Source of the DNA: Lactiplantibacillus nangangensis
GTDB taxonomy: Bacteria > Bacillota > Bacilli > Lactobacillales > Lactobacillaceae
Assembly (NCBI RefSeq): GCF_005405065.1
Contig: NZ_BJDI01000015.1
Location: 1 to 64,000, forward strand
Direction of reading: 5' to 3'
DNA: 64,000 nt
Position 1 is the stretch's first letter, and each line of letters opens with the position of its first letter. The notes beneath the pieces were generated by a model. The model was not told the DNA's origin. It saw nothing but the letters and a program-made list of their open reading frames with translations, and did not search any database. Positions 1-64,000 of the stretch are shown in pieces. Position numbers and translations under genes: made by a program.

Positions 1-103
1 TTCCAAAACTTTTGACTTCGACAAGGATCTCGTTAAAGTCTAAAGGCTAACTAAAGTTATCTGATAAAGTACCACTTTAAATAAGAGTCTGGGACAGACA
101 GCC

Positions 104-1822
104 CTAGACTCTGAATAAGTAAGTGGTGTCAATTGCCGGTCTGTGGCGATTGACACCACTTTTCTTTGACCTTAGGTCTGGTTGCTTAACGATTTTAGAT
201 AATTTTGATAGATTTTCAGCCATTAAAGCTATTCCCATCTCATTGTTGGTGGCTGTTAGACCACGCACCGAAAAGCGTTTGAATTTCAAGTAAGTCTTCA
301 GGTCAGCGAAGATTGGTTCAATTTCAATCTTGCGTCGAGCATACAAATCATGACCGATTTTACTGGTCAGTTGTTCTTTAGCCCTGTTCTTAAAATATAA
401 CCAATTATAATTAACACCTATCTGGCGGCGATTGCCTTTCTTCGTCGTAGCAAGCGCTTCTCGTCTAGGATTCTCAAAGTATTGGACAGTACGATAGATC
501 TTGAACTGTTTCTCATAGCCATAGCGATCATGACGTGTACTGTAATTGTGAAAAGCAAAAGTAATACCATCCAGATCTGTGTATTTGTCATTTACTTCAT
601 CATAATGCCAGTTAGCAACTTTACGGCGGTCTTGGTGGTAGGCACGAGTTTGTTCTTTTTCATACATGCCATAAGGAATCAAATAGTGGACTTGGAAATC
701 ATCAGTAATTTTTTGATAATTGGCTTCACTCCCATAACCAGCGTCAGCAACTATCCAGTGAACGGCGTTAGGTGTTTGTTTAAAGATATGGGTTACGAAT
801 GGAATCAGGGTTCGAGTATCAGTTGGACGTTGGAATAACTGATAATAAAGTGCAAATTGATTTTGACTGGCGACTTGCAAGTTATAGCCTGGTTTTAGTT
901 GTCCATTCAGCATAGGATCTTCTTTCATACGCATAAAAGTAGCGTCCAAATCAGTTTTTGAAAAACTATTGCGGTCGCCGAAAGTTGCATTATCGAACTC
1001 ATATTTTTGCTTGCGTGGCAAATAGTCAGTCGTTAGTTGATGGAGAAAGTGTTTTAATTTACGACGGCGGCGTTTGAGAGCTGAACCGCCACGTTTAGGC
1101 TTTTCCTGTTCAATCTGCTTATTCAAATCATTGATAGTTATAGTCAAAGCGGTCGTCAGTTTAACCAACTCTTTGGCAGTAATTGCTTGTTTTTCAGGTG
1201 ACAACTGTGGCACATCAACTTGATAGTCAACTAATTCATGGTAAAGCCGCGCGGTTTTACCATCGAGTCTAGGTTCAGCCTTTTCAACAGCTTTACGCCA
1301 AATGAAACTATATTTATTGGCATCAGCTAAGATTTTGGTTCCATCAATAAATAATGCCGATTCATCAAAGAGACCGAGCATGGTTAGGTAATCACGAAAA
1401 GCCTTGAATAATCCCGTGATTAGCAATTTAGTTTTAGGATTACTCCGAAAACGGTTGAGGGTTCGATAGCTTGGGATGGGACAACGATTACCAATAAACC
1501 AACGCATCACAAGGTTTTCATTAGCCATTTGAACGATTTTACGACCTGAAAAAGTACGCCGTAAATAACCAAACAAGAAAAGTTTTAATAGCAACTGTGG
1601 CGGATATGATGGGCGTCCAGTTGCCGCTAAATTAGTCTTAATAATGTGAGTTGGAATATCATTAACGATAGCGTTAATGGCCCAAGCAACGTGAGTTGAT
1701 TGAGGTTGCCAAACTAGATTGAGTTTTAAAGTGGTTTGATTACTGGTATAATTCATTTGCATGGAGCTAACGATCTCTTTTCTTTTTGGGTTCAGCGCCT
1801 TAAGAATAGCAGGGATCGTCAT
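104..1822 (-). CDS. IS1182 family transposase
   Basis: This is a DDE-type transposase of the IS1182 group. The reading frame gives up to 572 residues, usual for this group. The N-terminal domain (about residues 40-130) carries the typical GRPSYPPQLLLKLFLFGYL stretch. The middle part has IVADAGYGSEANY, a D-containing catalytic segment, and the C-terminal part holds RRKIEIEPIFADLKTYLKFKRF with the catalytic E. The start is uncertain: the frame opens at 1822, but homologues usually begin near the motif NYTSNQTTL, so the internal ATG at 1762 is a good alternative. No frame break is seen. It is transcribed leftward and has no functional link to its neighbours. Confidence 0.85.
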   Translation of the reverse strand: MTIPAILKALNPKRKEIVSSMQMNYTSNQTTLKLNLVWQPQSTHVAWAINAIVNDIPTHIIKTNLAATGRPSYPPQLLLKLFLFGYLRRTFSGRKIVQMANENLVMRWFIGNRCPIPSYRTLNRFRSNPKTKLLITGLFKAFRDYLTMLGLFDESALFIDGTKILADANKYSFIWRKAVEKAEPRLDGKTARLYHELVDYQVDVPQLSPEKQAITAKELVKLTTALTITINDLNKQIEQEKPKRGGSALKRRRRKLKHFLHQLTTDYLPRKQKYEFDNATFGDRNSFSKTDLDATFMRMKEDPMLNGQLKPGYNLQVASQNQFALYYQLFQRPTDTRTLIPFVTHIFKQTPNAVHWIVADAGYGSEANYQKITDDFQVHYLIPYGMYEKEQTRAYHQDRRKVANWHYDEVNDKYTDLDGITFAFHNYSTRHDRYGYEKQFKIYRTVQYFENPRREALATTKKGNRRQIGVNYNWLYFKNRAKEQLTSKIGHDLYARRKIEIEPIFADLKTYLKFKRFSVRGLTATNNEMGIALMAENLSKLSKIVKQPDLRSKKSGVNRHRPAIDTTYLFRV

Positions 1823-1842
1823 CTCTGTGTATACATAAGCTT

Positions 1843-1890
1843 AAAAAGGTAGTTCTGAGAAATCATTTGATTTCTCAGAACTACCTTTTT
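1843..1890. terminator. Symmetrical hairpin inside the IS, upstream of the transposase
   Basis: Arms of 23 bases (1843-1865 and 1868-1890) are perfect complements, starting with AAAAAGGTAGTTCTGAGAAA and ending in a T run. It can act as an intrinsic terminator in both directions. Placed just outside the transposase start, it probably blocks read-through from chromosomal promoters into the transposase gene. Confidence 0.7.
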
Positions 1891-1951
1891 TGATGTGAGC
1901 TGGGAGTTTTGTCCCAGACTCGTCATTTTTTTGATTAGCTGTTTAAGTAAA

Positions 1952-2137
1952 TTAACCACGGCTTTTATTGGTCGCCGTCTGTCTTTTTAAAAGGCGTTTA
2001 CGTTCGATTTGTCGCCGAATGAAGGAGTAGGCGATTAAGAGTAGCGATAGAATGCCAATGATGGCCGCCGCGGTTTTGAAGCCAAAAATCCAAAAGAATA
2101 CGGCAATCGCGAGCGTACAATAGATGATTAAGAACAT
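1952..2137 (-). CDS. Small membrane protein, unknown function
   Basis: The 61-residue product has two hydrophobic segments (about residues 2-18 and 22-40), followed by a very basic tail rich in R and K. It is probably a small two-helix inner membrane protein with a cytoplasmic tail. A strong ribosome binding site (GGAGGG) lies 7 bases before the ATG. It stands alone beside the IS element. I do not recognise a family and no function can be assigned. Confidence 0.7.
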   Translation of the reverse strand: MFLIIYCTLAIAVFFWIFGFKTAAAIIGILSLLLIAYSFIRRQIERKRLLKRQTATNKSRG

Positions 2138-2870
2138 TAAGGGACCCTCCTTCTTCGCAACGAGTGCTTTAAGTTTATAAGTTCATTGTAGCGACTAAAA
2201 ATTGTTATCCCGTGATTGAAATTTGAATTTTCTGTTAAGAAGTGAGGTTGGCTGACCAATAAATAGCAAATAACCGTTAAAAATGGTCAGAATAAGGTGA
2301 CTAAAATGGGTCGCCAGTCAAAAAAATTCAAGAAAATTTTCCGATAGTATCAAACCGTAAATAAAATCGTCGCCAGCAAGTCTGAAAAAGAAAGCTAACG
2401 GCGATTTTTTAGTGTTTTTTGATCAGTGAAACCCACTTGTACAATCCTGAACTTTATCGGCTGAAGTCAGGGCCTAAATGCGGTCTAATCACGAAAAAAG
2501 TTGCGATTTAGTGAGCATCAAGCTTGTCAGGTTTTCAGCTATCTGGTAAATTTGTTCTTGTAAACAAGTTATCAAATTAATTAGTTAATTCTTATTAGAT
2601 GGCAATGCAAGTTATGTCTTGATAATCAAAACTCTTATGTAGGTGTCGTAAATGTCACCGTTAAGGAAATGTGCTAGAGCGAGTTAAATCGATGGTAGTT
2701 ATGGCTTTCATCGGTCGTGGGCGACTTACTCGAAAATGATTGATCAAACGACAAAACTTGAAAGCGGTTGAGGAGAGTAGCTAAAACTGAAAGTGGTGGT
2801 AAATTAATTGGCGAAACTAACATGTTGTCGGTCGGACAGGCAGTTTGAAAAACCAAGGGAGGATTACCAC
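2138..2870. other. Gene-free stretch with one weak hairpin
   Basis: No reading frame here has both a plausible ribosome binding site and protein-like composition. The only structure noticed is an imperfect stem followed by six T (2366-2410, arms ATCGTCGCCAGC and GCTAACGGCGAT with G-U pairs). It could be a terminator on the plus strand, but no gene ends just before it. Part of the region before 2871 must hold the promoter of the WxL gene. Confidence 0.4.
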
Positions 2871-3452
2871 ATGATTAAGCAAATGAGTTTAATAGCGTTA
2901 GGTGCGGCAACCCTATTTATGGCACCGACAGTTGTACATGCGGAGAAGTTATCAGAGTCTGAAGTATCTGTTAATGTTACTGATGTATCCAACCCAAATA
3001 ATAGATTAGAGTCAGTATCAGAATTGAATTTTCTTCCAATCACTAACCAGGCGTCGCCAGGTACTATAAAGACCACGGTTCCAAAAGGAATAACAGTAGT
3101 AGTCCATATAGATGAGTCTGGTAAGAGGTGGAAATTACAGGCTAGTAGGGAAAACTTTGTAGGTACAACTGACTTGGCAGAGGGTGTAGCACTTAAAAGT
3201 GAAAAATTGGAGCTTAAGAGAGCGGGGGCAGTACTTAAAAGTGCCACTTCACCTGAACATATGAATCCTGAATTCCCAGGAGACAAGGAAATTACTCTGA
3301 AAGCAGAGACGATATTAGAAGCACAGGGTCACTCTGTAGGGAGACATGCTTTATCGTATGATTCAACTGGTGTCGAATTAAATGTCCCAGCGTAGTATCC
3401 CAAAGGAGAATATAAATCTAAGATAACATGGACGTTAAACGATGCACTGTGA
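2871..3452 (+). pseudogene. WxL-domain surface protein interrupted by an amber codon
   Basis: WxL proteins are secreted and bind peptidoglycan through a C-terminal domain with two W-x-L motifs. Translation from the ATG at 2871 (site GGGAGG 9 bases before) gives a signal peptide ending near VVHA, then a body with the first motif, WKL, near residue 85. A TAG at 3393-3395 ends the frame. Reading on in the same frame to the TGA at 3450 gives 18 more residues ending KITWTLNDAL, the typical second WxL motif and C terminus. One nonsense change, most simply CAG to TAG, therefore removes the last motif. The next gene encodes the usual DUF916/DUF3324 partner. Unless the amber codon is read through, the product probably binds the wall poorly. 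Confidence 0.8.
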
Positions 3453-3550
3453 AGGTAAAATTAAGTTAAACAGTTCTAAATTTTAAGTATAGTAATGGTG
3501 CGCTAAAAAGAGAGGGTATAGAACAAAAAAATATTTCTCGGAGGTTGGAG

Positions 3551-4573
3551 ATGATATACAAAAAACAATGGATTTTGGGATTTATATTAGGATTGGTTAC
3601 TTTAAGTCTATCAATAGTAGCTTATGCTGAAAAGAATCATTTTTCAGTAAACGCTGAATTGCCCAGTAACCAGTTGGATCAGAAGAATACTTTTTTTGAC
3701 CTCAAAATGGAACCGGGGCAAGAGCAAACAGTTTACGTAAATATCAAGAATGATGATAAAATTGAGCATAAATACGATGTCATTACGAATTTAGCTACAA
3801 CTAGTGATAATGGCTCAATTATCTATAATGAAACTACACCACGTTTGGATAAGTCACTGTCGTTTAATATTGCTGATGCGACAACTAATCAGAAGAATGT
3901 GGTAGTAAAGGCCAACTCAACTAAGCGCGTTGGGGTGACAATTGAAATGCCTAAAAAATCTTTTGAAGGAATCGCTTTAGGCGGTATTAATATCCTTCAA
4001 CAGGTTAAACAGGATAAAAAGAAGTCGAGCAGTGGCTTCAGCTTACAAAATCAATTCGGTTATGTGATTGGATTGAAATTACAGGAGCAAGAGACAAATA
4101 CTGTTAAGCCAGATATGAAATTATTGTATGCAGGCGCACGACAAATCAACGGTTATAATCATATTGTTGCTCAATTACAAAATCTACGAGCAGTGATTAT
4201 GGAGGATTTAAAAGTGAGTAGTTACGTGACAAAAAATGGCGATTCTAAAAAGTTGTTTAAAACAACTAAAGAAAAGATGCGAATGGCGCCTAACAGTAAT
4301 TTCTACTATGCTCTTGGCGAAGGTCAGAAACAGTTGAAGCCTGGTAAGTATACACTTTACTTGAATGCTGACTCTGAAAAGGGTAAGTATAAATGGGACT
4401 TCAAAAAAGAATTTACGATTACAGCACAGAAAGCTCGTAAGTTGAATAAGACGGCGGTCATTCAGCCAGAAAAAGTCACAAATTGGTGGCTGGTCGGTGG
4501 CCTAGTAGCCGTAATCCTAGCCCTCCTCGGTTGGATTATCTGGTTACTACGGAAACGACACAAAGAAGACTAA
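3551..4573 (+). CDS. DUF916/DUF3324 WxL-interacting surface protein
   Basis: This membrane-anchored extracellular protein is encoded next to WxL proteins in Gram-positive csc-like clusters and is thought to hold WxL proteins at the cell surface. The 340-residue product has an N-terminal signal segment (about 5-27, ending VAYA), then a DUF916-like beta domain with the motif FFDLKMEPGQEQTVYVNIKN. A DUF3324-like domain follows, then a transmembrane helix near residues 308-333 and the basic tail LLRKRHKED. ATG at 3551 was chosen because GGAGG lies 6 bases upstream; a TTG at 3545 would sit too close. The usual LPXTG partner of a full csc cluster is absent, so this is a minimal pair with a damaged WxL gene. 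Confidence 0.88.
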   Translation: MIYKKQWILGFILGLVTLSLSIVAYAEKNHFSVNAELPSNQLDQKNTFFDLKMEPGQEQTVYVNIKNDDKIEHKYDVITNLATTSDNGSIIYNETTPRLDKSLSFNIADATTNQKNVVVKANSTKRVGVTIEMPKKSFEGIALGGINILQQVKQDKKKSSSGFSLQNQFGYVIGLKLQEQETNTVKPDMKLLYAGARQINGYNHIVAQLQNLRAVIMEDLKVSSYVTKNGDSKKLFKTTKEKMRMAPNSNFYYALGEGQKQLKPGKYTLYLNADSEKGKYKWDFKKEFTITAQKARKLNKTAVIQPEKVTNWWLVGGLVAVILALLGWIIWLLRKRHKED

Positions 4574-4582
4574 GCAAGACCA

Positions 4583-4626
4583 CTAAAATAAGCGCAGCCC
4601 ACAAACTTGGGTTGCGCTTATTTTAG
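4583..4626. terminator. Bidirectional terminator between convergent genes
   Basis: Arms of 19 bases, CTAAAATAAGCGCAGCCCA and its near-perfect complement, flank a short loop, with A and T runs on the outside. It serves the DUF916 gene from the left and the minus-strand gene at 4623-4949 from the right, whose last codons it overlaps. Confidence 0.85.
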
Positions 4627-4949
4627 CGAAAACGGTGGCGACTCAGGCGCCGTTCGTTGGCTTGGCTGAGTTGTTCTTCCGTCAACTGGTAGCTCTGCGC
4701 CGCGGCCAATTTAGCAATACCCAGCTGCAACGCTTTAAATTGATCTTCATTACCGACCGTTGGGGCTAATTTTGCCGCAATCGACTGCAACTGTTCGACA
4801 TTTGGCGTCAGCGTTTCGGCGACCTGATTGTCGTACTGTTGTTGTGATAAACTGTGCGTTTGCCAACGAGTCACTCTCGCTAACAGGGTAAACAAATGCG
4901 TGGTTAAAATATCGATTAAATAATCGGTTTCAGTGGGGCTAAATCCCAA
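4623..4949 (-). CDS. Conserved hypothetical cytoplasmic protein
   Basis: The 108-residue product is soluble, helical and rich in Q, L and A, with no signal or membrane segment. The start is TTG at 4949, set by AAGGAGAGG upstream; the frame has no internal methionine that could replace it. It is convergent with the WxL/DUF916 pair and divergent from the next gene. I do not recognise a named family. Confidence 0.7.
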   Translation of the reverse strand: MGFSPTETDYLIDILTTHLFTLLARVTRWQTHSLSQQQYDNQVAETLTPNVEQLQSIAAKLAPTVGNEDQFKALQLGIAKLAAAQSYQLTEEQLSQANERRLSRHRFR

Positions 4950-5132
4950 TAGTATCCTCTCCTTAAACTACTCTGATTCAATCTAGTTTAGCACGTTCCG
5001 CAGATTAAAAAGGATAATTAAATTACTCTGACGGCAAATTTGTACGAAAGCTCGCAAGCGTGGGGAAATTAGTGCAGTGTCCCTTAATTAACGTGGTAAA
5101 TTAACAGTATCGGTAGAGAGGAGGAAATTACT

Positions 5133-5606
5133 ATGATTGGCCATGTTACTAAAATTAATCGCAACTTGAATCAAGGAATCCTAACCGACTTCCATGGACG
5201 TCATTTTAAATTTGCTTTATCAGCGGCACCGACTACTGGACCGGTTCATTTGGGGGAGGAAATTTGTTTTACGCCAGAATTAACTACGGCTGGCTTAGTG
5301 GCGACGGCGCTATGTCAACATCACCACGATGGGTCACGGGTCGTTATCCCGGTACCCACGTCGGCTGACAGCCCGCGATTCGTGCGGATTGGCGAAATCG
5401 TGATCAACTTGGCGCAAGTACAGTACTATGAGATGACCACGACGCAAAATGAGATTCGCAATGGCTACGAATCGACGGCCCGCCACTTATTGATCCAAAT
5501 GAAAGGTGGTCGCCAGTTTGTGTTTTACAACTGGGACGGCATTAACATTGATGAAGTCATGCAGACTTTAACGATGTTACATACTGCAAATCAGAAGTTA
5601 GGCTAA
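5133..5606 (+). CDS. Hypothetical protein with a cold-shock-like N terminus
   Basis: The 157-residue soluble protein has a strong ribosome binding site (GAGGAGG) before the ATG. The first 30 residues (GHVTKINRNLNQGILTDFHG) have the spacing of an S1/cold-shock beta strand pair, which is only a weak hint of nucleic acid binding. The second half is more compact and has no motif I recognise. No transmembrane segment is seen. It appears monocistronic. Confidence 0.65.
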   Translation: MIGHVTKINRNLNQGILTDFHGRHFKFALSAAPTTGPVHLGEEICFTPELTTAGLVATALCQHHHDGSRVVIPVPTSADSPRFVRIGEIVINLAQVQYYEMTTTQNEIRNGYESTARHLLIQMKGGRQFVFYNWDGINIDEVMQTLTMLHTANQKLG

Positions 5607-5681
5607 CACCGGGCCAACTTTTGGGATTGACCATTCGGACTGATGGCAAATTTAGGCAGACAGCTTTAATCGCAGTAAAAA

Positions 5682-5714
5682 AGCGACTGAGAATTTTTTC
5701 TCAGCCACTTTTTT
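5682..5714 (-). terminator. Terminator-like hairpin behind the GtrA gene
   Basis: The segment AAAAAGCGACTGAGAA, a few bases of loop, then TTCTCAGCCACTTTTTT forms a stem with T/A runs on both sides. It can terminate the leftward GtrA-like gene and possibly the rightward gene ending at 5606. Confidence 0.65.
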
Positions 5715-6139
5715 TAGCCCTTATTGGCGCGATCTTTAAAAATGAATAACTTACTGAAGAACCAGTTCATGACGACGATAATCACTTGGTCAAGAATCTT
5801 GACGAGGAGACTGTTGCCGTGTAAGACCGTGACCCCAATGACCATGATGGCTTCATCAACGAAGAAGCTGAGTAGCCGAAAGCCAAAGAATGATGTGGCT
5901 TCGGCCATGACGGCTTTGACGGTCGGGGTCTTAGAATCAAAGACCCATAATTTATTCGTAATGTAGGCAAATAGGACGGACAGGAACCAGGCGATGGCAT
6001 TACTGAGCCAAACTGGCCAGCTCGTGAAATTGTTAAATAGCCAAAAGACGACGATGTTCACAAGTGTGGTTAACCCACCAAAAATCAAATAGGATAACAC
6101 ACTCTGATAACGATGCCACAATTGCATAATTGTTTTCAA
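5714..6139 (-). CDS. GtrA family membrane protein
   Basis: GtrA-like proteins are small four-helix membrane proteins linked to moving lipid-linked sugars for surface polysaccharide or teichoic acid glycosylation. The roughly 141-residue product carries the typical opening YLIFGGLTTLVNIVVFW and ends with the family-like NWFFSKLFIF. Four hydrophobic segments can be counted. The start is uncertain: the frame extends to a TTG at 6154, but GGAG and GGGGA lie at proper distance before the TTG at 6139; an ATG at 6127 is also possible. No glycosyltransferase gene is adjacent, so the sugar substrate cannot be guessed. Confidence 0.8.
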   Translation of the reverse strand: MKTIMQLWHRYQSVLSYLIFGGLTTLVNIVVFWLFNNFTSWPVWLSNAIAWFLSVLFAYITNKLWVFDSKTPTVKAVMAEATSFFGFRLLSFFVDEAIMVIGVTVLHGNSLLVKILDQVIIVVMNWFFSKLFIFKDRANKG

Positions 6140-6214
6140 TATTCCCCGCTCCAACTCGTTAAATTAAGTGCTATTATCGTAGCATAAAAAAACAAGTTGT
6201 GCGTCGGTTAACGG

Positions 6215-6451
6215 TTATTTTTGCGCTAAATCGGTGAAATAGGCCGCATACGCGCTTTGGGCCGCGGCTAAATGGTCAAAATGAGCGACCGTAATCACCG
6301 TATGACCAACTAAGGTCAACGCGGTAATTTTAACGGTGTAGGGATGCTTCAAGCGACTTGTCAGGAGATCAATCTGGTATTCAACTTCGTCACTAATGAC
6401 GACGGTCTGGCTGATGATGACGCCATGGTGCCGTTTATCAAGTGCTAACAT
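6215..6451 (-). CDS. Small conserved hypothetical protein
   Basis: The 78-residue soluble product has alternating beta-like segments and no membrane helix. A strong site (GGGGAGG) precedes the ATG at 6451. It lies between the GtrA gene (same strand) and the stress protein gene (opposite strand). Family not recognised. Confidence 0.6.
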   Translation of the reverse strand: MLALDKRHHGVIISQTVVISDEVEYQIDLLTSRLKHPYTVKITALTLVGHTVITVAHFDHLAAAQSAYAAYFTDLAQK

Positions 6452-6647
6452 ATGAACTACCTCCCCAGTGGAATAAGTTCATTGTAGGCGCTGGGTGTAA
6501 AAAGATGATTCTGTTTGTGTAAATGTTGTGTAAAAGTCCTAGTTTGCTCACTTAACAGCCATTTTCAAGTGAACCAACGAATTGAGAACGCATTCACGGG
6601 CGATAAATGGTAAAATAAAGATAGTAGATGGAAAGGGTGTGGCGCAG

Positions 6648-7118
6648 ATGTTACAAGAATATACGAATATTTTAGTTCCCTTAGACGGTTCCAAACAAGC
6701 GGAAGCTGCTTTAAACAAGGCCGTTGCGGTTGCCAAACGGAACCAGGCACACGTGGATGTCTTGTCCGTAATCGATCCCGGCCAATTTGGTTATAATCTG
6801 GCTGGTTTAGCGGATGGCGACATTACGTACCAATTGGTTCAAGATTCTGAAGCCTATTTGAAGGGCGTTGTTGAAACGGTTAAGAAAAATGGTTTCGATG
6901 ATATTGAATTCCATATTCGGATGGGCAGTCCTAAACCTATCATCTCGCAAGACTTCATTGAAGATCATCATAACGATTTGATCATGATGGGCGCCACCGG
7001 GTTGAATGCGATGGAGCGGGTCCTTGAAGGTTCGGTCACGACTTTCGTGCAACGGAACGCCTTAACCGACGTCATCGTTGTTAAAACTGATTTAAATAAT
7101 ACACAAGTTGCCAAATAA
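6648..7118 (+). CDS. Universal stress protein, UspA family
   Basis: The 156-residue protein of the UspA fold begins with the family signature YTNILVPLDGSKQAEAAL. Near residues 110-145 it holds the nucleotide-binding pattern GATGLNAMERVLEGSVTTFV (G-x2-G-x9-G-S/T type), so ATP binding is likely. The real start is the ATG at 6648, where GGAAAGGG lies upstream, not the earlier in-frame ATG at 6582. Usp proteins help cells survive starvation and stress; the exact role of this one is unknown. It is a single gene ended by a clear hairpin. Confidence 0.9.
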   Translation: MLQEYTNILVPLDGSKQAEAALNKAVAVAKRNQAHVDVLSVIDPGQFGYNLAGLADGDITYQLVQDSEAYLKGVVETVKKNGFDDIEFHIRMGSPKPIISQDFIEDHHNDLIMMGATGLNAMERVLEGSVTTFVQRNALTDVIVVKTDLNNTQVAK

Positions 7119-7130
7119 CCTTGGCAGACA

Positions 7131-7164
7131 AAAACGGCTATCCAATTGCGGATAGCCGTTTTTT
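7131..7164. terminator. Terminator between usp and the ABC operon
   Basis: AAAACGGCTATCC and GGATAGCCGTTTTTT form a perfect stem with a six-base loop. It can terminate both the rightward usp gene and the leftward ABC operon. Confidence 0.9.
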
Positions 7165-7169
7165 AATGC

Positions 7170-7958
7170 TTAATTTTTGATCTTCAGTTTAAGATGGAAC
7201 GTGTAAGCAATGGCGCCAAAGATGAGGCTGCAGACGACCATGGTCAACATTGGCATGAATGGGTTAAATAAGCCCAGTGTTTCGCGATAACCGAGCAGGA
7301 ACTTCGCAAAGTTCACAAAACCCATCGACGCCTGACTTGTATTGCCATTTGAAGCCACGAATCCCAGTAGGAAGATGCCCAGAATTGGGACGACAATATA
7401 AATGACGCGGCGCACTGTTTTGGTTGTCAGGTCAAGCAGACTGCTGACGGCGATGCCAAACAGCCCAACGGTGAGATAGAAAATCCATAAGAATAGCATA
7501 TAAATGAGCACCGTGGCGAAGACATTATTTCCGAAAAACTTCGCGTACATTTCATACGGACCGCGTGCTAGCAAGCCGAACACGTCGACGCGCAATAGTG
7601 GGGCGGAGATGGCGAAGTCGTTAATCACCGCTAGGACGACGCCCAGCAAACTCATCAGGCCTAAATTACCAAGGCGCGCCCGTAAGTAAGTCCGGCGCGA
7701 AATTCCATTTTGAATGAACAGCTTGAAGCCTTCATAAGTCTGTAAGCTGAAAATAAACACGAAGAACGCGAAGATGGCGCCGATCCCCAGACCGCTTAAA
7801 TGTGACCGCCAACTAAATGTGCTGGCCGTACCACTCAGCAAGGAAGCGCCAAACGGCAACAGTGTTTCAACTAAGATAATCGTTAGGTAGGACCAACCTA
7901 GATAAAATAACTGGTCCTTGAACAAGTAACGGGATAAACGCCAAGTTTTATTCGACAT
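7170..7958 (-). CDS. ABC transporter membrane subunit (paralogue 1)
   Basis: The 262-residue integral membrane protein has about six hydrophobic segments, consistent with an ABC-2-type permease. It shares with its upstream neighbour the pattern GISR(R/K)TYLRARL near residue 85 and TKTVRRVIYIVVPILG near residue 185, so the two arose by tandem duplication. It is the last gene of the leftward operon gntR-ATPase-permease-permease. GGAGG lies before the ATG. Probably it forms a heterodimer with the other permease; the substrate is unknown. In related GntR/YtrA-controlled operons such transporters respond to cell-wall-active compounds. Confidence 0.8.
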   Translation of the reverse strand: MSNKTWRLSRYLFKDQLFYLGWSYLTIILVETLLPFGASLLSGTASTFSWRSHLSGLGIGAIFAFFVFIFSLQTYEGFKLFIQNGISRRTYLRARLGNLGLMSLLGVVLAVINDFAISAPLLRVDVFGLLARGPYEMYAKFFGNNVFATVLIYMLFLWIFYLTVGLFGIAVSSLLDLTTKTVRRVIYIVVPILGIFLLGFVASNGNTSQASMGFVNFAKFLLGYRETLGLFNPFMPMLTMVVCSLIFGAIAYTFHLKLKIKN

Positions 7959-7976
7959 TGTTAAACCTCCTCCGAC

Positions 7977-8786
7977 TTAGGCATTCTTGATTTTAAGCTT
8001 ATGATTGAAGTAGTAGGCGATCGCAGCCATGATGACACTGACGATCAGTATGGTGCCGGTCGCAATCAGTGGATTCAACGAGCCAACCTTGTTGTCGCCC
8101 GTGAATCCGACTAAAAAGCCGAGAAATTTAGCGAGTCCTTCAAAGTTGAAGTGAATCGAGGTCCGGGCAAGCCAATTGATCAAAAAGCCTAAGAAGAAGA
8201 GCCCTAAAATTGGTACCGCGATAATTACGATGCGCCGAACGGTCTTCGTCAGCAAGCTGAAAATACTGCCAACGGCCATGCCACATAAGCCCAGCATGAT
8301 GAACGCCAGCCACATGAAGATGAAGTTCATCAGGAGATTACCGGCAAGATTATGGGCACCAAAGAAGTCGCCGTAAAGCTGGCCGTAAAACTCATATTTG
8401 AAGCCAGCGCTAAAGCTGCGGTGTGCGATCGGATTCGTGACGAAAAAGTAGTAGGCCATGGCGATGGCTTCCCCGATAAAACTCAGACTGATAATGTTAA
8501 GCAGCCGAGCTCGCCAGTACGTTTTCCGTGAGATCCCATTTTGAATCAAAAGTTTGAAGTGATCGTAAGTCAGCATTGGCAGGATGAAAATGAAGCAACC
8601 GAAGATAAAGCCAACATTGATCGATAATGAGTTCAGTATAAGTTGCCAAGTGAGATTATGATTGAAGATGGCCGAAATCAGGGGCATCCCAATCAATGCC
8701 GCGAGCACGATCAGATAAACGACGCCTAAATAGCTTAACTGTTCGCGCAACAAGTAGCGTGTCGTTGCTTTCAGTTTAGCTGACAT
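7977..8786 (-). CDS. ABC transporter membrane subunit (paralogue 2)
   Basis: The 269-residue membrane protein is paralogous to the following gene, with the same GISRKTYWRARL and TKTVRRIVIIAVPILG stretches. About six hydrophobic segments alternate with short loops. Its start overlaps the end of the ATPase gene by 11 bases, which implies translational coupling. It probably pairs with paralogue 1 and the ATPase. Confidence 0.8.
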   Translation of the reverse strand: MSAKLKATTRYLLREQLSYLGVVYLIVLAALIGMPLISAIFNHNLTWQLILNSLSINVGFIFGCFIFILPMLTYDHFKLLIQNGISRKTYWRARLLNIISLSFIGEAIAMAYYFFVTNPIAHRSFSAGFKYEFYGQLYGDFFGAHNLAGNLLMNFIFMWLAFIMLGLCGMAVGSIFSLLTKTVRRIVIIAVPILGLFFLGFLINWLARTSIHFNFEGLAKFLGFLVGFTGDNKVGSLNPLIATGTILIVSVIMAAIAYYFNHKLKIKNA

Positions 8787-9651
8787 GAGCGGCAGCCTTC
8801 TTTTCAGTCGTTAAGTTAATGAATAACTTTTGTAAGTCCAAGTGTTCCAACTTAACCGTGTCTGGAATGGGGCGGTCATCGGCCAAGGCCCCGTAGACGT
8901 AGTGCGCGGTGATGCCACCCAAGTGGTCTTCACCGATAATGTTTAAGCCAGCGGTGTACTGCTTGACGTCGGCGTCCGGTCCGGAAATCGTATAGGCCCG
9001 TTCCAGAATGTCTGGCACACTACCATTAATGACGATTTTGTGGTCATCTAGGACGAAGACGTGTTCAATCAAGTTAGCGATTTCTTCAATCAAATGAGTC
9101 GAGATCACGAATGTCCGGGGATTTTCCGAATAAGTTTCAATCAATTCTTGATAGAACAATTCGCGGTGATTAGCATCTAGTCCTAAGACGGGTTCGTCGA
9201 GGAAGATGTAGTCAGCGGGCACACAGAGCGCCACGATCAGCTTGAAAATGGACCGGTAACCGGTTGAAAGTTTGCCAAAGCGTGACGTGAGATCCAAGCC
9301 AAACTTGTCAGCGAGTTCATTGGCGTATTTTCGATTGAAACTCCCATACATCAGTGCCGTGGTATCAAATAATTTATTGAGCTTGGCGCGTTCAGAGTAC
9401 AAGTTGACTTCACTCATCAAATAGATGCGGCCAAGTGTCCGATCGTTGTCGTTCATGGATTCTTCGTCTAAAGTAACGGTCCCTTGGCTAGGAAAAATCC
9501 GATTACTGATGATGTTCAGCAAGGTACTTTTACCGGCCCCGTTACGACCAAGCAGACCATAAATCTTATTCGGTTCAATCGTTAAATTGATATCTTTAAG
9601 AATTGTCTTGCCGTGAAAGCTTTGGCTCACGGCGTGAATTTGAATGCTCAT
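8776..9651 (-). CDS. ABC transporter ATP-binding protein
   Basis: The 291-residue ATPase has Walker A GLLGRNGAGKST near residue 35, the Q-loop region, a signature variant KLSTGYRS near residue 130 and Walker B YIFLDEPVLGLD near residue 150. The last 70 residues form an accessory domain. It overlaps the end of the upstream gntR gene by 4 bases (ATGA) and the permease by 11 bases. It energises the two paralogous membrane subunits. Confidence 0.92.
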   Translation of the reverse strand: MSIQIHAVSQSFHGKTILKDINLTIEPNKIYGLLGRNGAGKSTLLNIISNRIFPSQGTVTLDEESMNDNDRTLGRIYLMSEVNLYSERAKLNKLFDTTALMYGSFNRKYANELADKFGLDLTSRFGKLSTGYRSIFKLIVALCVPADYIFLDEPVLGLDANHRELFYQELIETYSENPRTFVISTHLIEEIANLIEHVFVLDDHKIVINGSVPDILERAYTISGPDADVKQYTAGLNIIGEDHLGGITAHYVYGALADDRPIPDTVKLEHLDLQKLFINLTTEKKAAAHVS

Positions 9652-10019
9652 TTCGTTGAAAACCCCCGTTCAATTAATTCTGCTAATTCTTGTTTGGTAA
9701 TATGAAGTTTCCGGGCTTCACTGACTAAATTTTTAACGTAGTCATCGTAGAATTGGTTGCGTCGTTTTTCGACGATGCGCCCTTGTGCGCCGGGAATAAC
9801 GAACATGCCGACGCCACGCCGTTTTTCAATGAGATTCGCATCGACTAAGATGTTCATCCCTTTTAAAACGGTTGCTGGGTTGATGTGGAACTCTTTGGAA
9901 ATTTCCGTTGTAGAGGGGATTTGTTCACCTTCTGCAAACGTGCGTGCAAAGATTGCTTCTTCGATTTGTTCAGCAACTTGTAAATAGATTGGTTCGGTAC
10001 TATTGAAGTTGAACTGCAT
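9648..10019 (-). CDS. GntR family (YtrA-type) transcriptional regulator
   Basis: The 123-residue regulator has a GntR winged helix (residues about 8-72: PIYLQVAEQIEEAIFARTF and HINPATVLKGMNILVD) and a short helical tail of about 50 residues, the YtrA layout. Such proteins repress adjacent ABC transporter genes. The ATG at 10019 is preferred because GAGGTG is well spaced from it; a GTG at 10028 is in frame but badly placed. It is the first gene of the operon and most likely its autoregulator. Confidence 0.9.
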   Translation of the reverse strand: MQFNFNSTEPIYLQVAEQIEEAIFARTFAEGEQIPSTTEISKEFHINPATVLKGMNILVDANLIEKRRGVGMFVIPGAQGRIVEKRRNQFYDDYVKNLVSEARKLHITKQELAELIERGFSTK

Positions 10020-10049
10020 ATTTTTCACCTCATTGCAGTGGGTTAATCG

Positions 10050-10328
10050 TTATTTAGTTGCAATTTTATGGTGACGAGTCAAGGTTAATTGATGTTCAGT
10101 CCGATCAATCCGGGCGGCGACCCAGCAGGAGACGAGCAGTAGTGTCCCGAGCACTGCTAATAGGGTATCCTGATGGTCAAAACCGATCGCATTGGCGGTA
10201 ATCAAGTTAGCGGCGAGCCAAATGGTTGGCATCAGACCGCCGAGCCAGAATTGTTTCCGGCTAGCTAAGACGTAACGGTGAATTGGCGTAATAACGATTA
10301 ATAAAGCGACTAATCCAAAGTATACCAT
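10050..10328 (-). CDS. Small membrane protein between two ABC operons
   Basis: The 92-residue product has three hydrophobic segments (about 1-16, 28-48 and 56-73) and a basic end. GGAGGGGG precedes the ATG. It lies 22 bases behind the BceB-like permease and 31 bases before gntR, so it may be cotranscribed with either. Its function is unknown. Confidence 0.65.
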   Translation of the reverse strand: MVYFGLVALLIVITPIHRYVLASRKQFWLGGLMPTIWLAANLITANAIGFDHQDTLLAVLGTLLLVSCWVAARIDRTEHQLTLTRHHKIATK

Positions 10329-10350
10329 GATTCATTCCCCCTCCAAAAGG

Positions 10351-12141
10351 TTATTGTAAGACGATCCGCCGATAAATTTGGACCGTGATGAGATAGTAGA
10401 TTAAATAGAGTCCGGCAAAAATCAAGAATGGTAACCAGATGCCGGTGTAAGGTGAGCCGACCATGATGAAGCTGAACATTTTCAAGCCAAAGAGTACATG
10501 GACGACGCCGACAATGCCGGGCAGGATGAATAAGACGGCAATTTCTTTGCGTAAGGCGCCGTTCAATTGGGCTTTGCGCGTCCCAATCTTATTGAGCATG
10601 ACGTAACGGTGTTGGTCCGCAGCGGCACCCGATAAGATTTTGAACATTAAACAACTGGCTAACATGGCTAAGAAGGCGACCCCTAAGAAGAAGCCCATGA
10701 ATTCTAAGCCGGAATACATACTATTGATCAATTGGTAACCGGTGTAACGGCCACCTAACATTTCACCTTGCAGGCCAGTGTCACGATGGCGTTGACTGGT
10801 TGCAAGCTTTTTCAAAGCGGCCGTGTGCGCCGTGACGTCAGCGGTGGCGAAGACCGTCAAACGTTGCTCTGGCTGGGTTAATTTGGCATATTGTGCGTCA
10901 GAAAGCATTTGTGTGCGCAAACGTTGTTGGGCGCTACCTTGCAATGAGTTTAGTTGGTAGCTGGCGTTAGATTTCAGCAATTGTTTGGCTGTGTTGTGTT
11001 TAACGGTAAATTTAAGCTGGTTATGACCGGCTTGTTCCATTGTAATGAAAGGGTGTTGATCAAAATCACTAGCCCGATAGTAAACGGCTTTTTTGCCAAC
11101 TTTGAAACGATAAGTACTTTCAGTCGTTGGATTTAAAGCTTTAATTTGAGCTTTTTGTGAGCCAGTTGTGTTGACCAAACCCATGTCATAGGCGTTACCA
11201 CCGTTGACCATCAGCGGGACTTGGCGATGGAAGCCCATCCCGACCGTAATGGCACCGAGCGCTAAGGCGAAGAGCATGGCGACGATGGATAAGATTTTCG
11301 TATAGTTGCGGATCCGGAAGCTTAATTGGGATAGCGTGAAGCCATTTAAACCGCGGTTGGCAAAAGGTAACCGTTTGAGTAACACGACTAACCACACGAA
11401 GATGGCATTAAATAGCAAATATGTCCCTAAGACGATCGTTACTAAGGCGATTCCGATGCCAGCCATTTGTAATTTATCTAAATTAGCCATGGCCCAATAA
11501 CCAATCGCAATTGAGATGAGGCCGAGGATGACTTCAACTAATTGGCGCACTGGCTTGAGTTTTGGCCGGTTAGGTTGATCGTTGCTATGCAATAACTTCA
11601 AGGCTGGGGTCTTCGTTAAGGCAATTAAGTTGAAGAAGCCAGCTAGTAAGAATAGGCCAACGTAGAGTAATAAGGTCGTTAACGCTGCTGGGAAGTACCA
11701 AGCGGACAAGTGATGGAGCGTCAAGCCGAGGCTACTGATGAGTAGTTGGCTTAAGCCTATCGTGAGCAACGTTCCGACAATAATGCCGACGATGGTGGCG
11801 GTGATGCCGACCAAGAGTGTTTCTAACCAAATGAGCTGACCAATTTTACCTTTACGAGCGCCGACGAGCATGAAGAGCCCGTAATCGCGTTTGCGCATGC
11901 TGAGTAAAAATGAGTTGGCATAGCCGATATAGACTAAGGTGATGATGGTCAATAAGACGGACCCAAATTGGAAAATCATGCCGACCATGCTGATGCCGGT
12001 ATTTTGTTTTAAGAAAGTTTTGTTCGTAGCTAGGGCTTCAAACATATAGAAGATGGCGCTGGACATGATCAAGCCGGAAAATAAGACGAGGTAGTCGCGC
12101 CAGCGTTTTTGGAAGCCGGTCATTGCGAGTTTAGTTAACAT
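10351..12141 (-). CDS. BceB-type ABC transporter permease
   Basis: The 596-residue permease is of the FtsX/MacB superfamily in its BceB form. There is one N-terminal helix, an FtsX core (about residues 50-180) with the hallmark MRKRDYGLFMLVGARKGKIG, and central helices. A large extracellular domain of about 190 residues lies near 300-490, and three helices close the C terminus. Such transporters sense and remove peptide antibiotics acting on lipid II or undecaprenyl pyrophosphate. The ATPase gene lies directly upstream. No histidine kinase/regulator pair is adjacent, unlike the Bacillus bceRSAB arrangement. Confidence 0.88.
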   Translation of the reverse strand: MLTKLAMTGFQKRWRDYLVLFSGLIMSSAIFYMFEALATNKTFLKQNTGISMVGMIFQFGSVLLTIITLVYIGYANSFLLSMRKRDYGLFMLVGARKGKIGQLIWLETLLVGITATIVGIIVGTLLTIGLSQLLISSLGLTLHHLSAWYFPAALTTLLLYVGLFLLAGFFNLIALTKTPALKLLHSNDQPNRPKLKPVRQLVEVILGLISIAIGYWAMANLDKLQMAGIGIALVTIVLGTYLLFNAIFVWLVVLLKRLPFANRGLNGFTLSQLSFRIRNYTKILSIVAMLFALALGAITVGMGFHRQVPLMVNGGNAYDMGLVNTTGSQKAQIKALNPTTESTYRFKVGKKAVYYRASDFDQHPFITMEQAGHNQLKFTVKHNTAKQLLKSNASYQLNSLQGSAQQRLRTQMLSDAQYAKLTQPEQRLTVFATADVTAHTAALKKLATSQRHRDTGLQGEMLGGRYTGYQLINSMYSGLEFMGFFLGVAFLAMLASCLMFKILSGAAADQHRYVMLNKIGTRKAQLNGALRKEIAVLFILPGIVGVVHVLFGLKMFSFIMVGSPYTGIWLPFLIFAGLYLIYYLITVQIYRRIVLQ

Positions 12142-12159
12142 TTTGTGAGCGGCTCCTTT

Positions 12160-12918
12160 CTATTGTTCGAATGTGCCGAGGGTATCGAGAATTTGTTGGT
12201 AGAAGGCTTTACGAGATAAGTCGGCCCGGTTGAGCTCTTGACCAATCTTGCCGTCTTTAATGAATAAGATGCGTTGGCAGTAGCTGGCGGAAAATGGGTC
12301 ATGGGTGACGAGCAAGATTGAGACGGCTTGTTCACGGTTGATCGTGGTGAATAAGTCTAACAATTCGCGTGCTGACTTGGAATCCAAGGCGCCGGTCGGT
12401 TCGTCACCGAATAACATGGCTGGTTCGTTGATCAAAGCTCGGGCGGCGGCGACCCGTTGTTTTTGTCCACCGGAAAGTTCGTTCGGGTAATTGTTCAAAA
12501 ATTCAGCGATGCCTAAGTGAGCCGCAACGACTTCGACGGCTGGTTTGATTTTCTTAGCCGCGGTATTTTGCAACGTCAAAGGTAAGGCGATGTTTTCGTA
12601 GGCGGTCATGGTTTCGAGCAAGTTAAAGTCTTGGAAAATGAACCCAATTTCTTTGGCCCGAAAGTCGGCGAGTTGGTTCCCTTTTAAATGGGTAATTGGT
12701 TGTTGATTGATCGTGACTTCACCGCTAGTTGGTTGGTCCAAAGTGGCGAGCATGTTGAGCAAGGTCGTTTTCCCGGAACCGGAAGCCCCCATGATGCCGA
12801 CGAATTCGCCAGCGTTGACGTCGAAATTGATTCCCTTTAAAGCTTCATATTGTTTAGAACCGGCTTTACCGTAAGTTTTGTGTAAATCGGTAACCGTCAT
12901 AATTGGTGTGGTTGACAT
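12160..12918 (-). CDS. BceA-type ABC transporter ATP-binding protein
   Basis: The 252-residue ATPase of the MacB/BceA type has Walker A GIMGASGSGKTTLLN near residue 38, signature LSGGQKQRVAAARAL near 145 and Walker B LFGDEPTGALD near 165. A strong site (AAGGAG) precedes the ATG at 12918. It is cotranscribed with the permease that follows after an 18-base gap. The promoter must lie in 12919-13200, shared divergently with asparaginase. Confidence 0.92.
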   Translation of the reverse strand: MSTTPIMTVTDLHKTYGKAGSKQYEALKGINFDVNAGEFVGIMGASGSGKTTLLNMLATLDQPTSGEVTINQQPITHLKGNQLADFRAKEIGFIFQDFNLLETMTAYENIALPLTLQNTAAKKIKPAVEVVAAHLGIAEFLNNYPNELSGGQKQRVAAARALINEPAMLFGDEPTGALDSKSARELLDLFTTINREQAVSILLVTHDPFSASYCQRILFIKDGKIGQELNRADLSRKAFYQQILDTLGTFEQ

Positions 12919-13220
12919 GATGTGTAACTCCTTTTAATTAGCTTAATTTGTTATTTGGTTAATTACTTATGCAACTAACTATAAAGGTGGCAGGCTGTTC
13001 TGTCAACTTTATTTGATTAATTTTATTGTGATTGGCGCTTAGAACGCTGATTTAACAGTGTTCTTGTTAATGAGATTTTTAGTGACTTTTCATAAATAGG
13101 TTCGTTATATGGGGTGAGAGGTTAGTTGGTTGGGGCGGAAATATTTGTGATTGCAATCAACCGTCAGCTAGCCTAGAATTACATTTACTGAGTTTAGGGA
13201 CAATATAGGAGGAAACTGAA

Positions 13221-14195
13221 TTGAAAAAAATTTTAGTGTTGCACACGGGTGGCACGATCGCCATGTCTGCGGATGCAGCGGGGAACATGGCGCCAGGTGC
13301 GCAAAATCCATTAGATAGTTATGAAAATCCATTTAGTGGGGAAGTTCAATTAGAAACGGAAGATGTGTTTAATTTGCCATCACCACACATTACGCCAGCG
13401 CGAATGTTGGAATTGAAGCAACGGATCGCGAAAGCGGCGAGTGAAGGGGTCGACGGGGTCGTGGTTACCCACGGAACTGATACCTTGGAAGAAACGGCCT
13501 ACTTTTTAGACTTAACTTTGCCAAACGATTTGCCAGTTGTCGTGACTGGAGCGATGCGTTCGGCCAATGAAATCGGGTCAGATGGCCTGCATAATTTGGA
13601 AACGGCCATTCAAACGGCTAGTGCGCCGGATGCCGCGGATAAAGGCGTCTTAGTGGTCATGAATGATGAAATTCATTCAGCGCGCTATGTGACTAAAACG
13701 CATACGACCAACGTGGCGACTTTCCGGACACCAACTTTTGGGCCGATTGGCTTAGTGGCGAAACATGGTGTCGTGTTCTTCGAATCTTTATTGCGGTCAA
13801 CGGTTTGTCCAATTCGGACGGTCGCTGACAACGTGTTCTTGATCAAGGCTTACGCCGGGATGGGACCAGAATTATTTGAAGCCATTGCACAACCAACGAC
13901 TAATGGGGTTGTGATCGAGGCGTTAGGTGCCGGCAACTTGCCACCTGCAACTTTGCCAGCTGTGCAAAAGTTGTTGGACATGCACATTCCAGTTGTTTTA
14001 GTGTCACGTTGTTTCAACGGTATCGCACAAGATGTTTACGATTATGAAGGCGGCGGTGTTCAGTTGAAGCAGATGGGCGTTATTTTCTGCCAAGGTTTGA
14101 ACGGCCAAAAAGCCCGCATCAAGTTGTTGGTCGGCGTAAGTGCCGGCATGTCAACGGATGAATTAGCCCGCTTTGTTGCGACTGCCAATTCATAA
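13221..14195 (+). CDS. L-asparaginase
   Basis: It hydrolyses asparagine to aspartate and ammonia. The 324-residue protein holds both active site signatures of type I/II asparaginases: TGGTIA near residue 9 with the nucleophilic threonine, and HGTDTLEETAYFLDLTL near residue 84. The C-terminal third contains the small domain. No signal peptide is seen, so it is cytoplasmic. The start is TTG at 13221 with AGGAGG upstream. It is a single gene with its own terminator; aspartate made here could feed the purine and pyrimidine pathways also in this window, which is inference. Confidence 0.92.
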   Translation: MKKILVLHTGGTIAMSADAAGNMAPGAQNPLDSYENPFSGEVQLETEDVFNLPSPHITPARMLELKQRIAKAASEGVDGVVVTHGTDTLEETAYFLDLTLPNDLPVVVTGAMRSANEIGSDGLHNLETAIQTASAPDAADKGVLVVMNDEIHSARYVTKTHTTNVATFRTPTFGPIGLVAKHGVVFFESLLRSTVCPIRTVADNVFLIKAYAGMGPELFEAIAQPTTNGVVIEALGAGNLPPATLPAVQKLLDMHIPVVLVSRCFNGIAQDVYDYEGGGVQLKQMGVIFCQGLNGQKARIKLLVGVSAGMSTDELARFVATANS

Positions 14196-14215
14196 AATAG
14201 CTTAAATTTAGTTTT

Positions 14216-14270
14216 CTCCATAAAACGGCTGGCTGAAGTTTTATCAGCTAGCCGTTTGATGGAGATTTTT
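14216..14270 (+). terminator. Asparaginase terminator
   Basis: CTCCATaAAACGGCTGGCTGA and TCAGCTAGCCGTTTgATGGAG form a long stem followed by a run of T. It directly follows the asparaginase stop codon. Confidence 0.88.
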
Positions 14271-14284
14271 TAGTTAGATATGAA

Positions 14285-14478
14285 GGTTGAAAATTGCCGC
14301 TTCCGGTTGTTGTTGATGACATGCGGGCGAGGGACCGGGCCAAGCCTGAGAAACGTCTTGCCCCTCGCCCGGAAGCCTTGCACAACCCGCAGGTCTCCCG
14401 GCCGGTCCGTGGTGTAAGACCGGAAAATCACCGGTCAAACGCCACCCACACGCCCGATGCCATCAACAACAACCTACA
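14285..14478. repeat. Structured repeat family A, copy 1
   Basis: This is one of four full copies of an intergenic element. A terminal helix pairs GGTTGTTGTTGATG (14305-14318) with CATCAACAACAACC (14461-14474). It continues inward as CAT plus CGGGCG with CGCCCG plus ATG. Inside are a GGGCGAGG/CCTCGCCC stem and, near 14409-14452, the conserved GGTCCGTGGTGTAA followed by the hairpin GACCGG/CCGGTC enclosed by GTGGTGT/ACGCCAC. Between copies the paired strands change together. An open frame at 14294-14500 lies over it but is not conserved in other copies. Confidence 0.8.
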
Positions 14479-14735
14479 GCTAGTCTTGTGTTTTGAGTGA
14501 TGATCTGTATGAGCCCGTTTTAGGCATAGCCAATGTTAGAATTATTGAATTCACGACAGTTTTGGGACCTTCAGACTTTAGTTAATGTCAATAAATGTCG
14601 AAACTAACATTAGAGTATGGAGAAGGTTGAATTTGAAATTTGTTGTAATATTGATTAATTGGTGAAATTTCAAAAAGTGTAACTATTTTCAAGTTAGGTT
14701 TAAGAACACAGTTATTGAAGATCGTTGTAAAACCA
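14479..14735. other. Gene-free stretch with further shared repeat sequence
   Basis: Sequence around 14525-14585 resembles that at 36640-36700 (a block ending gattcacgaca...ttttgg), so the family A repeat unit has a second conserved block about 50-100 bases beyond the helix. Nothing coding was found. The promoter region of the kinase gene begins near 14735. Confidence 0.5.
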
Positions 14736-14737
14736 GC

Positions 14738-14793
14738 TAACGTTTATTTGATAAAAAGGGACGTTAAAGATAAATATGGCGCTTGGTTATGAT
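14738..14793 (+). promoter_or_regulatory. Direct-repeat LytTR operator and promoter of the kinase operon
   Basis: Two ACGTT boxes (TAACGTTTA from 14738 and GGACGTTAA from 14759) are spaced exactly 21 bases, the geometry of the 9-bp direct repeats with 12-bp spacer bound by plantaricin-type LytTR regulators. A -10-like TATGAT lies at 14788-14793. This suggests the downstream regulator activates its own operon. Confidence 0.6.
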
Positions 14794-14870
14794 GGGGGTG
14801 TATTATCGAATCAGAAGGGGTCAATTGTAAAAAAAGTTATAGTTTTAAATAAACTTTTAGGGGTAGCTTA

Positions 14871-16202
14871 GTGGTTGATATTAGTATTTTAGATAGCATT
14901 ATCCAGTCATTCTTTTTATATTTCGGAATCATTGTCGTTTATAATCATATTTTTAAGCGAACTGGGATCAAGATGTTCATTAAATCGAGTACGTTGTTGA
15001 TTCTGCTCTCACTGATAGGGTGTCTGTTGGATGATATGGCATCGGTGATATTTTTGTTGGCAGTAGTTATTGAAGAAAAAATTCGTTTTGGCAAACTTAT
15101 TTTTAGCCATTTGAACGTTTTACTAACACTACTTTCTGGTCAAACCCTAGTTTTTTCATTGGCAGCTTTTTTAAGTGAGTCAATTTTGAGCCTTTCTTTA
15201 GGAATTGTTCAGGTCAATGGTTTGTCTAAGTTTAGTCATGTGCTGGTTGGAATTGATATTGTAATTATATGTGTGTTTGATCTTATTGCATTGAGGTTCG
15301 TTTACAGTATTTTAAAGAAACAGCCTTTTTCAATGGCTAAATTGCAAAGCCTAAAGATTGATAAAAGGTTATTTGTATTTTTGCTAGTTTTGTTTGGTTC
15401 AATCGAACTTTTATTGTTGGTTGGCAATATTCAAGGTGTAACCGCAACAATTCAATTTACGCTGTTGATTGTGTTTATTTTAATGATTGGTTTGATGAGC
15501 TGGCAAATGATTGAAATGATTCAGGTCTACACGCGGCAACAACAACTGGAAAATGAAAAACAACAAAATGAGCAGTTGAGTACCTATCTAAAAAGTGTTG
15601 AACAACAATATTTGGAATTGCGAAAATTTAAACATGATTATAAAAATTTGATTGTTAGTTTAAATACGCAAACTGATATGGGTAAAGTCAAAGATTATTT
15701 GATCAAGGCTAATCACAATAATGTGTTAGAAACTAGCTTGAACGATGCCAAAATTGCCCAAGTAGAACAATTGAAAGATACTGCGATTCGCGGGTTGGTT
15801 GTACAGAAGTTTTTCTATGCGAAAAAGTGCGGTGTCGAACTAAACGTTGAAACTTTAAACGAAGCCTTTCAAATTAGTGAGGCGGTTACGATAGTCGTCC
15901 GTGTGATTGGAAACTTATTAGATAATGCAATTGAACAGGCACAAAAGATGGCAGATAAGTCCGTCATAATTGCTTTCAATAAAATCGATGATATGTTGGA
16001 GATCTCAGTGAGAAATGCGATTGATTCGACATTTAACCAGCAACAGATTTTTAAAACTGGTTATTCGACTAAAGGCCAGAACAGGGGACTGGGACTGGCT
16101 AATGTCCGAGAATTAGTCGGCCGGCAACGTCAGTTTCATTTGGATATTGAAAGTAAAGCCGGCTATGTCACAATGACGTTGATTATTATGGAGGATGAGT
16201 GA
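14871..16202 (+). CDS. AgrC/PlnB-type sensor histidine kinase
   Basis: The 443-residue kinase of the HPK10 group senses peptide pheromones. About six N-terminal transmembrane segments cover residues 1-215, then a coiled-coil linker rich in Q and E. The phospho-acceptor motif FKHDYKNLIVSL is near residue 255, the N box GNLLDNAIEQAQ near 348 and the G box GLGLANVREL near 408. The start is GTG at 14871 with AGGGG upstream. The gene abuts the regulator gene with no spacing. No AgrD/AgrB or double-glycine pheromone gene is adjacent, as in the orphan LamKR pair of L. plantarum; identity with LamK is not claimed. Confidence 0.9.
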   Translation: MVDISILDSIIQSFFLYFGIIVVYNHIFKRTGIKMFIKSSTLLILLSLIGCLLDDMASVIFLLAVVIEEKIRFGKLIFSHLNVLLTLLSGQTLVFSLAAFLSESILSLSLGIVQVNGLSKFSHVLVGIDIVIICVFDLIALRFVYSILKKQPFSMAKLQSLKIDKRLFVFLLVLFGSIELLLLVGNIQGVTATIQFTLLIVFILMIGLMSWQMIEMIQVYTRQQQLENEKQQNEQLSTYLKSVEQQYLELRKFKHDYKNLIVSLNTQTDMGKVKDYLIKANHNNVLETSLNDAKIAQVEQLKDTAIRGLVVQKFFYAKKCGVELNVETLNEAFQISEAVTIVVRVIGNLLDNAIEQAQKMADKSVIIAFNKIDDMLEISVRNAIDSTFNQQQIFKTGYSTKGQNRGLGLANVRELVGRQRQFHLDIESKAGYVTMTLIIMEDE

Positions 16203-16946
16203 GTGTTTCCAATTTATTTATTAGAAGATAATGCCGTTCAACGTAAAGAATATGAACGCATTATTAATAATACGATTTTGATTAATGAGTATGATATGAC
16301 ATTGGTGGTGGCAGCGGAGGATACGGCCGGTGTGTTATCGAAAATGGCTAATTCTGAAGAAGGCCTGTTCTTCTTGGATATGGAGATTGGTGAAGAAAGT
16401 CAGGCTGGACTAAAACTGGCTAGTAAGATTCGAGCGGCTTTGCCATTTGCTCAGATCGTCTTTATCACAACGCATGATGAATTATCTTTTCTAACGTTAG
16501 AAAGACGGATTTCGCCATTGGACTATATTTTAAAGGATCAGCCAGCAGATGCTATTATGCAGAAGATCATTAAAGATATTAGTGTGACGCAGGAAATGCT
16601 AAAGGCAGATGCGGCTCGTCATCAAGAAATTTTTGGTTATAAATTGGGAAAACGCTTTTTTTCAGTTCCAATGAAGGATGTCATCATGCTGAGTACAACC
16701 AAGGAACGGCCGGGCTGCGTCATTTTAACTGCCACTAATCGGCAGACCGATTTTCCTGGTAATCTAAATAGTTTTGAGAAAAAGTATTCGCAGCTTTTTA
16801 GGTGTGATAAAAGTGCCTTGATCAACTTGGATCGTATTAGCAATTATGATTATCAAAATAGAAAAGTTACTTTGGCGGCAGACATTGAGTGTCCCGTCTC
16901 TTTTAGAAAATCACGGGAGCTCAATAGATTATTGAAGAATAGATAG
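16203..16946 (+). CDS. LytTR-family response regulator
   Basis: The 247-residue regulator has a receiver domain (residues 1-125) with the acidic pair ED near residue 9, phospho-acceptor D in LFFLDMEIGEE near 58 and K in YILKDQ near 110. A LytTR DNA-binding domain follows (about 145-245) with the typical RCDKSALINLDRI. It is the AgrA/PlnC/LamA layout. The start is GTG immediately behind the kinase stop (TGAGTG). It probably binds the ACGTT direct repeats upstream of the kinase gene and similar sites elsewhere. Confidence 0.9.
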   Translation: MFPIYLLEDNAVQRKEYERIINNTILINEYDMTLVVAAEDTAGVLSKMANSEEGLFFLDMEIGEESQAGLKLASKIRAALPFAQIVFITTHDELSFLTLERRISPLDYILKDQPADAIMQKIIKDISVTQEMLKADAARHQEIFGYKLGKRFFSVPMKDVIMLSTTKERPGCVILTATNRQTDFPGNLNSFEKKYSQLFRCDKSALINLDRISNYDYQNRKVTLAADIECPVSFRKSRELNRLLKNR

Positions 16947-16980
16947 GATTAGGATCGGATAACAAACGAAGCGCAAAAAA

Positions 16981-17026
16981 TAGTGCTAACTACTGGCAAA
17001 TCTTGTCAAGCTTAAGTTAGCACTAT
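16981..17026. terminator. Hairpin behind the two-component operon
   Basis: ATAGTGCTAACT and AGTTAGCACTAT form a 12-bp perfect stem with a loop of about 22 bases. No strong T run follows, so it may be a weak terminator or mRNA-stabilising hairpin. Confidence 0.45.
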
Positions 17027-17196
17027 ATTTAAGTGTTATTGATAAATTAGCGTGATAGCATCCGGATACTGTTCAAGCAGATGGCAGACTAGATGCGACT
17101 GAATCCGCATTGATTGCGCGGTTACAATTTTTGGATTTTCAAGTAAAATCTACCACTTGTAAACATCACAAGTTTAACCGCTTACATTATTGCTGA

Positions 17197-17397
17197 TTAA
17201 ATCTGATTAAATATCAGCGCAGCACCAAACAGTAGCATTAGGACGCCAAATGACAGTCCTGACCAAAGTCCTAGGGCAATAAAAGAAGAGACACTCTTGG
17301 TTCCGTGTCTTTTGATTTGTAAGAATGCTGCCCTTGCTGCAAATAGTTGCCAGATACCGAGTGCAAGTACGACAACGCCAATTAGTTGTTCAACCAT
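17197..17397 (-). CDS. Small two-helix membrane protein
   Basis: The 66-residue product has two hydrophobic segments (about 4-26 and 42-62) separated by a basic loop KRHGTKSV. AAAGGTGG precedes the ATG. The gene stands alone; its function is unknown. Confidence 0.65.
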   Translation of the reverse strand: MVEQLIGVVVLALGIWQLFAARAAFLQIKRHGTKSVSSFIALGLWSGLSFGVLMLLFGAALIFNQI

Positions 17398-17544
17398 AGC
17401 TATTTACCACCTTTGTATCTTGTTTTGACGAGGTTTCCTTATCGATTTCAATATAGCACGAGCTAACTGACCGAGCCTGTTCTAAATTTTAACGTCACTA
17501 TTTTCAACATGAACGTTACGGCAGAGTCTTAATTGTTATTGAAT

Positions 17545-17600
17545 TAAAAAAATTCAACACCAATCTAAGCAGTTTTATGCCCGGATTGGTGTTGGATTTT
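17545..17600 (-). terminator. Terminator of the DUF915 hydrolase gene
   Basis: On the minus strand CCAACACCAATC and GATTGGTGTTGAA form a stem with a loop of about 20 bases followed by seven T. It sits just behind the gene ending at 17612. Confidence 0.8.
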
Positions 17601-17611
17601 TAGGTTGTGAT

Positions 17612-18421
17612 TTATTGATTAAGCAAATTCTGTTTAACGAGCCGTGCCAAATAATTTTCTTGCAACAGGTTGCCGTGGTTAATGTCTTTTTGATTGATGG
17701 TCATGGCGTTATAGCGCGTGACCTCGTTCATAAATAGCTTACTCCCAGCGGTCACACTGGATAGCGGCACAACATGGTCGTCACCGTCACCGGCGTCACC
17801 CGCAATGTTGATTACGGTATGCAAGGCTTTGAAGTGGGTCTTATTCGCTAATAATGGTTTGTATAAGGTATCATCAGGTTGCTTTTCACTAGTACCCAAG
17901 AATGGCGTCCCAATCAGCATTAAATCATGAATTGGAAATGGCTTATCCGTTGCCAAGCCAGCGGCATACCGACTGAAAATTAAGCCACCGTTGGAATAAC
18001 CGAGCCCATTGGCCGTCGTGAACTTGTAATGTTTGACCAGATAGCGCATGGCGTTCGCGAGTCCTTTGGTTTGGTCAATGATGGTGTCATTGGTATCAGC
18101 ACTATTTTCAAAGAAAATGACGACTAAAGTATCGTTGAGCTGCGTATTTTTGACCCGCGTTGAAGTCGCTGAAACGCTCAAATCTTTCGCAACGGTCACG
18201 TTGATGACGGGATGAGGTTGCGTTGCATCCAAAGTTTTGATCAATTGGTCAAAATCTTCGCGGCGGCTATTGCTTCCAGCAATCATGATTAACGGGCGTT
18301 TTTGACCGGTGATCACGTGACTGGCCTGATCAGTATGAAGTTGGGTGATTAGGCCCAAGCCGATGATTGATAAGAGGAATGTTAGCGAAATAATTAATCC
18401 CCATTTAAGCTTTTTGGGCAT
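17612..18421 (-). CDS. Alpha/beta hydrolase, DUF915 family, membrane-anchored
   Basis: The 269-residue protein has an N-terminal hydrophobic anchor (about residues 7-27), so it is exported. The nucleophile elbow is GYSNGG (about residue 141), and the oxyanion region is LIMIAGSNSRREDF near 45. A late conserved DHVVPLSS supplies the acid/histidine region, with a further H near NHGNLL at the end. DUF915 proteins are Lactobacillus surface hydrolases of unsettled substrate, probably esters or lipids. Only 17 bases separate it from the carbonic anhydrase gene upstream, so the two are likely cotranscribed. Confidence 0.85.
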   Translation of the reverse strand: MPKKLKWGLIISLTFLLSIIGLGLITQLHTDQASHVITGQKRPLIMIAGSNSRREDFDQLIKTLDATQPHPVINVTVAKDLSVSATSTRVKNTQLNDTLVVIFFENSADTNDTIIDQTKGLANAMRYLVKHYKFTTANGLGYSNGGLIFSRYAAGLATDKPFPIHDLMLIGTPFLGTSEKQPDDTLYKPLLANKTHFKALHTVINIAGDAGDGDDHVVPLSSVTAGSKLFMNEVTRYNAMTINQKDINHGNLLQENYLARLVKQNLLNQ

Positions 18422-18438
18422 AGTCCCACCTCATTTTT

Positions 18439-19080
18439 TTAGAGTCGTTCGGCAATGACTGGACGATCGTTTAACTGCTGAACTTGTCGATTGTTCGGCT
18501 GACTAAATAATGCTTGGTAATCAGCCAGTTGTTTTTCGCCGAGCATGACGCTGTCTGCACAAACGTACCATTCCACGGTTTCGGTTAATGGTGGGGTGGT
18601 CAGTGAGCCTAAGTAATGGTAGACCGTTCCAGTGACTGGCAATAGTTCTGTTAGGTCGATTGGTTCAGTTAAGGCGTGGCTGGCATTTGGGGTCAGCTGG
18701 TCTAACAGCCCTTGAAAACTAGGATTAGGCTTGCCGATTCGACCAAAAATTGCGATGACGGCGAGTTGACCGGTGGCACTGCGATGGACAAGATGCCATT
18801 CGATTGGTGCGGCTTGACCGTCGATTAAATGTTCAGCAGGTGTGTGAAAATGAATTTGTTCAAAGTCAAAGTCGCGGTCGTTCAAGTAAGCCGCGCCAGT
18901 CCCGGTCGCTTTAATGGTCGTTGCGTCACCGGTGATTTCTTTAGCTTGATACAAGCCACGCCAGCTAATAGCTGAAAGTTGTGAAGCCGTGACTGTGGCT
19001 GTTTGAATATCGATTGGGGATTGGAATTTGCCGCCAACTGGTTGCCAGTCGGCTTGGGTTGAATAGTCTAATGTTGTCAT
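18439..19080 (-). CDS. Alpha-class carbonic anhydrase
   Basis: It interconverts CO2 and bicarbonate, the substrate needed by carbamoyl phosphate synthetase and PurK/PurE, both in this window. Family marks in the 213-residue protein are QSPIDI near residue 20, the zinc ligands HFH in QIHFHTPAEH near 76, the third histidine in EWHLVH near 95, and YLGSLTTPPLTETVEWYV near 156. No signal peptide is visible, whereas many bacterial alpha enzymes are exported, so this one is probably cytoplasmic. It is a compact member of the family. The DUF915 gene follows in the same operon. Confidence 0.92.
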   Translation of the reverse strand: MTTLDYSTQADWQPVGGKFQSPIDIQTATVTASQLSAISWRGLYQAKEITGDATTIKATGTGAAYLNDRDFDFEQIHFHTPAEHLIDGQAAPIEWHLVHRSATGQLAVIAIFGRIGKPNPSFQGLLDQLTPNASHALTEPIDLTELLPVTGTVYHYLGSLTTPPLTETVEWYVCADSVMLGEKQLADYQALFSQPNNRQVQQLNDRPVIAERL

Positions 19081-19325
19081 GTGAAACCTCCGTAAATGAT
19101 GTCTTAAGGTCTATTTTCTCACGGTCGCTGACTTTGTCAATTAATGGTGAATCTTTTTACCAATTCAGGTCGGCCACAATGTTAAAATGGACAGTAGGCG
19201 GTGATGTTTTAGTTATACTGATTAATTGTGCTTGTAACTGACATAACCGATGTGGAAAACTTGATGATTGATAGGATTAAATACGCTACTTTTCTAACTT
19301 GGCTATGAGTTTAATCTAGCCGAGA

Positions 19326-19464
19326 GAGTAAGCAATTTTAGTGCTCAGTGGTGAAATTTTACTTAGTCGAGGGGGTTACTCGGCTTAGTAAAAGCCCGGT
19401 TTGCGAGACCGTCCTTTGGCTCGCAACCGTGGCCACCACGTTCCAGCACTAAAATTGCTTGCTC
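19326..19464. repeat. Structured repeat family B, copy 1
   Basis: Terminal arms AAGCAATTTTAGTGCT (19330-19345) and AGCACTAAAATTGCTT (19445-19460) are perfect complements. They enclose a core of about 100 bases nearly identical to 24488-24590. The core has its own helices: GTGGTG with CACCAC, TTTTACTTAGTCGAG with CTCGGCTTAGTAAAA, and GGTTTGCGAG with CTCGCAACC. It lies in the gap between the carbonic anhydrase and phosphatase genes. Nothing else was recognised in this gap. Confidence 0.8.
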
Positions 19465-19532
19465 GGTAGGCGGCAAGTGATATCAATCAGACAATTTCCA
19501 GCAATAAATTCATAGAATAGGTGGCAGGACTC

Positions 19533-20324
19533 ATGGCAAATGAACGATTATTACCGATTCAAAAAGGCTTCAATTTTCGTGAACTCGGTGGCTATCAAAC
19601 GAAAGATGGTCATCAGCTCAAATGGCATAAATTAATTCGGAGTGGCGGCTTAGACGAACTGACCCAAGCTGATCTGAAATTTTTAGATGAGTACGGCGTG
19701 CGTTATGATGTTGATTTTCGCTCACCACAAGAAGTTTTAGATAGTCCGGATCGAGTTCCTGGCAATGCCAAATACTTATACGCGCCCGTTTTTAACGTGG
19801 ACGAAACCAAAAATTCAGACGGCACCGATAAAATGACGGCTGACTTGGAAACTCACCCTGATAGTGGTTACCGCCACATGTTGAAAGTTTATCGGATGGT
19901 GGTCAACGAACATCACGCGAAGCTTGAATATCGCCGGTTCTTCGATGCATTGTTGGCGAACGACCAACCAAACGAATCGTTACTCTTCCATTGTACGGCG
20001 GGTAAAGACCGGACTGGGATGGGTGCGGTCTACTTACTGACAGCACTAGGCGTTGAGCCAGAGACCATTCGAGAAGATTACTTGCTGACTAATTCCGCTT
20101 CGGCGGCCCGCATTGATGGCGCAGTGGCGGATGCCCAAAAACAGGGTGCTAGTTCGGATACGGTCGAAAGTATCCGGGCCTTGTGGTCAGTTAACGATGA
20201 TTATTTAGACGCAGCCTTATCTGAAATCAAGCATCAATCTGGCAACATTGAACATTACTTGCGGACAGAATTGAAGTTGACCAAAACCGAAATCATGCGG
20301 TTGCGTGAGTTATATTTAGACTAA
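19533..20324 (+). CDS. Tyrosine-protein phosphatase (DSP-like, Y_phosphatase3)
   Basis: The 263-residue protein carries the Cys-based phosphatase signature HCTAGKDRTG near residue 154 (C-x5-R). The N-terminal FNFRELGGYQTKDGHQLKW is typical of the bacterial tyrosine phosphatase/IphP group. It may act on phosphotyrosine or phosphoinositide-like substrates; which is not known here. ATG at 19533 is preferred to the GTG at 19521 because of the AGGTGGCAGGA region just upstream. It lies 15 bases before lipoate ligase and is probably cotranscribed. Confidence 0.88.
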   Translation: MANERLLPIQKGFNFRELGGYQTKDGHQLKWHKLIRSGGLDELTQADLKFLDEYGVRYDVDFRSPQEVLDSPDRVPGNAKYLYAPVFNVDETKNSDGTDKMTADLETHPDSGYRHMLKVYRMVVNEHHAKLEYRRFFDALLANDQPNESLLFHCTAGKDRTGMGAVYLLTALGVEPETIREDYLLTNSASAARIDGAVADAQKQGASSDTVESIRALWSVNDDYLDAALSEIKHQSGNIEHYLRTELKLTKTEIMRLRELYLD

Positions 20325-20339
20325 GCGGGAAGTGACAGT

Positions 20340-21365
20340 ATGCGTTATTTAACTAGTCCTAGTCACGATATTCGGACTAACTTGGCGATTGAAACTTATT
20401 TAATGGCACATGCCGATTTATCCGAACCAATTTTGTACTTCTATATTAATTCGCCATGCATTATTGTCGGACGCTACCAGAACGTCTTGGCTGAAATTAA
20501 CCAAGCTTACGTTGAACAGCAAAAAATCATTTTAACGCGACGAACTTCTGGTGGCGGCGCAGTCTTTGATGACCTCGGCAATGTCAGCTTCAGTTTTATT
20601 ACGAAAGATGACGGGAACGGTTTTGGCAATTTCAAGCGTTTCACGGCGCCAGTGTTAAAAGCGTTGCATACGATGGGCGCAACTGGTGCGGAGATGAGTG
20701 GTCGTAACGACTTATTGATCGATGGTAAGAAGTTTTCTGGCAATGCGATGCATGTGGAAAATGGTCGCTTATTTTCGCATGGCACCTTGATGTACGATGT
20801 TGATCAATCGCAAATTGTCAAAGCTTTAACGGTGCCCGCCGATAAAATGGCGTCCAAAGGGATCAAATCGGTACGCAGTCGGGTCACCAATTTGCGGCCG
20901 TATTTAGCACCAGAATATCAACATTTAACCATTGAAGCTTTTCGTGACACGTTAGCGCGTGAAATCCTTGGGGTGACTGACCTAGCTTCGGCTAAAACTT
21001 ACCCTTTGGATAACGAAGCCCAAGCCGGTGTCGCAGCGTTGAATCAAAAGTATTTTAAGAATTGGGATTGGATCTATGGCCAATCACCAGCTTTTGAACT
21101 GAAACATCGGCGGCATTTCACTGCCGGCACGGTCGAGTTTCGCTTAAATATTGCAGCTGGTCGAATCGCTGATTTAACTGTCTATGGTGATTTCTTTGGG
21201 TCACAACCGGTCCAGCCAGTGTTGGATCACTTAAAAGGTGTGAAATACACGCGGGCAGCAGTGACCACCGCGTTAGCTGATTTAGACTTGACCCAGTACT
21301 TTGGCCAGATTGAACGTGAAGCCTTGATCGATTTGATTGTTGAACAGGGTGACGCGCAAAAGTAA
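20340..21365 (+). CDS. lplA: Lipoate-protein ligase A
   Basis: It activates free lipoate with ATP and transfers it to E2 subunits of 2-oxoacid dehydrogenases and to GcvH. The 341-residue length fits LplA: a large catalytic domain (about 1-245) with the RRTSGGGAVFDDLGN region (near 70-84) that binds lipoyl-AMP, GRNDLLIDGKKFSGNAMH near 120-137, and a small C-terminal domain. GGAAG lies before the ATG. It follows the phosphatase gene and ends with a terminator hairpin. Confidence 0.92.
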   Translation: MRYLTSPSHDIRTNLAIETYLMAHADLSEPILYFYINSPCIIVGRYQNVLAEINQAYVEQQKIILTRRTSGGGAVFDDLGNVSFSFITKDDGNGFGNFKRFTAPVLKALHTMGATGAEMSGRNDLLIDGKKFSGNAMHVENGRLFSHGTLMYDVDQSQIVKALTVPADKMASKGIKSVRSRVTNLRPYLAPEYQHLTIEAFRDTLAREILGVTDLASAKTYPLDNEAQAGVAALNQKYFKNWDWIYGQSPAFELKHRRHFTAGTVEFRLNIAAGRIADLTVYGDFFGSQPVQPVLDHLKGVKYTRAAVTTALADLDLTQYFGQIEREALIDLIVEQGDAQK

Positions 21366-21372
21366 GCGTATA

Positions 21373-21403
21373 AAAGGGTTGTCAGCAGTGACAACTTTTT
21401 TTA
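21373..21403 (+). terminator. lplA terminator
   Basis: GGGTTGTCA and TGACAACTTTTTTT pair with a short CAGCAG-like loop, followed by seven T. Confidence 0.85.
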
Positions 21404-21616
21404 ACATAAAATGTAACCGTTTTAAAATATTGTTTTGCTTTATATCGTGAAATCATTTACAATGTAGTCATCGATAATTATTTTATATAAAAACGACTGA
21501 TGATTAAGCAAATTCAGGTAACCAGTTCTACTTATCACTGCGGTGGTGAACCAATCGGTAGGCGGCAAAAACACTAGTCTAGTTGTTAAATCCAATGGAA
21601 AAAGGAGTTCTGAAAA

Positions 21617-22225
21617 ATGCACAAGTTTGTAGCTATCGTTGGGAGTAATTCTGATGACTCGACGAATCGAAAGTTATTACAGTTCATGAAAAGACATTTT
21701 GCAGCTCAAGCTGAAATTGACTTGGTTGAAATCAAAGATTTACCAATGTTCAATAAGCCAGAAAATCGTCAGGTCCCAGCTGCGGCCACGGCTATTGCTG
21801 AAAAAATCGATCAAGCGGACGGCGTCATCATTAGTACGCCAGAATATGATCATTCAGCACCAGCCGTGTTAATGAACGCGCTGGAATGGTTGTCATTTCA
21901 TATTCATCCCTTTGTGGATAAACCTGTCATGATTATTGGCGCGTCATATGGGTCACTCGGGACGTCACGGGCGCAAGCGCATCTCCGTCAAATCCTGGAT
22001 TCACCTGAATTACGTGCTCGAATCATGCCAAGCTCTGAATTTTTATTAGGGCATTCATTACAAGCTTTTGATGATGAAGGCAATCTGGTGGATCAACAAA
22101 AATTAGCAAAATTAACGGGCTTATTCACCGATTTTCAAACTTTCGTGGATATTACGAAAGAATTGAATCATGCGAATGAAGTGAACCGTAAAGAAGTTCA
22201 GAATGTCAACTGGGACAAGCTATAG
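21617..22225 (+). CDS. NADPH-dependent FMN reductase-like flavoprotein
   Basis: The 202-residue flavodoxin-like protein opens with the FMN phosphate loop VAIVGSNSDDSTNRKLL, has DLPMFN near residue 47 and STPEYDHSAPAVLMNALEWLS near 72-92, all typical of the FMN_red family (azo/chromate/quinone reductases). GGAG lies at good distance before the ATG. It is paralogous to the first domain of the next gene, 16 bases downstream, so the two form an operon and probably a functional pair. Confidence 0.88.
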   Translation: MHKFVAIVGSNSDDSTNRKLLQFMKRHFAAQAEIDLVEIKDLPMFNKPENRQVPAAATAIAEKIDQADGVIISTPEYDHSAPAVLMNALEWLSFHIHPFVDKPVMIIGASYGSLGTSRAQAHLRQILDSPELRARIMPSSEFLLGHSLQAFDDEGNLVDQQKLAKLTGLFTDFQTFVDITKELNHANEVNRKEVQNVNWDKL

Positions 22226-22241
22226 ATAGGAGTTTTGTGAC

Positions 22242-23558
22242 ATGAAATTAGTTGGAATCGCCGGCTCCGTTGCGGATAAATCTTACAACCGGCTACTATT
22301 AAAGTTTATTGCCAATCATTTTAGTGACACTGTGGATGTCGAAATCCTCGATATTCAAGATGTCCCAATGTTTAACCAAAGTGATGATCAGACTGACAGT
22401 GAATCAGTTCAATATTTGAGTAACAAGATTAAACAAGCTGACGGGGTCATTATTGCGACGCCAGAACATAATCATACGATTACGGCCAGCTTGAAGAGTG
22501 TGATCGAATGGTTGTCGTATAAGATTCACCCGTTATCAGGCAAGCCAGTGATGATTGTTGGGGCTTCTTACTACGATCAAGGGTCATCGCGAGCGCAACT
22601 GAACTTGCGTCAGATTTTGGAATCACCAGGTGTTGATGCCATCGTGATGCCCGGAAATGAATTTTTGCTAGGCGAAGTCAAAGACGCGTTTGATGATCAG
22701 CACAATTTAAAGGACGCGCGGACAGTCGGTTTCTTGAAAGAAACGCTCGATAAGTTCGTTAAGTTTGTTAAAGTCATCAATACGATGAATGGGCCAGCCG
22801 CAGATGATGGCTGGAAGTCCGAAGATTTAGAGTCACACGGCAAAGTTGAAACAACCATTGAAGGCGTGGATATGCACGCGGCAGATTGGGTCGAAAAAGC
22901 GTCAGCCAAGACCCACGCGGCGTCCGGTGACGACTATGTTGAGTTGGATCGTGGTGTTTTGACGGTCAACCAATTGAATTACTTCTTGAATTCCATGCCA
23001 ATGGAACTAACGTATGCGGATGCGAATAATCAATTTATTTATTACAATCACAATGCGGATGCCAAGGATATGTTAGCCTCACGGACACCGGCGCAAGCGG
23101 GTAACCCGATGGCAGACTGTCATCCAAAGCGGGCAATTCCACATGTGCAACAAGTGATTCACATGTTGCGGACGGGCAAGACTGATTTGTTCAAACTCCC
23201 CGTACCGGGAAATGGTCCCGACAAGTACGTCATGCATTATTATCAAGCGATGCACGATGCTAAGGGAGAATATAAAGGAATTAATGAATTGGTCCTCGAT
23301 ATTATGCCAATCGTTAAGTACTACCTCTCCCATACTGGTCAAGTGTTAGCCAAAAATCCGAATGCCAAGACGGATGCTGTTTCTGGCGCTTCTGCTAAAG
23401 CAGCGACACCAAAGCCAGACAGTGTTTCCGGTGCGTCCGCGGACGTTGCCCCCGAAGCACCTGATGAGGTCTCCGGTGCTTCGGCAGATCCAGAACCAGT
23501 GACACCAGCACAACCTGAAGTTGACAGTGTTTCTGGGGCTTCTGGTAATGATAACTAA
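22242..23558 (+). CDS. FMN reductase-PAS fusion with a four-fold VSGAS tail
   Basis: In this 438-residue multidomain protein, residues 1-180 form a flavodoxin-like FMN reductase ([38 protein letters not shown]). After a linker, residues about 235-355 form a PAS domain of the DUF438-associated type ([20 protein letters not shown], then DCHPKRAI). The last 61 residues are a low-complexity P/A/D tail with four copies of D-x-V-S-G-A-S near residues 378, 393, 408 and 428, the first three exactly 15 residues apart. D-x-x-S/T-G-A-S/T is the consensus for covalent FMN attachment by ApbE flavin transferases. I infer a cytoplasmic electron-transfer protein with up to four tethered FMNs; flavinylation is unproven. 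It sits in an operon with its single-domain paralogue. Confidence 0.85.
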
Positions 23559-23572
23559 AATTTTGTCATAGA

Positions 23573-23617
23573 AATAGGATGAGTAACCAAACCACGGTTG
23601 CTCATCCTATTTTTTTA
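23573..23617. terminator. Bidirectional terminator
   Basis: AGGATGAGTAACC and GGTTGCTCATCCT form a stem followed by seven T, between the PAS fusion gene and the convergent small gene. Confidence 0.88.
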
Positions 23618-23812
23618 GGAATGTTTTGGTTTAAGTTCAAAAAATGAATTCCAAATGCTGGCACAAGCGAGAATGAAAATAATCGGGTAGGTGAAAATAT
23701 CACCGGCAGTGATCATGGTGTGTGGGAAACCAAAAATGGTGACCCAGACAAACACGAGTCCCAACCAGAAACCGAATGACTTATAAAAAGAAATGGGTCG
23801 TTTTAATTGCAT
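23615..23812 (-). CDS. Small two-helix membrane protein
   Basis: The 65-residue product has two hydrophobic segments (about 11-30 and 37-57). GGAGAGAAGG precedes the ATG at 23812. It is a lone gene of unknown function, convergent with the FMN reductase operon. Confidence 0.7.
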   Translation of the reverse strand: MQLKRPISFYKSFGFWLGLVFVWVTIFGFPHTMITAGDIFTYPIIFILACASIWNSFFELKPKHS

Positions 23813-24009
23813 CTCGATGCCTTCTCTCCGAATGAGGCCATCTGTCCTAAAAACGATACGAACGATTCGATGGCTGTCAGGACAAATGGTTAGCCTAATC
23901 TCAAAATTAATTAAGCAACGCTAGTTTAGAACCGAGGGCCATCAAAGTATAGGTGAAAGTTTCGAAATGGCTGAGGTGTTTTAAATTTAAAGCCAGCGCA
24001 TGTTAGTTC

Positions 24010-24240
24010 ATTAAAGATTGAAAGTGGGGACAGCCGCTTCCGGTTGGCACTGATTGCATGCGGTCGTGGGACCGGGGCCAGCCTGAAAAGCGGTCTGCCC
24101 CCTCGTTTGGAACAGTTGCGAAAGGCGCAATTGTCCCGAACGGTCCGTGGTGTAAAGCCGGAAAAATCGCCGACTTAACGCCACCTTCACGACCGATACA
24201 ATCAGTGCCAACCTCCAGCTATTTTAGTGGCGTTAGCTGA
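24010..24240. repeat. Structured repeat family A, copy 2 (diverged)
   Basis: This is the most diverged full copy. The terminal helix is GGTTGGCACTGATTG (24042-24056) with CAATCAGTGCCAACC (24199-24213), perfect over 15 bp although the sequence differs from other copies. The inner helix CGGTCGTG/CACGACCG is likewise complementary but different. The conserved GGTCCGTGGTGTAA segment and the GTGGTGT/ACGCCAC helix are retained. Confidence 0.8.
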
Positions 24241-24471
24241 ATAGGGGGTGTTTAAAATGATGTTTACTAGCATCGCCAACGTTGAATAACTTTTCTGAAC
24301 AATTGAGTCTGAGTGATCTTAGTAATTAGTCTAAGGTTACTGGTTATACTTTGGCAGACATGCTCTCAGTACTGCCATTCTGATTGAGAACTCACTAAAA
24401 GTCGTCAGTTTCTTGTTCTGAACTGGGTCGTTGCTGTTTCAGTTTCTAAAAAGAATGTTTTACCTAGCGCA

Positions 24472-24609
24472 GGACGGTCTGGATGACTCTCAGTGGTGAA
24501 ATTTTACTTAGTCGAGGGGTTTACTCGGCTTAGTAAAAGCCCGGTTTACGAGACCGCACTTTGGCTCGTAACCGTGGCCACCACGTTCCAGCGTCGATCC
24601 AGACCGTCC
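24472..24609. repeat. Structured repeat family B, copy 2
   Basis: The core (24488-24590) nearly matches copy 1. The outer helix has a wholly different sequence, GGACGGTCTGGAT (24472-24484) with ATCCAGACCGTCC (24597-24609), plus GAC/GTC. The inner arm changes as a pair: TACGAG/CTCGTA here, TGCGAG/CTCGCA in copy 1. It lies in the 1.1-kb gap before purE. Confidence 0.8.
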
Positions 24610-24807
24610 GGAGCGGCAATGAGCCCCGATTTCAAAGTTATCAAGCAAACACGCCACAAAAAGTATCGTTCGTAAATTACTAATAAAAGGATTTATAATT
24701 AAAATCCAGCTAAACCCGTTGATTTGGTGGTCAACCTAACCAATCGCCAACACGACGGATATAAAATTAATAATGTTAAACTTAACTAAGTTAATAGCCA
24801 TTTTAAT

Positions 24808-24884
24808 AAACACGAACATTAAAACGTTAATTAATCGATAAAGTTAAGAAATTCGTTGACAGCGACTAGTGAGGTTGTTAAACT
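24808..24884 (+). promoter_or_regulatory. purE operon promoter with PurBox
   Basis: -35 TTGACA (24856-24861), a 17-base spacer and -10 TAAACT (24879-24884) precede purE. AAACACGAACATT at 24808-24820 fits the PurBox AWWWCCGAACWWT at 11 of 13 positions. Its central G is about 77 bases before the expected start of transcription, close to the spacing known for activation by PurR in Lactococcus. A degenerate inverted half-site follows. Regulation by PurR/PRPP is inferred. Confidence 0.7.
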
Positions 24885-24914
24885 TATCATGAAAACAAAG
24901 AAAGAAGGATTGAG

Positions 24915-25397
24915 ATGGCGAAAGTTGGTTTAGTGATGGGGTCAATCTCGGATTGGCCAACGATGCAATTAGCTGCTCAGCAATTAACAGCGCTCGGAAT
25001 CGATTACGAACGGCGGGTCATTTCCGCCCATCGGATGCCGGCAACGTTGCAAACATACGGTGAACAAGCTGCTGAACGTGGCTTGCAATTAATTATTGCA
25101 GGCGCGGGCGGTGCCGCACATTTACCGGGTATGTTGGCAGCCAATACGCTGTTGCCAGTCATTGGCGTGCCAATCAAGACGCGGGCATTAAATGGGGTCG
25201 ATTCCTTATTATCAATTGTCCAAATGCCTGCCGGTGTGCCAGTGGCGACGATGGCCATTGGCGACGCGGGCGCTAAAAATGCGGCCTTGATGGCAGCGCA
25301 AATCTTAGGGTTACAAGATGAGAAAATTCAGCAAGCAGTACTTAACTTTCGGCAACGACAACGGCAGGAGGCTGAACAAAGTGAACAGCAATTCTAA
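24915..25397 (+). CDS. purE: N5-carboxyaminoimidazole ribonucleotide mutase
   Basis: It moves the carboxyl group of N5-CAIR to C4, giving CAIR, step 6b of de novo purine synthesis. The 160-residue protein shows the class I PurE marks [10 protein letters not shown] near residue 9, SAHRMP near 40 and [13 protein letters not shown] near 70. It is the first gene of the eleven-gene operon purEKCSQLFMNHD, which runs to 36214 with overlaps or tiny gaps. Its 3' end overlaps purK by 17 bases. Confidence 0.96.
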
Positions 25398-26511
25398 CCA
25401 GCTCATTTTACCGCCAGCCACGATTGGTATCGTCGGTGGGGGCCAACTTGGTCAAATGATGGCGCTCAGTGCTAAAGCGATGGGTTACCACGTGGGCGTG
25501 CTCGATCCGACACCACAAGCCCCGGCTGCGCAAGTCGCCGATTTTCAAATTACGGCTGCCTACGAAGACAAATCGGCGTTGATTACGTTGGCACAACAAA
25601 GCGATGTCCTCACTTATGAGTTTGAAAATGTTGACGAATCTGCTTTGATTGCTGCTCAACAATATGCACAATTGCCACAAGGCACCGAACTGTTACACAT
25701 CACCGGCAATCGCCTCAACGAAAAACAATTCTTACACGATCACGGGATTCCGGTCACACCATTCGCACCAGTGACCGATGAACAAAGCTTAAATTATGCG
25801 ATTCAGCGTGTCGGCACGCCCGCTATTTTGAAAACAGCCGCGGGAGGCTATGACGGTCATGGTCAAGCTGACTTAATGCAGCCAGAACCGACCACTGAAG
25901 CACTCGACTTATTAAACCAACCTTGTATTTTAGAAGCTCGGCAAGAATTTCGTGCCGAGGTTTCCATCATGGTGACGCGCAGTGCGGCGGGGGTCGTTAC
26001 CGCGTTTCCACTCGTTGAAAATCGTCACCAGCATCACATCTTACACACCACAATTGCACCGGCCAATGTTGGCCCGGCAGTACACGCCGCCGCTCGTAAA
26101 ATCGCAGTTTCCGTCGCGGAAGCCTTGAATTTACGCGGGGTCTTAGGCATTGAATTCTTCGTTTTACCAGATGACACCTTATTAGTGAATGAACTCGCAC
26201 CACGGCCACATAATTCCGGCCATTATACGATTGAAGCATGCAATATTTCTCAATTTGAAGCACATATTCGTAGTATCTGTGGCTTGCCAATTCCAGCCAT
26301 TACACAGTTTGAACCCGCAGTGATGCGTAATTTATTAGGCGATGACTTAACGGTCGCCCGGGAAAACTTAATCAACCATCCCGAATGGCATTTTCACGAT
26401 TACGGTAAAGCTGAGATTAAACCGCAACGAAAAATGGGCCACATCACCGTTTTAAATGCCAATATCGATCAAGCACTCAAGGCACTACAACAATTGAAGG
26501 GAGCACAATAA
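25381..26511 (+). CDS. purK: N5-carboxyaminoimidazole ribonucleotide synthase
   Basis: ATP-grasp enzyme that carboxylates AIR with bicarbonate and ATP to N5-CAIR, the substrate of PurE. The 376-residue protein begins [16 protein letters not shown], has the ATP-grasp lysine/glycine loop in [11 protein letters not shown] near residue 156 and [17 protein letters not shown] near 272. The start is GTG at 25381, since AGGAGG lies just upstream and longer in-frame starts would include purE sequence. Confidence 0.95.
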
Positions 26512-26513
26512 TC

Positions 26514-27248
26514 ATGACGGCAGTTGAAAAAGGGGACTTACTTTACACGGGTAAGGCCAAGGAAATGTATGCGACTAATGATCCCGAGGTGTTATGGGTT
26601 CAGTATTTAGATCAAGCAACGGCGCTGAACGGTAAACGTAAAGTGGTCGTTGATCAAAAAGGACGCCTCAATAATCGGATTTCTAGCCTCATTTTTAAGG
26701 ACTTGGCCAAACATGGGATTCCCAATCACTTTATCGACCAACCATCCGACTATGTGCAATTAGTGAAACGCGTCAAGATGATTCCATTGGAAACTGTCGT
26801 TCGTAACGCGGCTTCTGGGAGCTTTGAACGCAAATTTGCCGTTGAACATTTGACGAAATTCACGACACCCGTTTTAGAATTCTTCTATAAAAGTGATGCT
26901 TTAGATGATCCATTCATCAACGACTCACAAGTGGCAGCCTTAAATGTGGCGAGTGGCGAAGTCGTTGCCGAAATGAAGCGCCAAGCCTTACTCGTCAACA
27001 CCCGCCTGCAAGCAATTTTTGCGGAAATGGGTGTTCAACTGGTCGACTTTAAGATTGAATTTGGCCTGACAGCGACTGGAAAAGTGTTATTAGCCGATGA
27101 AATTTCACCAGACAGTTGTCGTTTAGTGGATGAAAAGACGCAAAAGTCGCTCGATAAAGATGTTTTCCGTAAAAATCTCGGTGACTTAACGACAGTCTAC
27201 CAAGAAGTTCTCCAACGCCTTGCCACAGTTGAAGGGAGCCAACAATAA
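26514..27248 (+). CDS. purC: SAICAR synthase
   Basis: It condenses CAIR with aspartate using ATP, forming SAICAR. The 244-residue length is typical of bacterial PurC. Marks are LLYTGKAKEMYAT at residue 10, VKMIPLETVVRNAASGS near 92-108 and DEISPDSCRL near 200. It starts 2 bases after purK; its last base is the first base of purS (TAATG). Confidence 0.96.
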   Translation: MTAVEKGDLLYTGKAKEMYATNDPEVLWVQYLDQATALNGKRKVVVDQKGRLNNRISSLIFKDLAKHGIPNHFIDQPSDYVQLVKRVKMIPLETVVRNAASGSFERKFAVEHLTKFTTPVLEFFYKSDALDDPFINDSQVAALNVASGEVVAEMKRQALLVNTRLQAIFAEMGVQLVDFKIEFGLTATGKVLLADEISPDSCRLVDEKTQKSLDKDVFRKNLGDLTTVYQEVLQRLATVEGSQQ

Positions 27249-27499
27249 TGTATTTGGCAAAAGTATACGTGACTTACAAGGAATCTATTCTTGATCCAAA
27301 AGGGGAAGCCGTGCATGATGCCTTGCACCGCCTCGGCTATACCAATGTCGATTCGGTTGAATTAGGCAAGTATTTTGAAATCAAACTGATCGCTGGCAAA
27401 CAACCCGTTGAAGCCGAAGTGGATGAAATGTGTGACCGTTTGCTAGCTAACGTGAATATGGAAAGTTATCGTTACGAAATTACCGAGATGGAGGCGTAA
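27248..27499 (+). CDS. purS: FGAM synthase subunit PurS
   Basis: Small 83-residue subunit that forms a complex with PurL and PurQ, as in Gram-positive bacteria with the short PurL. It carries VYVTYKESILDPKGEAV and GKYFEIKL, both typical. It is translationally coupled to purC (TAATG) and followed by purQ after 6 bases. Confidence 0.95.
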   Translation: MYLAKVYVTYKESILDPKGEAVHDALHRLGYTNVDSVELGKYFEIKLIAGKQPVEAEVDEMCDRLLANVNMESYRYEITEMEA

Positions 27500-27505
27500 A
27501 CGACT

Positions 27506-28183
27506 ATGAAATTTGCCGTACCCGTCTTCCCAGGGTCCAATTGTGACCATGATATGGTCAATGCTTTACGTGATATTTTAAAAGCTGATGCCGATTTGGT
27601 GCCCGCAACCACGACTGATTTAACTGCTTATGACGCTGTGATTTTACCGGGTGGCTTTTCGTACGGTGATTATTTGCGGAGTGGCGCCATCGCTCGGTTT
27701 GCGCCCGTCATGACAGCGGTCCAAGCCTTTGCCGCAACTGGTAAACCAGTGATGGGAATCTGTAATGGGTTCCAGATCTTAACTGAAGCCGGTTTGTTGC
27801 CAGGCGCTTTGCAAGCCAACCGTTCAGCACAGTTTATTTGCGAAACGAGTGACTTAATTGTGCGCAACGTTGAGACGCAATTCACGAGTGACTACGCCGC
27901 GGAAGCTCATTTACAGTTACCAATTGCGCATGGCGAAGGTAATTACTATTGTGATGAGGCCACTTTAGCTGAGTTACGGGCTAACCACCAGATTGTCTTT
28001 GAATATGTGGACAATCCTAATGGGAGTGTGGCTAACATTGCCGGCATTATTAATCGTCAAGGCAACGTTTTAGGCATGATGCCGCATCCAGAACGTGCCG
28101 TTGAGGCCATCTTGGGGTCGACCGACGGCTTAGGAATCTTCAAGTCACTATTAGCGCGTCATGAGGAGGCTACCCATGCTTAA
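27506..28183 (+). CDS. purQ: FGAM synthase glutaminase subunit
   Basis: Class I glutamine amidotransferase that supplies ammonia to PurL. The 225-residue protein shows [17 protein letters not shown] near residue 49, the nucleophile Cys in GICNGFQIL near 85 and the catalytic His/Glu in [10 protein letters not shown] near 193. It overlaps purL by 8 bases. Confidence 0.96.
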
Positions 28184-30395
28184 AAATAATGAGTTGACCC
28201 CAGAAGCCCTGCGCGATAGTAAGGCGTACCAAGAATGGGGCCTGACTGACGCAGAGTATCAGTTGATTGCTGACGACGTGTTAGGCCGCTTGCCAAATTA
28301 TACGGAAGCCGGCTTGTTCTCTGGGATGTGGAGTGAACATTGTTCGTACAAAAACTCCAAGCCAGTGCTCAAGAAGTTTTGGACGCAAGGCGAACAAGTT
28401 TTGGAAGGTCCCGGTGAAGGTGCTGGGATTATTGATATTGGTGACGGTCAGGCAGTTGTTTTCAAAGCTGAAAGTCACAATCATCCGTCCGCCGTTGAAC
28501 CTTATGAAGGGGCTGCAACCGGCGTTGGTGGGATCATCCGTGACATCTTCTCGATGGGTGCCCGACCAATCGCCTTGTTAGATAGTTTGCGTTTTGGCGA
28601 ACCCACGGATACGCATACGAAATACTTAATTGAACAAGTTGTCGCTGGTATTGGTGGTTATGGCAACTGTATCGGGATTCCAACGATTGGTGGCGACACT
28701 GTCTTTGATGCCAGTTATCAAAAGAATCCATTAGTAAACGCCATGTGTGTCGGTATTTTAAACCAAGCCGACATTCAAAAAGGCCAAGCGACTGGTATCG
28801 GGAATGCTGTCATTTACGTTGGCGCTAAGACTGGTCGTGACGGTATCAACGGCGCGTCCTTTGCTTCCGCGGAATTTAATGATGCCAAGGCTTCGCAACG
28901 GTCAGCGGTCCAAGTCGGTGATCCATTCATGGAAAAGCTTTTGATGGAAGCTTGTTTGGAAGTCATCCATGACCATCGTGATGTGCTGATTGGGATTCAA
29001 GATATGGGCGCGGCGGGGTTAGTGTCTTCGTCCGCTGAAATGGCTTCTAAAGCTGGTAGTGGCTTGAAGATGAATTTAGATTTAGTCCCACAACGTGAAA
29101 GCGGCATGACTGCGTTTGAACTCATGTTGTCGGAATCACAGGAACGGATGCTGTTGTGTGTCAAAGCTGGGGCAGAAGCTGAAATCGTCCAAGTTTTTGA
29201 AAAGTACGGTCTTGATGCCGTGACGATTGGTGAAGTTACCGCCGGCCATCAGTATCAATTATGGCACCATGACGCCTTAGTAGCGGATGTGCCAGTTGAC
29301 GCTTTAGCCACGAAAGCGCCCGTTTACCAACGTGAAAAGAAGCGGCCAAGTCGGTTGAACAAACAGAGCCATCATCAATTCATGCCACGGATTGTGGATG
29401 CGACTGGGGCGCTGAAAAAGTTGTTACAACAACCAACGATTGCGTCTAAAAAGGCACTCTATAATACCTATGATTCGCAAGTGCAAACCAATACCGTGGT
29501 CAAACCCGGTTCAGATGCAGGTGTCATTCGGATTCGGCACACGGATAAGGCATTAGCCGTAACAACGGATGTCAACGGTCGTTACCTATACTTGAATCCA
29601 CGCGTCGGGGGTGAAATTGCGGTCGCTGAAGCTGCCCGTAACATCGTGGCTTCTGGTGGTCAACCACTCGGCATTACTGATTGCTTGAATTTTGGAAATC
29701 CAGAGAAACCTGAACAATTTTATGATTTGGATGAGTCAGCGATGGGGATTGCGCGGGCCTGCCAGTTATTTAACACGCCGGTCATTTCCGGTAACGTCTC
29801 CTTGAATAATGAATCCAATGGGGAAGCTATTTATCCAACGCCAATGATTGGGATGGTTGGCTTGATCAAGCATCAACGCGATATTACGACGCAAGATTTT
29901 AAGCAAGCTGGCGACGCGGTCTACGTTTTAGGCGAAACCGCGGCCGATTTTAATGGTAGTGAATTACAAAAGATGTTGACTGGCGAAATCTCTGGTGAAT
30001 TATTCGACTTTGATTTAGTCACTGAAAATCGAAATCAACGATTATTGTTGCGGGCGATTCAAAAAGGGCTCGTAGCAAGTGCGCATGATGTTTCTGAAGG
30101 CGGATTGATCACGACGATTGCTGAATCCTGCTTTGGCAATGGTTTTGGGGTCAAGCTTAAGAGTGAGATTTCAGCGACGAACTTCTTTGCTGAAACGCAA
30201 TCCCGCTTTGTGATTTCAGTTTCATCTGAACACAAAGCTGAATTTGAAAACTTGATGGAACCTTATGCGACTTATTTAGGCGAAACGACCGCGGATGATC
30301 GGCTTTGGATCGAAACGGCGGATCAAACTTTTGATATTCAAGTGAGTTTTGCAAAACGGTTATGGGAAGGAGCCATACCATGCCTACTGAAGTAA
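28176..30395 (+). CDS. purL: FGAM synthase large subunit
   Basis: ATP-dependent conversion of FGAR to FGAM together with PurQ and PurS. At 739 residues it is the small PurL type. Marks are [17 protein letters not shown] near residue 42, [14 protein letters not shown] near 90, [10 protein letters not shown] and DVSEGGL near 633. Start ATG at 28176 was chosen for the GAGGAGG just upstream. It overlaps purF by 16 bases. Confidence 0.96.
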
Positions 30396-31831
30396 AAGGC
30401 TTAAATGAAGAGTGTGGGCTCTTTGGCGTTTGGGGAACTCCAGATGCCGCACAAATTACCTATTTTGGCCTGCATGCTTTGCAACATCGTGGTCAAGAAG
30501 GCGCTGGTATCACCGCTAACGACCATGGCGACTTACAATCGCAACGTGGCTTAGGATTACTTGCAGATGTCTTTCGTGATCCCGCTCGATTAGCACGGTT
30601 GACTGGTGAAGCGGCTGTGGGACATGTGCGGTATGCCACGGCGGGGAATCACGGGGTTGAGAATATTCAGCCGCTGGAATTTAATTTTAGTGATTCACAG
30701 TTTGCGTTAGCGCATAACGGGAACTTAACGAATGCCGTGACGTTACGTCGCAATTTAGAGCAAAATGGGGCCATTTTCCATGCGAGTTCTGATAGTGAAA
30801 TCTTGATGCATCTCATACGTCGTAGTCCAGCAGCTAATTTGACGGATCAGTTAAAAGACGCTTTACGCCAAGTCCATGGCGGATTCGCGTATTTGCTACT
30901 GACTAACGACCGCTTGTTTGCGGCGCTAGATCCGAACGGCTTTCGACCATTAGTTGTGGGTAAGTTACCAACTGGCGGTTATGTCGTTTGTAGCGAGACT
31001 TGCGCATTAGACACGGTTGGGGCGACTTTCATTCAAGACGTCCATCCTGGCGAATTACTGACGATCGACGATAACGGGTTAAAAATTGACCACTATACGA
31101 CCGATACGCAATTGGCGATCTGTTCGATGGAATACATTTATTTTGCCCGGCCAGATTCTGATATCTATGGCGTGAATGTGCATTCTGCACGGAAACGGAT
31201 GGGCGCGGCATTGGCGCATGAACAACCGGTCGATGCGGATATTGTTGTGGGCGTGCCAAACTCCTCACTGTCTGCCGCTACTGGTTATGCGGAAGCGAGC
31301 GGTTTGCCCTACGAAATGGGGCTCATCAAGAATCAATATTCATCACGAACATTTATCCAACCAACGCAAGTTTTACGCGAGCAAGGTGTACGAATGAAAT
31401 TGTCCGCTGTGAAAGGCGTCGTTGCGGGTAAACGAGTGGTCCTGATCGATGACTCGATCGTTCGCGGCACGACTAGCCGACGGATCGTGAAATTGTTGAA
31501 GGATGCCGGTGCTAAAGCGGTTCATTTACGGATTGCCTCACCGCCACTGCGCTTTCCTTGTTTTTATGGCATTGACATTCAAACGACCAAAGAGTTGATT
31601 GCTGCACAACAGACGATTCCCGAAATGTGCCAGACTTTTGGCGCCGATTCATTAGGTTTTCTGAGCGAACAAGGGGTGATTGATGCGGTGGGACTCAAAG
31701 TCGGCGCGCCATACGGTGGGTTGTGTATGGCCTACTTTAACGGCGATTATCCAACCCCGCTGTACGATTACCAAGCGGAATATGATGAAGAACAACGCCA
31801 GTTACAAGCCAAACAGTCGAGGGGTGATTAG
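30380..31831 (+). CDS. purF: Amidophosphoribosyltransferase
   Basis: First committed step of purine synthesis: PRPP plus glutamine gives phosphoribosylamine. The 483-residue protein begins with an 11-residue propeptide before the catalytic Cys12 ([13 protein letters not shown]), as in the Bacillus enzyme. The PRPP-binding motif [16 protein letters not shown] lies near residue 354. Of the four cysteines that hold the 4Fe-4S cluster in the Bacillus enzyme, three seem present ([24 protein letters not shown]). The first of the C-x-x-C pair is glycine here, so cluster binding is doubtful. It abuts purM. Confidence 0.95.
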
Positions 31832-32857
31832 GTGAGCGACGCATACAAAAAAGCCGGTGTTGACCTAAATACCGGTTATGAAGTGTTGAAAGAAGTCAAA
31901 CAATTAAGTGGCAATTCGCAATTGGGGGCGTTTGGGGGTCTCTTTCCATTAGCGGCCGAAGCGGTTGGTAATGAACCAGTCTTAGTGGCTGGGACCGACG
32001 GGGTTGGCACTAAACTATTGGTGGCAATCGCGGCTAATCAGCACACGACGATCGGGATCGACTTAGTTGCGATGTGTGTGAACGATATTTTAGCACAAGG
32101 GGCAAAACCCCAATTTTTCTTAGATTATTTGGGTTTGGGACATACAGATACAGCCCGTGTTAAGGCGATTTTGAAAGGCGTTGTCGCCGGTTGCCAGCAA
32201 GCGGGAACCGTGCTTGTCGGCGGTGAAACCGCCGAGATGCCTGATATGTATGGTCAAGATCACTATGACTTGGCAGGCTTTGCGGTCGGTATTGCCAATA
32301 AGGCCGACTTATTGAGTCCCGACAACGTCCGCGCGGGGGATGTCTTAATTGGACTACCTTCGAACGGTTTACACTCGAACGGGTTCAGTTTAGTACGGGA
32401 CATTTTATTCAAACAACATGACTTTGCGTTAGACTACGTTTTTCCAGAGTTAGGCCATGACTTACAAACTGAGTTATTACGACCAACTAAGATTTATGTC
32501 GAGTCAGTGTTACCGTTACTACAACAAAAATGTGTTGCTAGTATTGCCCATATTACGGGAGGCGGTTTAGTTGAGAACGTGGCGCGAGCTTTGCCGACTG
32601 GATTATCGGCACAATTTACGGTCGGTCGTTGGCCGGTCCCGCCGATCATGTCGCTCTTAGGCCAGCTGGGTGAGCTTTCGCCAGCTGACTTACGGTCAAC
32701 GTTTAACTTGGGATTAGGTCTGGTCCTGATCGTGCATCCAGATCAATTGGCAACGGTCACCGCAACCTTAGATCAACAGCACCAGGCTTATTATCAAGTT
32801 GGTCAAGTGACTGATCATGGGAAACCAGTGGTGTTTCAGGAGGCTGTCCATGCTTAA
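31832..32857 (+). CDS. purM: AIR synthetase
   Basis: ATP-dependent ring closure of FGAM to AIR. The 341-residue protein holds LVAGTDGVGTKLLVA near residue 52, GIDLVAMCVNDILAQGA near 75 and GGETAEMPDMY near 131. The start is GTG directly behind the purF stop (TAGGTG), with GAGGGG upstream. It overlaps purN by 8 bases. Confidence 0.96.
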   Translation: MSDAYKKAGVDLNTGYEVLKEVKQLSGNSQLGAFGGLFPLAAEAVGNEPVLVAGTDGVGTKLLVAIAANQHTTIGIDLVAMCVNDILAQGAKPQFFLDYLGLGHTDTARVKAILKGVVAGCQQAGTVLVGGETAEMPDMYGQDHYDLAGFAVGIANKADLLSPDNVRAGDVLIGLPSNGLHSNGFSLVRDILFKQHDFALDYVFPELGHDLQTELLRPTKIYVESVLPLLQQKCVASIAHITGGGLVENVARALPTGLSAQFTVGRWPVPPIMSLLGQLGELSPADLRSTFNLGLGLVLIVHPDQLATVTATLDQQHQAYYQVGQVTDHGKPVVFQEAVHA

Positions 32858-33428
32858 AAAAATTGCGGTGTTTGCTTCCGGTAACGGCACGAATTTTGTG
32901 GCGCTGCAACAGGCTATCCAAACTCGGCCGATTCCAGCTGAGATTGCGTTGCTCGTTTGTGATCAGGCGGAGGCGCCGGTTATCAAGAAGGCTCAGGCCG
33001 ATGGGATTCCCGTCCTAGTCGTGAATTTTCGCGATTACGCTACGAAAGCTGATGCGGAGGCGATTATGCTCTCGGCACTCCAACGCGAACACATCGAAGC
33101 CATCTTATTAGCCGGGTATATGCGGATTATTGGTCAGACGTTGTTGACCGCTTATCCTCATAAAATTATTAATATCCATCCCGCCTTGTTACCTCAATTT
33201 CCTGGTCGGCGTGGGATTGAAGATGCTTTTGAAGCTGGCGTGACGGAGACGGGGGTGACCATTCATTTTATTGATGCCGGTATTGATACTGGTCAAATCA
33301 TTGGTCAACGAACGGTCCCCGTTATGGCGGATGATACGCTGGACAGCCTAGCTGCCCGAATTCATCAAACTGAACATCAATTTTATCCAGACGTTTTACA
33401 ATCACTCATCAATAAAGGAGCTATCTAA
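32850..33428 (+). CDS. purN: GAR transformylase (folate-dependent)
   Basis: Transfers a formyl group from 10-formyl-THF to GAR. The 192-residue product begins [12 protein letters not shown], and has [10 protein letters not shown] near residue 85, [12 protein letters not shown] near 105 with the catalytic N and H, and [13 protein letters not shown] near 138. ATG at 32850 follows AGGAGG inside the purM 3' end. It overlaps purH by one base. Confidence 0.96.
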
Positions 33429-34960
33429 TGACAAAGCGAGCCTTATTAAGTGTTTCTGATAAACAAGGATTAACAGATTTTGCAAAAGGGTTAGTGGCAC
33501 TGGACTATGAACTGGTTTCGACTGGCGGAACGAAAAAAGCCTTGGAAGCTGCGGGCGTGCCAGTTATCGGCATTGAAGAAGTGACTGGTTTCCCAGAAAT
33601 GCTAGATGGTCGGGTGAAGACGTTACACCCCAAAGTGCATGCTGGGCTATTAGCGCGACGTGATTTGCCAGCACATATGGCCCAACTGAAAGCCGCTGGT
33701 ATTACCCCAATCGATATGGTCGTTGTCAACTTGTATCCTTTTAAGGCGACAATCATGCAGCCGGAAGTGACTCAAGCCGAAGCGATTGAACAAATTGATA
33801 TTGGTGGGCCTTCAATGTTGCGTTCAGCAGCGAAAAACTTTGCGGCCGTCTTGCCAATTGTTGATCCTGCTGATTATGATGAAATCTTGGCAGACTTACA
33901 AGAGGATTCGATCACGCCAGAATTACGCCAACGGTTGGCAGCCAAAGTCTTCCAGCATACGGCCAGTTATGATGCGTTGATTGCGCAATATTTGACGACG
34001 GAAGAATTCCCCGACAAATTAACGTTAACTTACGATAAAAAACAAGCGCTCCGTTATGGTGAGAACAGCCATCAACAAGCGTCTTTCTACGAAAATGCGT
34101 TGCCAACCCCATTCTCAATCACGGGTGCCAAGCAATTGCACGGGAAAGAACTCTCGTACAACAACATCAAAGATGCGGATGCGGCGTTGCACATGGTTAG
34201 TGAATACGACGTCCCAGCAGTGGTTGCAATGAAGCACATGAATCCTTGTGGGGTTGGGCTAGGTGACACGATTGAAGCCGCTTGGGATAAAGCGTACGCG
34301 GCCGATTCAATCTCCATTTTTGGCGGCATTATTGCCTTAAATCGACCGGTTGATTTAGCCACGGCGGAAAAGATGCACAAGATTTTCTTGGAAATCATTA
34401 TCGCGCCTAGTTTTGACCAAGACGCCTTTGACGTGTTAGCAAAGAAGAAAAACGTGCGCTTACTCACCGTGAACTTTGATCAAGCCCACACGGCGGATAA
34501 ATTTGAAACTATTTCAGTTGGTGGCGGCTTGCTACGGCAAGAAGTCGACCAAGCTTTCGAAACACCAGCCGACTTCACGGTCGTTACTGAGGCGCAACCA
34601 ACCGACGCCCAATTAAAGGCGTTAGCATTCGGCCAGCAAGTGGTCAAGCACGTGAAGAGTAATGCCATCGTAGTCACAACTGCTGACCGAACATTAGGCG
34701 TTGGTTCTGGTCAAATGAACCGAATCGATTCGACCAAGATTGCGATTGAAAAAGCCATGAGTAAGCCAGGTTACGAAAACGCGATCCTTGCTTCCGATGC
34801 GTTCTTCCCAATGGATGATTGTGTTGAATTTGCGGCGCAACACGGCATTCGCGCCATTGTTCAACCAGGCGGGAGTATCAAAGACCAAGACTCGATCGAT
34901 ATGGCAAATCGTTATGGTATCGCAATGGTCACGACGGGTGTTCGGCACTTCCGGCACTAA
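33428..34960 (+). CDS. purH: Bifunctional AICAR transformylase/IMP cyclohydrolase
   Basis: Last two steps to IMP. At 510 residues it has the full two-domain length. The cyclohydrolase part begins [12 protein letters not shown], with STGGT and [19 protein letters not shown] near 60-78. The transformylase part has [11 protein letters not shown] near residue 204 and [12 protein letters not shown] near 267. AAGGAG precedes the ATG. An 18-base gap separates it from purD. Confidence 0.96.
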
Positions 34961-34978
34961 GCGAAAGGATGGCAAGGC

Positions 34979-36214
34979 ATGGCTAAAGTTTTAGTGGTTG
35001 GTAATGGCGGGCGTGAACATGCCATCGCCAAAGCCTTATTAGCAAGTCTCCAAGTCGAAACGGTCTATTGTGCGCCCGGCAATCCCGGCATGTTATTGGA
35101 TGGCATTCAAACGGTCGCTATTGACGAAATGGCTTTCGCAGCGTTAGTCGCGTTTGCGCGGAAAAATGCGGTCAAGTTAACCGTTATTGGACCAGAAGTG
35201 CCGCTGGCAGCTGGTATCGTGGATTATTTTCAAACGGCTGGTTTAGCGGTTTTCGGTCCAAATGAAGCCGCCGCGAAGCTTGAAAGTTCCAAAGTGTTTG
35301 CCAAGCAGTTTATGGCGCGTCATCAGATTCCGACAGCCGGTTATCGCTTGTTCCATGATCTTACGAGTGCGATTGCGTATAGTCGTGAACAGGTCACACC
35401 ACAAGTTATCAAGGTCGATGGCTTGGCAGCTGGTAAAGGTGTGACGGTCGCAATGTCCCACGATGATGCTGAAACTGCACTGGTTAAGGCGTTTGAAACG
35501 ACTGAGACCGTCTTGATTGAGGATTATGTGGCGGGATTCGAGTTTTCACAAATGGTTCTAGTTGGTGGCGACAAGTACGTGTTATTACCGACAGCTCAAG
35601 ATCACAAACGGCTGCTAGATGATGATCTTGGTCCCAATACGGGCGGCATGGGGGCGTATTCGCCAGTGCCCCAAGTGACGCCAGCCATTTTGGCACAGAC
35701 TGTGGCAACAATCATTGAACCAACGATTGCGGGTCTGAAAGCAGATGGCTTGAGCTTTGAGGGGGTCATTTACGTTGGCGGTATTTTGACGCCACAAGGC
35801 CCACAAGTCATCGAATATAATTTGCGATTAGGTGATCCGGAAGCCCAGATCTTGTTGCCACAATGTCGCAGTGATTTTTATCAACTCATCTGTGACTTGT
35901 TACAACATCGACAACCAGTTGTGCAATGGCAAACGACGGACACTTATTTGGGCGTTGTCTTGGCAGCACCTGGTTACCCAGGAACAACTCAGGCGGGGGT
36001 GCCAGTACCGACCGTAGCTGGCGCCGATTATGCCAGCGTTGCTGGAAAACCGGGGGCGCTAGTGAGCGCCGGTGGCCGCTTAATGATGGTCACAGCCCAT
36101 GCGCATGATCTCGCGACCGCTCAAAAGGCTGTTTATGAAAAATTGGGACAGTTAGAAGTTGGTCCCTTGATCTACCGGCATGATATCGGGGCTAAGGGCC
36201 TAGCTGAAAAATAA
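34979..36214 (+). CDS. purD: GAR synthetase
   Basis: ATP-grasp ligase joining phosphoribosylamine and glycine. The 411-residue protein begins [17 protein letters not shown], with [14 protein letters not shown] near residue 143, TGGMGAYSP near 222 and [12 protein letters not shown] near 282. It is the last gene of the pur operon. The last 13 codons and stop are repeated exactly at 48731-48775, marking the insertion point of the accessory island. Confidence 0.96.
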
Positions 36215-36217
36215 ATT
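36173..36217. repeat. Left 45-bp direct repeat (purD 3' end), island boundary
   Basis: This 45-bp segment covers the last purD codons and stop. It recurs without mismatch at 48731-48775. A perfect repeat of a gene 3' end about 12.5 kb away, with AT-rich accessory DNA between, is the usual mark of site-specific integration (attL/attR). Confidence 0.85.
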
Positions 36218-36235
36218 TAGCGTGAACATCTAAAG

Positions 36236-36500
36236 ATCGAAAGTTGAAAAGCACTGGACTATCCCGCATTGATTCCTAATCAGGCTATGAAAGATAGTTG
36301 ATAATTGTCGCTTCCGGTTGTTGTTGATAACATGCGGCCAAGGGACCGGGACAAGTCTCAGAAGTCCCTGCCTAGAAGGATTGCTCAAACCGCAACTCTC
36401 TCGGTCGGTCCGTTGTGTAAGACCGGGAAATTGCAGGCCACACGCCACCCACACGGCCGATGCCATCAACAACAACCTACAGCTAGTCGATTGCCTTGAG
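36236..36500. repeat. Structured repeat family A, copy 3
   Basis: Terminal helix GGTTGTTGTTGAT (36316-36328) with ATCAACAACAACC (36465-36477), inner CAT-CGGCC with GGCCG-ATG. The central hairpins are weaker than in other copies. The similarity to the 56-kb copy also includes about 70 bases upstream and about 70 bases downstream, so these two share a longer unit. Confidence 0.8.
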
Positions 36501-36530
36501 TAATTAGTCAGTTAGCTAGATTTAGCGAAA

Positions 36531-36605
36531 TCAGTCAGAATCGGTATGTTGCGTCGGCAATCCTGTACTTGGCTTGTACTGCCATAGCACACCGATTCTG
36601 ACTGA
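36531..36605. repeat. 15-bp perfect inverted repeat
   Basis: TCAGTCAGAATCGGT (36531-36545) is exactly complementary to ACCGATTCTGACTGA (36591-36605), loop 45 bases. The left arm is conserved in the related unit at 56375, but the right arm is not. It may be a processed or truncated structural element belonging to the repeat A unit. Confidence 0.6.
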
Positions 36606-36705
36606 CAGAGTAATGTGCTGTATAAGGCCATTCTTGGACATAACTAACGTTGGTATTGCTAGATTCACGACAATTTTGGCACTTTCAACCTTCAGTGAAT
36701 ATATG

Positions 36706-36753
36706 AAAAAATCGTTCTTTCAATCACATCAGTGGTTAGAAGGACGATTTTTT
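36706..36753 (+). terminator. Terminator resembling the T-box terminator at 49.1 kb
   Basis: The stem AAAATCGTTCTTT/GAAGGACGATTTTTT with the intervening CAATCACATCAGTGGTTA closely matches the terminator of the methionine T-box leader (49060-49110). No T-box antiterminator motif is present. It can end transcription from purD. It is probably a fragment left by recombination. Confidence 0.7.
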
Positions 36754-36910
36754 GCAATAATCGATACTATTTTAGCTACAATGTCGGCTAATTTATTGCT
36801 GATCACTGTAAAGCAAAGAATTCAAGTAAGCACCCAATAACTGACTGTCTGTGATTGTCGCCGAATACACGATATGATTGCCTCATTAAATAAATGGTGA
36901 GGTTTTTATT

Positions 36911-36997
36911 ATGGATAAACAGGATATTGTCAAAGTTGAAATGCCACACAAAGTTAGGTCGGCGGCGCCACGGGCGACGGCGACCAAGGCAGTCTAA
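36911..36997 (+). CDS. Possible 28-residue peptide
   Basis: A short frame, MDKQDIVKVEMPHKV followed by 13 more residues rich in A, R and T, has GGTGAGG 8 bases before the ATG and is followed by a hairpin (AACTAAGCT/AGCTTAGTT near 37042-37070). It lies just left of the IS3 element. The product is basic and resembles nothing I know. It could be the start of a gene cut by a rearrangement. Confidence 0.3.
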   Translation: MDKQDIVKVEMPHKVRSAAPRATATKAV

Positions 36998-37130
36998 CTA
37001 CGGGTTGACCAAAATATTTGCCATGGAATTATAAAAGCATGGTAACTAAGCTGAAACAGATAGCTTAGTTCAGAAAAAAATGGAGTCGGCGCGGCTCCGT
37101 GTCAAGTAGACAATCAAATAATTAAAATTG

Positions 37131-37970
37131 TTATGCAATTTTCTTGACGGCATGATTTCGGTATTCCACCGGGGTCATGCCGTTTAGTGTTGTTTGGCGG
37201 CGAGAATTATTATACCAATCCATGAAGTCCGCTACTAAATCAGTAATCTCTTTCAATGATAATGGTCGTTCAAAGTCAAAATATTCGGTCTTCATATGGC
37301 TCCACAAGCTTTCCATCGGACTATTGTCACCGGGAGTTCCTGGACGAGACATACTATGTGTCACACCGGAACCGGCTAAGGCTGTGTTGTATTGACCAGA
37401 TGTATAACTGGATCCTTGATCACTATGAATAATTGCCGGTTTTACGCCGTTATTGGCCTTTAAGGCCGCATGAAACGTATCGGTCACCAATGTTGATGTT
37501 TCAGTTTGCTCAATTCTCCAACTGATGACACTGTGATCGTAAAGGTCTTTGATGGCACTAACGCGTATCTTGCCAATATTCTTAATGCCATATCGCAATT
37601 CACTACAATCAGTTACCCAGACCTGATTGGGCTGGTCAGGGTGGAAGTCATGTTTGGTATTTGCCATCAAAAGTTTATTTCCAAGAATAAACTCCTTATG
37701 TTCGGCCTTACGGTCATGCTTAGCGACCAGAATTGAGGCTACGATATGATGCTTCTTCATCAACCGTCGAATCTTACCATGACTAACATGAAAGTCAGTT
37801 TCTTTGTTTACGTAGGCAACCAAACGTTTCACCCCGAAGATATAATGGTGTGCCTCTTCTAGTTTTCTGATGTAATCGACAATCGCTTGATCTTCAATCT
37901 CTCGTTGGCTTGGCCGTCGGTTAAGCCACTTATAATAGGCAGCTCGTGACACACCCAGATACTTACACAT
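37131..37970 (-). CDS. IS3 transposase OrfB (catalytic domain)
   Basis: The 279-residue frame has an HTH_21 region (RPSQREIEDQAIVDYI) and an rve integrase core. The DDE triad is visible: WVTDCSEL near residue 119, IIHSDQGSSYTS near 180 and SPMESLWSHMKTE near 215. It is expressed as an OrfAB fusion: the frame extends upstream of the ATG into the end of orfA, and a -1 shift on the A5 run near 38046-38052 would join KNK to YRAIQALAKEAL. Confidence 0.88.
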   Translation of the reverse strand: MCKYLGVSRAAYYKWLNRRPSQREIEDQAIVDYIRKLEEAHHYIFGVKRLVAYVNKETDFHVSHGKIRRLMKKHHIVASILVAKHDRKAEHKEFILGNKLLMANTKHDFHPDQPNQVWVTDCSELRYGIKNIGKIRVSAIKDLYDHSVISWRIEQTETSTLVTDTFHAALKANNGVKPAIIHSDQGSSYTSGQYNTALAGSGVTHSMSRPGTPGDNSPMESLWSHMKTEYFDFERPLSLKEITDLVADFMDWYNNSRRQTTLNGMTPVEYRNHAVKKIA

Positions 37971-37999
37971 AAGCCCAATTTCAGTGGGCTCGTGCTGTG

Positions 38000-38725
38000 C
38001 TAGTGCTTCTTTAGCGAGTGCTTGAATGGCACGATATTTTTGTTCTGAGTGGCATCCATCCTTTCCAATTCCTTCAGTTTTTTTAGAAGCTTATTCTCCT
38101 TTGATAAGTGGGCAATTCGCGCTTCCAGTGCCTTAACTTTGAGCTCTTGTTTTTCTGTCTCGGTCAATTGAGGTTTATCGGACTTATCTTTACCACGACG
38201 ATCCTGCAATGCCTCTGGACCGCCTTGCTTAAACTTTTTTACCCAAGCATAGACTTGTCCGTAAGATACTTGGAATTGATTCATGGCGCCACTGTAATCT
38301 AAGTCATTGGCGATAACCCATTGTGCAATCTCAATTCGTTCCTTCTGCGTTGTCTTTCTACCAGTTTTCATGTTCCTATCCCTCCTAGTGGTGTTCAATG
38401 ATTTACCACTAGTATACAGGTTCACCCACTGATAGATAACACTGACATTGGGGACATTAAATTGTTTCGCTAGTTGGGGATACGAAGTATTCCCGGCTAG
38501 ATACAACTTGACCACTTTCAACTTGAATTCCACAGAGTATTGCCGTAATTTTCGCCGTTTCAGACCATCTGTACCTTCTGCTTGATACCGTTCTATCCAT
38601 TGCTTGACTTGCTCACATTTCACCCCGTACTGTCTTTCAATTTGAAATGCTGTCAGTCCTTGTTCCACTAGGTGAATATAGCCAAGTTTCTCTTCAATGC
38701 TGTACCGGGATCCTTTTCTCCCCAT
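38000..38725 (-). CDS. IS3 transposase OrfA (DNA-binding)
   Basis: The 241-residue protein has two helix-turn-helix segments (YSIEEKLGYIHLVEQG near 8-23, and a second HTH_28-like repeat near 65-85) and a third near 130-170. It ends with a leucine-zipper-like LEARIAHLSKENKLLKKLKEL. It recognises the IS ends and fuses with OrfB by programmed frameshifting. Confidence 0.85.
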   Translation of the reverse strand: MGRKGSRYSIEEKLGYIHLVEQGLTAFQIERQYGVKCEQVKQWIERYQAEGTDGLKRRKLRQYSVEFKLKVVKLYLAGNTSYPQLAKQFNVPNVSVIYQWVNLYTSGKSLNTTRRDRNMKTGRKTTQKERIEIAQWVIANDLDYSGAMNQFQVSYGQVYAWVKKFKQGGPEALQDRRGKDKSDKPQLTETEKQELKVKALEARIAHLSKENKLLKKLKELERMDATQNKNIVPFKHSLKKH

Positions 38726-38851
38726 ACAAAAACTCCTCTCTAAGTAAACAAGCTTTAATTATTTGCTTGTCTACCCATAGAGGAGTATAGCCGTCCTCAA
38801 AACAAGGACGCCATTCCTTTTTCTATTTCAAGACGGTCAGTTATTAGGTGT

Positions 38852-38993
38852 TTACCCTTGTTCTGCTAAGTCAATGTACGCTAGTCTATCTTCTGAATTA
38901 TAGCGGGTCCCTTTTCGACCTAAACTAAAAACTCCTGCTTAAGTAAACTAGCTTTAATTATTTGCTTGTCTACTTAGGCAGGAATATAGCCTG
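38852..38993 (-). mobile_element. Remnant of a second IS3-type element
   Basis: On the minus strand this segment reads GRKGTRYNSEDRLAYIDLAE followed by Q, G and a stop, matching the first 23 residues of the adjacent OrfA at about 60 percent identity. It is preceded by a copy of the same terminal repeat (TAGACAAGCAAATAATTAAA). The intact IS seems to have landed next to an older, truncated relative. Confidence 0.75.
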
Positions 38994-39146
38994 AGGTGCT
39001 CCTTTTTACACTGAATAATTCATTTTCAGACACATATTTTGAATACTGATGCATACCAATCTAGCAACGATTAGCCCCCAAAGAAGCATTTGTGAAATGT
39101 TAGATGATTAAAACATCAACTCTTGTCTGCCAATAAAACTAACAGT

Positions 39147-39289
39147 TTAGCACCAGCGATATGTGGCCGTTGGCATTCCGTTGTTATAAACATGGCAACG
39201 ATGTTTCTTGCACTTGCCCCACTGATTTTAGCTAATTCAACATTTGATAACTTGGTAAATCCAAACACATTCTTAATTTTGTTAAACAT
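39147..39289 (-). pseudogene. Frameshifted double-glycine bacteriocin precursor
   Basis: Translation from the ATG at 39289 gives MFNKIKNVFGFTKLSNVELA, then KISGA. The leader pattern LSNVELAKISG is that of class II bacteriocins and peptide pheromones cut by C39 peptidases. The frame goes wrong in a run of four G at 39220-39217 (minus strand). With five G the leader would end ISGG, and the mature part would be a 22-residue, strongly basic peptide starting KCKKHRC and ending TYRWC, with the stop at 39147. It has three cysteines. Size, charge and Cys placement recall bactofencin A-like class IId bacteriocins, from memory. The break is either a real deletion or a homopolymer error in the assembly. 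Confidence 0.65.
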
Positions 39290-39416
39290 AATAACATCTA
39301 ACCAATTGATTAATTGGAACATTCAAATATCTCAGAAAAATAATTATACACAAAGCGTTAAAATGAAATATAAAGATAAAATTAATTAAAAATATCTATA
39401 TTTTTTAGTAATAAAA

Positions 39417-39441
39417 TAGTATAATTCTTTATATTGTCAGT
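39417..39441 (-). promoter_or_regulatory. ACTG direct-repeat operator of the precursor gene
   Basis: On the minus strand CATACTGAC and TATACTATT lie 21 bases apart. This is the same core and spacing as the pair upstream of the peptide-kinase operon (41855-41883). It precedes the precursor gene in the right orientation. On the plus strand a TATAAT at 39420-39425 may serve the C39 gene. Confidence 0.5.
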
Positions 39442-39466
39442 ATGAAGAATTGAAGAAAGGTACATT

Positions 39467-40110
39467 ATGACTAGTTTTAAGTATGTTTCACAACTGGATG
39501 AAACAGATTGTGGCGCTGCTGCATTGGCTATGATCTTTCGATACTATAAGTCCGATATATCGATTACATCTATCAGAAATGTTTCTCAGACTGATACAAA
39601 TGGGACAACTGCATTGGGACTTATAAAGGCGGCTGAACACTTTGGCTTTCAAGCAGTTGGAACGAGGGGGAGTTTGGCTGCTTTAAGAAGTAAACAAAAT
39701 GTTCAATTACCTTTTTTGGCACATGTCAATATCTACAATGGAACATTGCATTACGTTGTGGTTTTGAAAGCGAATGATAGTTATGTAAAAATGGCTGATC
39801 CGAATCCATTTGTTTAAATACGCCGAATGCCTTACGAAGAGTTTGGGAAGATTTGGACGGAAATTTTGGTTTTTATTTCACCAACATCGTTATACAGACC
39901 GCGTAAAGATAATGGGGATAGCTTGCGTTCATTTAATGGCATTGATTTTCAAGCAAGAAAATCTAGTAGCCAGTATTTTTTGCGTCATCCATTTTGCTAA
40001 GCGTTGTAACTATTACCGGCTCGCTATTCCTCGGAAGATTGATAGGAAAAAATGTATTAGCATTACTCAGCGTAAAAAAAACGAAAAAAATTAGAAACTC
40101 ATCGTTATCG
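39467..40110 (+). pseudogene. Decayed C39 peptidase-containing ABC exporter
   Basis: The first 117 residues are a C39 peptidase domain that cuts double-glycine leaders: catalytic Cys in DETDCGAAALAMI, His and Asp in LHYVVVLKANDSYVKMADPNP. The frame then stops at 39815. One extra T in GTTTAAA explains it: skipping it continues as KIRRMPYEEFGKIWTEI, as expected. A second shift near 39940 changes to ALIFKQENLVASIF and a third near 40000 to LSVVTITGSLFLG. The rest of the transmembrane domain and the whole ATPase domain are missing, apparently by a deletion that joins this remnant to the accessory gene. The locus can no longer export a bacteriocin by itself. Confidence 0.82.
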
Positions 40111-40128
40111 TTAGTAGATGAAATCAGT

Positions 40129-40446
40129 ATGAGTAACTTTATGCAATCTCTAAATGACTGAGAAGTTAAACTAATCCTGATTGGAAGACCTACTTGTGAA
40201 GAGTGTCGTGGGACAATTAAAGACATCATCAAATCAATTGAGGAACAGAACGTTCATCTTTCATATGTCAATACGGATAAGGTCGAACTAGATAAATATC
40301 ACAAAGTCTTTAAGACATTGAAAATACAATATTTACCTGATTTGTTTTGGATTTGTGGAAGAAACAAAATTAAAAGCATGAAAGTATATCATCCTGAATC
40401 AGCAATTCAAATGTGGCTTTCTGGCACAGTCACTAAGGAGAAATAA
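40129..40446 (+). pseudogene. Broken thioredoxin-like bacteriocin accessory protein
   Basis: Accessory proteins of the PedC type help form disulfides in cysteine-containing bacteriocins. The frame reads MSNFMQSLND, then TGA at 40159-40161, then continues in the same frame EVKLILIGRPTCEECRGTI to the stop at 40444. The C-x-x-C motif (CEEC) and LKIQYLPDLFWI fit a thioredoxin fold of about 95 residues. Upstream in the same frame LFLGRLIGKNVLALL looks like a signal anchor, so the true start may be lost in the deletion. It stops directly before the next ATG (TAAATG). Confidence 0.75.
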
Positions 40447-40812
40447 ATGTTTAAAAAAAGGTTTATTGATCACATAGGCATATTGTTACTTAGTATATTA
40501 ATTATTGAAGTTATCGGGACGCTTGCGTGGCAAAGGTATAGATATGGAGGAGATTATTACTATATGACCATTGGACACAGTATAGGAACATATACTGTGG
40601 AGGTTCCAGTCAATATTCCAGTTAATGCATATATATATCGTGGCGTGGCAAAAAATGATCAAGGGCAAAAAAAGGTGCTTACATTAAAGACAGATAATGT
40701 TGATCCGGGACCGTTTAAAAAAGAGGCAGTTGTGCGCTTAACGGTTAACAAACATTATGGAGTCACAAACTACAAAGTAATTAAAAACAAGCAGCATCAA
40801 ATGAAGTTCTAA
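40447..40812 (+). CDS. YxeA family (DUF1093) secreted protein
   Basis: The 121-residue protein has an N-terminal signal anchor (about residues 8-27) and a YxeA-type OB-like beta domain: DYYYMTIG, YIYRGVAKNDQGQKKVLTL, and KEAVVRLTVNKHYGVTNYKVI. Such proteins often lie in lactobacillal bacteriocin loci; their role is not established. It is the only intact gene of this transcription unit and abuts the thioredoxin-like gene. Confidence 0.75.
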   Translation: MFKKRFIDHIGILLLSILIIEVIGTLAWQRYRYGGDYYYMTIGHSIGTYTVEVPVNIPVNAYIYRGVAKNDQGQKKVLTLKTDNVDPGPFKKEAVVRLTVNKHYGVTNYKVIKNKQHQMKF

Positions 40813-40871
40813 TCTGCTCACCAATCTGGAAGATAAATACAATTGTATGTGGCTTCTAGGTTGTAAGTAGT

Positions 40872-40952
40872 AAAAAAGATAAATAACCTATTAACATCTC
40901 TCCTATTGGTGGACTATTTAGGAGAGATGTTAATAGGTTATTTATCTTTTTT
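40872..40952. terminator. Very long perfect inverted repeat, bidirectional terminator
   Basis: Two 34-base arms (40872-40905 and 40919-40952) are perfect complements around a 13-base loop, with A and T runs at the ends. It separates the convergent YxeA gene and the Rgg-like gene. The stem is far longer than terminators need. Confidence 0.85.
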
Positions 40953-40973
40953 AATTTGTAAGTTGAGTTTCAA

Positions 40974-41795
40974 TTAGTCAAATTCTTCGGAAGTGAACGC
41001 CGATAAAACCGATGAAATCTGTCTATATGAATCTCCGACCTTCTTAGTTTCAGAGTTCTTTAAATAAATATTACTAAGCATGGAATAGTAGTCAGAAACG
41101 AAAAAGATTGTTCGGGATTGTTGATTCAATTTCAATCCCCTTCGACAATACAATACGACTTTTTCATCATTATCCTGCGATGCGTGAAAGTTAGCAATTT
41201 GAGCACAAATATAGCTAAGCTCAAAGGTTTCAGCTCTTGGAATCTCCCAGTTTTCCTGAACAGCGTCTTCTACAATTTTCATGAAGTAAGCTTCCCGTTC
41301 TGCTGATCCTTGCTGTCTATTTATCAAGCCTTTAAGGGTAAAGGCCAAAAGTGCATGGATATCGTACATATCTCCATGACTGTTTACGATGATCTTATCA
41401 ATGAAGAAAGACGCATCAGAATAGGCCTGGTGAGAGTAGTTCAAAAGAGCTTCAATTATATATAGTTTTTGTTGATGAAAACGTGAAAGTTCATTATCAT
41501 TTATTGCGGAAATCATATCTTCATATTTTGAATGACCATCCAAAATTAAGTCTGTTTCAATACTTTTTAACAGTATATGTTCGTCAGCATCCGTATCGGT
41601 AACAAAATCAGAAAATGTATCGTTAAGTGTTATATCTAATCTTTTACAAATTTTGAATAATATTGGGACCGAAGGGGCAATATTATGTTTTTCAATTTTA
41701 CTTATGGTGTTTTGTGTACAGATGTCCTTTGCTAATTCAGTTTGATTCAAACCTTTGATTTTTCTCTTTTCAGCAATAATAGACCCTAAAAACAT
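40974..41795 (-). CDS. Rgg/PlcR-like peptide-responsive regulator
   Basis: The 273-residue protein has an XRE helix-turn-helix (about 7-60: LNQTELAKDICTQNTISKIE) and a long all-helical domain with TPR-like repeats (about 70-270). This is the architecture of RRNPP regulators, which bind short peptide pheromones inside the cell. GTGAGGTG precedes the ATG. It is divergent from a 15-residue W-rich peptide gene and the kinase operon, the typical layout of an Rgg protein and its cognate peptide. Confidence 0.85.
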   Translation of the reverse strand: MFLGSIIAEKRKIKGLNQTELAKDICTQNTISKIEKHNIAPSVPILFKICKRLDITLNDTFSDFVTDTDADEHILLKSIETDLILDGHSKYEDMISAINDNELSRFHQQKLYIIEALLNYSHQAYSDASFFIDKIIVNSHGDMYDIHALLAFTLKGLINRQQGSAEREAYFMKIVEDAVQENWEIPRAETFELSYICAQIANFHASQDNDEKVVLYCRRGLKLNQQSRTIFFVSDYYSMLSNIYLKNSETKKVGDSYRQISSVLSAFTSEEFD

Positions 41796-41854
41796 TTAAC
41801 AACACCTCACTTTTTATGTAAATTTTCTATATCAATTATATAATCTTATCACTA

Positions 41855-41916
41855 TAAGACTGAAAATGTTCTTTTTATGACTGTTGTATAAAATTTGCTG
41901 ATAATTGTGTTATATT
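41855..41916 (+). promoter_or_regulatory. ACTG direct repeats and promoter of the peptide-kinase operon
   Basis: ATAAGACTG and TTATGACTG are spaced 21 bases (ACTG cores at 41859 and 41880). A TATATT -10 lies at 41911-41916 without a good -35, as expected for an activated promoter. The same repeat pair occurs before the bacteriocin precursor gene. The likely binder is the LytTR regulator encoded downstream. Confidence 0.55.
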
Positions 41917-41958
41917 AACTACGGAATTAATTAACATACAAAAAGGGTGTGAGCTTCA

Positions 41959-42006
41959 ATGACTTCATTTACAATTTTATGGTTATGGCATTGGGGCCGC
42001 GGTTAA
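41959..42006 (+). CDS. 15-residue W-x-W-x-W peptide, candidate pheromone
   Basis: The frame encodes MTSFTILWLWHWGRG. It starts 36-50 bases after the inferred promoter and lies between the divergent Rgg-like gene and the kinase gene, 18 bases before the latter. Possible ribosome binding site: AAAAGGG, 11 bases upstream, or GTGAG closer. Short peptides paired with Rgg proteins in streptococci carry WW (XIP) or W-x-W (RtgS) near the C terminus, so this is a strong candidate for the cognate signal. It has no leader or double glycine. Confidence 0.6.
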   Translation: MTSFTILWLWHWGRG

Positions 42007-42024
42007 TATTATGGGAGCTTTATT

Positions 42025-43338
42025 ATGATTCAGTTAACACTAGGTATCGGGCAATTTGTTGATGCATTCACTATCGCTTTAATATTTGTCTTATTGAACA
42101 TGGTTGTTCCAAATATGTTTAAAAACATACAAAACTGGATTGTTTTAGGACTTTCCGTCATTGTTCTAAGTTTATTAGATGACGCATTTAATGGTGCAAG
42201 TGATATTTTACTTGTGCCAATTTTTTGTGGCCTGATAAAATTTTCACCTTCACTACCTATAAAAAACAAGTTAGTAATTTTATTAATGCTTGGTATAGAT
42301 GTTGTAATTTCTACTGAGTTAACAGCATTAGTTGTTTTATCTCTAGGGATACCAATTGGAGGAATGGAATTTGCCTTTGCTTGTGTAGTACTTCAGTGGG
42401 TCCTGGCAATCGGCCTTCTCAAAACAAGCCGACGTGCCTATGTTCGATTTATGAATAAGATAGGATTAAGTGGGGTCACACTCACAACTTTTATTCTTAT
42501 GAGTTTGGGACTTCTGCTTTTGGGAATTTTTGGAGTTGTACTAACAGCTAGAATTTTGAATGCCCAAACTAAAATGCTGGCTGTGACACTAGTAATTATT
42601 GCATTGTTTTGTGTATTTAACTTTATTGGATTTGCTTTATACGCAGCGGCTTTTTTGAAAAAACAAAAAGCTGACGATGAAATAAAACAGCTTCGAGAAA
42701 CTCAGGTCTACGTTGAAGAGTTGGAAAAAAAGTATGAACAACTAAGAATATTTAAGCACGATTATAAAAACATGTTGGCATCTCTATCAGTTATGTCACA
42801 AAAAGAAAACGCTAGCCAATTGAATCAGAGTATTAACGCGTTACTTGAAGATAAGGAATTAACAAATGATGCGCACACCACAACACCTGAGCAAATATTT
42901 AAGATTAAGGACGCGTTGGTTCGAGGTATGATATATCGTTATTATATAAGATCCGAAAAAAATGGTGTTTCAATGAAAGTGGAAGTGGAACATCAGTTGG
43001 AGGCTTCCGACTTAAGCGTCCCAATCACCAGATGTTTAGGAATCCTTTTGAACAATGCGTTGGAGGCCAGTTCATCACTAGGAAAGTCTGAAATTACAGT
43101 CTCTATATTAAATGATTATTCTTCAACTGATTTCATTATTGAGAACGATGTTTTGTCTGATCAAACACCTGACATGAATCGTATCTATGATTCTGGCTAT
43201 ACGACAAAGGGGGCTGGACACGGTTTAGGATTGGCAAGTATTAAAAAGATAAGTCAAAGGTATAACAACATTTTTTTGGAAACAAAATGCCAAAACAGTA
43301 AGTTTACTGCCTTCTTGTCAGTCACGGAGGGAAAATAA
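42025..43338 (+). CDS. AgrC/PlnB-type sensor histidine kinase
   Basis: The 437-residue kinase has six or seven N-terminal membrane segments (residues 1-210), a coiled-coil linker, the phospho-acceptor motif FKHDYKNMLASL near residue 245, N box GILLNNALEASS near 335 and G box GHGLGLASIKK near 395. GGGAG precedes the ATG. With the next gene it forms a two-component pair of the plantaricin type. Its ligand is unknown: neither an agrD nor an intact double-glycine pheromone gene is nearby. Base composition is AT-rich compared with the 14.9-kb kinase. Confidence 0.9.
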   Translation: MIQLTLGIGQFVDAFTIALIFVLLNMVVPNMFKNIQNWIVLGLSVIVLSLLDDAFNGASDILLVPIFCGLIKFSPSLPIKNKLVILLMLGIDVVISTELTALVVLSLGIPIGGMEFAFACVVLQWVLAIGLLKTSRRAYVRFMNKIGLSGVTLTTFILMSLGLLLLGIFGVVLTARILNAQTKMLAVTLVIIALFCVFNFIGFALYAAAFLKKQKADDEIKQLRETQVYVEELEKKYEQLRIFKHDYKNMLASLSVMSQKENASQLNQSINALLEDKELTNDAHTTTPEQIFKIKDALVRGMIYRYYIRSEKNGVSMKVEVEHQLEASDLSVPITRCLGILLNNALEASSSLGKSEITVSILNDYSSTDFIIENDVLSDQTPDMNRIYDSGYTTKGAGHGLGLASIKKISQRYNNIFLETKCQNSKFTAFLSVTEGK

Positions 43339-43340
43339 AG

Positions 43341-44078
43341 ATGTTGAACATAGCTATTTGCGAGGACAACAGAGAAATTATCAGTTTTTATAAACTTATA
43401 GTAAATAAATTTATATTAGAACACCCTGACAGTCAAATACGATTGTCTCTAGCCACGCGAGACCCATACGAAATGGAGAGTTATATCGAACAAAGCGATG
43501 GTGAAATGTCGTTTGTTTATATTTTGGATATTGAATTTGCGGGTTCATCAAAAAAAGGAATAGAACTAGCACAGATGGCCAGTAGACACGGTGATAATGT
43601 CAAAATAATTTTCATTTCAACTCACGAAGAGATGTCCATAGTCAGCTTTCAGTATAGAGTGTCCCCATTAGACTTTATTAGTAAAGAAGATGGGATGGAT
43701 AGAGTAAAAAAAATCCTATCACAAGACCTAGAAAATGTATTGCTAGAGACTGATAGTTCAAAAAAGAAAAAGACATTCATGTATAGTGTTGGTTCAAGAC
43801 TAGTCAAAGTGAAATTTGATGATATAAATTTTTTTGAATCTTCAACTAATCCACATAAAGTTGTTATTCATACTAAATATGGTACAGCTGAGTTTAGATC
43901 CAGCCTGAAAATTCTGGCTGAGTCCAGTGGTGACTTATTCAGAGTATATAGAAGTTTACTGATTAATGTATCGAATGTATTATCAATTGACGGTAAATAC
44001 GTCACATTTAAAGATCAGACTAAGTTTGAACTCAACAGACGGTTATTGTCTAGAATTAAAGCATGGGTATCTAGTTAG
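43341..44078 (+). CDS. LytTR-family response regulator
   Basis: The 245-residue protein has a receiver domain (1-125) with CEDN near residue 7, phospho-acceptor D in YILDIEFAGSS near 60 and K in FISKEDG near 115. The LytTR DNA-binding domain (about 145-245) carries RVYRSLLINVSNV. It starts 2 bases after the kinase stop. It most likely binds the ACTG direct repeats found twice in this island and drives its own operon and the bacteriocin precursor. Confidence 0.9.
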   Translation: MLNIAICEDNREIISFYKLIVNKFILEHPDSQIRLSLATRDPYEMESYIEQSDGEMSFVYILDIEFAGSSKKGIELAQMASRHGDNVKIIFISTHEEMSIVSFQYRVSPLDFISKEDGMDRVKKILSQDLENVLLETDSSKKKKTFMYSVGSRLVKVKFDDINFFESSTNPHKVVIHTKYGTAEFRSSLKILAESSGDLFRVYRSLLINVSNVLSIDGKYVTFKDQTKFELNRRLLSRIKAWVSS

Positions 44079-44105
44079 TTAGCATAAAATAATATAAACA
44101 AATAC

Positions 44106-45059
44106 GCTTGGTGCTAGTTGATTAGATTTGTACAAAAATAGCCCAACAAGGCTACACTATAGTTACTCTACTAACTAAGAAGTAAATGCCATGTTAGACC
44201 AATTACAGTATAAGCAATCAGTCGTTAAAGTTCAATCACCACTAGCTAAATGGATTACGTTACTATCACCGTTATATAAACGTTTTGTGCCAGTATCAAT
44301 TCAAATTAGAAAGAATTATAAATACGCAAAATTAGACGATATTACGTTGTTGGACTTGCTTTGTTGACAGGTGGAATTGGGCATGACCGACCAACGCCGC
44401 TTTTACCGGTTTCTTCTGAGTCTAGGATTCAATGATCTACCGGAACGCTCTCGATTCAACCGGATTAGTGTTAACGCCATGAAAATTTTTCAGTGGATTC
44501 GCTTTGGCTTGGTTCAAACAATTATGCCTAATCCTACGTATACCATTGTCGATAGATTTCCAATACCCTTGTGTCACCCAATTCGTAATCACCGTGCCAA
44601 GCGGTTACGTTCAATCGCAAATATTGGCTTTAATTCAACCAAAAAATAGTGGTATTACGGGCTAAAAGGAAGTTTTGAAGTGACCGGTCAAGGTGTCGCA
44701 GTCGCCTACACTATTACAAAGGCTTCAATTCATGATATTAACATGGTGACCACATTGGTAGATCAATATCCGTGTCGTTAAATATTGGCAGATATCGGAT
44801 ATTTAAGTCGAAAATTAAAGGTTCAGTTAGCTAAAATTGGTATCAACTTTTGGGATCCGAAGCGATATAATATCCATCACACCGGGACTGATGACCGGTT
44901 ATTGAAGCAAAACTGACGTCAAATAGCGCGCGCGTTTTCACGTTGGGTCAGTCTTTTTAACCCAGAAAAGAATCGTGCACACTTAGCAAGAGGCTTTCAA
45001 GCTAGACTAGAACAATGCTTATTAGCGGATACTATAAACTGAATCAACTAGCGCCAAGC
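44106..45059 (+). mobile_element. IS982-type element remnant
   Basis: Inverted repeats GCTTGGTGCTAGTTGATT (44106-44123) and AATCAACTAGCGCCAAGC (45042-45059) match at 17 of 18 positions. They enclose a single transposase gene with four stop codons. It lies between the response regulator and the ABC transporter and may have separated them. Confidence 0.8.
44191..45042 (+). pseudogene. IS982 family transposase, four in-frame stops
   Basis: One continuous frame of 283 codons from ATG 44191 to TGA 45040 is interrupted by TGA (44365), TAG (44647), TAA (44779) and TGA (44914), with no frameshift. Family marks remain: TDQRRFYRFL, YTIVDRFPIPLCHPIRNHRA (an R replaces the S usual in SFPIPLC), YGLKGSFEVTGQG, TITKASIHDI and GFQARLEQCLL. 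The element is dead. Decay only by base substitutions suggests moderate age. Confidence 0.88.
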
Positions 45060-45076
45060 TTAAATGAGGTATAAAA

Positions 45077-45976
45077 ATGGAAAAAATTGCTGAATTACAA
45101 AATGTCTCACTACGCAAGCATGATGGGAAAATTTTGGATAATATCTCGTTTGATTTAAATGCTGGAGGAATATGGGGGATTGTTGGTCCAAATGGAGCCG
45201 GGAAAACAACAATCATGAAAGTAATGCTTGGACTTTTGAAATACGATAAAGGAACCGTCAAAATTGACAATCAACTCGTAACGAGCAAAAAACACAGTGT
45301 AGTTAGAGATCAAGTTGGCGCACTCATAGAAAATCCATCGTTATATCCATATCTAACGGGATTTCAGCACCTCAATTTGTATTCTAGTGATAAAAAAAAG
45401 ATCAGTACGATAGTTCAACAATTGAAAATGACGAATTATATCAAGCAAAAAACAAAACTATATTCATTAGGCATGAAACAGAAGCTAGGAATAGCTATAG
45501 CTTTGGTCAACTGTCCAAAACTTGTTATTTTAGATGAACCCATGAATGGGCTGGACCCTAAATCGGCTAGAGAACTACGAATGCTAATTCAACAAAAAAA
45601 TCGAGAAGGAACTACCTTTTTGATTTCTAGTCATGTGTTGAGCGAATTACAAAAAATAATTACGGGCATCATCATTGTAAATGATGGGAAAATCAGTATA
45701 GAAACAACGCCAAGTGAATTGAAAAAAATGGTTAATAATCAAGTCATTATTAACACTAATGACAATGACAAGGCGCTTAAAACACTCAATGTGTTATTTC
45801 CTGATGACGGTCTGAAAAGTTTAATTATTGATTCGGATAAATCAGAAAAATTGAATGACTATTTACAGGCAATCATTAACAATGATATTCAAATTCTATC
45901 GGTCAATGATAGTCAAGATGACTTAGAAAACACAATGTTAGAACTGATGCAGCATAAAAGCGACAAGGAAAGGTAG
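45077..45976 (+). CDS. ABC transporter ATP-binding protein
   Basis: The 299-residue ATPase of the BcrA/LanF type has Walker A GIVGPNGAGKTTIMK near residue 36, signature LYSLGMKQKLGIA near 130 and Walker B LVILDEPMNGLDP near 152. A C-terminal accessory domain of about 80 residues follows. GAGG lies 8 bases before the ATG, just outside the IS982 repeat. Such transporters often give self-protection against bacteriocins or lantibiotics; that role is inferred from context. Confidence 0.9.
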   Translation: MEKIAELQNVSLRKHDGKILDNISFDLNAGGIWGIVGPNGAGKTTIMKVMLGLLKYDKGTVKIDNQLVTSKKHSVVRDQVGALIENPSLYPYLTGFQHLNLYSSDKKKISTIVQQLKMTNYIKQKTKLYSLGMKQKLGIAIALVNCPKLVILDEPMNGLDPKSARELRMLIQQKNREGTTFLISSHVLSELQKIITGIIIVNDGKISIETTPSELKKMVNNQVIINTNDNDKALKTLNVLFPDDGLKSLIIDSDKSEKLNDYLQAIINNDIQILSVNDSQDDLENTMLELMQHKSDKER

Positions 45977-45981
45977 AACCT

Positions 45982-46752
45982 ATGAAACCATTGATGTATC
46001 AAGAATTTTTGAAGTTAAGATTTAAAAAGAGTACATGGATTTCATTAATCATTGCTGTAGGCATGATGGTTTTGACTGGACTAACAACACTAAGTGTTAG
46101 CAGTTCTGATAGTAAGTATTATTTTTCTTCTGCTTACGGTGGCTTCCAGTGGTTCATTATCGTTTTAATTGCAATTAATGCCTCATCTATCACCTCCGAA
46201 TTTCAACTTGGTACGATCAAGCATTTAGTCATTCAAGCAGATAGCCGGTGGCGGGTATACTATATCAAATTATTGGCAATAAGCTGCTATAACTTTATCG
46301 GACATATTATAATCTTCCTGGCTGCTGTACTAATCAAATTACTTTTATATCCAGAACTAGATTTATTCTCACATTATCACTATGGTAGTACAGTTATCGT
46401 TAATCTAATTCTGAACGGGACGTTAGACTTCTTTCTTAGTTACCTTTTCATTGGCATGGTAACATTGATTGCTTGTATTAGTTCTAACAGTGCCGTGGCG
46501 GCTTCTGTGGGGATAGGTGTCGCATTTGCCGGAGAGGGATTATCCAACATGTTATTATCCTCATTTCCAAGCATAATCCCAATAATGCGATGGAATCCAT
46601 TTAACATGCTAAATTTCCAGCAACAATTTGCTTATCCAGAACATATTCATGATACCCATCTTCTGTTATCACAGATGGGTGTTGGAATATTTGTTTGGAG
46701 CTGTTTATTCCTAATACTTGGGCAATTACTTTTTCAACGCAGAAAGATCTAA
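45982..46752 (+). CDS. ABC-2 type transporter permease
   Basis: The 256-residue membrane protein has six hydrophobic segments and the opening MYQEFLKLRFKKSTWISLII, typical of BcrB/LanE-like ABC-2 permeases. It starts 5 bases after the ATPase stop and forms the transporter with it. The element behind it (46827) may be a remnant of a second permease. Confidence 0.85.
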   Translation: MKPLMYQEFLKLRFKKSTWISLIIAVGMMVLTGLTTLSVSSSDSKYYFSSAYGGFQWFIIVLIAINASSITSEFQLGTIKHLVIQADSRWRVYYIKLLAISCYNFIGHIIIFLAAVLIKLLLYPELDLFSHYHYGSTVIVNLILNGTLDFFLSYLFIGMVTLIACISSNSAVAASVGIGVAFAGEGLSNMLLSSFPSIIPIMRWNPFNMLNFQQQFAYPEHIHDTHLLLSQMGVGIFVWSCLFLILGQLLFQRRKI

Positions 46753-46826
46753 AAACATTTTAAAGAAAATATGACGAAATCATCGCACCATTTAATCAGG
46801 TTTATTTTAGAAAGGAGATGGGTAAA

Positions 46827-46970
46827 ATGAATGACATTTTACGAATGCAGAAACTAAAAAATAAAGGAACAAAGAAAAATAGTGGTACCCACAGAAGTAA
46901 CTTTAGCCTTCTTTGTTCTTTAGACCAATATCACAGCAATATTAGCATCCTTTGCAATTCAAACTCGTGA
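46827..46970 (+). CDS. Short frame with strong ribosome binding site, possibly a broken gene
   Basis: GAAAGGAGATGGG precedes an ATG that opens a 47-codon frame, MNDILRMQKLKNKGTKKNSG and on, with 8 Ser and 2 Cys in the tail. The other frames of the same DNA give hydrophobic, more protein-like stretches (VPTEVTLAFFVL, TNITAILASFAIQTRDKIYS). The gene may therefore be the frameshifted start of a second ABC permease rather than a short peptide. Function unknown. Confidence 0.4.
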   Translation: MNDILRMQKLKNKGTKKNSGTHRSNFSLLCSLDQYHSNISILCNSNS

Positions 46971-47027
46971 TAAAATCTATTCAGTAACGACCTTGTGGGG
47001 GTTGACAACCGTTGAAGATGTGACTTT

Positions 47028-47080
47028 CTGAACGGCAAATTTCTGGTGTTTTACCGGAGACTTGCCGTTCAGTTTTGTTT
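47028..47080 (+). terminator. Terminator behind the ABC transporter region
   Basis: CTGAACGGCAA and TTGCCGTTCAG pair perfectly around a 23-base loop and are followed by TTTTGTTTT. Confidence 0.8.
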
Positions 47081-47744
47081 TATTAGCCCATTTATACCAT
47101 CTTTTTTTGCGACAATCATAAGACTATTTTAGCTTCGGCAAAGATCAGTTTGTGGCTAATTTCTTATAGGATAAAAGGAATGCTTAAAATAATTATCCTG
47201 GATATGAGGCAATTCGTGTCGGTAGTTCTAGGCTCATGAAATTTGTGAGTGAAATTGTGTTAGTAGAAATTAGTAAGTTATATCAACTTCTGTGAACTGA
47301 TAAATTGAATGGCTATTATTTGCTGTGTTTGAATATTGAAAAATTTCAGGGTGATTGGGATCTAAAATCAGAGTATTTAACTGCCTGAGCATTTTTAGGT
47401 TACTGAGAGGCTTTTAACCATTATTCAGTGGCAAATTTTTCCATGGATTGGTGAATTTATATCGGTTTGAAACGGGATTAGATGATAGATATTATATGCA
47501 AAATGTTATTTGCTGAAAGAACATAGTTGAACTGTGACAAAAATCACAATGGCAAAAACTATCATTATTTAGTAATTAAATATGAAGCATCAAAAAAGCA
47601 CCTTGAATAGGCTTTCTTAAGCTAATCTCATTCATGGCATTAAAACTTAAAAGTAATTTGCAAAAGAATTAGCAATCTGATAAAGTAATAATGTTAAAGC
47701 ATTCACAATATCAAACGCCGCTGTTTTGAAAGGAGAGATACACA
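47081..47744. other. Gene-free AT-rich stretch
   Basis: No frame with a ribosome binding site and protein-like composition was found, and no repeat shared with the rest of the window. The last 20 bases contain AAGGAGAG, the site for the secreted protein gene that follows. Confidence 0.5.
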
Positions 47745-48374
47745 ATACTAACCAAGTCTTCAGTTATTACTAGAACCCTGTTAACTGGATTAGTCTTAGT
47801 ACCAATCATTTTTCTTCCTGTAACTTCAGCCGATGCTGAGCCAACAATCATAACGACTCAGGCAACAAAAGTTTCCCAACAGGCTAAAGCAGATATTTTA
47901 AGCGAGTCACAAGTCTCACAAATTGATCCTTATGTTTCAGTGGTGAATAATCAATATGTTTTAAATCTTCCTAACGACAATAATTTTTCAAATGAAGAGA
48001 TTGAACAAGCAACTAATTTGATTTCAGAAGCAAATAAAATAGTGTTTTTAAATAATGCAGTCATCGACACTCAAACAAAAGTTGCCTCCATGTACCCTAT
48101 TCAGACCAGGTCATATGGGAAGAATGATATCCAGATTCATTGGAATTATGCAAGAATCTATTTGGATAAGGGACAAGCGAAAGCCCTTATGGCAGCTGCG
48201 ATTAGTGATGGATCGACAGCATTGGGTGGGTTCTTTGGCAATGTCGGTGGTGCTGCTGCGGGTGCTGCAATTGGTGCCTATTTGTCATCAGTGGTTGGTT
48301 CCGATGTAAAGAGTGGTGTATGGCTAGATTTTAATTATTTCAGCAAAAGTGTTAATAATTGGGGATGGCAGTAG
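47745..48374 (+). CDS. Secreted glycine-rich protein with an AUA start
   Basis: The in-frame sequence upstream of the nearest GTG (47940) encodes a clear signal peptide: LTKSSVITRTLL, then a hydrophobic core and a cleavage site near TSADA. No ATG, GTG or TTG opens it; an ATA at 47745 sits 9 bases after AAGGAG, after an in-frame stop. I take AUA as start (209 residues) or suspect a mutated start. The C-terminal half has a glycine-zipper-like stretch (LGGFFGNVGGAAAGAAIGAY) and ends NYFSKSVNNWGWQ. This hydrophobic Gly/Ala stretch suggests membrane insertion, as in secreted bacteriocin-like toxins; unproven. A small membrane protein gene abuts it. Confidence 0.55.
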   Translation: MLTKSSVITRTLLTGLVLVPIIFLPVTSADAEPTIITTQATKVSQQAKADILSESQVSQIDPYVSVVNNQYVLNLPNDNNFSNEEIEQATNLISEANKIVFLNNAVIDTQTKVASMYPIQTRSYGKNDIQIHWNYARIYLDKGQAKALMAAAISDGSTALGGFFGNVGGAAAGAAIGAYLSSVVGSDVKSGVWLDFNYFSKSVNNWGWQ

Positions 48375-48554
48375 ATGAAATCTGTTACGCGATTAATAGT
48401 GCTGATTAGCCTATCAGTTGCGGCTTTTCAGTATTTATATGTTGTGTTTATCTCACCGCTAATAAGTTCAGTTAATATTCGGTCTGGTTTGGGAGCGGTG
48501 CTTAGTGTCATGGTCGTTTTGGGGATTTACTTTATAGATAAGCATTATAGGTGA
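48375..48554 (+). CDS. Small two-helix membrane protein, possible immunity partner
   Basis: The 59-residue frame begins MKSVTRLIVLISLSVAAF directly at the stop codon of the secreted protein gene (TAGATG), so it is translationally coupled. Two hydrophobic segments (about 6-25 and 35-53) end in DKHYR. A tiny membrane protein coupled to a secreted Gly-rich protein resembles toxin-immunity pairs; this is inference. Confidence 0.55.
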   Translation: MKSVTRLIVLISLSVAAFQYLYVVFISPLISSVNIRSGLGAVLSVMVVLGIYFIDKHYR

Positions 48555-48730
48555 ATTATTAACTTGGACCATTGAGATCTTTAGGTGTTTTAAAGTTTGT
48601 TAGTAGTGTTTACAGGTTGTGCTTTCTTTTAAGTACTAATCTTTTTCCGATAAGTAAGTTCTTGTTTGTGTAATGTAAATTATGCAGCGCAATATTTATG
48701 GTTAAATAGCTCGATTAGTGGGAGGCAATT

Positions 48731-48775
48731 TACCGGCATGATATCGGGGCTAAGGGCCTAGCTGAAAAATAAATT
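48731..48775. repeat. Right 45-bp direct repeat (partial purD copy), island boundary
   Basis: Exact copy of 36173-36217: the last 13 codons and stop of purD with no purD gene around it. It lies 12 bases before the promoter of the methionine T-box leader, so before insertion the T-box probably followed purD directly. Confidence 0.85.
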
Positions 48776-48787
48776 GACGAGAGTCCC

Positions 48788-49110
48788 TTGACAATTGTGA
48801 GAAATCGACTTATAGTTTAATCATCATTTAATCGTAATCTCATATTTGCGTTGAAGAGAAGAGTAGTCCTTATTTTTAGGTGACAGTGAGCCCGACGAGT
48901 GGAAACGGGTCCTAAATTAAGGGTGAAGATGAGCTCTGAGCATGTCAGGCGGTTCACGCTGACTGACCGGTTGCAACCGTTAGCTTGCCAGGTATCAACA
49001 GGTACCGTTGAGGCTGATTGTGCAAACAATCAGCAAAGTTAGGGTGGTAACGCGCAAGATAATCGTCCCTTTTAATCACATTGGTGGTTAGAAGGGGCGA
49101 TTTTTTTGAT
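48788..49110 (+). promoter_or_regulatory. Methionine T-box leader with promoter and terminator
   Basis: Promoter: TTGACA (48788-48793), 17 bases, TATAGT (48811-48816). The leader shows the T-box sequence AGGGTGGTAACGCGC (49041-49055) and a terminator AATCGTCCCTT/AAGGGGCGATTTTTTT (about 49060-49105). An ATG followed by A at 48929-48931 sits in the expected specifier loop, which specifies methionine. Uncharged tRNA-Met would stabilise the antiterminator and turn on the MetE-like gene. Confidence 0.85.
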
Positions 49111-49145
49111 TATGATTAAAACAAAATTTGACGGGGGCTTTTAAA

Positions 49146-50300
49146 ATGACAACAACACAGACTTTTTCAGCACGGACCACTTCACCATTTCGCTATGATT
49201 TCGTGGGGAGCTTTTTACGACCAGCAGCACTCAAAACAGCACGGGCACAATTTGCCAAAGGGGAACTCGATGCGGCTGGTTTAAAAGCCGTCGAAGACGC
49301 TGCGATTATTGACTTGATTCAAAAAGAAGAAGCGGCTGGTTTAAAGGCAGTTTCCGATGGGGAATTTCGTCGGAGCTGGTGGCATTTAGACTTTTTCTGG
49401 GGCTTACAAGGCATTGAAAAGAAGCAACTTGAACAAGGCTACGTTTTCCATGACGAAGAAACTCGGGCAGAATCAGCTTATGTTAGTGGCAAAATTACTG
49501 GCGCAAACCATCCGTTTGTTGAACATTTTAAGTTTGTCCGTGACCATGTCAGCGCTGGCACGCAAATCAAGCAAACGATTCCTGCGCCAGCCCAATGTTT
49601 AGCTGAATTACAACGGCCAGAAAATGTGGCGGCGCTGCGGCAAGTCTATGCGACGGATGCAGCGGTTGTTAAGGATTTAGCGGCAGCCTACCACCAAGTC
49701 ATCGAAGATTTGTATGCAGCTGGTGCCCGGACGATTCAATTGGATGACTGTACTTGGGGTATGCTAGCTGGGAACCACGCTAAAGGTGCTGAAACTGGTG
49801 ACGTCTCAGCCCGCAACGATGCTGTTTTGGATGAGAATAAGCAATTATATTTAGAAGTTAATAATGAAGCAATCAAGGATTTACCAGCTGATTTAACGAT
49901 CAATACGCACATTTGTCGTGGTAATTACCATTCAACTTGGGCATCCGCAGGTGGTTATGATTCCGTGGCTGATCCTTTGTTCAATCGGGAAAATGTCAAA
50001 GCCTACTATCTTGAATACGACAGTGACCGTGCGGGTGGCTTCGAACCATTGAAATTGGTCAGTGATAATAAACTCGTGGTCTTAGGTTTATTGACTTCTA
50101 AATCCGGTGACTTGGAAGACCGTCAAACGGTGATTGATCGCATTCATGAAGCCGCTCAATATATGCCATTGGATCGATTATGCTTAAGCACGCAATGTGG
50201 GTTTGCTTCAACTGAAGAAGGCAACGTTTTAACTGAAGCACAACAGTGGGCAAAAATTGCCTTAGTTAAATCGATTGCCGAGGAAGTTTGGGGCGACTAA
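49146..50300 (+). CDS. MetE C-terminal-like methionine synthase (YxjG/YxjH type)
   Basis: Cobalamin-independent methionine synthase-like protein of 384 residues, only the C-terminal catalytic half of MetE. It has YDFVGSFLRPAALK near residue 17, VSDGEFRRSWWHLDF near 72, IQLDDCTWGM near 195 and LCLSTQCGFAS near 345. The cysteine and histidine zinc ligands are visible (INTHICRGN, QCGFAS). Start ATG 49146 is set by GGGGG upstream rather than the earlier in-frame codon at 49128. Control by the methionine T-box supports a role in methionine formation or recycling; the methyl donor is unknown. Confidence 0.88.
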   Translation: MTTTQTFSARTTSPFRYDFVGSFLRPAALKTARAQFAKGELDAAGLKAVEDAAIIDLIQKEEAAGLKAVSDGEFRRSWWHLDFFWGLQGIEKKQLEQGYVFHDEETRAESAYVSGKITGANHPFVEHFKFVRDHVSAGTQIKQTIPAPAQCLAELQRPENVAALRQVYATDAAVVKDLAAAYHQVIEDLYAAGARTIQLDDCTWGMLAGNHAKGAETGDVSARNDAVLDENKQLYLEVNNEAIKDLPADLTINTHICRGNYHSTWASAGGYDSVADPLFNRENVKAYYLEYDSDRAGGFEPLKLVSDNKLVVLGLLTSKSGDLEDRQTVIDRIHEAAQYMPLDRLCLSTQCGFASTEEGNVLTEAQQWAKIALVKSIAEEVWGD

Positions 50301-50355
50301 TTAGTCCAGGAATGAGTCATCAGCCAAAGTAGGTTGATGACTTTTTCTGGCCTAA

Positions 50356-50422
50356 AATGTCATATATAATTGACATTTAGGCAAGGAGTGTTAAACTTTA
50401 GATGTCAATTATATATGACATT
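50356..50422 (+). promoter_or_regulatory. Paired inverted operator and promoter of the XRE/DUF3278 operon
   Basis: ATGTCATATATAATTGACAT (50357-50376) and its exact reverse complement (50402-50421) flank 25 bases. Each arm is itself nearly palindromic (TGTCA...TGACA). The left arm contains -35 TTGACA and the interval holds -10 TAAACT, so a repressor bound to both arms would close the promoter. Autoregulation by the downstream XRE protein is likely. Confidence 0.7.
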
Positions 50423-50440
50423 TCAAAAGGAGTGATTGCG

Positions 50441-50629
50441 GTGAATCAGGTGAAAGATTATCGTAAGGCGGCGAAATTAACCCAATTTGAACTAGCACAG
50501 GCGGTTGGTGTTGCTCGTCAAACCATCAATTTGGTAGAAAACGGCAAATATAATCCATCACTTGATCTTTGTATTCGTTTAGCGAAAGTGTTGCAAACGG
50601 ATCTTAATCAACTATTCTGGGAGGAGTAA
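50441..50629 (+). CDS. XRE family transcriptional regulator
   Basis: Compact 62-residue HTH protein of the YgzD-like group: [38 protein letters not shown] covers nearly the whole chain. The start is GTG at 50441 with AAGGAG 8 bases upstream; an ATG at 50402 in the same frame lies within the operator. It stands 4 bases before the DUF3278 gene; such pairs are common in Firmicutes and the membrane protein may control the regulator. Confidence 0.88.
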
Positions 50630-50633
50630 GCAC

Positions 50634-51164
50634 ATGAAGAATGGGGAAAGTATACATGATTGGGCAGTTAAACGGTTCTTTGGTATTACGGGAAATTTCG
50701 ATGAATATAAGCGTCAAGTAGTGGGGAGAATCAGCACGAATGCCTTTTTAGCTTGTTTCTTTTTCATGATTCTTGCCACAGCTATTGCTGGGGTATGGGG
50801 AATACGATCACCCTACGAGGCGTTAGTTGGTTTCATGCTGGCAACCATTCTATTTTCGTTGGGAATCGTGGCGCCGTATGTGATGATTGCTAGTCATCGG
50901 GCCCATCTGACGGATCAAGAAGTTGGGCAGACCTCAATCGGCCAAGCCCGCCGAAAAGTTGGTTGGCAAGCACTTGGACAGGGCGTTTACTTTGGCGTCA
51001 TCACGTACTTTTTGTTTGGTGGAATTGATATGCTGGCGGATGGTAGTAACTTTTTTGATGTTTTAAGTTTGCCCTGGAATATATGGAATGCAGTGTTCCG
51101 CGGCATATTATTTGGCGTCTGGATGGGACTGATTGGGTTATTCCGACTAAAAAAACAGTTTTGA
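50634..51164 (+). CDS. DUF3278 family membrane protein
   Basis: The 176-residue protein begins with the family pattern DWAVKRFFGITGNFDEYKRQ and then has four hydrophobic segments. GGAGGAG precedes the ATG. It is cotranscribed with the XRE regulator; its function is unknown. Confidence 0.8.
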   Translation: MKNGESIHDWAVKRFFGITGNFDEYKRQVVGRISTNAFLACFFFMILATAIAGVWGIRSPYEALVGFMLATILFSLGIVAPYVMIASHRAHLTDQEVGQTSIGQARRKVGWQALGQGVYFGVITYFLFGGIDMLADGSNFFDVLSLPWNIWNAVFRGILFGVWMGLIGLFRLKKQF

Positions 51165-51173
51165 CTAAGTTAA

Positions 51174-51216
51174 AAAAGGGATTCAGAAATTTGTGATAAA
51201 TTTCTGAATCCCTTTT
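51174..51216. terminator. Bidirectional terminator
   Basis: AAAAGGGATTCAGAAATTT (51174-51192) and its perfect complement (51198-51216) around a 5-base loop end both the DUF3278 gene and the leftward permease gene. Confidence 0.88.
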
Positions 51217-51258
51217 CCTGTTTTTACTTGTATCGTGCTAGTTGTCTATGATGATTTT

Positions 51259-52563
51259 TTAAGCCACAAAAGCAAAGTAGGCAATGAAAACAATCATCAT
51301 CGTCCACATCAGCGCATTAACTTCACGCCAACGACCTTTGACCGTCATGGTGATTGGGTAGAAGATAAAACCAACGGCCAAGCCTTCAGAAATACTGTAA
51401 GTTAACAGCATCATGATCATGGTAAAGAAGGCAGGGACGGCAATTTCGAATTTCGTCCAATCGATATATTGGACGTTTGATAACATTAAAATCCCAACGA
51501 TAATCAATGCAGAGGCCGTAACGGCGGACGTGATCACTGACAAAAGTGGTGAGAAGAAGGCTGCAACCGCAAATAAAATCGCGACCACAACGGAAGATAA
51601 TCCCGTGCGCGCACCAACCGCAACCCCAGAAGTCGATTCAACATAGGCGGTCGTTGGGGATGTCCCAAAAATGGCCCCGATAGTCGTGGCTAAAGCACCA
51701 CTGAACAAGGCTTTACCGACACCTTTAACTTCACCGGTGTCATGATTGACCATGCCAGCTTCAGTGGCAACACCGACTAAAGTGCCGGACGTATCAAACA
51801 AGCCGATAATGAAGAAAGTCAGAATGACAATGATCATTTGAAAAGAGTTAATATCCGTTAGGTGCGTGACCGCTTGACCAAAGATTGGTTGGACACTTGG
51901 CACGCCACTAATAATGCCCGTTGGTAATGGAATGACTTTGAAAATCATCCCCACGACCGCAGTGATAAACATCCCCCAGAAAATCCCGCCAGTAACGTTG
52001 GCAGTGACTAGCATGACGCCAACAATGATACCGAAGATGGCAAGTAAGACGGTCGGACTATGCAAATTACCCAACGCCACGGCATTGGACTTGCTAGCAA
52101 CAATAATGCCAGAAGTTTGCAACCCGGAGAAGGCAATGAATAGCCCAATCCCGGCAGAAACGGCGTATTTTAAGGCACTCGGAATTAAGTTGATCAGTTT
52201 ATCGCGTAACTTTGAGAGCGTCAGTAAAATAAATAGTAATCCAGCGACAAAGACGCCGGCTAAAGCGGTTTGCCAAGGAATATGCCATTCCTGTACGACG
52301 GTATAAGTGAAGAAGGCATTGAGCCCCATCCCGGGTGCTAAGGCGACCGGAAAATTCGCGACCAGTCCCATTAGCAAGCAACCGACGATGGCAGCTAAAA
52401 CAGTGGCAGTAAAGACCGCGGTCTTGCTCATGCCAGCGCTTCCCAATAGTTCGGGGTTTACCGCTAAAATATATGACATGGCTAAGAAGGTGGTTAAGCC
52501 ACCAATGAGTTCAGCTCGGACAGAAGTACGTCGCTGCCTTAAATGAAATAATTGCTCTAAGAT
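51259..52563 (-). CDS. NCS2 guanine/hypoxanthine permease with an apparent AUC start
   Basis: PbuG-type purine:proton symporter. The frame from the first ATG (52479) gives 406 residues starting MSYILAVNP, but the family needs about 30 residues more. The same frame upstream reads LEQLFHLRQRRTSVRAEL, then IGGLTTFLA, exactly the expected N terminus. It contains no ATG, GTG or TTG. AAGGAG lies 9 bases before an ATC at 52563-52561, which would give 434 residues, the normal length. I therefore propose AUC initiation, or a mutated ATG. A TATAAT (52586-52581) leaves a leader of only about 10 bases. No riboswitch is seen here. Confidence 0.82.
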   Translation of the reverse strand: MLEQLFHLRQRRTSVRAELIGGLTTFLAMSYILAVNPELLGSAGMSKTAVFTATVLAAIVGCLLMGLVANFPVALAPGMGLNAFFTYTVVQEWHIPWQTALAGVFVAGLLFILLTLSKLRDKLINLIPSALKYAVSAGIGLFIAFSGLQTSGIIVASKSNAVALGNLHSPTVLLAIFGIIVGVMLVTANVTGGIFWGMFITAVVGMIFKVIPLPTGIISGVPSVQPIFGQAVTHLTDINSFQMIIVILTFFIIGLFDTSGTLVGVATEAGMVNHDTGEVKGVGKALFSGALATTIGAIFGTSPTTAYVESTSGVAVGARTGLSSVVVAILFAVAAFFSPLLSVITSAVTASALIIVGILMLSNVQYIDWTKFEIAVPAFFTMIMMLLTYSISEGLAVGFIFYPITMTVKGRWREVNALMWTMMIVFIAYFAFVA

Positions 52564-52683
52564 TGTGTTCCACTCCTTACATTATAAAAGGTTAACAATT
52601 CAACAATTATCCAGTATAACATACTGGTTTTTGGATGGGTGGAAATTATGAGTTGTCGAATCCATCCAATGAAAAGGAAAGAC

Positions 52684-52730
52684 CGGTCCAATCGTGATTT
52701 CCACGATCAGACCAGTCTGGTTTTTTTATG
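52684..52730 (-). terminator. Terminator of the xanthine permease gene
   Basis: On the minus strand AGACTGGTCTGATCGTG pairs with CACGATTGGACCGGTCT (17 bp with three G-U pairs) around five bases, then TTTCCTTTT. Confidence 0.85.
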
Positions 52731-52733
52731 AAA

Positions 52734-54071
52734 TTAGTTATTGTCTTCGTTTAAACCGACGGCTTCTTCATCGACAGTTTTCTCGACGGCATGACGATTA
52801 AATAGTAGATTTAAGCCAACAGCCGCTAAACTGCCGACAACGACCCCGTTGCCTAACATGATTTGTAAGGAATTAGGCAAGAATTGGAAAATGTTGGTTC
52901 TAACTGTGACGCCGAGGCCTAAGCCGATTGAGACGGCCGCCACTAACAAATTGTTGTTATTACGGAAATCCACTTGCGCGAGCATTCGAATGCCTTGAAT
53001 GCCGACAATCCCGAACATCACGACCATAGCACCGCCTAATACAGGATCAGGAATAACGGTTGCCAAGGCGCCAATTTTTGGCAATAGTCCCAGAATAACT
53101 AAGAAAGCTGCCGAGAAGTAGATGGGTTTCCGCGTTTTAACACCGGAGAGTTGCAGGACGCCGACGTTTTCCGAGAAGGTGGAGTAAGGGAACGTGTTAA
53201 ACAAACCACCTAAAATAACGGCGATGCCTTCTGAGCGATACCCACGCTTCAGGTCATCACTTTCAATCTTACGACCAGTAATATCACCAAGCGCGAAGAA
53301 CACGCCGGTCGACTCAACCATGGTCGTTAGCGAGACGAGAATCATCGTCAAGATGGAAGACCATTCAAACTTGGGCGTGCCAAAGTAGAAAAGGGTTGGC
53401 AGATGGAACCAGCTGGCTTCGGCCACTGGTTTTAGTGACACCATGCCGAACATGCCAGCTAGGAGCGTCCCAGCTAAAATACCAACCAGGATTGCGACGG
53501 ATTTCATGAAGCCTTTGGCAAAGACACTGATTAATAAAATAATGGCAATTGTGAGAAAGCCGATCCCTAAAGCAGGGAGATTACCGAAGTTTTTAGCCGT
53601 GGCATCACCACCGCCTAAGTTTTCGAAAGCGACTGGAATCAAAGTGAACCCGATAATTGTGATCAATGACCCCGTTACAACGGGTGGGAAGAGCCGCTTG
53701 ATTTTAGAAAATAGCCCAGCAATCAAAAAAATAAAGACGCCGGCGCCAATAATTGACCCGTACATTGTGCCCAAGCCGTATGTTTGCCCAATCTGAATCA
53801 GCGGGTTAACGGCCTGCACCGCGCAACCTAAGACTACCGGTAAGCCGATCCCCGTCATGGGAGTGCGCTTTAATTGTAAGAATGTCGCAATCCCACACAT
53901 GAAAATATCGATTGACACTAAGTAAGTCATTTGTTCGGTACTGAAATGCAAAGCGGCGCCAATGAGTAATGGCACCAGCACGTCACCTGAGTACATCGCT
54001 AACAAATGTTGAAAGCCTAAAATTGCAGCTTTGAAGTTGGAAATTTTAGGCGTTGTCACTGCTTCTTTCAA
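52734..54071 (-). CDS. NCS2 xanthine permease
   Basis: The 445-residue symporter of the PbuX/UraA-like NCS2 family has a dozen or more hydrophobic segments. It carries FQHLLAMYSGDVLVPLLIG near residue 20, SIDIFMCGIATFLQ near 53 and FNTFPYSTFSENVGVLQLSGV near 285, the xanthine-type substrate signature. The start is TTG at 54071 with GGGAGAG 8 bases upstream. It is controlled by a guanine-class riboswitch and probably a PurBox, both directly upstream. Substrate xanthine is inferred from family and control. Confidence 0.88.
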   Translation of the reverse strand: MKEAVTTPKISNFKAAILGFQHLLAMYSGDVLVPLLIGAALHFSTEQMTYLVSIDIFMCGIATFLQLKRTPMTGIGLPVVLGCAVQAVNPLIQIGQTYGLGTMYGSIIGAGVFIFLIAGLFSKIKRLFPPVVTGSLITIIGFTLIPVAFENLGGGDATAKNFGNLPALGIGFLTIAIILLISVFAKGFMKSVAILVGILAGTLLAGMFGMVSLKPVAEASWFHLPTLFYFGTPKFEWSSILTMILVSLTTMVESTGVFFALGDITGRKIESDDLKRGYRSEGIAVILGGLFNTFPYSTFSENVGVLQLSGVKTRKPIYFSAAFLVILGLLPKIGALATVIPDPVLGGAMVVMFGIVGIQGIRMLAQVDFRNNNNLLVAAVSIGLGLGVTVRTNIFQFLPNSLQIMLGNGVVVGSLAAVGLNLLFNRHAVEKTVDEEAVGLNEDNN

Positions 54072-54104
54072 AAAAATCTCTCCCTCAATTGTGAAAAATT
54101 GCCT

Positions 54105-54212
54105 AAAAAAGAGGACACCCCGGCAAACGGGATGTCCTCGTCTGCTTATAGTCCAGCGTTTACGGCGCTGGGTAGAAACTCGTCATCCATATCATGACAT
54201 TATATAGGCAAT
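54105..54212 (-). promoter_or_regulatory. Guanine-class purine riboswitch with terminator
   Basis: Minus-strand aptamer (about 54212-54141) carries TATAAT, GATATGG, GTTTCTACC, CGTAAA and GGACTATAAGC in the known order. The base after GA in GACTAT is C, the guanine/hypoxanthine-type specificity base. The expression platform is a strong terminator, GAGGACATCCCG/CGGGGTGTCCTC plus six T (54139-54105). Purine binding would stop transcription of the xanthine permease. Confidence 0.92.
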
Positions 54213-54262
54213 AGCTCGTATTTGAATGGGACAATCTTAACATAGATGAAAACCGAAGACAA

Positions 54263-54292
54263 TCAGAATCGAACAAATTAATGTTCGGAAAA
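54263..54292 (-). promoter_or_regulatory. PurBox pair upstream of the riboswitch
   Basis: On the minus strand TTTTCCGAACATT (54292-54280) matches the PurBox at 12 of 13 positions. An opposed half-site, ATCGAACAAA, is on the plus strand at 54268-54277. The distance to the expected transcription start near 54209 is about 77 bases, as for the purE promoter. PurR control is inferred. Confidence 0.65.
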
Positions 54293-54326
54293 TCGTGATA
54301 ATCTTAAAAAACAAAAATGTAAACGT

Positions 54327-55916
54327 TCACTTTTGTTTGAGTTGATTATGCCAAAGTAGCACGGCCATCTCGAGTGTTTGGGTCTGTTCAGGATCGTCCA
54401 AATTTAAGGTCAACATCTTCTCGATTTTTTTCAGTCGATAAATGACGGTATTACGGTGGATTGACAAATGACCAGCCACTTCGGCGATATTTTGATGATA
54501 GTAAAAGTAACCATAGAGCGTATTTAGTAAGTTTAATTGTTCGTTGGCGCTAACGCCACCAACTAGGCCACCTAAAACACGTTCGACGAAAGACTTGGCT
54601 TCATTTTCAGGAATCAATGAGATCAGTTCTTTGACGTACTTTGGCCGATAAATCGTGACCGCATGGGGGCTGTTCTGACTTAGGGCTAAGGCTTCGGCAG
54701 CTTCATTGTAAATTGTCGCGAGTTCAGTTAAAGGTAACGTTGAGTAGCTGTAACCCGCAATTAGCCGTGCTTGTTTATCGAGCTTGGGCTGAATGAAATC
54801 GACTAAAGCTTTTAAAAAGTGTTGGGCATTTTGTTTGTCATTGATGAGAAGTACGAGCTGCTGCTTCAGTGAAAACGCAATGACGGGTGTCTGATATTCC
54901 TTAATAAACCACAGTGTCAACTGTTGGACTTGTTCCAGCAAATGGTTACTGAGTAAGGTTTGATGATTATTGGTCACTAAAATTGCGGCGCAGTGAAATT
55001 TCGTGCTCGGTTCGATCTGTCGCGCTTTGAGGGTCTTGTTGACGAGTTCGTTGGAAATCCCGCCATCCATCACGTTGAGGTAGAACCCACTCTGGTTGCG
55101 AAAGGCTGATTCGTTGAGCATATCGACCCGGCTGTTCACGAAACTTAAGGTATTGATGACGACTTGAGTCAGCATCTGATCGGTCGAGTTGCCGGCATCA
55201 AGATTGAGTACGCCGACAAAGGCTTTATTTTCCTTATAAGCCGAAAATAGTGGAATAATCGTGAGCGCTTCGCCATGGGTCGTTAAATTCAGGCGTGTAT
55301 GTAGATTGAAATAATCGATTTTAGTTTGGTTACGCAAGTAGTCCGTGAGGCTATCACGTGTCATTGGCAAATTCTGTGAGGCGCTGACCACGCGAAAATG
55401 GCTATCCATCAAAAACAATGGATGGTTGATGAGTTCGCTACATTTATTAAGCACGGTCGCATGCGAGGGGTCCTTTAATAAGAAATCAGCGAGCGTTTGG
55501 TTAACCTGCACAATGCGACTTAATTCATCAGTCTGCGACTTTAAAATGATCGTCAACATTTTGCGCATGGTTTCGGAAATCAGTTCGTCAGCTGGTGTCA
55601 CAATAATAGGAAAGTTGAGTTCATTTGCCAGCTCTAAAACGGCTTTCGGCATGTGGTCTAAATAGCGTTGATCCTTGACTCCAAGCCCGGCACAATTGGC
55701 CTCTTGCATGGCAGTGATGAGAGCGGTTGGGTCCGTCGTGGTATTAATAAAAGGGTAGCCATTGGTGATCAGAAATTGGTGGGCTTTCAAATAATCCGCG
55801 ATATCTGGTGATTCAATCATCCCAATATTATTAATTTCCCGATCAAGACCGCGTTCACCCGCGATTACCCGCATCTGACGCATTGATGGCGTATTTAATA
55901 ATGTCTGTAAACGCAT
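54327..55916 (-). CDS. PucR-type purine catabolism regulator
   Basis: The 529-residue regulator has an N-terminal PucR domain (residues 1-120: RVIAGERGLDREINNIGMIE and HQFLITNGYPF). A central GAF/GGDEF-like region follows, then a C-terminal HTH_30 (about 475-525: VAGHLSIHRNTVIYRLKKIE). GGGGGA precedes the ATG. The gene lies just upstream of, and codirectional with, the riboswitch-controlled permease; it may control purine uptake or breakdown genes elsewhere, since none of the latter is in this window. Confidence 0.88.
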   Translation of the reverse strand: MRLQTLLNTPSMRQMRVIAGERGLDREINNIGMIESPDIADYLKAHQFLITNGYPFINTTTDPTALITAMQEANCAGLGVKDQRYLDHMPKAVLELANELNFPIIVTPADELISETMRKMLTIILKSQTDELSRIVQVNQTLADFLLKDPSHATVLNKCSELINHPLFLMDSHFRVVSASQNLPMTRDSLTDYLRNQTKIDYFNLHTRLNLTTHGEALTIIPLFSAYKENKAFVGVLNLDAGNSTDQMLTQVVINTLSFVNSRVDMLNESAFRNQSGFYLNVMDGGISNELVNKTLKARQIEPSTKFHCAAILVTNNHQTLLSNHLLEQVQQLTLWFIKEYQTPVIAFSLKQQLVLLINDKQNAQHFLKALVDFIQPKLDKQARLIAGYSYSTLPLTELATIYNEAAEALALSQNSPHAVTIYRPKYVKELISLIPENEAKSFVERVLGGLVGGVSANEQLNLLNTLYGYFYYHQNIAEVAGHLSIHRNTVIYRLKKIEKMLTLNLDDPEQTQTLEMAVLLWHNQLKQK

Positions 55917-56035
55917 GGCACATCCCCCTTAAAATTAGTTATCCTTCACAAGTAGTATACCGATAATTTGGCAGTTTGACTATAATTAAATGAGAAAAAG
56001 GTTAAAACAGTATTAATCAGGGAGCTGAATTACTT

Positions 56036-56340
56036 ATTAACTAAAGAATGAAAGTTGAAAACTGCTAATCTATCCCCACTATGATCCCTAATCAGGTTAT
56101 GAAAGATAGGTGATAATTGTCGCTTCCGGTTGTTGTTGATAGCATGCGGCCGAGGGACCGGGTTAAGCCTGAGAAGCGTCTTAATCCTCGCCCGAAAGCT
56201 TTGCACAAACCGCAAATCTCCCGGCCGGTCCGTGGTGTAAGACCGGAAAGGCGCCGGTCAAACGCCACCCACACGGCCGATGCCATCAACAACAACCTAC
56301 AGCTAATCAACTGCTTCGAATAATTAGTCAATTATTTAGA
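56036..56340. repeat. Structured repeat family A, copy 4
   Basis: Terminal helix GGTTGTTGTTGAT (56128-56140) with ATCAACAACAACC (56285-56297), inner CAT-CGGCCG with CGGCCG-ATG. The central GGTCCGTGGTGTAA, GACCGG/CCGGTC and GTGGTGT/ACGCCAC parts are intact, as is an AGG.../...CCT arm around TTAAG/CTTAA. Upstream and downstream flanks match copy 3. Confidence 0.82.
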
Positions 56341-56394
56341 TTTAGCGGCATCAGTCAGAATTGGCATGCTATGTTAGCAAGGCTAGCATGGCGT

Positions 56395-56470
56395 GGCGTT
56401 GAGGCGCAAAAGCCGCCAACCTAACGCAACCTTCACGACCGATGTCATCAGTGACAACCTCCGACCAGGT
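56395..56470. repeat. Truncated family A element (3' half)
   Basis: The part around CGCAACCTTCACGACCGATG and CATCAGTGACAACC matches the right half of the family, closest to the 24-kb copy, without a left half. Together with copy 4 it fills the gap between the pucR-like and S41 genes; nothing else was recognised there. Confidence 0.65.
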
Positions 56471-56592
56471 CTCACTTTGAATACTGAATAAGGTTTGATT
56501 GAAAGAAAATTAATGTTGCAATCAAAAATGGCACTCACTGTTACCGAATGTTCCGGTTTAAGCGGTGATTGCCATTTGGAGTGACTTATCAG

Positions 56593-57582
56593 TTACTGAA
56601 CGAGGTGTTGGAGTTCCTCGACGAATTCTGGGTCAAGGCGTTGGTTGTTTTTAATCTTTTGAGTAAATGACGGAATTGGTTCATACAAACTGGCAATATC
56701 TGGTTTGATGGAATCATTATTAAAGTGTTTTTGACCATGCAGCGCCGTTGGACTGATAATGGTTCCGTCGGTAATGTTAGCAACTTCAGCTTGATGCTTC
56801 AGTTTGATGGTTCGGTTGGTAGTCGTGTAACCGCCAGTCGGATAGCCGATAATGGTCGTTTTTGGATTCTGCTTTAAGGCCATTACGGTAAATTCGGCGG
56901 CACTCACAGTTTGAAAGTTGGTTATCAGATAGATTTTTGAAGCAGCTGGGTGACTGACTGTCGGCAATTTGGTTGTTGCATGATAGCGTGAGTCAGTAAT
57001 GGTTTTATCAGTTTTAATAAAGTTATATTTGGTACCAGTTTTTGAGACTTCTGTATATAAAGTTCCGTTGGGGAGCAATGCGCTGACACCGGCAATCATG
57101 GCACTCGCATCACCGCCACGATTGTTTGCAAAATTAAGGATCAGGGTTCGATCATGAGCGTGAACGCTAATTTGATGGGCCAGTCGTTGACTGTACCGTT
57201 TTGTGGCTTTGGCATCAGTTGAGTAAAAAGTTGGCACGTTAATTACCGTTAGTTGACCATACTGGGTGGCCGTTGGATAAGTTACATGGTTATATGATTT
57301 GAAAGACGGTAGCGCTGATGAGTGCTTATTACCTGCATAGACACTGTTATCCAATTCTTTGATATTATGAATTTTTCTGCCGTGATCAGTGTTTGACAAA
57401 ACGGTTTGCCATTTCTGTTTGTCTTGGATGATGCCGTTTTTGGACATATAGGCAATGGCTTCTTGATAACTATAAGTTTTTTCAGATTTAGTCTTTTGGG
57501 CACAACCACTGACTAATAATGTCGTGGCTAAGCAGAGTATTACTAGTCGACAGATTTTAGTGGAATTAGGTGTATTTTTCAT
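56593..57582 (-). CDS. S41-family peptidase-like lipoprotein
   Basis: The roughly 329-residue protein has a lipoprotein signal: basic start, hydrophobic stretch and lipobox LVSGC near residue 27, so it is anchored outside the membrane. The S41 core shows LILNFANNRGGDASAMIAG near residue 160 and IYLITNFQTVSAAEFTVMALK near 230, where the Ser of SAAE is the expected nucleophile. TTIIGYPTGGYTTTN follows. It lacks a PDZ domain, unlike CtpA. Start ATG at 57582 places the signal sequence correctly; an ATG at 57594 is also in frame. It is a single gene, divergent from the pyr operon. Confidence 0.85.
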   Translation of the reverse strand: MKNTPNSTKICRLVILCLATTLLVSGCAQKTKSEKTYSYQEAIAYMSKNGIIQDKQKWQTVLSNTDHGRKIHNIKELDNSVYAGNKHSSALPSFKSYNHVTYPTATQYGQLTVINVPTFYSTDAKATKRYSQRLAHQISVHAHDRTLILNFANNRGGDASAMIAGVSALLPNGTLYTEVSKTGTKYNFIKTDKTITDSRYHATTKLPTVSHPAASKIYLITNFQTVSAAEFTVMALKQNPKTTIIGYPTGGYTTTNRTIKLKHQAEVANITDGTIISPTALHGQKHFNNDSIKPDIASLYEPIPSFTQKIKNNQRLDPEFVEELQHLVQ

Positions 57583-57791
57583 GATACCGGTCATCTTCTT
57601 TTTAGCAACCGCTTACAAAAAAGCTAATGCTGCAGATTTGGGTGATTAGTTAACTTTAGTTTAGCAAATTAAACTAATAGAAGATAGGTCAGTTTATAGA
57701 CGCTTAATATTAGAAAATTAAATATATTACTGGTGGCTATGAACGGGTATAATTTAATAAAAAGGTCGGTCTTAATTTTGGAGGGGATAAA

Positions 57792-57896
57792 ATGCATGAT
57801 GATGATAATTTACTGACAATGATTCTGCAATTATTTATTTTAATTCCAGCAAGTGCATTTGTAATTATGTTAATTGTTGGGATATTCATGTTTTAA
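57792..57896 (+). CDS. 34-residue membrane peptide
   Basis: MHDDDNLLTMILQLF is followed by a hydrophobic helix (residues 11-33) ending at MF. GGAGGGG lies 4-5 bases before the ATG, an excellent site. A stem (GGCAATTA/TAATTGCC, 57897-57923) follows the stop. Short acidic N terminus plus a single helix resembles small membrane peptides and some type I toxins; no antisense partner was recognised. Confidence 0.5.
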   Translation: MHDDDNLLTMILQLFILIPASAFVIMLIVGIFMF

Positions 57897-57934
57897 GGCA
57901 ATTACAGCCGATAATTGCCTTGATGGATTTATCC

Positions 57935-58653
<719 letters not shown>

Positions 58654-58677
58654 TAAATTTGAATAATTAACCATTTA

Positions 58678-58780
58678 ATTGTTTCCAGAGAGGAACAGAA
58701 CGGTTTGACCATGCGTGGTCACTTAATCGGAGTCTAGCCTCTTTGCAAACATTTTTTGCACGGTGGTTAGACTTTTTTTA
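58678..58780 (+). promoter_or_regulatory. PyrR attenuator 2 between pyrR and pyrB
   Basis: GTTTCCAGAGAGGAAC (58681-58696) is a PyrR-type binding hairpin with the conserved UCCNGNGAGG loop. The terminator GTCTAGCC/GGTTAGAC followed by seven T lies at 58732-58780. Two attenuators in series are known from the Bacillus operon. Confidence 0.88.
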
Positions 58781-58802
58781 AAACCTAAGGAGACGCGAAA
58801 CG

Positions 58803-59759
58803 ATGCAAGCAACAAATTATATTGTGAGTGTGGATCAATTTTCAAATGCGGATGTCTTACACTTTATTAAGTTAGCGCAGGCTTTCAAACACGGCTTGAC
58901 GGTCAACTTGAAACGACCGGCGTTTGCAATGAATCTATTTTTCGAAAACAGTACGCGAACCCATACCAGCTTTGAAATGGCGGAACGTCGCTTGGGCATG
59001 CAAGTGATTCCGTTTGACCCGAAGACGAGTTCGGTGACGAAGGGTGAAAGCTTACTGGACACCTTACGGACGATTCAAGCGATTGGCGTTGACCTCGCAG
59101 TCGTTCGACATCCACAAGATGCGTACTATCAACCGTTGCTAGATGCCGACTTACCAATGAGCTTGATTAATGCGGGCGATGGCAGTGGGCAACATCCGTC
59201 ACAGTCGCTACTAGATATGTTGACGATCTGCGAAGAATTCGGTCACTTTGACGGGCTCAAGGTTGCGATTGTTGGTGATCTTCAACATTCACGGGTTGCG
59301 CGGTCGAACATGGTACTGCTCAATCAGCTCGGTGCCAAGGTCTATTTCAGCGGTCCCGCGACTTGGTTCAATGATGATTTCGGTCAATATGGCGAGTATC
59401 TGCCAATTGATGACCTCGTCAGTCAAGTGGATGTCATGATGCTTTTACGGGTTCAACATGAACGGCTGACGCAAACAAATAATGAAGCTTTTGATGCCAC
59501 CACTTATCATCAACGTTATGGGCTGACGCTTGCTCGGGCCGCAAAATTACCCGCGCAAGCGATCATTATGCATCCCGCACCGGTTAATCGCGGGGTCGAG
59601 ATTGCCAGTGATTTAGTCGAATCGCCACAATCACGAATTTTTCAACAAATGACAAATGGGATGTACATGCGGATGGCCATGGTGTCACACATTTTAGTTC
59701 AACGCGGATTACTAGACGCTAAAACATTGGAGGACGCAGCAAATGGCAACTTTGATTAA
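58803..59759 (+). CDS. pyrB: Aspartate carbamoyltransferase catalytic subunit
   Basis: Second step of pyrimidine synthesis: carbamoyl phosphate plus aspartate. The 318-residue protein shows the carbamoyl phosphate motif FFENSTRTHTSFE near residue 48, STVTKGES-like SSVTKGESLLDT near 82 and the aspartate loop MLLRVQHER near 215. AAGGAG precedes the ATG. It overlaps pyrC by 17 bases. Confidence 0.96.
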   Translation: MQATNYIVSVDQFSNADVLHFIKLAQAFKHGLTVNLKRPAFAMNLFFENSTRTHTSFEMAERRLGMQVIPFDPKTSSVTKGESLLDTLRTIQAIGVDLAVVRHPQDAYYQPLLDADLPMSLINAGDGSGQHPSQSLLDMLTICEEFGHFDGLKVAIVGDLQHSRVARSNMVLLNQLGAKVYFSGPATWFNDDFGQYGEYLPIDDLVSQVDVMMLLRVQHERLTQTNNEAFDATTYHQRYGLTLARAAKLPAQAIIMHPAPVNRGVEIASDLVESPQSRIFQQMTNGMYMRMAMVSHILVQRGLLDAKTLEDAANGNFD

Positions 59760-61035
59760 GAACGCCAAAATTTTAGAAGCTGAACAACTAACGACCCAAG
59801 ACATTTTAATTGAAAACGGGTTGATCAAAGCGATTGGGCACGACTTGAACCAACAATATGGGCCCGCTGACCATGTGATTTGTGCCGCGGACCGCTTTGT
59901 CACTCCCGGTTTGGTCGATGTGCACGTGCATTTACGTGACCCTGGACTGACGGAAAAGGAAACCATTGAAACTGGGACGATGGCGGCGGCGCACGGTGGT
60001 TTTACGACAATTGGCGCCATGCCAAATGTTGACCCCGTACCAGATACCCCAGCCAAAATTGCCTTGATGGTCGCTGAAAATCAGACCAAAGCACATGTGC
60101 ACGTTGAACAATATGCCAGCATCACGACGGACCGCACGGGTGATGAACTCGTTGACTTCGATGGCGTGAAAAAAGCTGGGGCCTTTGCTGTCAGCAACGA
60201 TGGCTCAGGTGTGCAAACGGCGGGCACGATGTATCAAGCGATGTGTGGCGCAGCCGAGGCCGGACTCACGTTGGCAGCGCATGTCGAAGATGATTCGCTG
60301 ACAATGGGTGGCGTCATGAACGCTGGTCCCGTCGCTGACAAGCTTGGGTTACCCGGTATCATGGGAATTTCCGAATCGTCGCAAATTGCCCGTGACGTGC
60401 TACTGGCTGAAGCGAGTGGTGTTCATTACCATGTTTGCCACGTTTCGACGGCGGAAAGTGTCCGCGTGATTCGCGATGCTAAGCGGGCCGGCATCAACGT
60501 GACTTGCGAAGTGTCACCGCACCATTTACTCCTGACGGATGCAGACATTACGATGGATAATCCAATGTTGAAGATGAATCCACCATTGCGCTCGCCGAAA
60601 GACCGCGCGGCGTTGATTGCGGGCTTGCTGGATGGCACGATCGATATGATTGCGACCGATCATGCACCCCATACGGATGCCCAAAAGCAAGGCTCGATGA
60701 AGACTGCGGCGTTTGGCATTACTGGGTTAGAAACGGCTTTTGCCACGCTTTACACGGCACTGGTTAAAACTAAGTTGCTCACGTTAGGTCAACTGGTTGA
60801 TTTGATGAGTACGAAGCCAGCGCAACTCTTCGGCTTAACACACGCTGGGCGATTGGCGCCAGGCCAACCCGCGGATTTAGCCATTATCGATTTAGCACAT
60901 GAATACGAAATTAAGGCCGACGAGATGGTTTCGAAAGGCCACAACTCACCGTTTATTGGCTGGCACGTTTACGGTAACGTTTTGATGACGTTAGTGGATG
61001 GCCAAGTGGTTTATGGAAAGGACCAGCAAGCATGA
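59743..61035 (+). CDS. pyrC: Dihydroorotase
   Basis: Zinc enzyme closing N-carbamoyl-aspartate to dihydroorotate. At 430 residues it is the Gram-positive class I type. Metal ligands are seen in [11 protein letters not shown] near residue 58, HVEDDSL and [12 protein letters not shown] near 227. [12 protein letters not shown] near 303 holds the catalytic Asp. It overlaps carA by 4 bases (ATGA). Confidence 0.95.
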
Positions 61036-62126
61036 AACGATATTTAGTCTTAGCGGACGGCACCGTCTATCCGGGAACTGGCTTTGGCGCCACCACCGGT
61101 ACTGTCGGCGAACTCGTCTTTAACACCGGCATGAGCGGCTATCAAGAGTCAATCACCGATCAATCTTATAACGGCGAAATCCTCATGTTTACTTATCCCT
61201 TGATTGGGAATTATGGCATCAATCGTGACGATCACGAATCGATCAAGCCAAGCTGTAAAGGGGTGGTGGTCCATGAATTGGCCCGTCGCGCTAGCAATTG
61301 GCGCAGCGAAATGTCTTTAGATGACTACTTAAGATTAAATGATATTCCCGGAATTGCCGATATTGATACCCGGGCGGTCACGAAACATATCCGTGAAAAG
61401 GGCGCGATGAAAGCGACTATCGTGGATGAACTGACCCATGAGACGGTACCACAATTAAAGGCCACGGTTTTGAATTCGGCGGTGGTTGCCGAAAGTTCGA
61501 CCAATAATGCGTATCCGAATCCAGCGACTGGTCCGAATGTCGTGGTCGTTGACTTTGGGCTGAAACACTCGATCCTGCGTGAATTAGCCAAACGCCACTG
61601 CAACTTAACGGTGTTGCCATATAACACGACAGCTGGTGAAATTCTAGAACTCAATCCAGATGGGGTGATGTTAACGAATGGCCCTGGCGACCCGAAAGAT
61701 GTGCCGGGGGCTCAAGCGATGATCCGTGAAGTCGAAAAACAAGTACCGTTATTCGGAATTTGTTTAGGCCATCAGCTCTTTTGTTTAGCAAATGGCGCGG
61801 ACACATTCAAGATGAAGTTTGGCCATCGGGGCTTCAACCATCCGGTGCGCGAAATTGCGACGGGGCGGATTGACTTCACTTCACAAAACCATGGTTACGC
61901 AGTCGACCGCGACTCGCTGGCTAAAACCGATTTAATGATTACCCATGAAGAAATTAATGACGGCACGGTTGAAGGTGTCCGTCATCGTAACTATCCAGCG
62001 TTCTCCGTTCAGTATCATCCGGATGCTGCGCCGGGTCCACACGATGCAGATCATATTTTTGATGAATTTATTGATTTAATGGCGGCCCACCAAGCGGCCC
62101 GGAAAGGAAGCAATTTCAATGCCTAA
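61032..62126 (+). CDS. carA: Carbamoyl phosphate synthetase small subunit
   Basis: Glutaminase subunit of the pyrimidine-linked synthetase (pyrAA in lactobacilli). The 364-residue protein has the N-terminal [15 protein letters not shown] near residue 26 and the class I amidotransferase domain with nucleophile Cys in [10 protein letters not shown] near 242 and catalytic HPD in [12 protein letters not shown] near 328. It overlaps carB by 8 bases. Membership in the pyr operon suggests it is the pyrimidine-regulated copy rather than an arginine one. Confidence 0.95.
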
Positions 62127-64000
62127 ACGCACAGATATCCATAAGATTATGGTGATTGGTTCTGGGCCAATCATCATTGGTCAAGCCGCTGAATTCGACT
62201 ATTCTGGGACTCAAGCTTGTTTAGCCTTGAAAGAACTCGGCTACGAAGTTGTCTTGGTGAATTCCAATCCAGCCACGATTATGACCGACAAAGAAATTGC
62301 CGACCAAGTCTACTTGGAACCGATCACGTTAGAATTTGTCTCACAAATTTTGCGCAAAGAGCATCCGGATGCCATTTTACCAACGTTGGGTGGGCAACAA
62401 GGGCTCAACATGGCGATGGAATTATCCAAGTCGGGCATCTTGACAGAACTCAAGATTGAGTTACTCGGGACAAAATTGAGTGCCATTGACCAAGCGGAAG
62501 ACCGGGAACAATTTAAAGAGTTAATGGAAAAACTGAATGAACCCGTTCCCGCCTCAGGTATTGCCTATACCGTTGATGAAGCGGTCGACTTTGCCACCAA
62601 GACCGGTTATCCAGTCATTGTCCGGCCAGCCTTCACTATGGGCGGGACCGGTGGTGGGATTGCTGAAACTGAAGCCGAACTCCGGACCATCGCTGAAAAT
62701 GGGCTCTCACTGTCACCGGTGACCCAAGTGTTGATCGAACAAAGCATTGCCGGTTACAAAGAAATTGAATTTGAAGTGATGCGTGACGCCGCGGACAACG
62801 CGATGGTCGTCTGCAACATGGAAAACTTCGACCCAGTTGGCATTCATACTGGGGATTCGATCGTGTACGCGCCAGTGCAAACATTGGCTGACCGCGAAGT
62901 CCAGATGTTACGGGACGCGTCACTAAAAATTATCCGCGCCTTGAAGATCGAAGGGGGCTGTAACGTTCAGTTGGCCTTAGATCCAAACAGTTTCAAGTAT
63001 TACATTATTGAAGTGAATCCACGGGTCAGCCGGTCTTCAGCCTTGGCCTCCAAAGCGACTGGCTATCCAATCGCCAAGATGGCCGCTAAGATTGCGGTTG
63101 GACTCCATTTGGATGAGATCAAGAATCCGGTCACGGGAACGACTTACGCGGAATTTGAACCAGCTTTGGACTACGTGGTCTGCAAGATTCCGCGCTGGCC
63201 ATTTGATAAGTTCACTCATGCTGATCGCCGTTTAGGCACGCAAATGAAGGCGACCGGTGAAGTCATGGCGATTGGTCGTAATATTGAAGAAGCCACTTTA
63301 AAGGCGGTGCGGTCGCTCGAAATTGGTGTGACGCATATTGATGAACCAGCCTTAGCGCAAGTGGATGACGATACCTTGAGCGATAAAATGATTCATGCGC
63401 AAGATGACCGGTTGTTCTATCTGGCAGAAGCGATTCGTCGTGGTTACACGATTGAAGAAATTGCGGAAATTACGAAGATCAACGTCTTCTTCTTGGATAA
63501 ATTGTTGCACATTATCGAACTTGAACGGGCTTTAGCTGAACACATTGATGACTTAGACACGTTGACTACCGCGAAACGTAACGGATTTGCGGATCAAACG
63601 GTCGCTGAAATCTGGCATGAGACAATCGATCAAGTGCGCCGGTTCCGCAAAGACCATCAATTAGTTCCCGTTTATAAAATGGTTGATACTTGTGCCGGCG
63701 AATTTGCCTCGACGACGCCATATTATTACGGGACTTATGAGACTGAAAATGAAAGTTTGGTCACGAAGAAACCGTCCGTGCTAGTGCTAGGTTCCGGACC
63801 AATTCGGATTGGACAAGGGGTCGAATTTGACTATGCCACTGTGCATTCGGTCAAAGCGATTCAAAAGGCCGGCTATGAAGCCATTATTATGAATAGTAAT
63901 CCCGAAACGGTTTCGACCGACTTCTCGATTTCTGACAAGCTGTATTTTGAACCGTTGACGATTGAAGATGTGATGAACGTTATCGATTTGGAACAACCAA
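62119..64000 (+). CDS. carB: Carbamoyl phosphate synthetase large subunit (partial, runs off the window)
   Basis: The first 627 codons of a gene that normally encodes about 1060 residues are present. It begins [20 protein letters not shown], contains the first ATP-grasp domain ([17 protein letters not shown] near residue 167, [20 protein letters not shown] near 297) and the oligomerisation region. The second synthetase half begins with [20 protein letters not shown] near 554. GGAAGG lies before the ATG at 62119. No stop or shift is seen up to the window end. Confidence 0.95.

Follow-up and report, generated by a model that had tools for sequence, protein, structure and literature searches.

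A leaderless micropeptide frame before an AgrC/ComD-type kinase and beside a PlcR-like regulator: a candidate signalling module in Lactobacillaceae

Between a divergent HTH-TPR regulator and a kinase-response regulator pair in Lactiplantibacillus nangangensis lies a tryptophan-rich, 15-codon open reading frame with a W-x-W motif, which raises the question of whether this frame encodes a signal and, if so, which of its two receptor-like neighbours would read it. The locus was analysed within a 64,000-nucleotide stretch of DNA (the window). A preliminary description had placed the frame before a kinase-regulator pair, and all of the parts it named are present. The locus and its surroundings comprise:

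39116-39322, minus strand: frame with a GA-type (double-glycine-like) leader, ..ELAKISGA
39467-39817, plus strand: C39 peptidase exporter gene fragment, 116 aa, peptidase domain only
40974-41795, minus strand: divergent PlcR-like HTH-TPR regulator, 273 aa (HTH_3; PlcR by profile and predicted fold)
41796-41958, no strand assigned: intergenic control region common to the regulator and the micropeptide, no LytTR-type repeat found
41959-42006, plus strand: micropeptide frame MTSFTILWLWHWGRG, 15 codons, ATG start, in the kinase's pheromone slot with a weak ribosome site just 5'
42025-43338, plus strand: sensor histidine kinase, AgrC/ComD-type, 437 aa (Pfam HATPase_c_5; NCBIfam AgrC)
43341-44078, plus strand: LytTR response regulator, 245 aa (Pfam LytTR; NCBIfam AgrA)
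45077-46752, plus strand: ABC ATPase and ABC-2 permease genes, kept in L. xiangfangensis

The kinase is of the AgrC/ComD type, with about six hydrophobic stretches within residues 2-214 and HDYKN at 245, and the order of membrane kinase followed by LytTR regulator is that of peptide-pheromone two-component systems. In the ComD/PlnB-type systems of lactic acid bacteria the peptide gene likewise directly precedes the kinase and LytTR regulator, but those peptides carry a double-glycine leader, whereas the frames described here have none, encode 14-23 residues and are linked to a divergent PlcR-like regulator. Both signalling proteins also resemble those of Agr systems, at scores under the curated cut-offs (AgrC, 106.9 bits against 500; AgrA, 104.6 bits against 400). 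AgrB gave no match in the bacterium's own genome at E 0.001, in a search where 1 of 14 in the control set matched, under the cut-off, and an AgrD-type precursor was absent at the window locus.

By the libraries used, the regulator is PlcR-like and not Rgg-like, as judged from its sequence and a structural model. Its best full-length sequence match was PlcR (2qfc, E 3.8e-9), outranked over short stretches only by two designed TPR proteins, and the best fold match of the model (mean pLDDT 77, poor in the HTH part) was also PlcR (3u3w, E 8.3e-4). An N-terminal HTH followed by a TPR-type helical C-terminal domain gives it the architecture of PlcR-like RRNPP proteins; HTH_3 was detected in 13/13 family members, TPR families in some, and RNPP_C in 1/13 (E 0.003). 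Neither Pfam nor NCBIfam, which presumably hold an Rgg family, returned an Rgg match, and the best full-length structure match was PlcR, so that only the second half of the original "Rgg/PlcR-like" label was retained. The likeness to the PlcR-PapR system of the Bacillus cereus group extends to regulator sequence and predicted fold, but no Sec-exported PapR-like precursor was seen here, and here a kinase is linked. One survey reported no PlcR systems in Lactobacillales (PMC9765709).

To gauge whether the micropeptide frame itself could be accidental, the 229-nt intergenic region was simulated 20,000 times with a first-order Markov model and its plus strand read. An ATG frame of 12-40 codons appeared in 81% of the simulated regions, one with W-x-W in 1.4% and one with at least three W in 1.9%. 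Across the whole window, 9/819 ATG frames of 12-40 codons contain at least three W, so the composition alone is unusual, not unique. The frame has a weak Shine-Dalgarno match (4 bases) and is too short to hold a double-glycine leader, which it lacks; the GA-leader frame at 39116-39322 stands elsewhere. The activator-type promoter previously proposed before the frame was not borne out by a consensus scan of 40700-42100, which gave 8 promoter-like sites against a shuffle mean of 6.3 (sd 2.4).

The window's own frame may have arisen by chance or be a dead remnant, whatever the rest of the family does, a reading that is compatible with the others and that we consider less likely than not. A search of 20 further genomes of the genus gave a single close relative, L. 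xiangfangensis (L133), which has ATA in place of the ATG start and WSW for WLW; the weak ribosome site and the fragmentary C39 gene nearby point the same way, and the module is possibly decaying in the window's clade. Against this stand the rarity of W-x-W frames in the simulations, the correct slot and spacing of the frame, which ends 18 nt 5' of the kinase, and its resemblance to the frames of 12 relatives, to which it is nearer than 992 of 1000 self-shuffles (p 0.008). The surrounding genes are also under purifying selection (dN/dS 0.08 for the kinase, 0.06 for the regulator and 0.12 for the response regulator). The comparative evidence, in which slot and W-x-W recur in relatives, is stronger than the argument from composition.

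Relatives at E 1e-60 were found in 6/345 genomes of the order, every one in Lactobacillaceae; all matches in plasmid (109) and phage (6) records were below 60% identity, and viral contigs contained no exact match to the window frame or the frames of the g26 species (L128, L129). From 40 chosen stretches we drew 24 kinases, excluding the window itself and the duplicate loci L041 and L042 but including the broken L. xiangfangensis copy, together with 18 regulators without a kinase; of the 35 Companilactobacillus regulator matches at E 1.8e-88 or better, 12 lay outside these stretches. A frame of 14-23 residues occupies the slot before 13/24 kinases, among them MMNGIQNLIFWFWN and MISLFRLWTWIMDLFD, within about 30 nt of the kinase in most relatives. 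When an ATG frame of 10-40 codons with a ribosome site of at least 5 bases was required, its end lying -12 to 45 nt from the downstream gene, 9/24 kinases qualified, compared with 4/205 other ORFs of at least 200 aa (Fisher 1.8e-7; shuffles 1.1%), with ORF starts set by a script favouring ribosome sites. Weaker ribosome sites precede four further slot frames, and the frame of L121 lacks a good one. Ten of the 24 kinases have no slot frame, and one is preceded by a different sort of frame, 40 residues long, which stands before the same genome's paralogous kinase (L036/L132) and was left out of membership. The script set a number of kinase starts (L118 group, L132) too far downstream; the L118 group was rechecked with an upstream start, and no frame turned up ahead of the kinase in the clade L118/L124/L125/L127. 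L118 has a 14-codon frame downstream on the opposite strand. By eye, several Companilactobacillus copies adjoin secreted-protein-like genes.

W-x-W frames recur at L024/L128, L028/L129 and L131, which answers in part the check set by the preliminary description, a search for such frames beside related regulators. The lost start codon in the closest relative, L. xiangfangensis, points towards its refuting condition, a frame that is not conserved. As proposed, one recurring locus brings together a peptide-type kinase, a micropeptide with W-x-W and a peptide-receptor-like regulator of the HTH-TPR kind. On these sequence comparisons, the window frame would be one of a variable set of leaderless micropeptides, 14-23 residues long, that take the pheromone's place ahead of an AgrC/ComD-type kinase and its LytTR partner, with the PlcR-like regulator as an accessory; we give this reading about an even chance of being correct.

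The close spacing of frame and kinase, in the window as in most relatives, would also suit a cis-acting leader, whose translation would make the kinase start accessible or be coupled to kinase translation, the peptide product having no role of its own. We consider this very unlikely, since the folding of five such regions does not surpass that of shuffled sequence (z -0.59, 1.90, 0.61, 0.66 and 0.05), double-glycine pheromones occupy the same slot in related kinases, and the L128 and L129 peptides are conserved despite synonymous changes, their last 10 residues being identical across two synonymous Phe codon differences. The idea that an attenuator or hairpin separates the frame from the kinase likewise found no support, as neither a favourable fold nor a terminator-like site nor an Rfam leader was detected there. 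Upstream of the frames, LytTR-type repeats with a 21-bp period, as in the known pheromone systems, were clear before L129, where none of 200 shuffles scored as well, and before L128 (p 0.01); neither the window nor the other 10 regions gave a clear repeat. Of 11 other upstream regions, nine had none at p 0.05 and what remained of the scan was weak; the window showed no LytTR-type repeat or recognisable response-regulator box upstream of its frame. A search for an operator common to the window's promoters gave short, chance-like repeat families only, and a LytTR-repeat search nothing.

The distribution of frames bears on which protein would be the receptor. The frame keeps company with the kinase rather than with the regulator: 0/18 related regulators without a kinase have a slot-type frame within 450 nt, and at L131 and L137 the frame is found beside the kinase and at a distance from the promoter of the regulator. 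The regulator lies near 18/18 kinases of E 1.3e-36 or better (at L070 only weakly) and near 0/12 weaker ones (flanks of about 1.5 kb), and the slot of these 12 distant kinases holds a double-glycine precursor in four and a degenerate one in another. Because frames follow the kinase and not the regulator, and distant kinases hold double-glycine genes in the slot, the kinase is the likelier receptor.

Alternatively, the micropeptide could be an RRNPP-type pheromone that is exported, re-imported and bound by the HTH-TPR regulator, which would control the peptide-kinase operon while the kinase senses something else. This fits the PlcR-like sequence and fold of the regulator and has parallels in the literature. 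Leaderless communication peptides are hydrophobic micropeptides encoded divergently from the HTH-TPR regulator RopB, as here, although most have 8-10 residues and bind RopB (PMC10518010); the window peptide has 15 residues, is tied to a kinase and adjoins a regulator with PlcR-like matches, so neither its length nor its regulator fits a peptide of 8-10 residues with a RopB-clan receptor. The main text of that paper contains neither "two-component" nor "AgrC". RtgR/S and Rgg1518/Rio84 of pneumococcus share W-x-W near the C terminus (PMC7018657, PMC9426450), and the g26 frames end FWFWN where active Rio84 C12 ends TWFWG (PMC9426450), but the pneumococcal peptides have N-terminal precursor parts (Rio84 has 33 residues) and Rgg-type receptors. 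An RtgS-type locus with a C39 exporter and double-glycine peptide had been proposed for the window; the GA-leader frame is present, and the C39 gene is a peptidase-domain fragment, not a complete peptidase-containing exporter, which makes the RtgS-type picture a weak one at this locus.

In covariation permutations, peptide similarity tracked the regulator's TPR part given the HTH (r 0.50, p 0.002), a signal that vanished once the kinase catalytic half was controlled (r -0.03, p 0.54), and the kinase sensor given the catalytic part gave r 0.25 (p 0.096). These mixed results keep the regulator in play as a receptor, and the two-input circuit suggested in the preliminary description may or may not exist. 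A further comparison set 13 peptide-clade pairs (catalytic identity at least 58%, of 34) against six from the less diverged clade that has no frames; the pairs are interdependent, and one of the 13, L128/L129, has nearly equal peptides. In L120 and L121 the peptides are unlike, yet the TPR parts are 94% identical, compared with 68% for the kinase sensor and 82% for the catalytic part. With this pair, the absence of frames at kinase-free regulators and the lost TPR signal against it, we regard the intracellular-pheromone reading as unlikely.

Under the preferred, kinase-centred reading, the micropeptide would carry no leader of the double-glycine, Sec or AgrD type, leave the cell through a general peptide exporter and activate the kinase from outside. 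Once phosphorylated, the LytTR regulator would raise expression of the peptide-kinase operon and of further targets, of which the window's ABC transporter may be one. The PlcR-like regulator would feed into this intergenic region as an accessory, whether or not it binds re-imported peptide. Translation, export, binding and targets are all inferred here. Assignment of the ABC ATPase and ABC-2 permease genes as the module's output is possible by inference. Among the compared loci, L. xiangfangensis alone offers close matches to the ABC, YxeA and C39 genes of the window, and a conserved output operon was rejected, as only weak generic ABC matches (L120, L132) were found beyond that species.

A broader proposal, which we consider quite unlikely, is that leaderless variable micropeptides replaced the double-glycine pheromone at a Lactobacillaceae clade of AgrC/ComD-type kinases and are read twice, by the kinase outside and, once imported, by the linked PlcR-like regulator. 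If true, a pheromone sensed by a kinase could do without both leader and dedicated exporter, and a large number of such peptides would have escaped notice, since annotation seldom includes frames of 14-23 codons. The surface kinases and intracellular HTH-TPR receptors, two large Gram-positive classes, would then be united in one compact module, which is directly testable in food lactic acid bacteria.

The gene order described preliminarily was present in full within 40974-44078, with the frame ending 18 nt before the kinase:

40974-41795, minus strand: divergent helix-turn-helix (HTH) gene, the regulator
41959-42006, plus strand: 15-codon W-x-W frame, starting with ATG at 41959
42025-43338, plus strand: AgrC/ComD-type kinase
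43341-44078, plus strand: LytTR response regulator

The interpretation of these parts stood only partly, the regulator resembling PlcR and not, as had been proposed, Rgg. HTH_3 was a certain match in family searches, among whose matches no Rgg family appeared. A profile built from 13 relatives and compared with solved structures matched PlcR (2qfc) over the full length (E 3.8e-9), with two designed TPR proteins ranking higher over short stretches only. The top structural match of an AlphaFold2 model (mean pLDDT 77; HTH part about 38-61) was 3u3w, PlcR bound to PapR and DNA (E 8.3e-4, TM 0.59); no other structure reached E 0.001, and ComR ranked 38th. Together, these profile and predicted-fold matches mark the regulator as an RRNPP-type HTH-TPR protein that resembles PlcR more than Rgg. 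The accessible text of an RRNPP survey reports PlcR systems as absent from Lactobacillales (PMC9765709). Of 345 genomes sampled from the order, 6 carried the regulator subfamily at E 1e-60, every one of them Lactobacillaceae; the window belongs to a Lactiplantibacillus genome, and the regulator of its best named relative, L. xiangfangensis, was 98% identical.

We examined the surroundings of the top regulator matches, 40 stretches in all (L-numbers below denote stretches around regulator or kinase relatives). Ahead of the relatives' kinases lay short frames, many of which had a strong ribosome site (Shine-Dalgarno match).

Short frames found before relatives' kinases
Assigned to Companilactobacillus nuruki: MGLFTFFLDWGLPGSNH
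Assigned to C. crustorum: MDIFTSFISIGSIFLHH
Other relatives: MLNIFETLIGGGNHWGIKWY, MLNIFQVLSTIGKTWGLRGH, MFDSLQILANFDLLRDMSHH, MDIYSMLISIFDGAKHR
Genus g26 (including L128 and L129): MMNGIQNLIFWFWN, MMSNIQNLIFWFWN, MISLFRLWTWIMDLFD

An ATG frame of 10-40 codons whose ribosome site spans 5 bases or more, ending -12 to 45 nt before the gene, preceded 9 of 24 kinases versus 4 of 205 other ORFs of at least 200 aa at the same loci (Fisher 1.8e-7; shuffles 1.1%). Two more kinases had a 4-base site (L123, L130), two had weaker sites (L115, L121), one had a 40-residue frame (L132), and ten had no frame (L118, L122 twice, L124, L125, L127, L133, L138 twice, L141). The L132 frame (C3; L036 2815-2937), MFILTNQPLKSKKRVAEAIFGSACYQTKKVLVVPSTTKDW, has one Cys and precedes the kinase of a paralogous locus in the window's own genome. 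Two loci (L122 3719-7221; L138 11781-14495) each have two tandem kinases of this clade, suggestive of a duplication or acquisition; a clear micropeptide frame was missing from both. By eye, several Companilactobacillus copies (L115, L117, L123 flanks) adjoin genes for a large membrane protein and for products that look like secreted surface proteins, not bacteriocins.

The comparative search yielded frames before kinases, whereas at 18 related regulator loci lacking the kinase no short frame led by a ribosome site occurred within 450 nt. In L131 the frame precedes a kinase on the other side and the regulator faces the response-regulator gene; in L137 the frame lies between response regulator and kinase. 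Among kinase relatives from 397 family genomes, the 18 with E no higher than 1.3e-36 all had the regulator in their fetched stretches (a weak match in L070). It was near none of 12 weaker kinases (12 of 14 fetched, flanks about 1.5 kb), whose slot directly before the kinase gene held a double-glycine pheromone precursor in four and a degenerate one in one. The frame's position is thus read as the predicted pheromone slot of this kinase family.

The final ten residues of the L128 and L129 frames were identical, with two Phe codons synonymously different; that the frame acts as a cis-leader appears quite improbable. LytTR-type direct repeats with a 21-bp period lay upstream of the frame in L129 (matched by 0 of 200 shuffles) and L128 (p 0.01), as autoinduction would predict, were weaker in L131 (p 0.13) and L130 (p 0.145), and were not found before the window frame.

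For pairs with differing peptides, the kinase sensor half was far more diverged than the catalytic half, with a mean gap of 23 points (13 pairs) versus 7.7 (6 pairs, clade without frames), a contrast that is overstated, since the clade without frames has diverged less and the pairs lack independence. The sharpest pair, L120/L121, had unlike peptides with 94% identity in the regulator TPR part, 68% in the sensor and 82% in the catalytic half, qualified by the L121 frame having no good ribosome site. Permutation did not clearly favour either protein, with r 0.25 (p 0.096) for sensor given catalytic, r 0.50 (p 0.002) for TPR given HTH and r -0.03 (p 0.54) for TPR given catalytic half. Overall, that the regulator is the peptide's receptor is considered unlikely.

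The window frame itself has a weak ribosome site. When the 229-nt region was simulated by a Markov model, 1.4% of runs produced a W-x-W frame of 12-40 codons; the window frame's alignment to 12 relatives' frames beat that of 992 of 1000 shuffles of its sequence. The window has another AgrC/ComD-type kinase paired with a response regulator at 14871-16946; no short ribosome-site-led frame was found before it.

In this clade the module may be in decay. Window positions 40414-44100 were 96% identical to L. xiangfangensis (L041, L057, L133), where the frame has ATA as first codon, WSW replacing WLW and a poorer ribosome site. dN/dS was 0.06 (regulator), 0.08 (kinase) and 0.12 (response regulator). 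The region occurred in one of 20 other genus genomes searched (L. xiangfangensis), so its ancestry is not polarisable; with this one relative, we infer that the intact frame may be the ancestral form because it fits the relatives' frames. The window C39 gene is a fragment, about 100 of 351 bases aligning in L. xiangfangensis. Positions 44100-45061, between response regulator and ABC genes, have no counterpart in that alignment and show transposase-like broken frames by eye.

Elsewhere, 37131-38725 holds two minus-strand ORFs, one of which (38000-38725) matches IS3-type transposase helix-turn-helix families. At 47740-48554, a frame with a Gly-Ala-rich stretch (47940-48374) follows a reading that resembles a signal peptide but has no standard ATG start, and is itself followed by a 59-aa frame; by eye these frames look bacteriocin-and-immunity-like, and no Pfam match was obtained. 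A T-box leader (RF00230, 96.6 bits) lies at 48842-49073, upstream of the gene at 49128.

In the accessible text of the sources, the nearest published concept is leaderless communication peptides with RopB receptors, mostly 8-10 residues (PMC10518010); a 2026 Rgg-system review covers such peptides with Rgg receptors (PMC13361665). The W-x-W likeness to Rio84 (active C12 IQLIWFETWFWG; PMC9426450) and RtgS (PMC7018657) is compositional. Neither leaderless peptides for AgrC/ComD-type kinases nor this gene order was found in the accessible open-licence literature, which is weak evidence of absence. We give an even chance to the reading that the module is a leaderless-pheromone two-component system with an accessory PlcR-like regulator.
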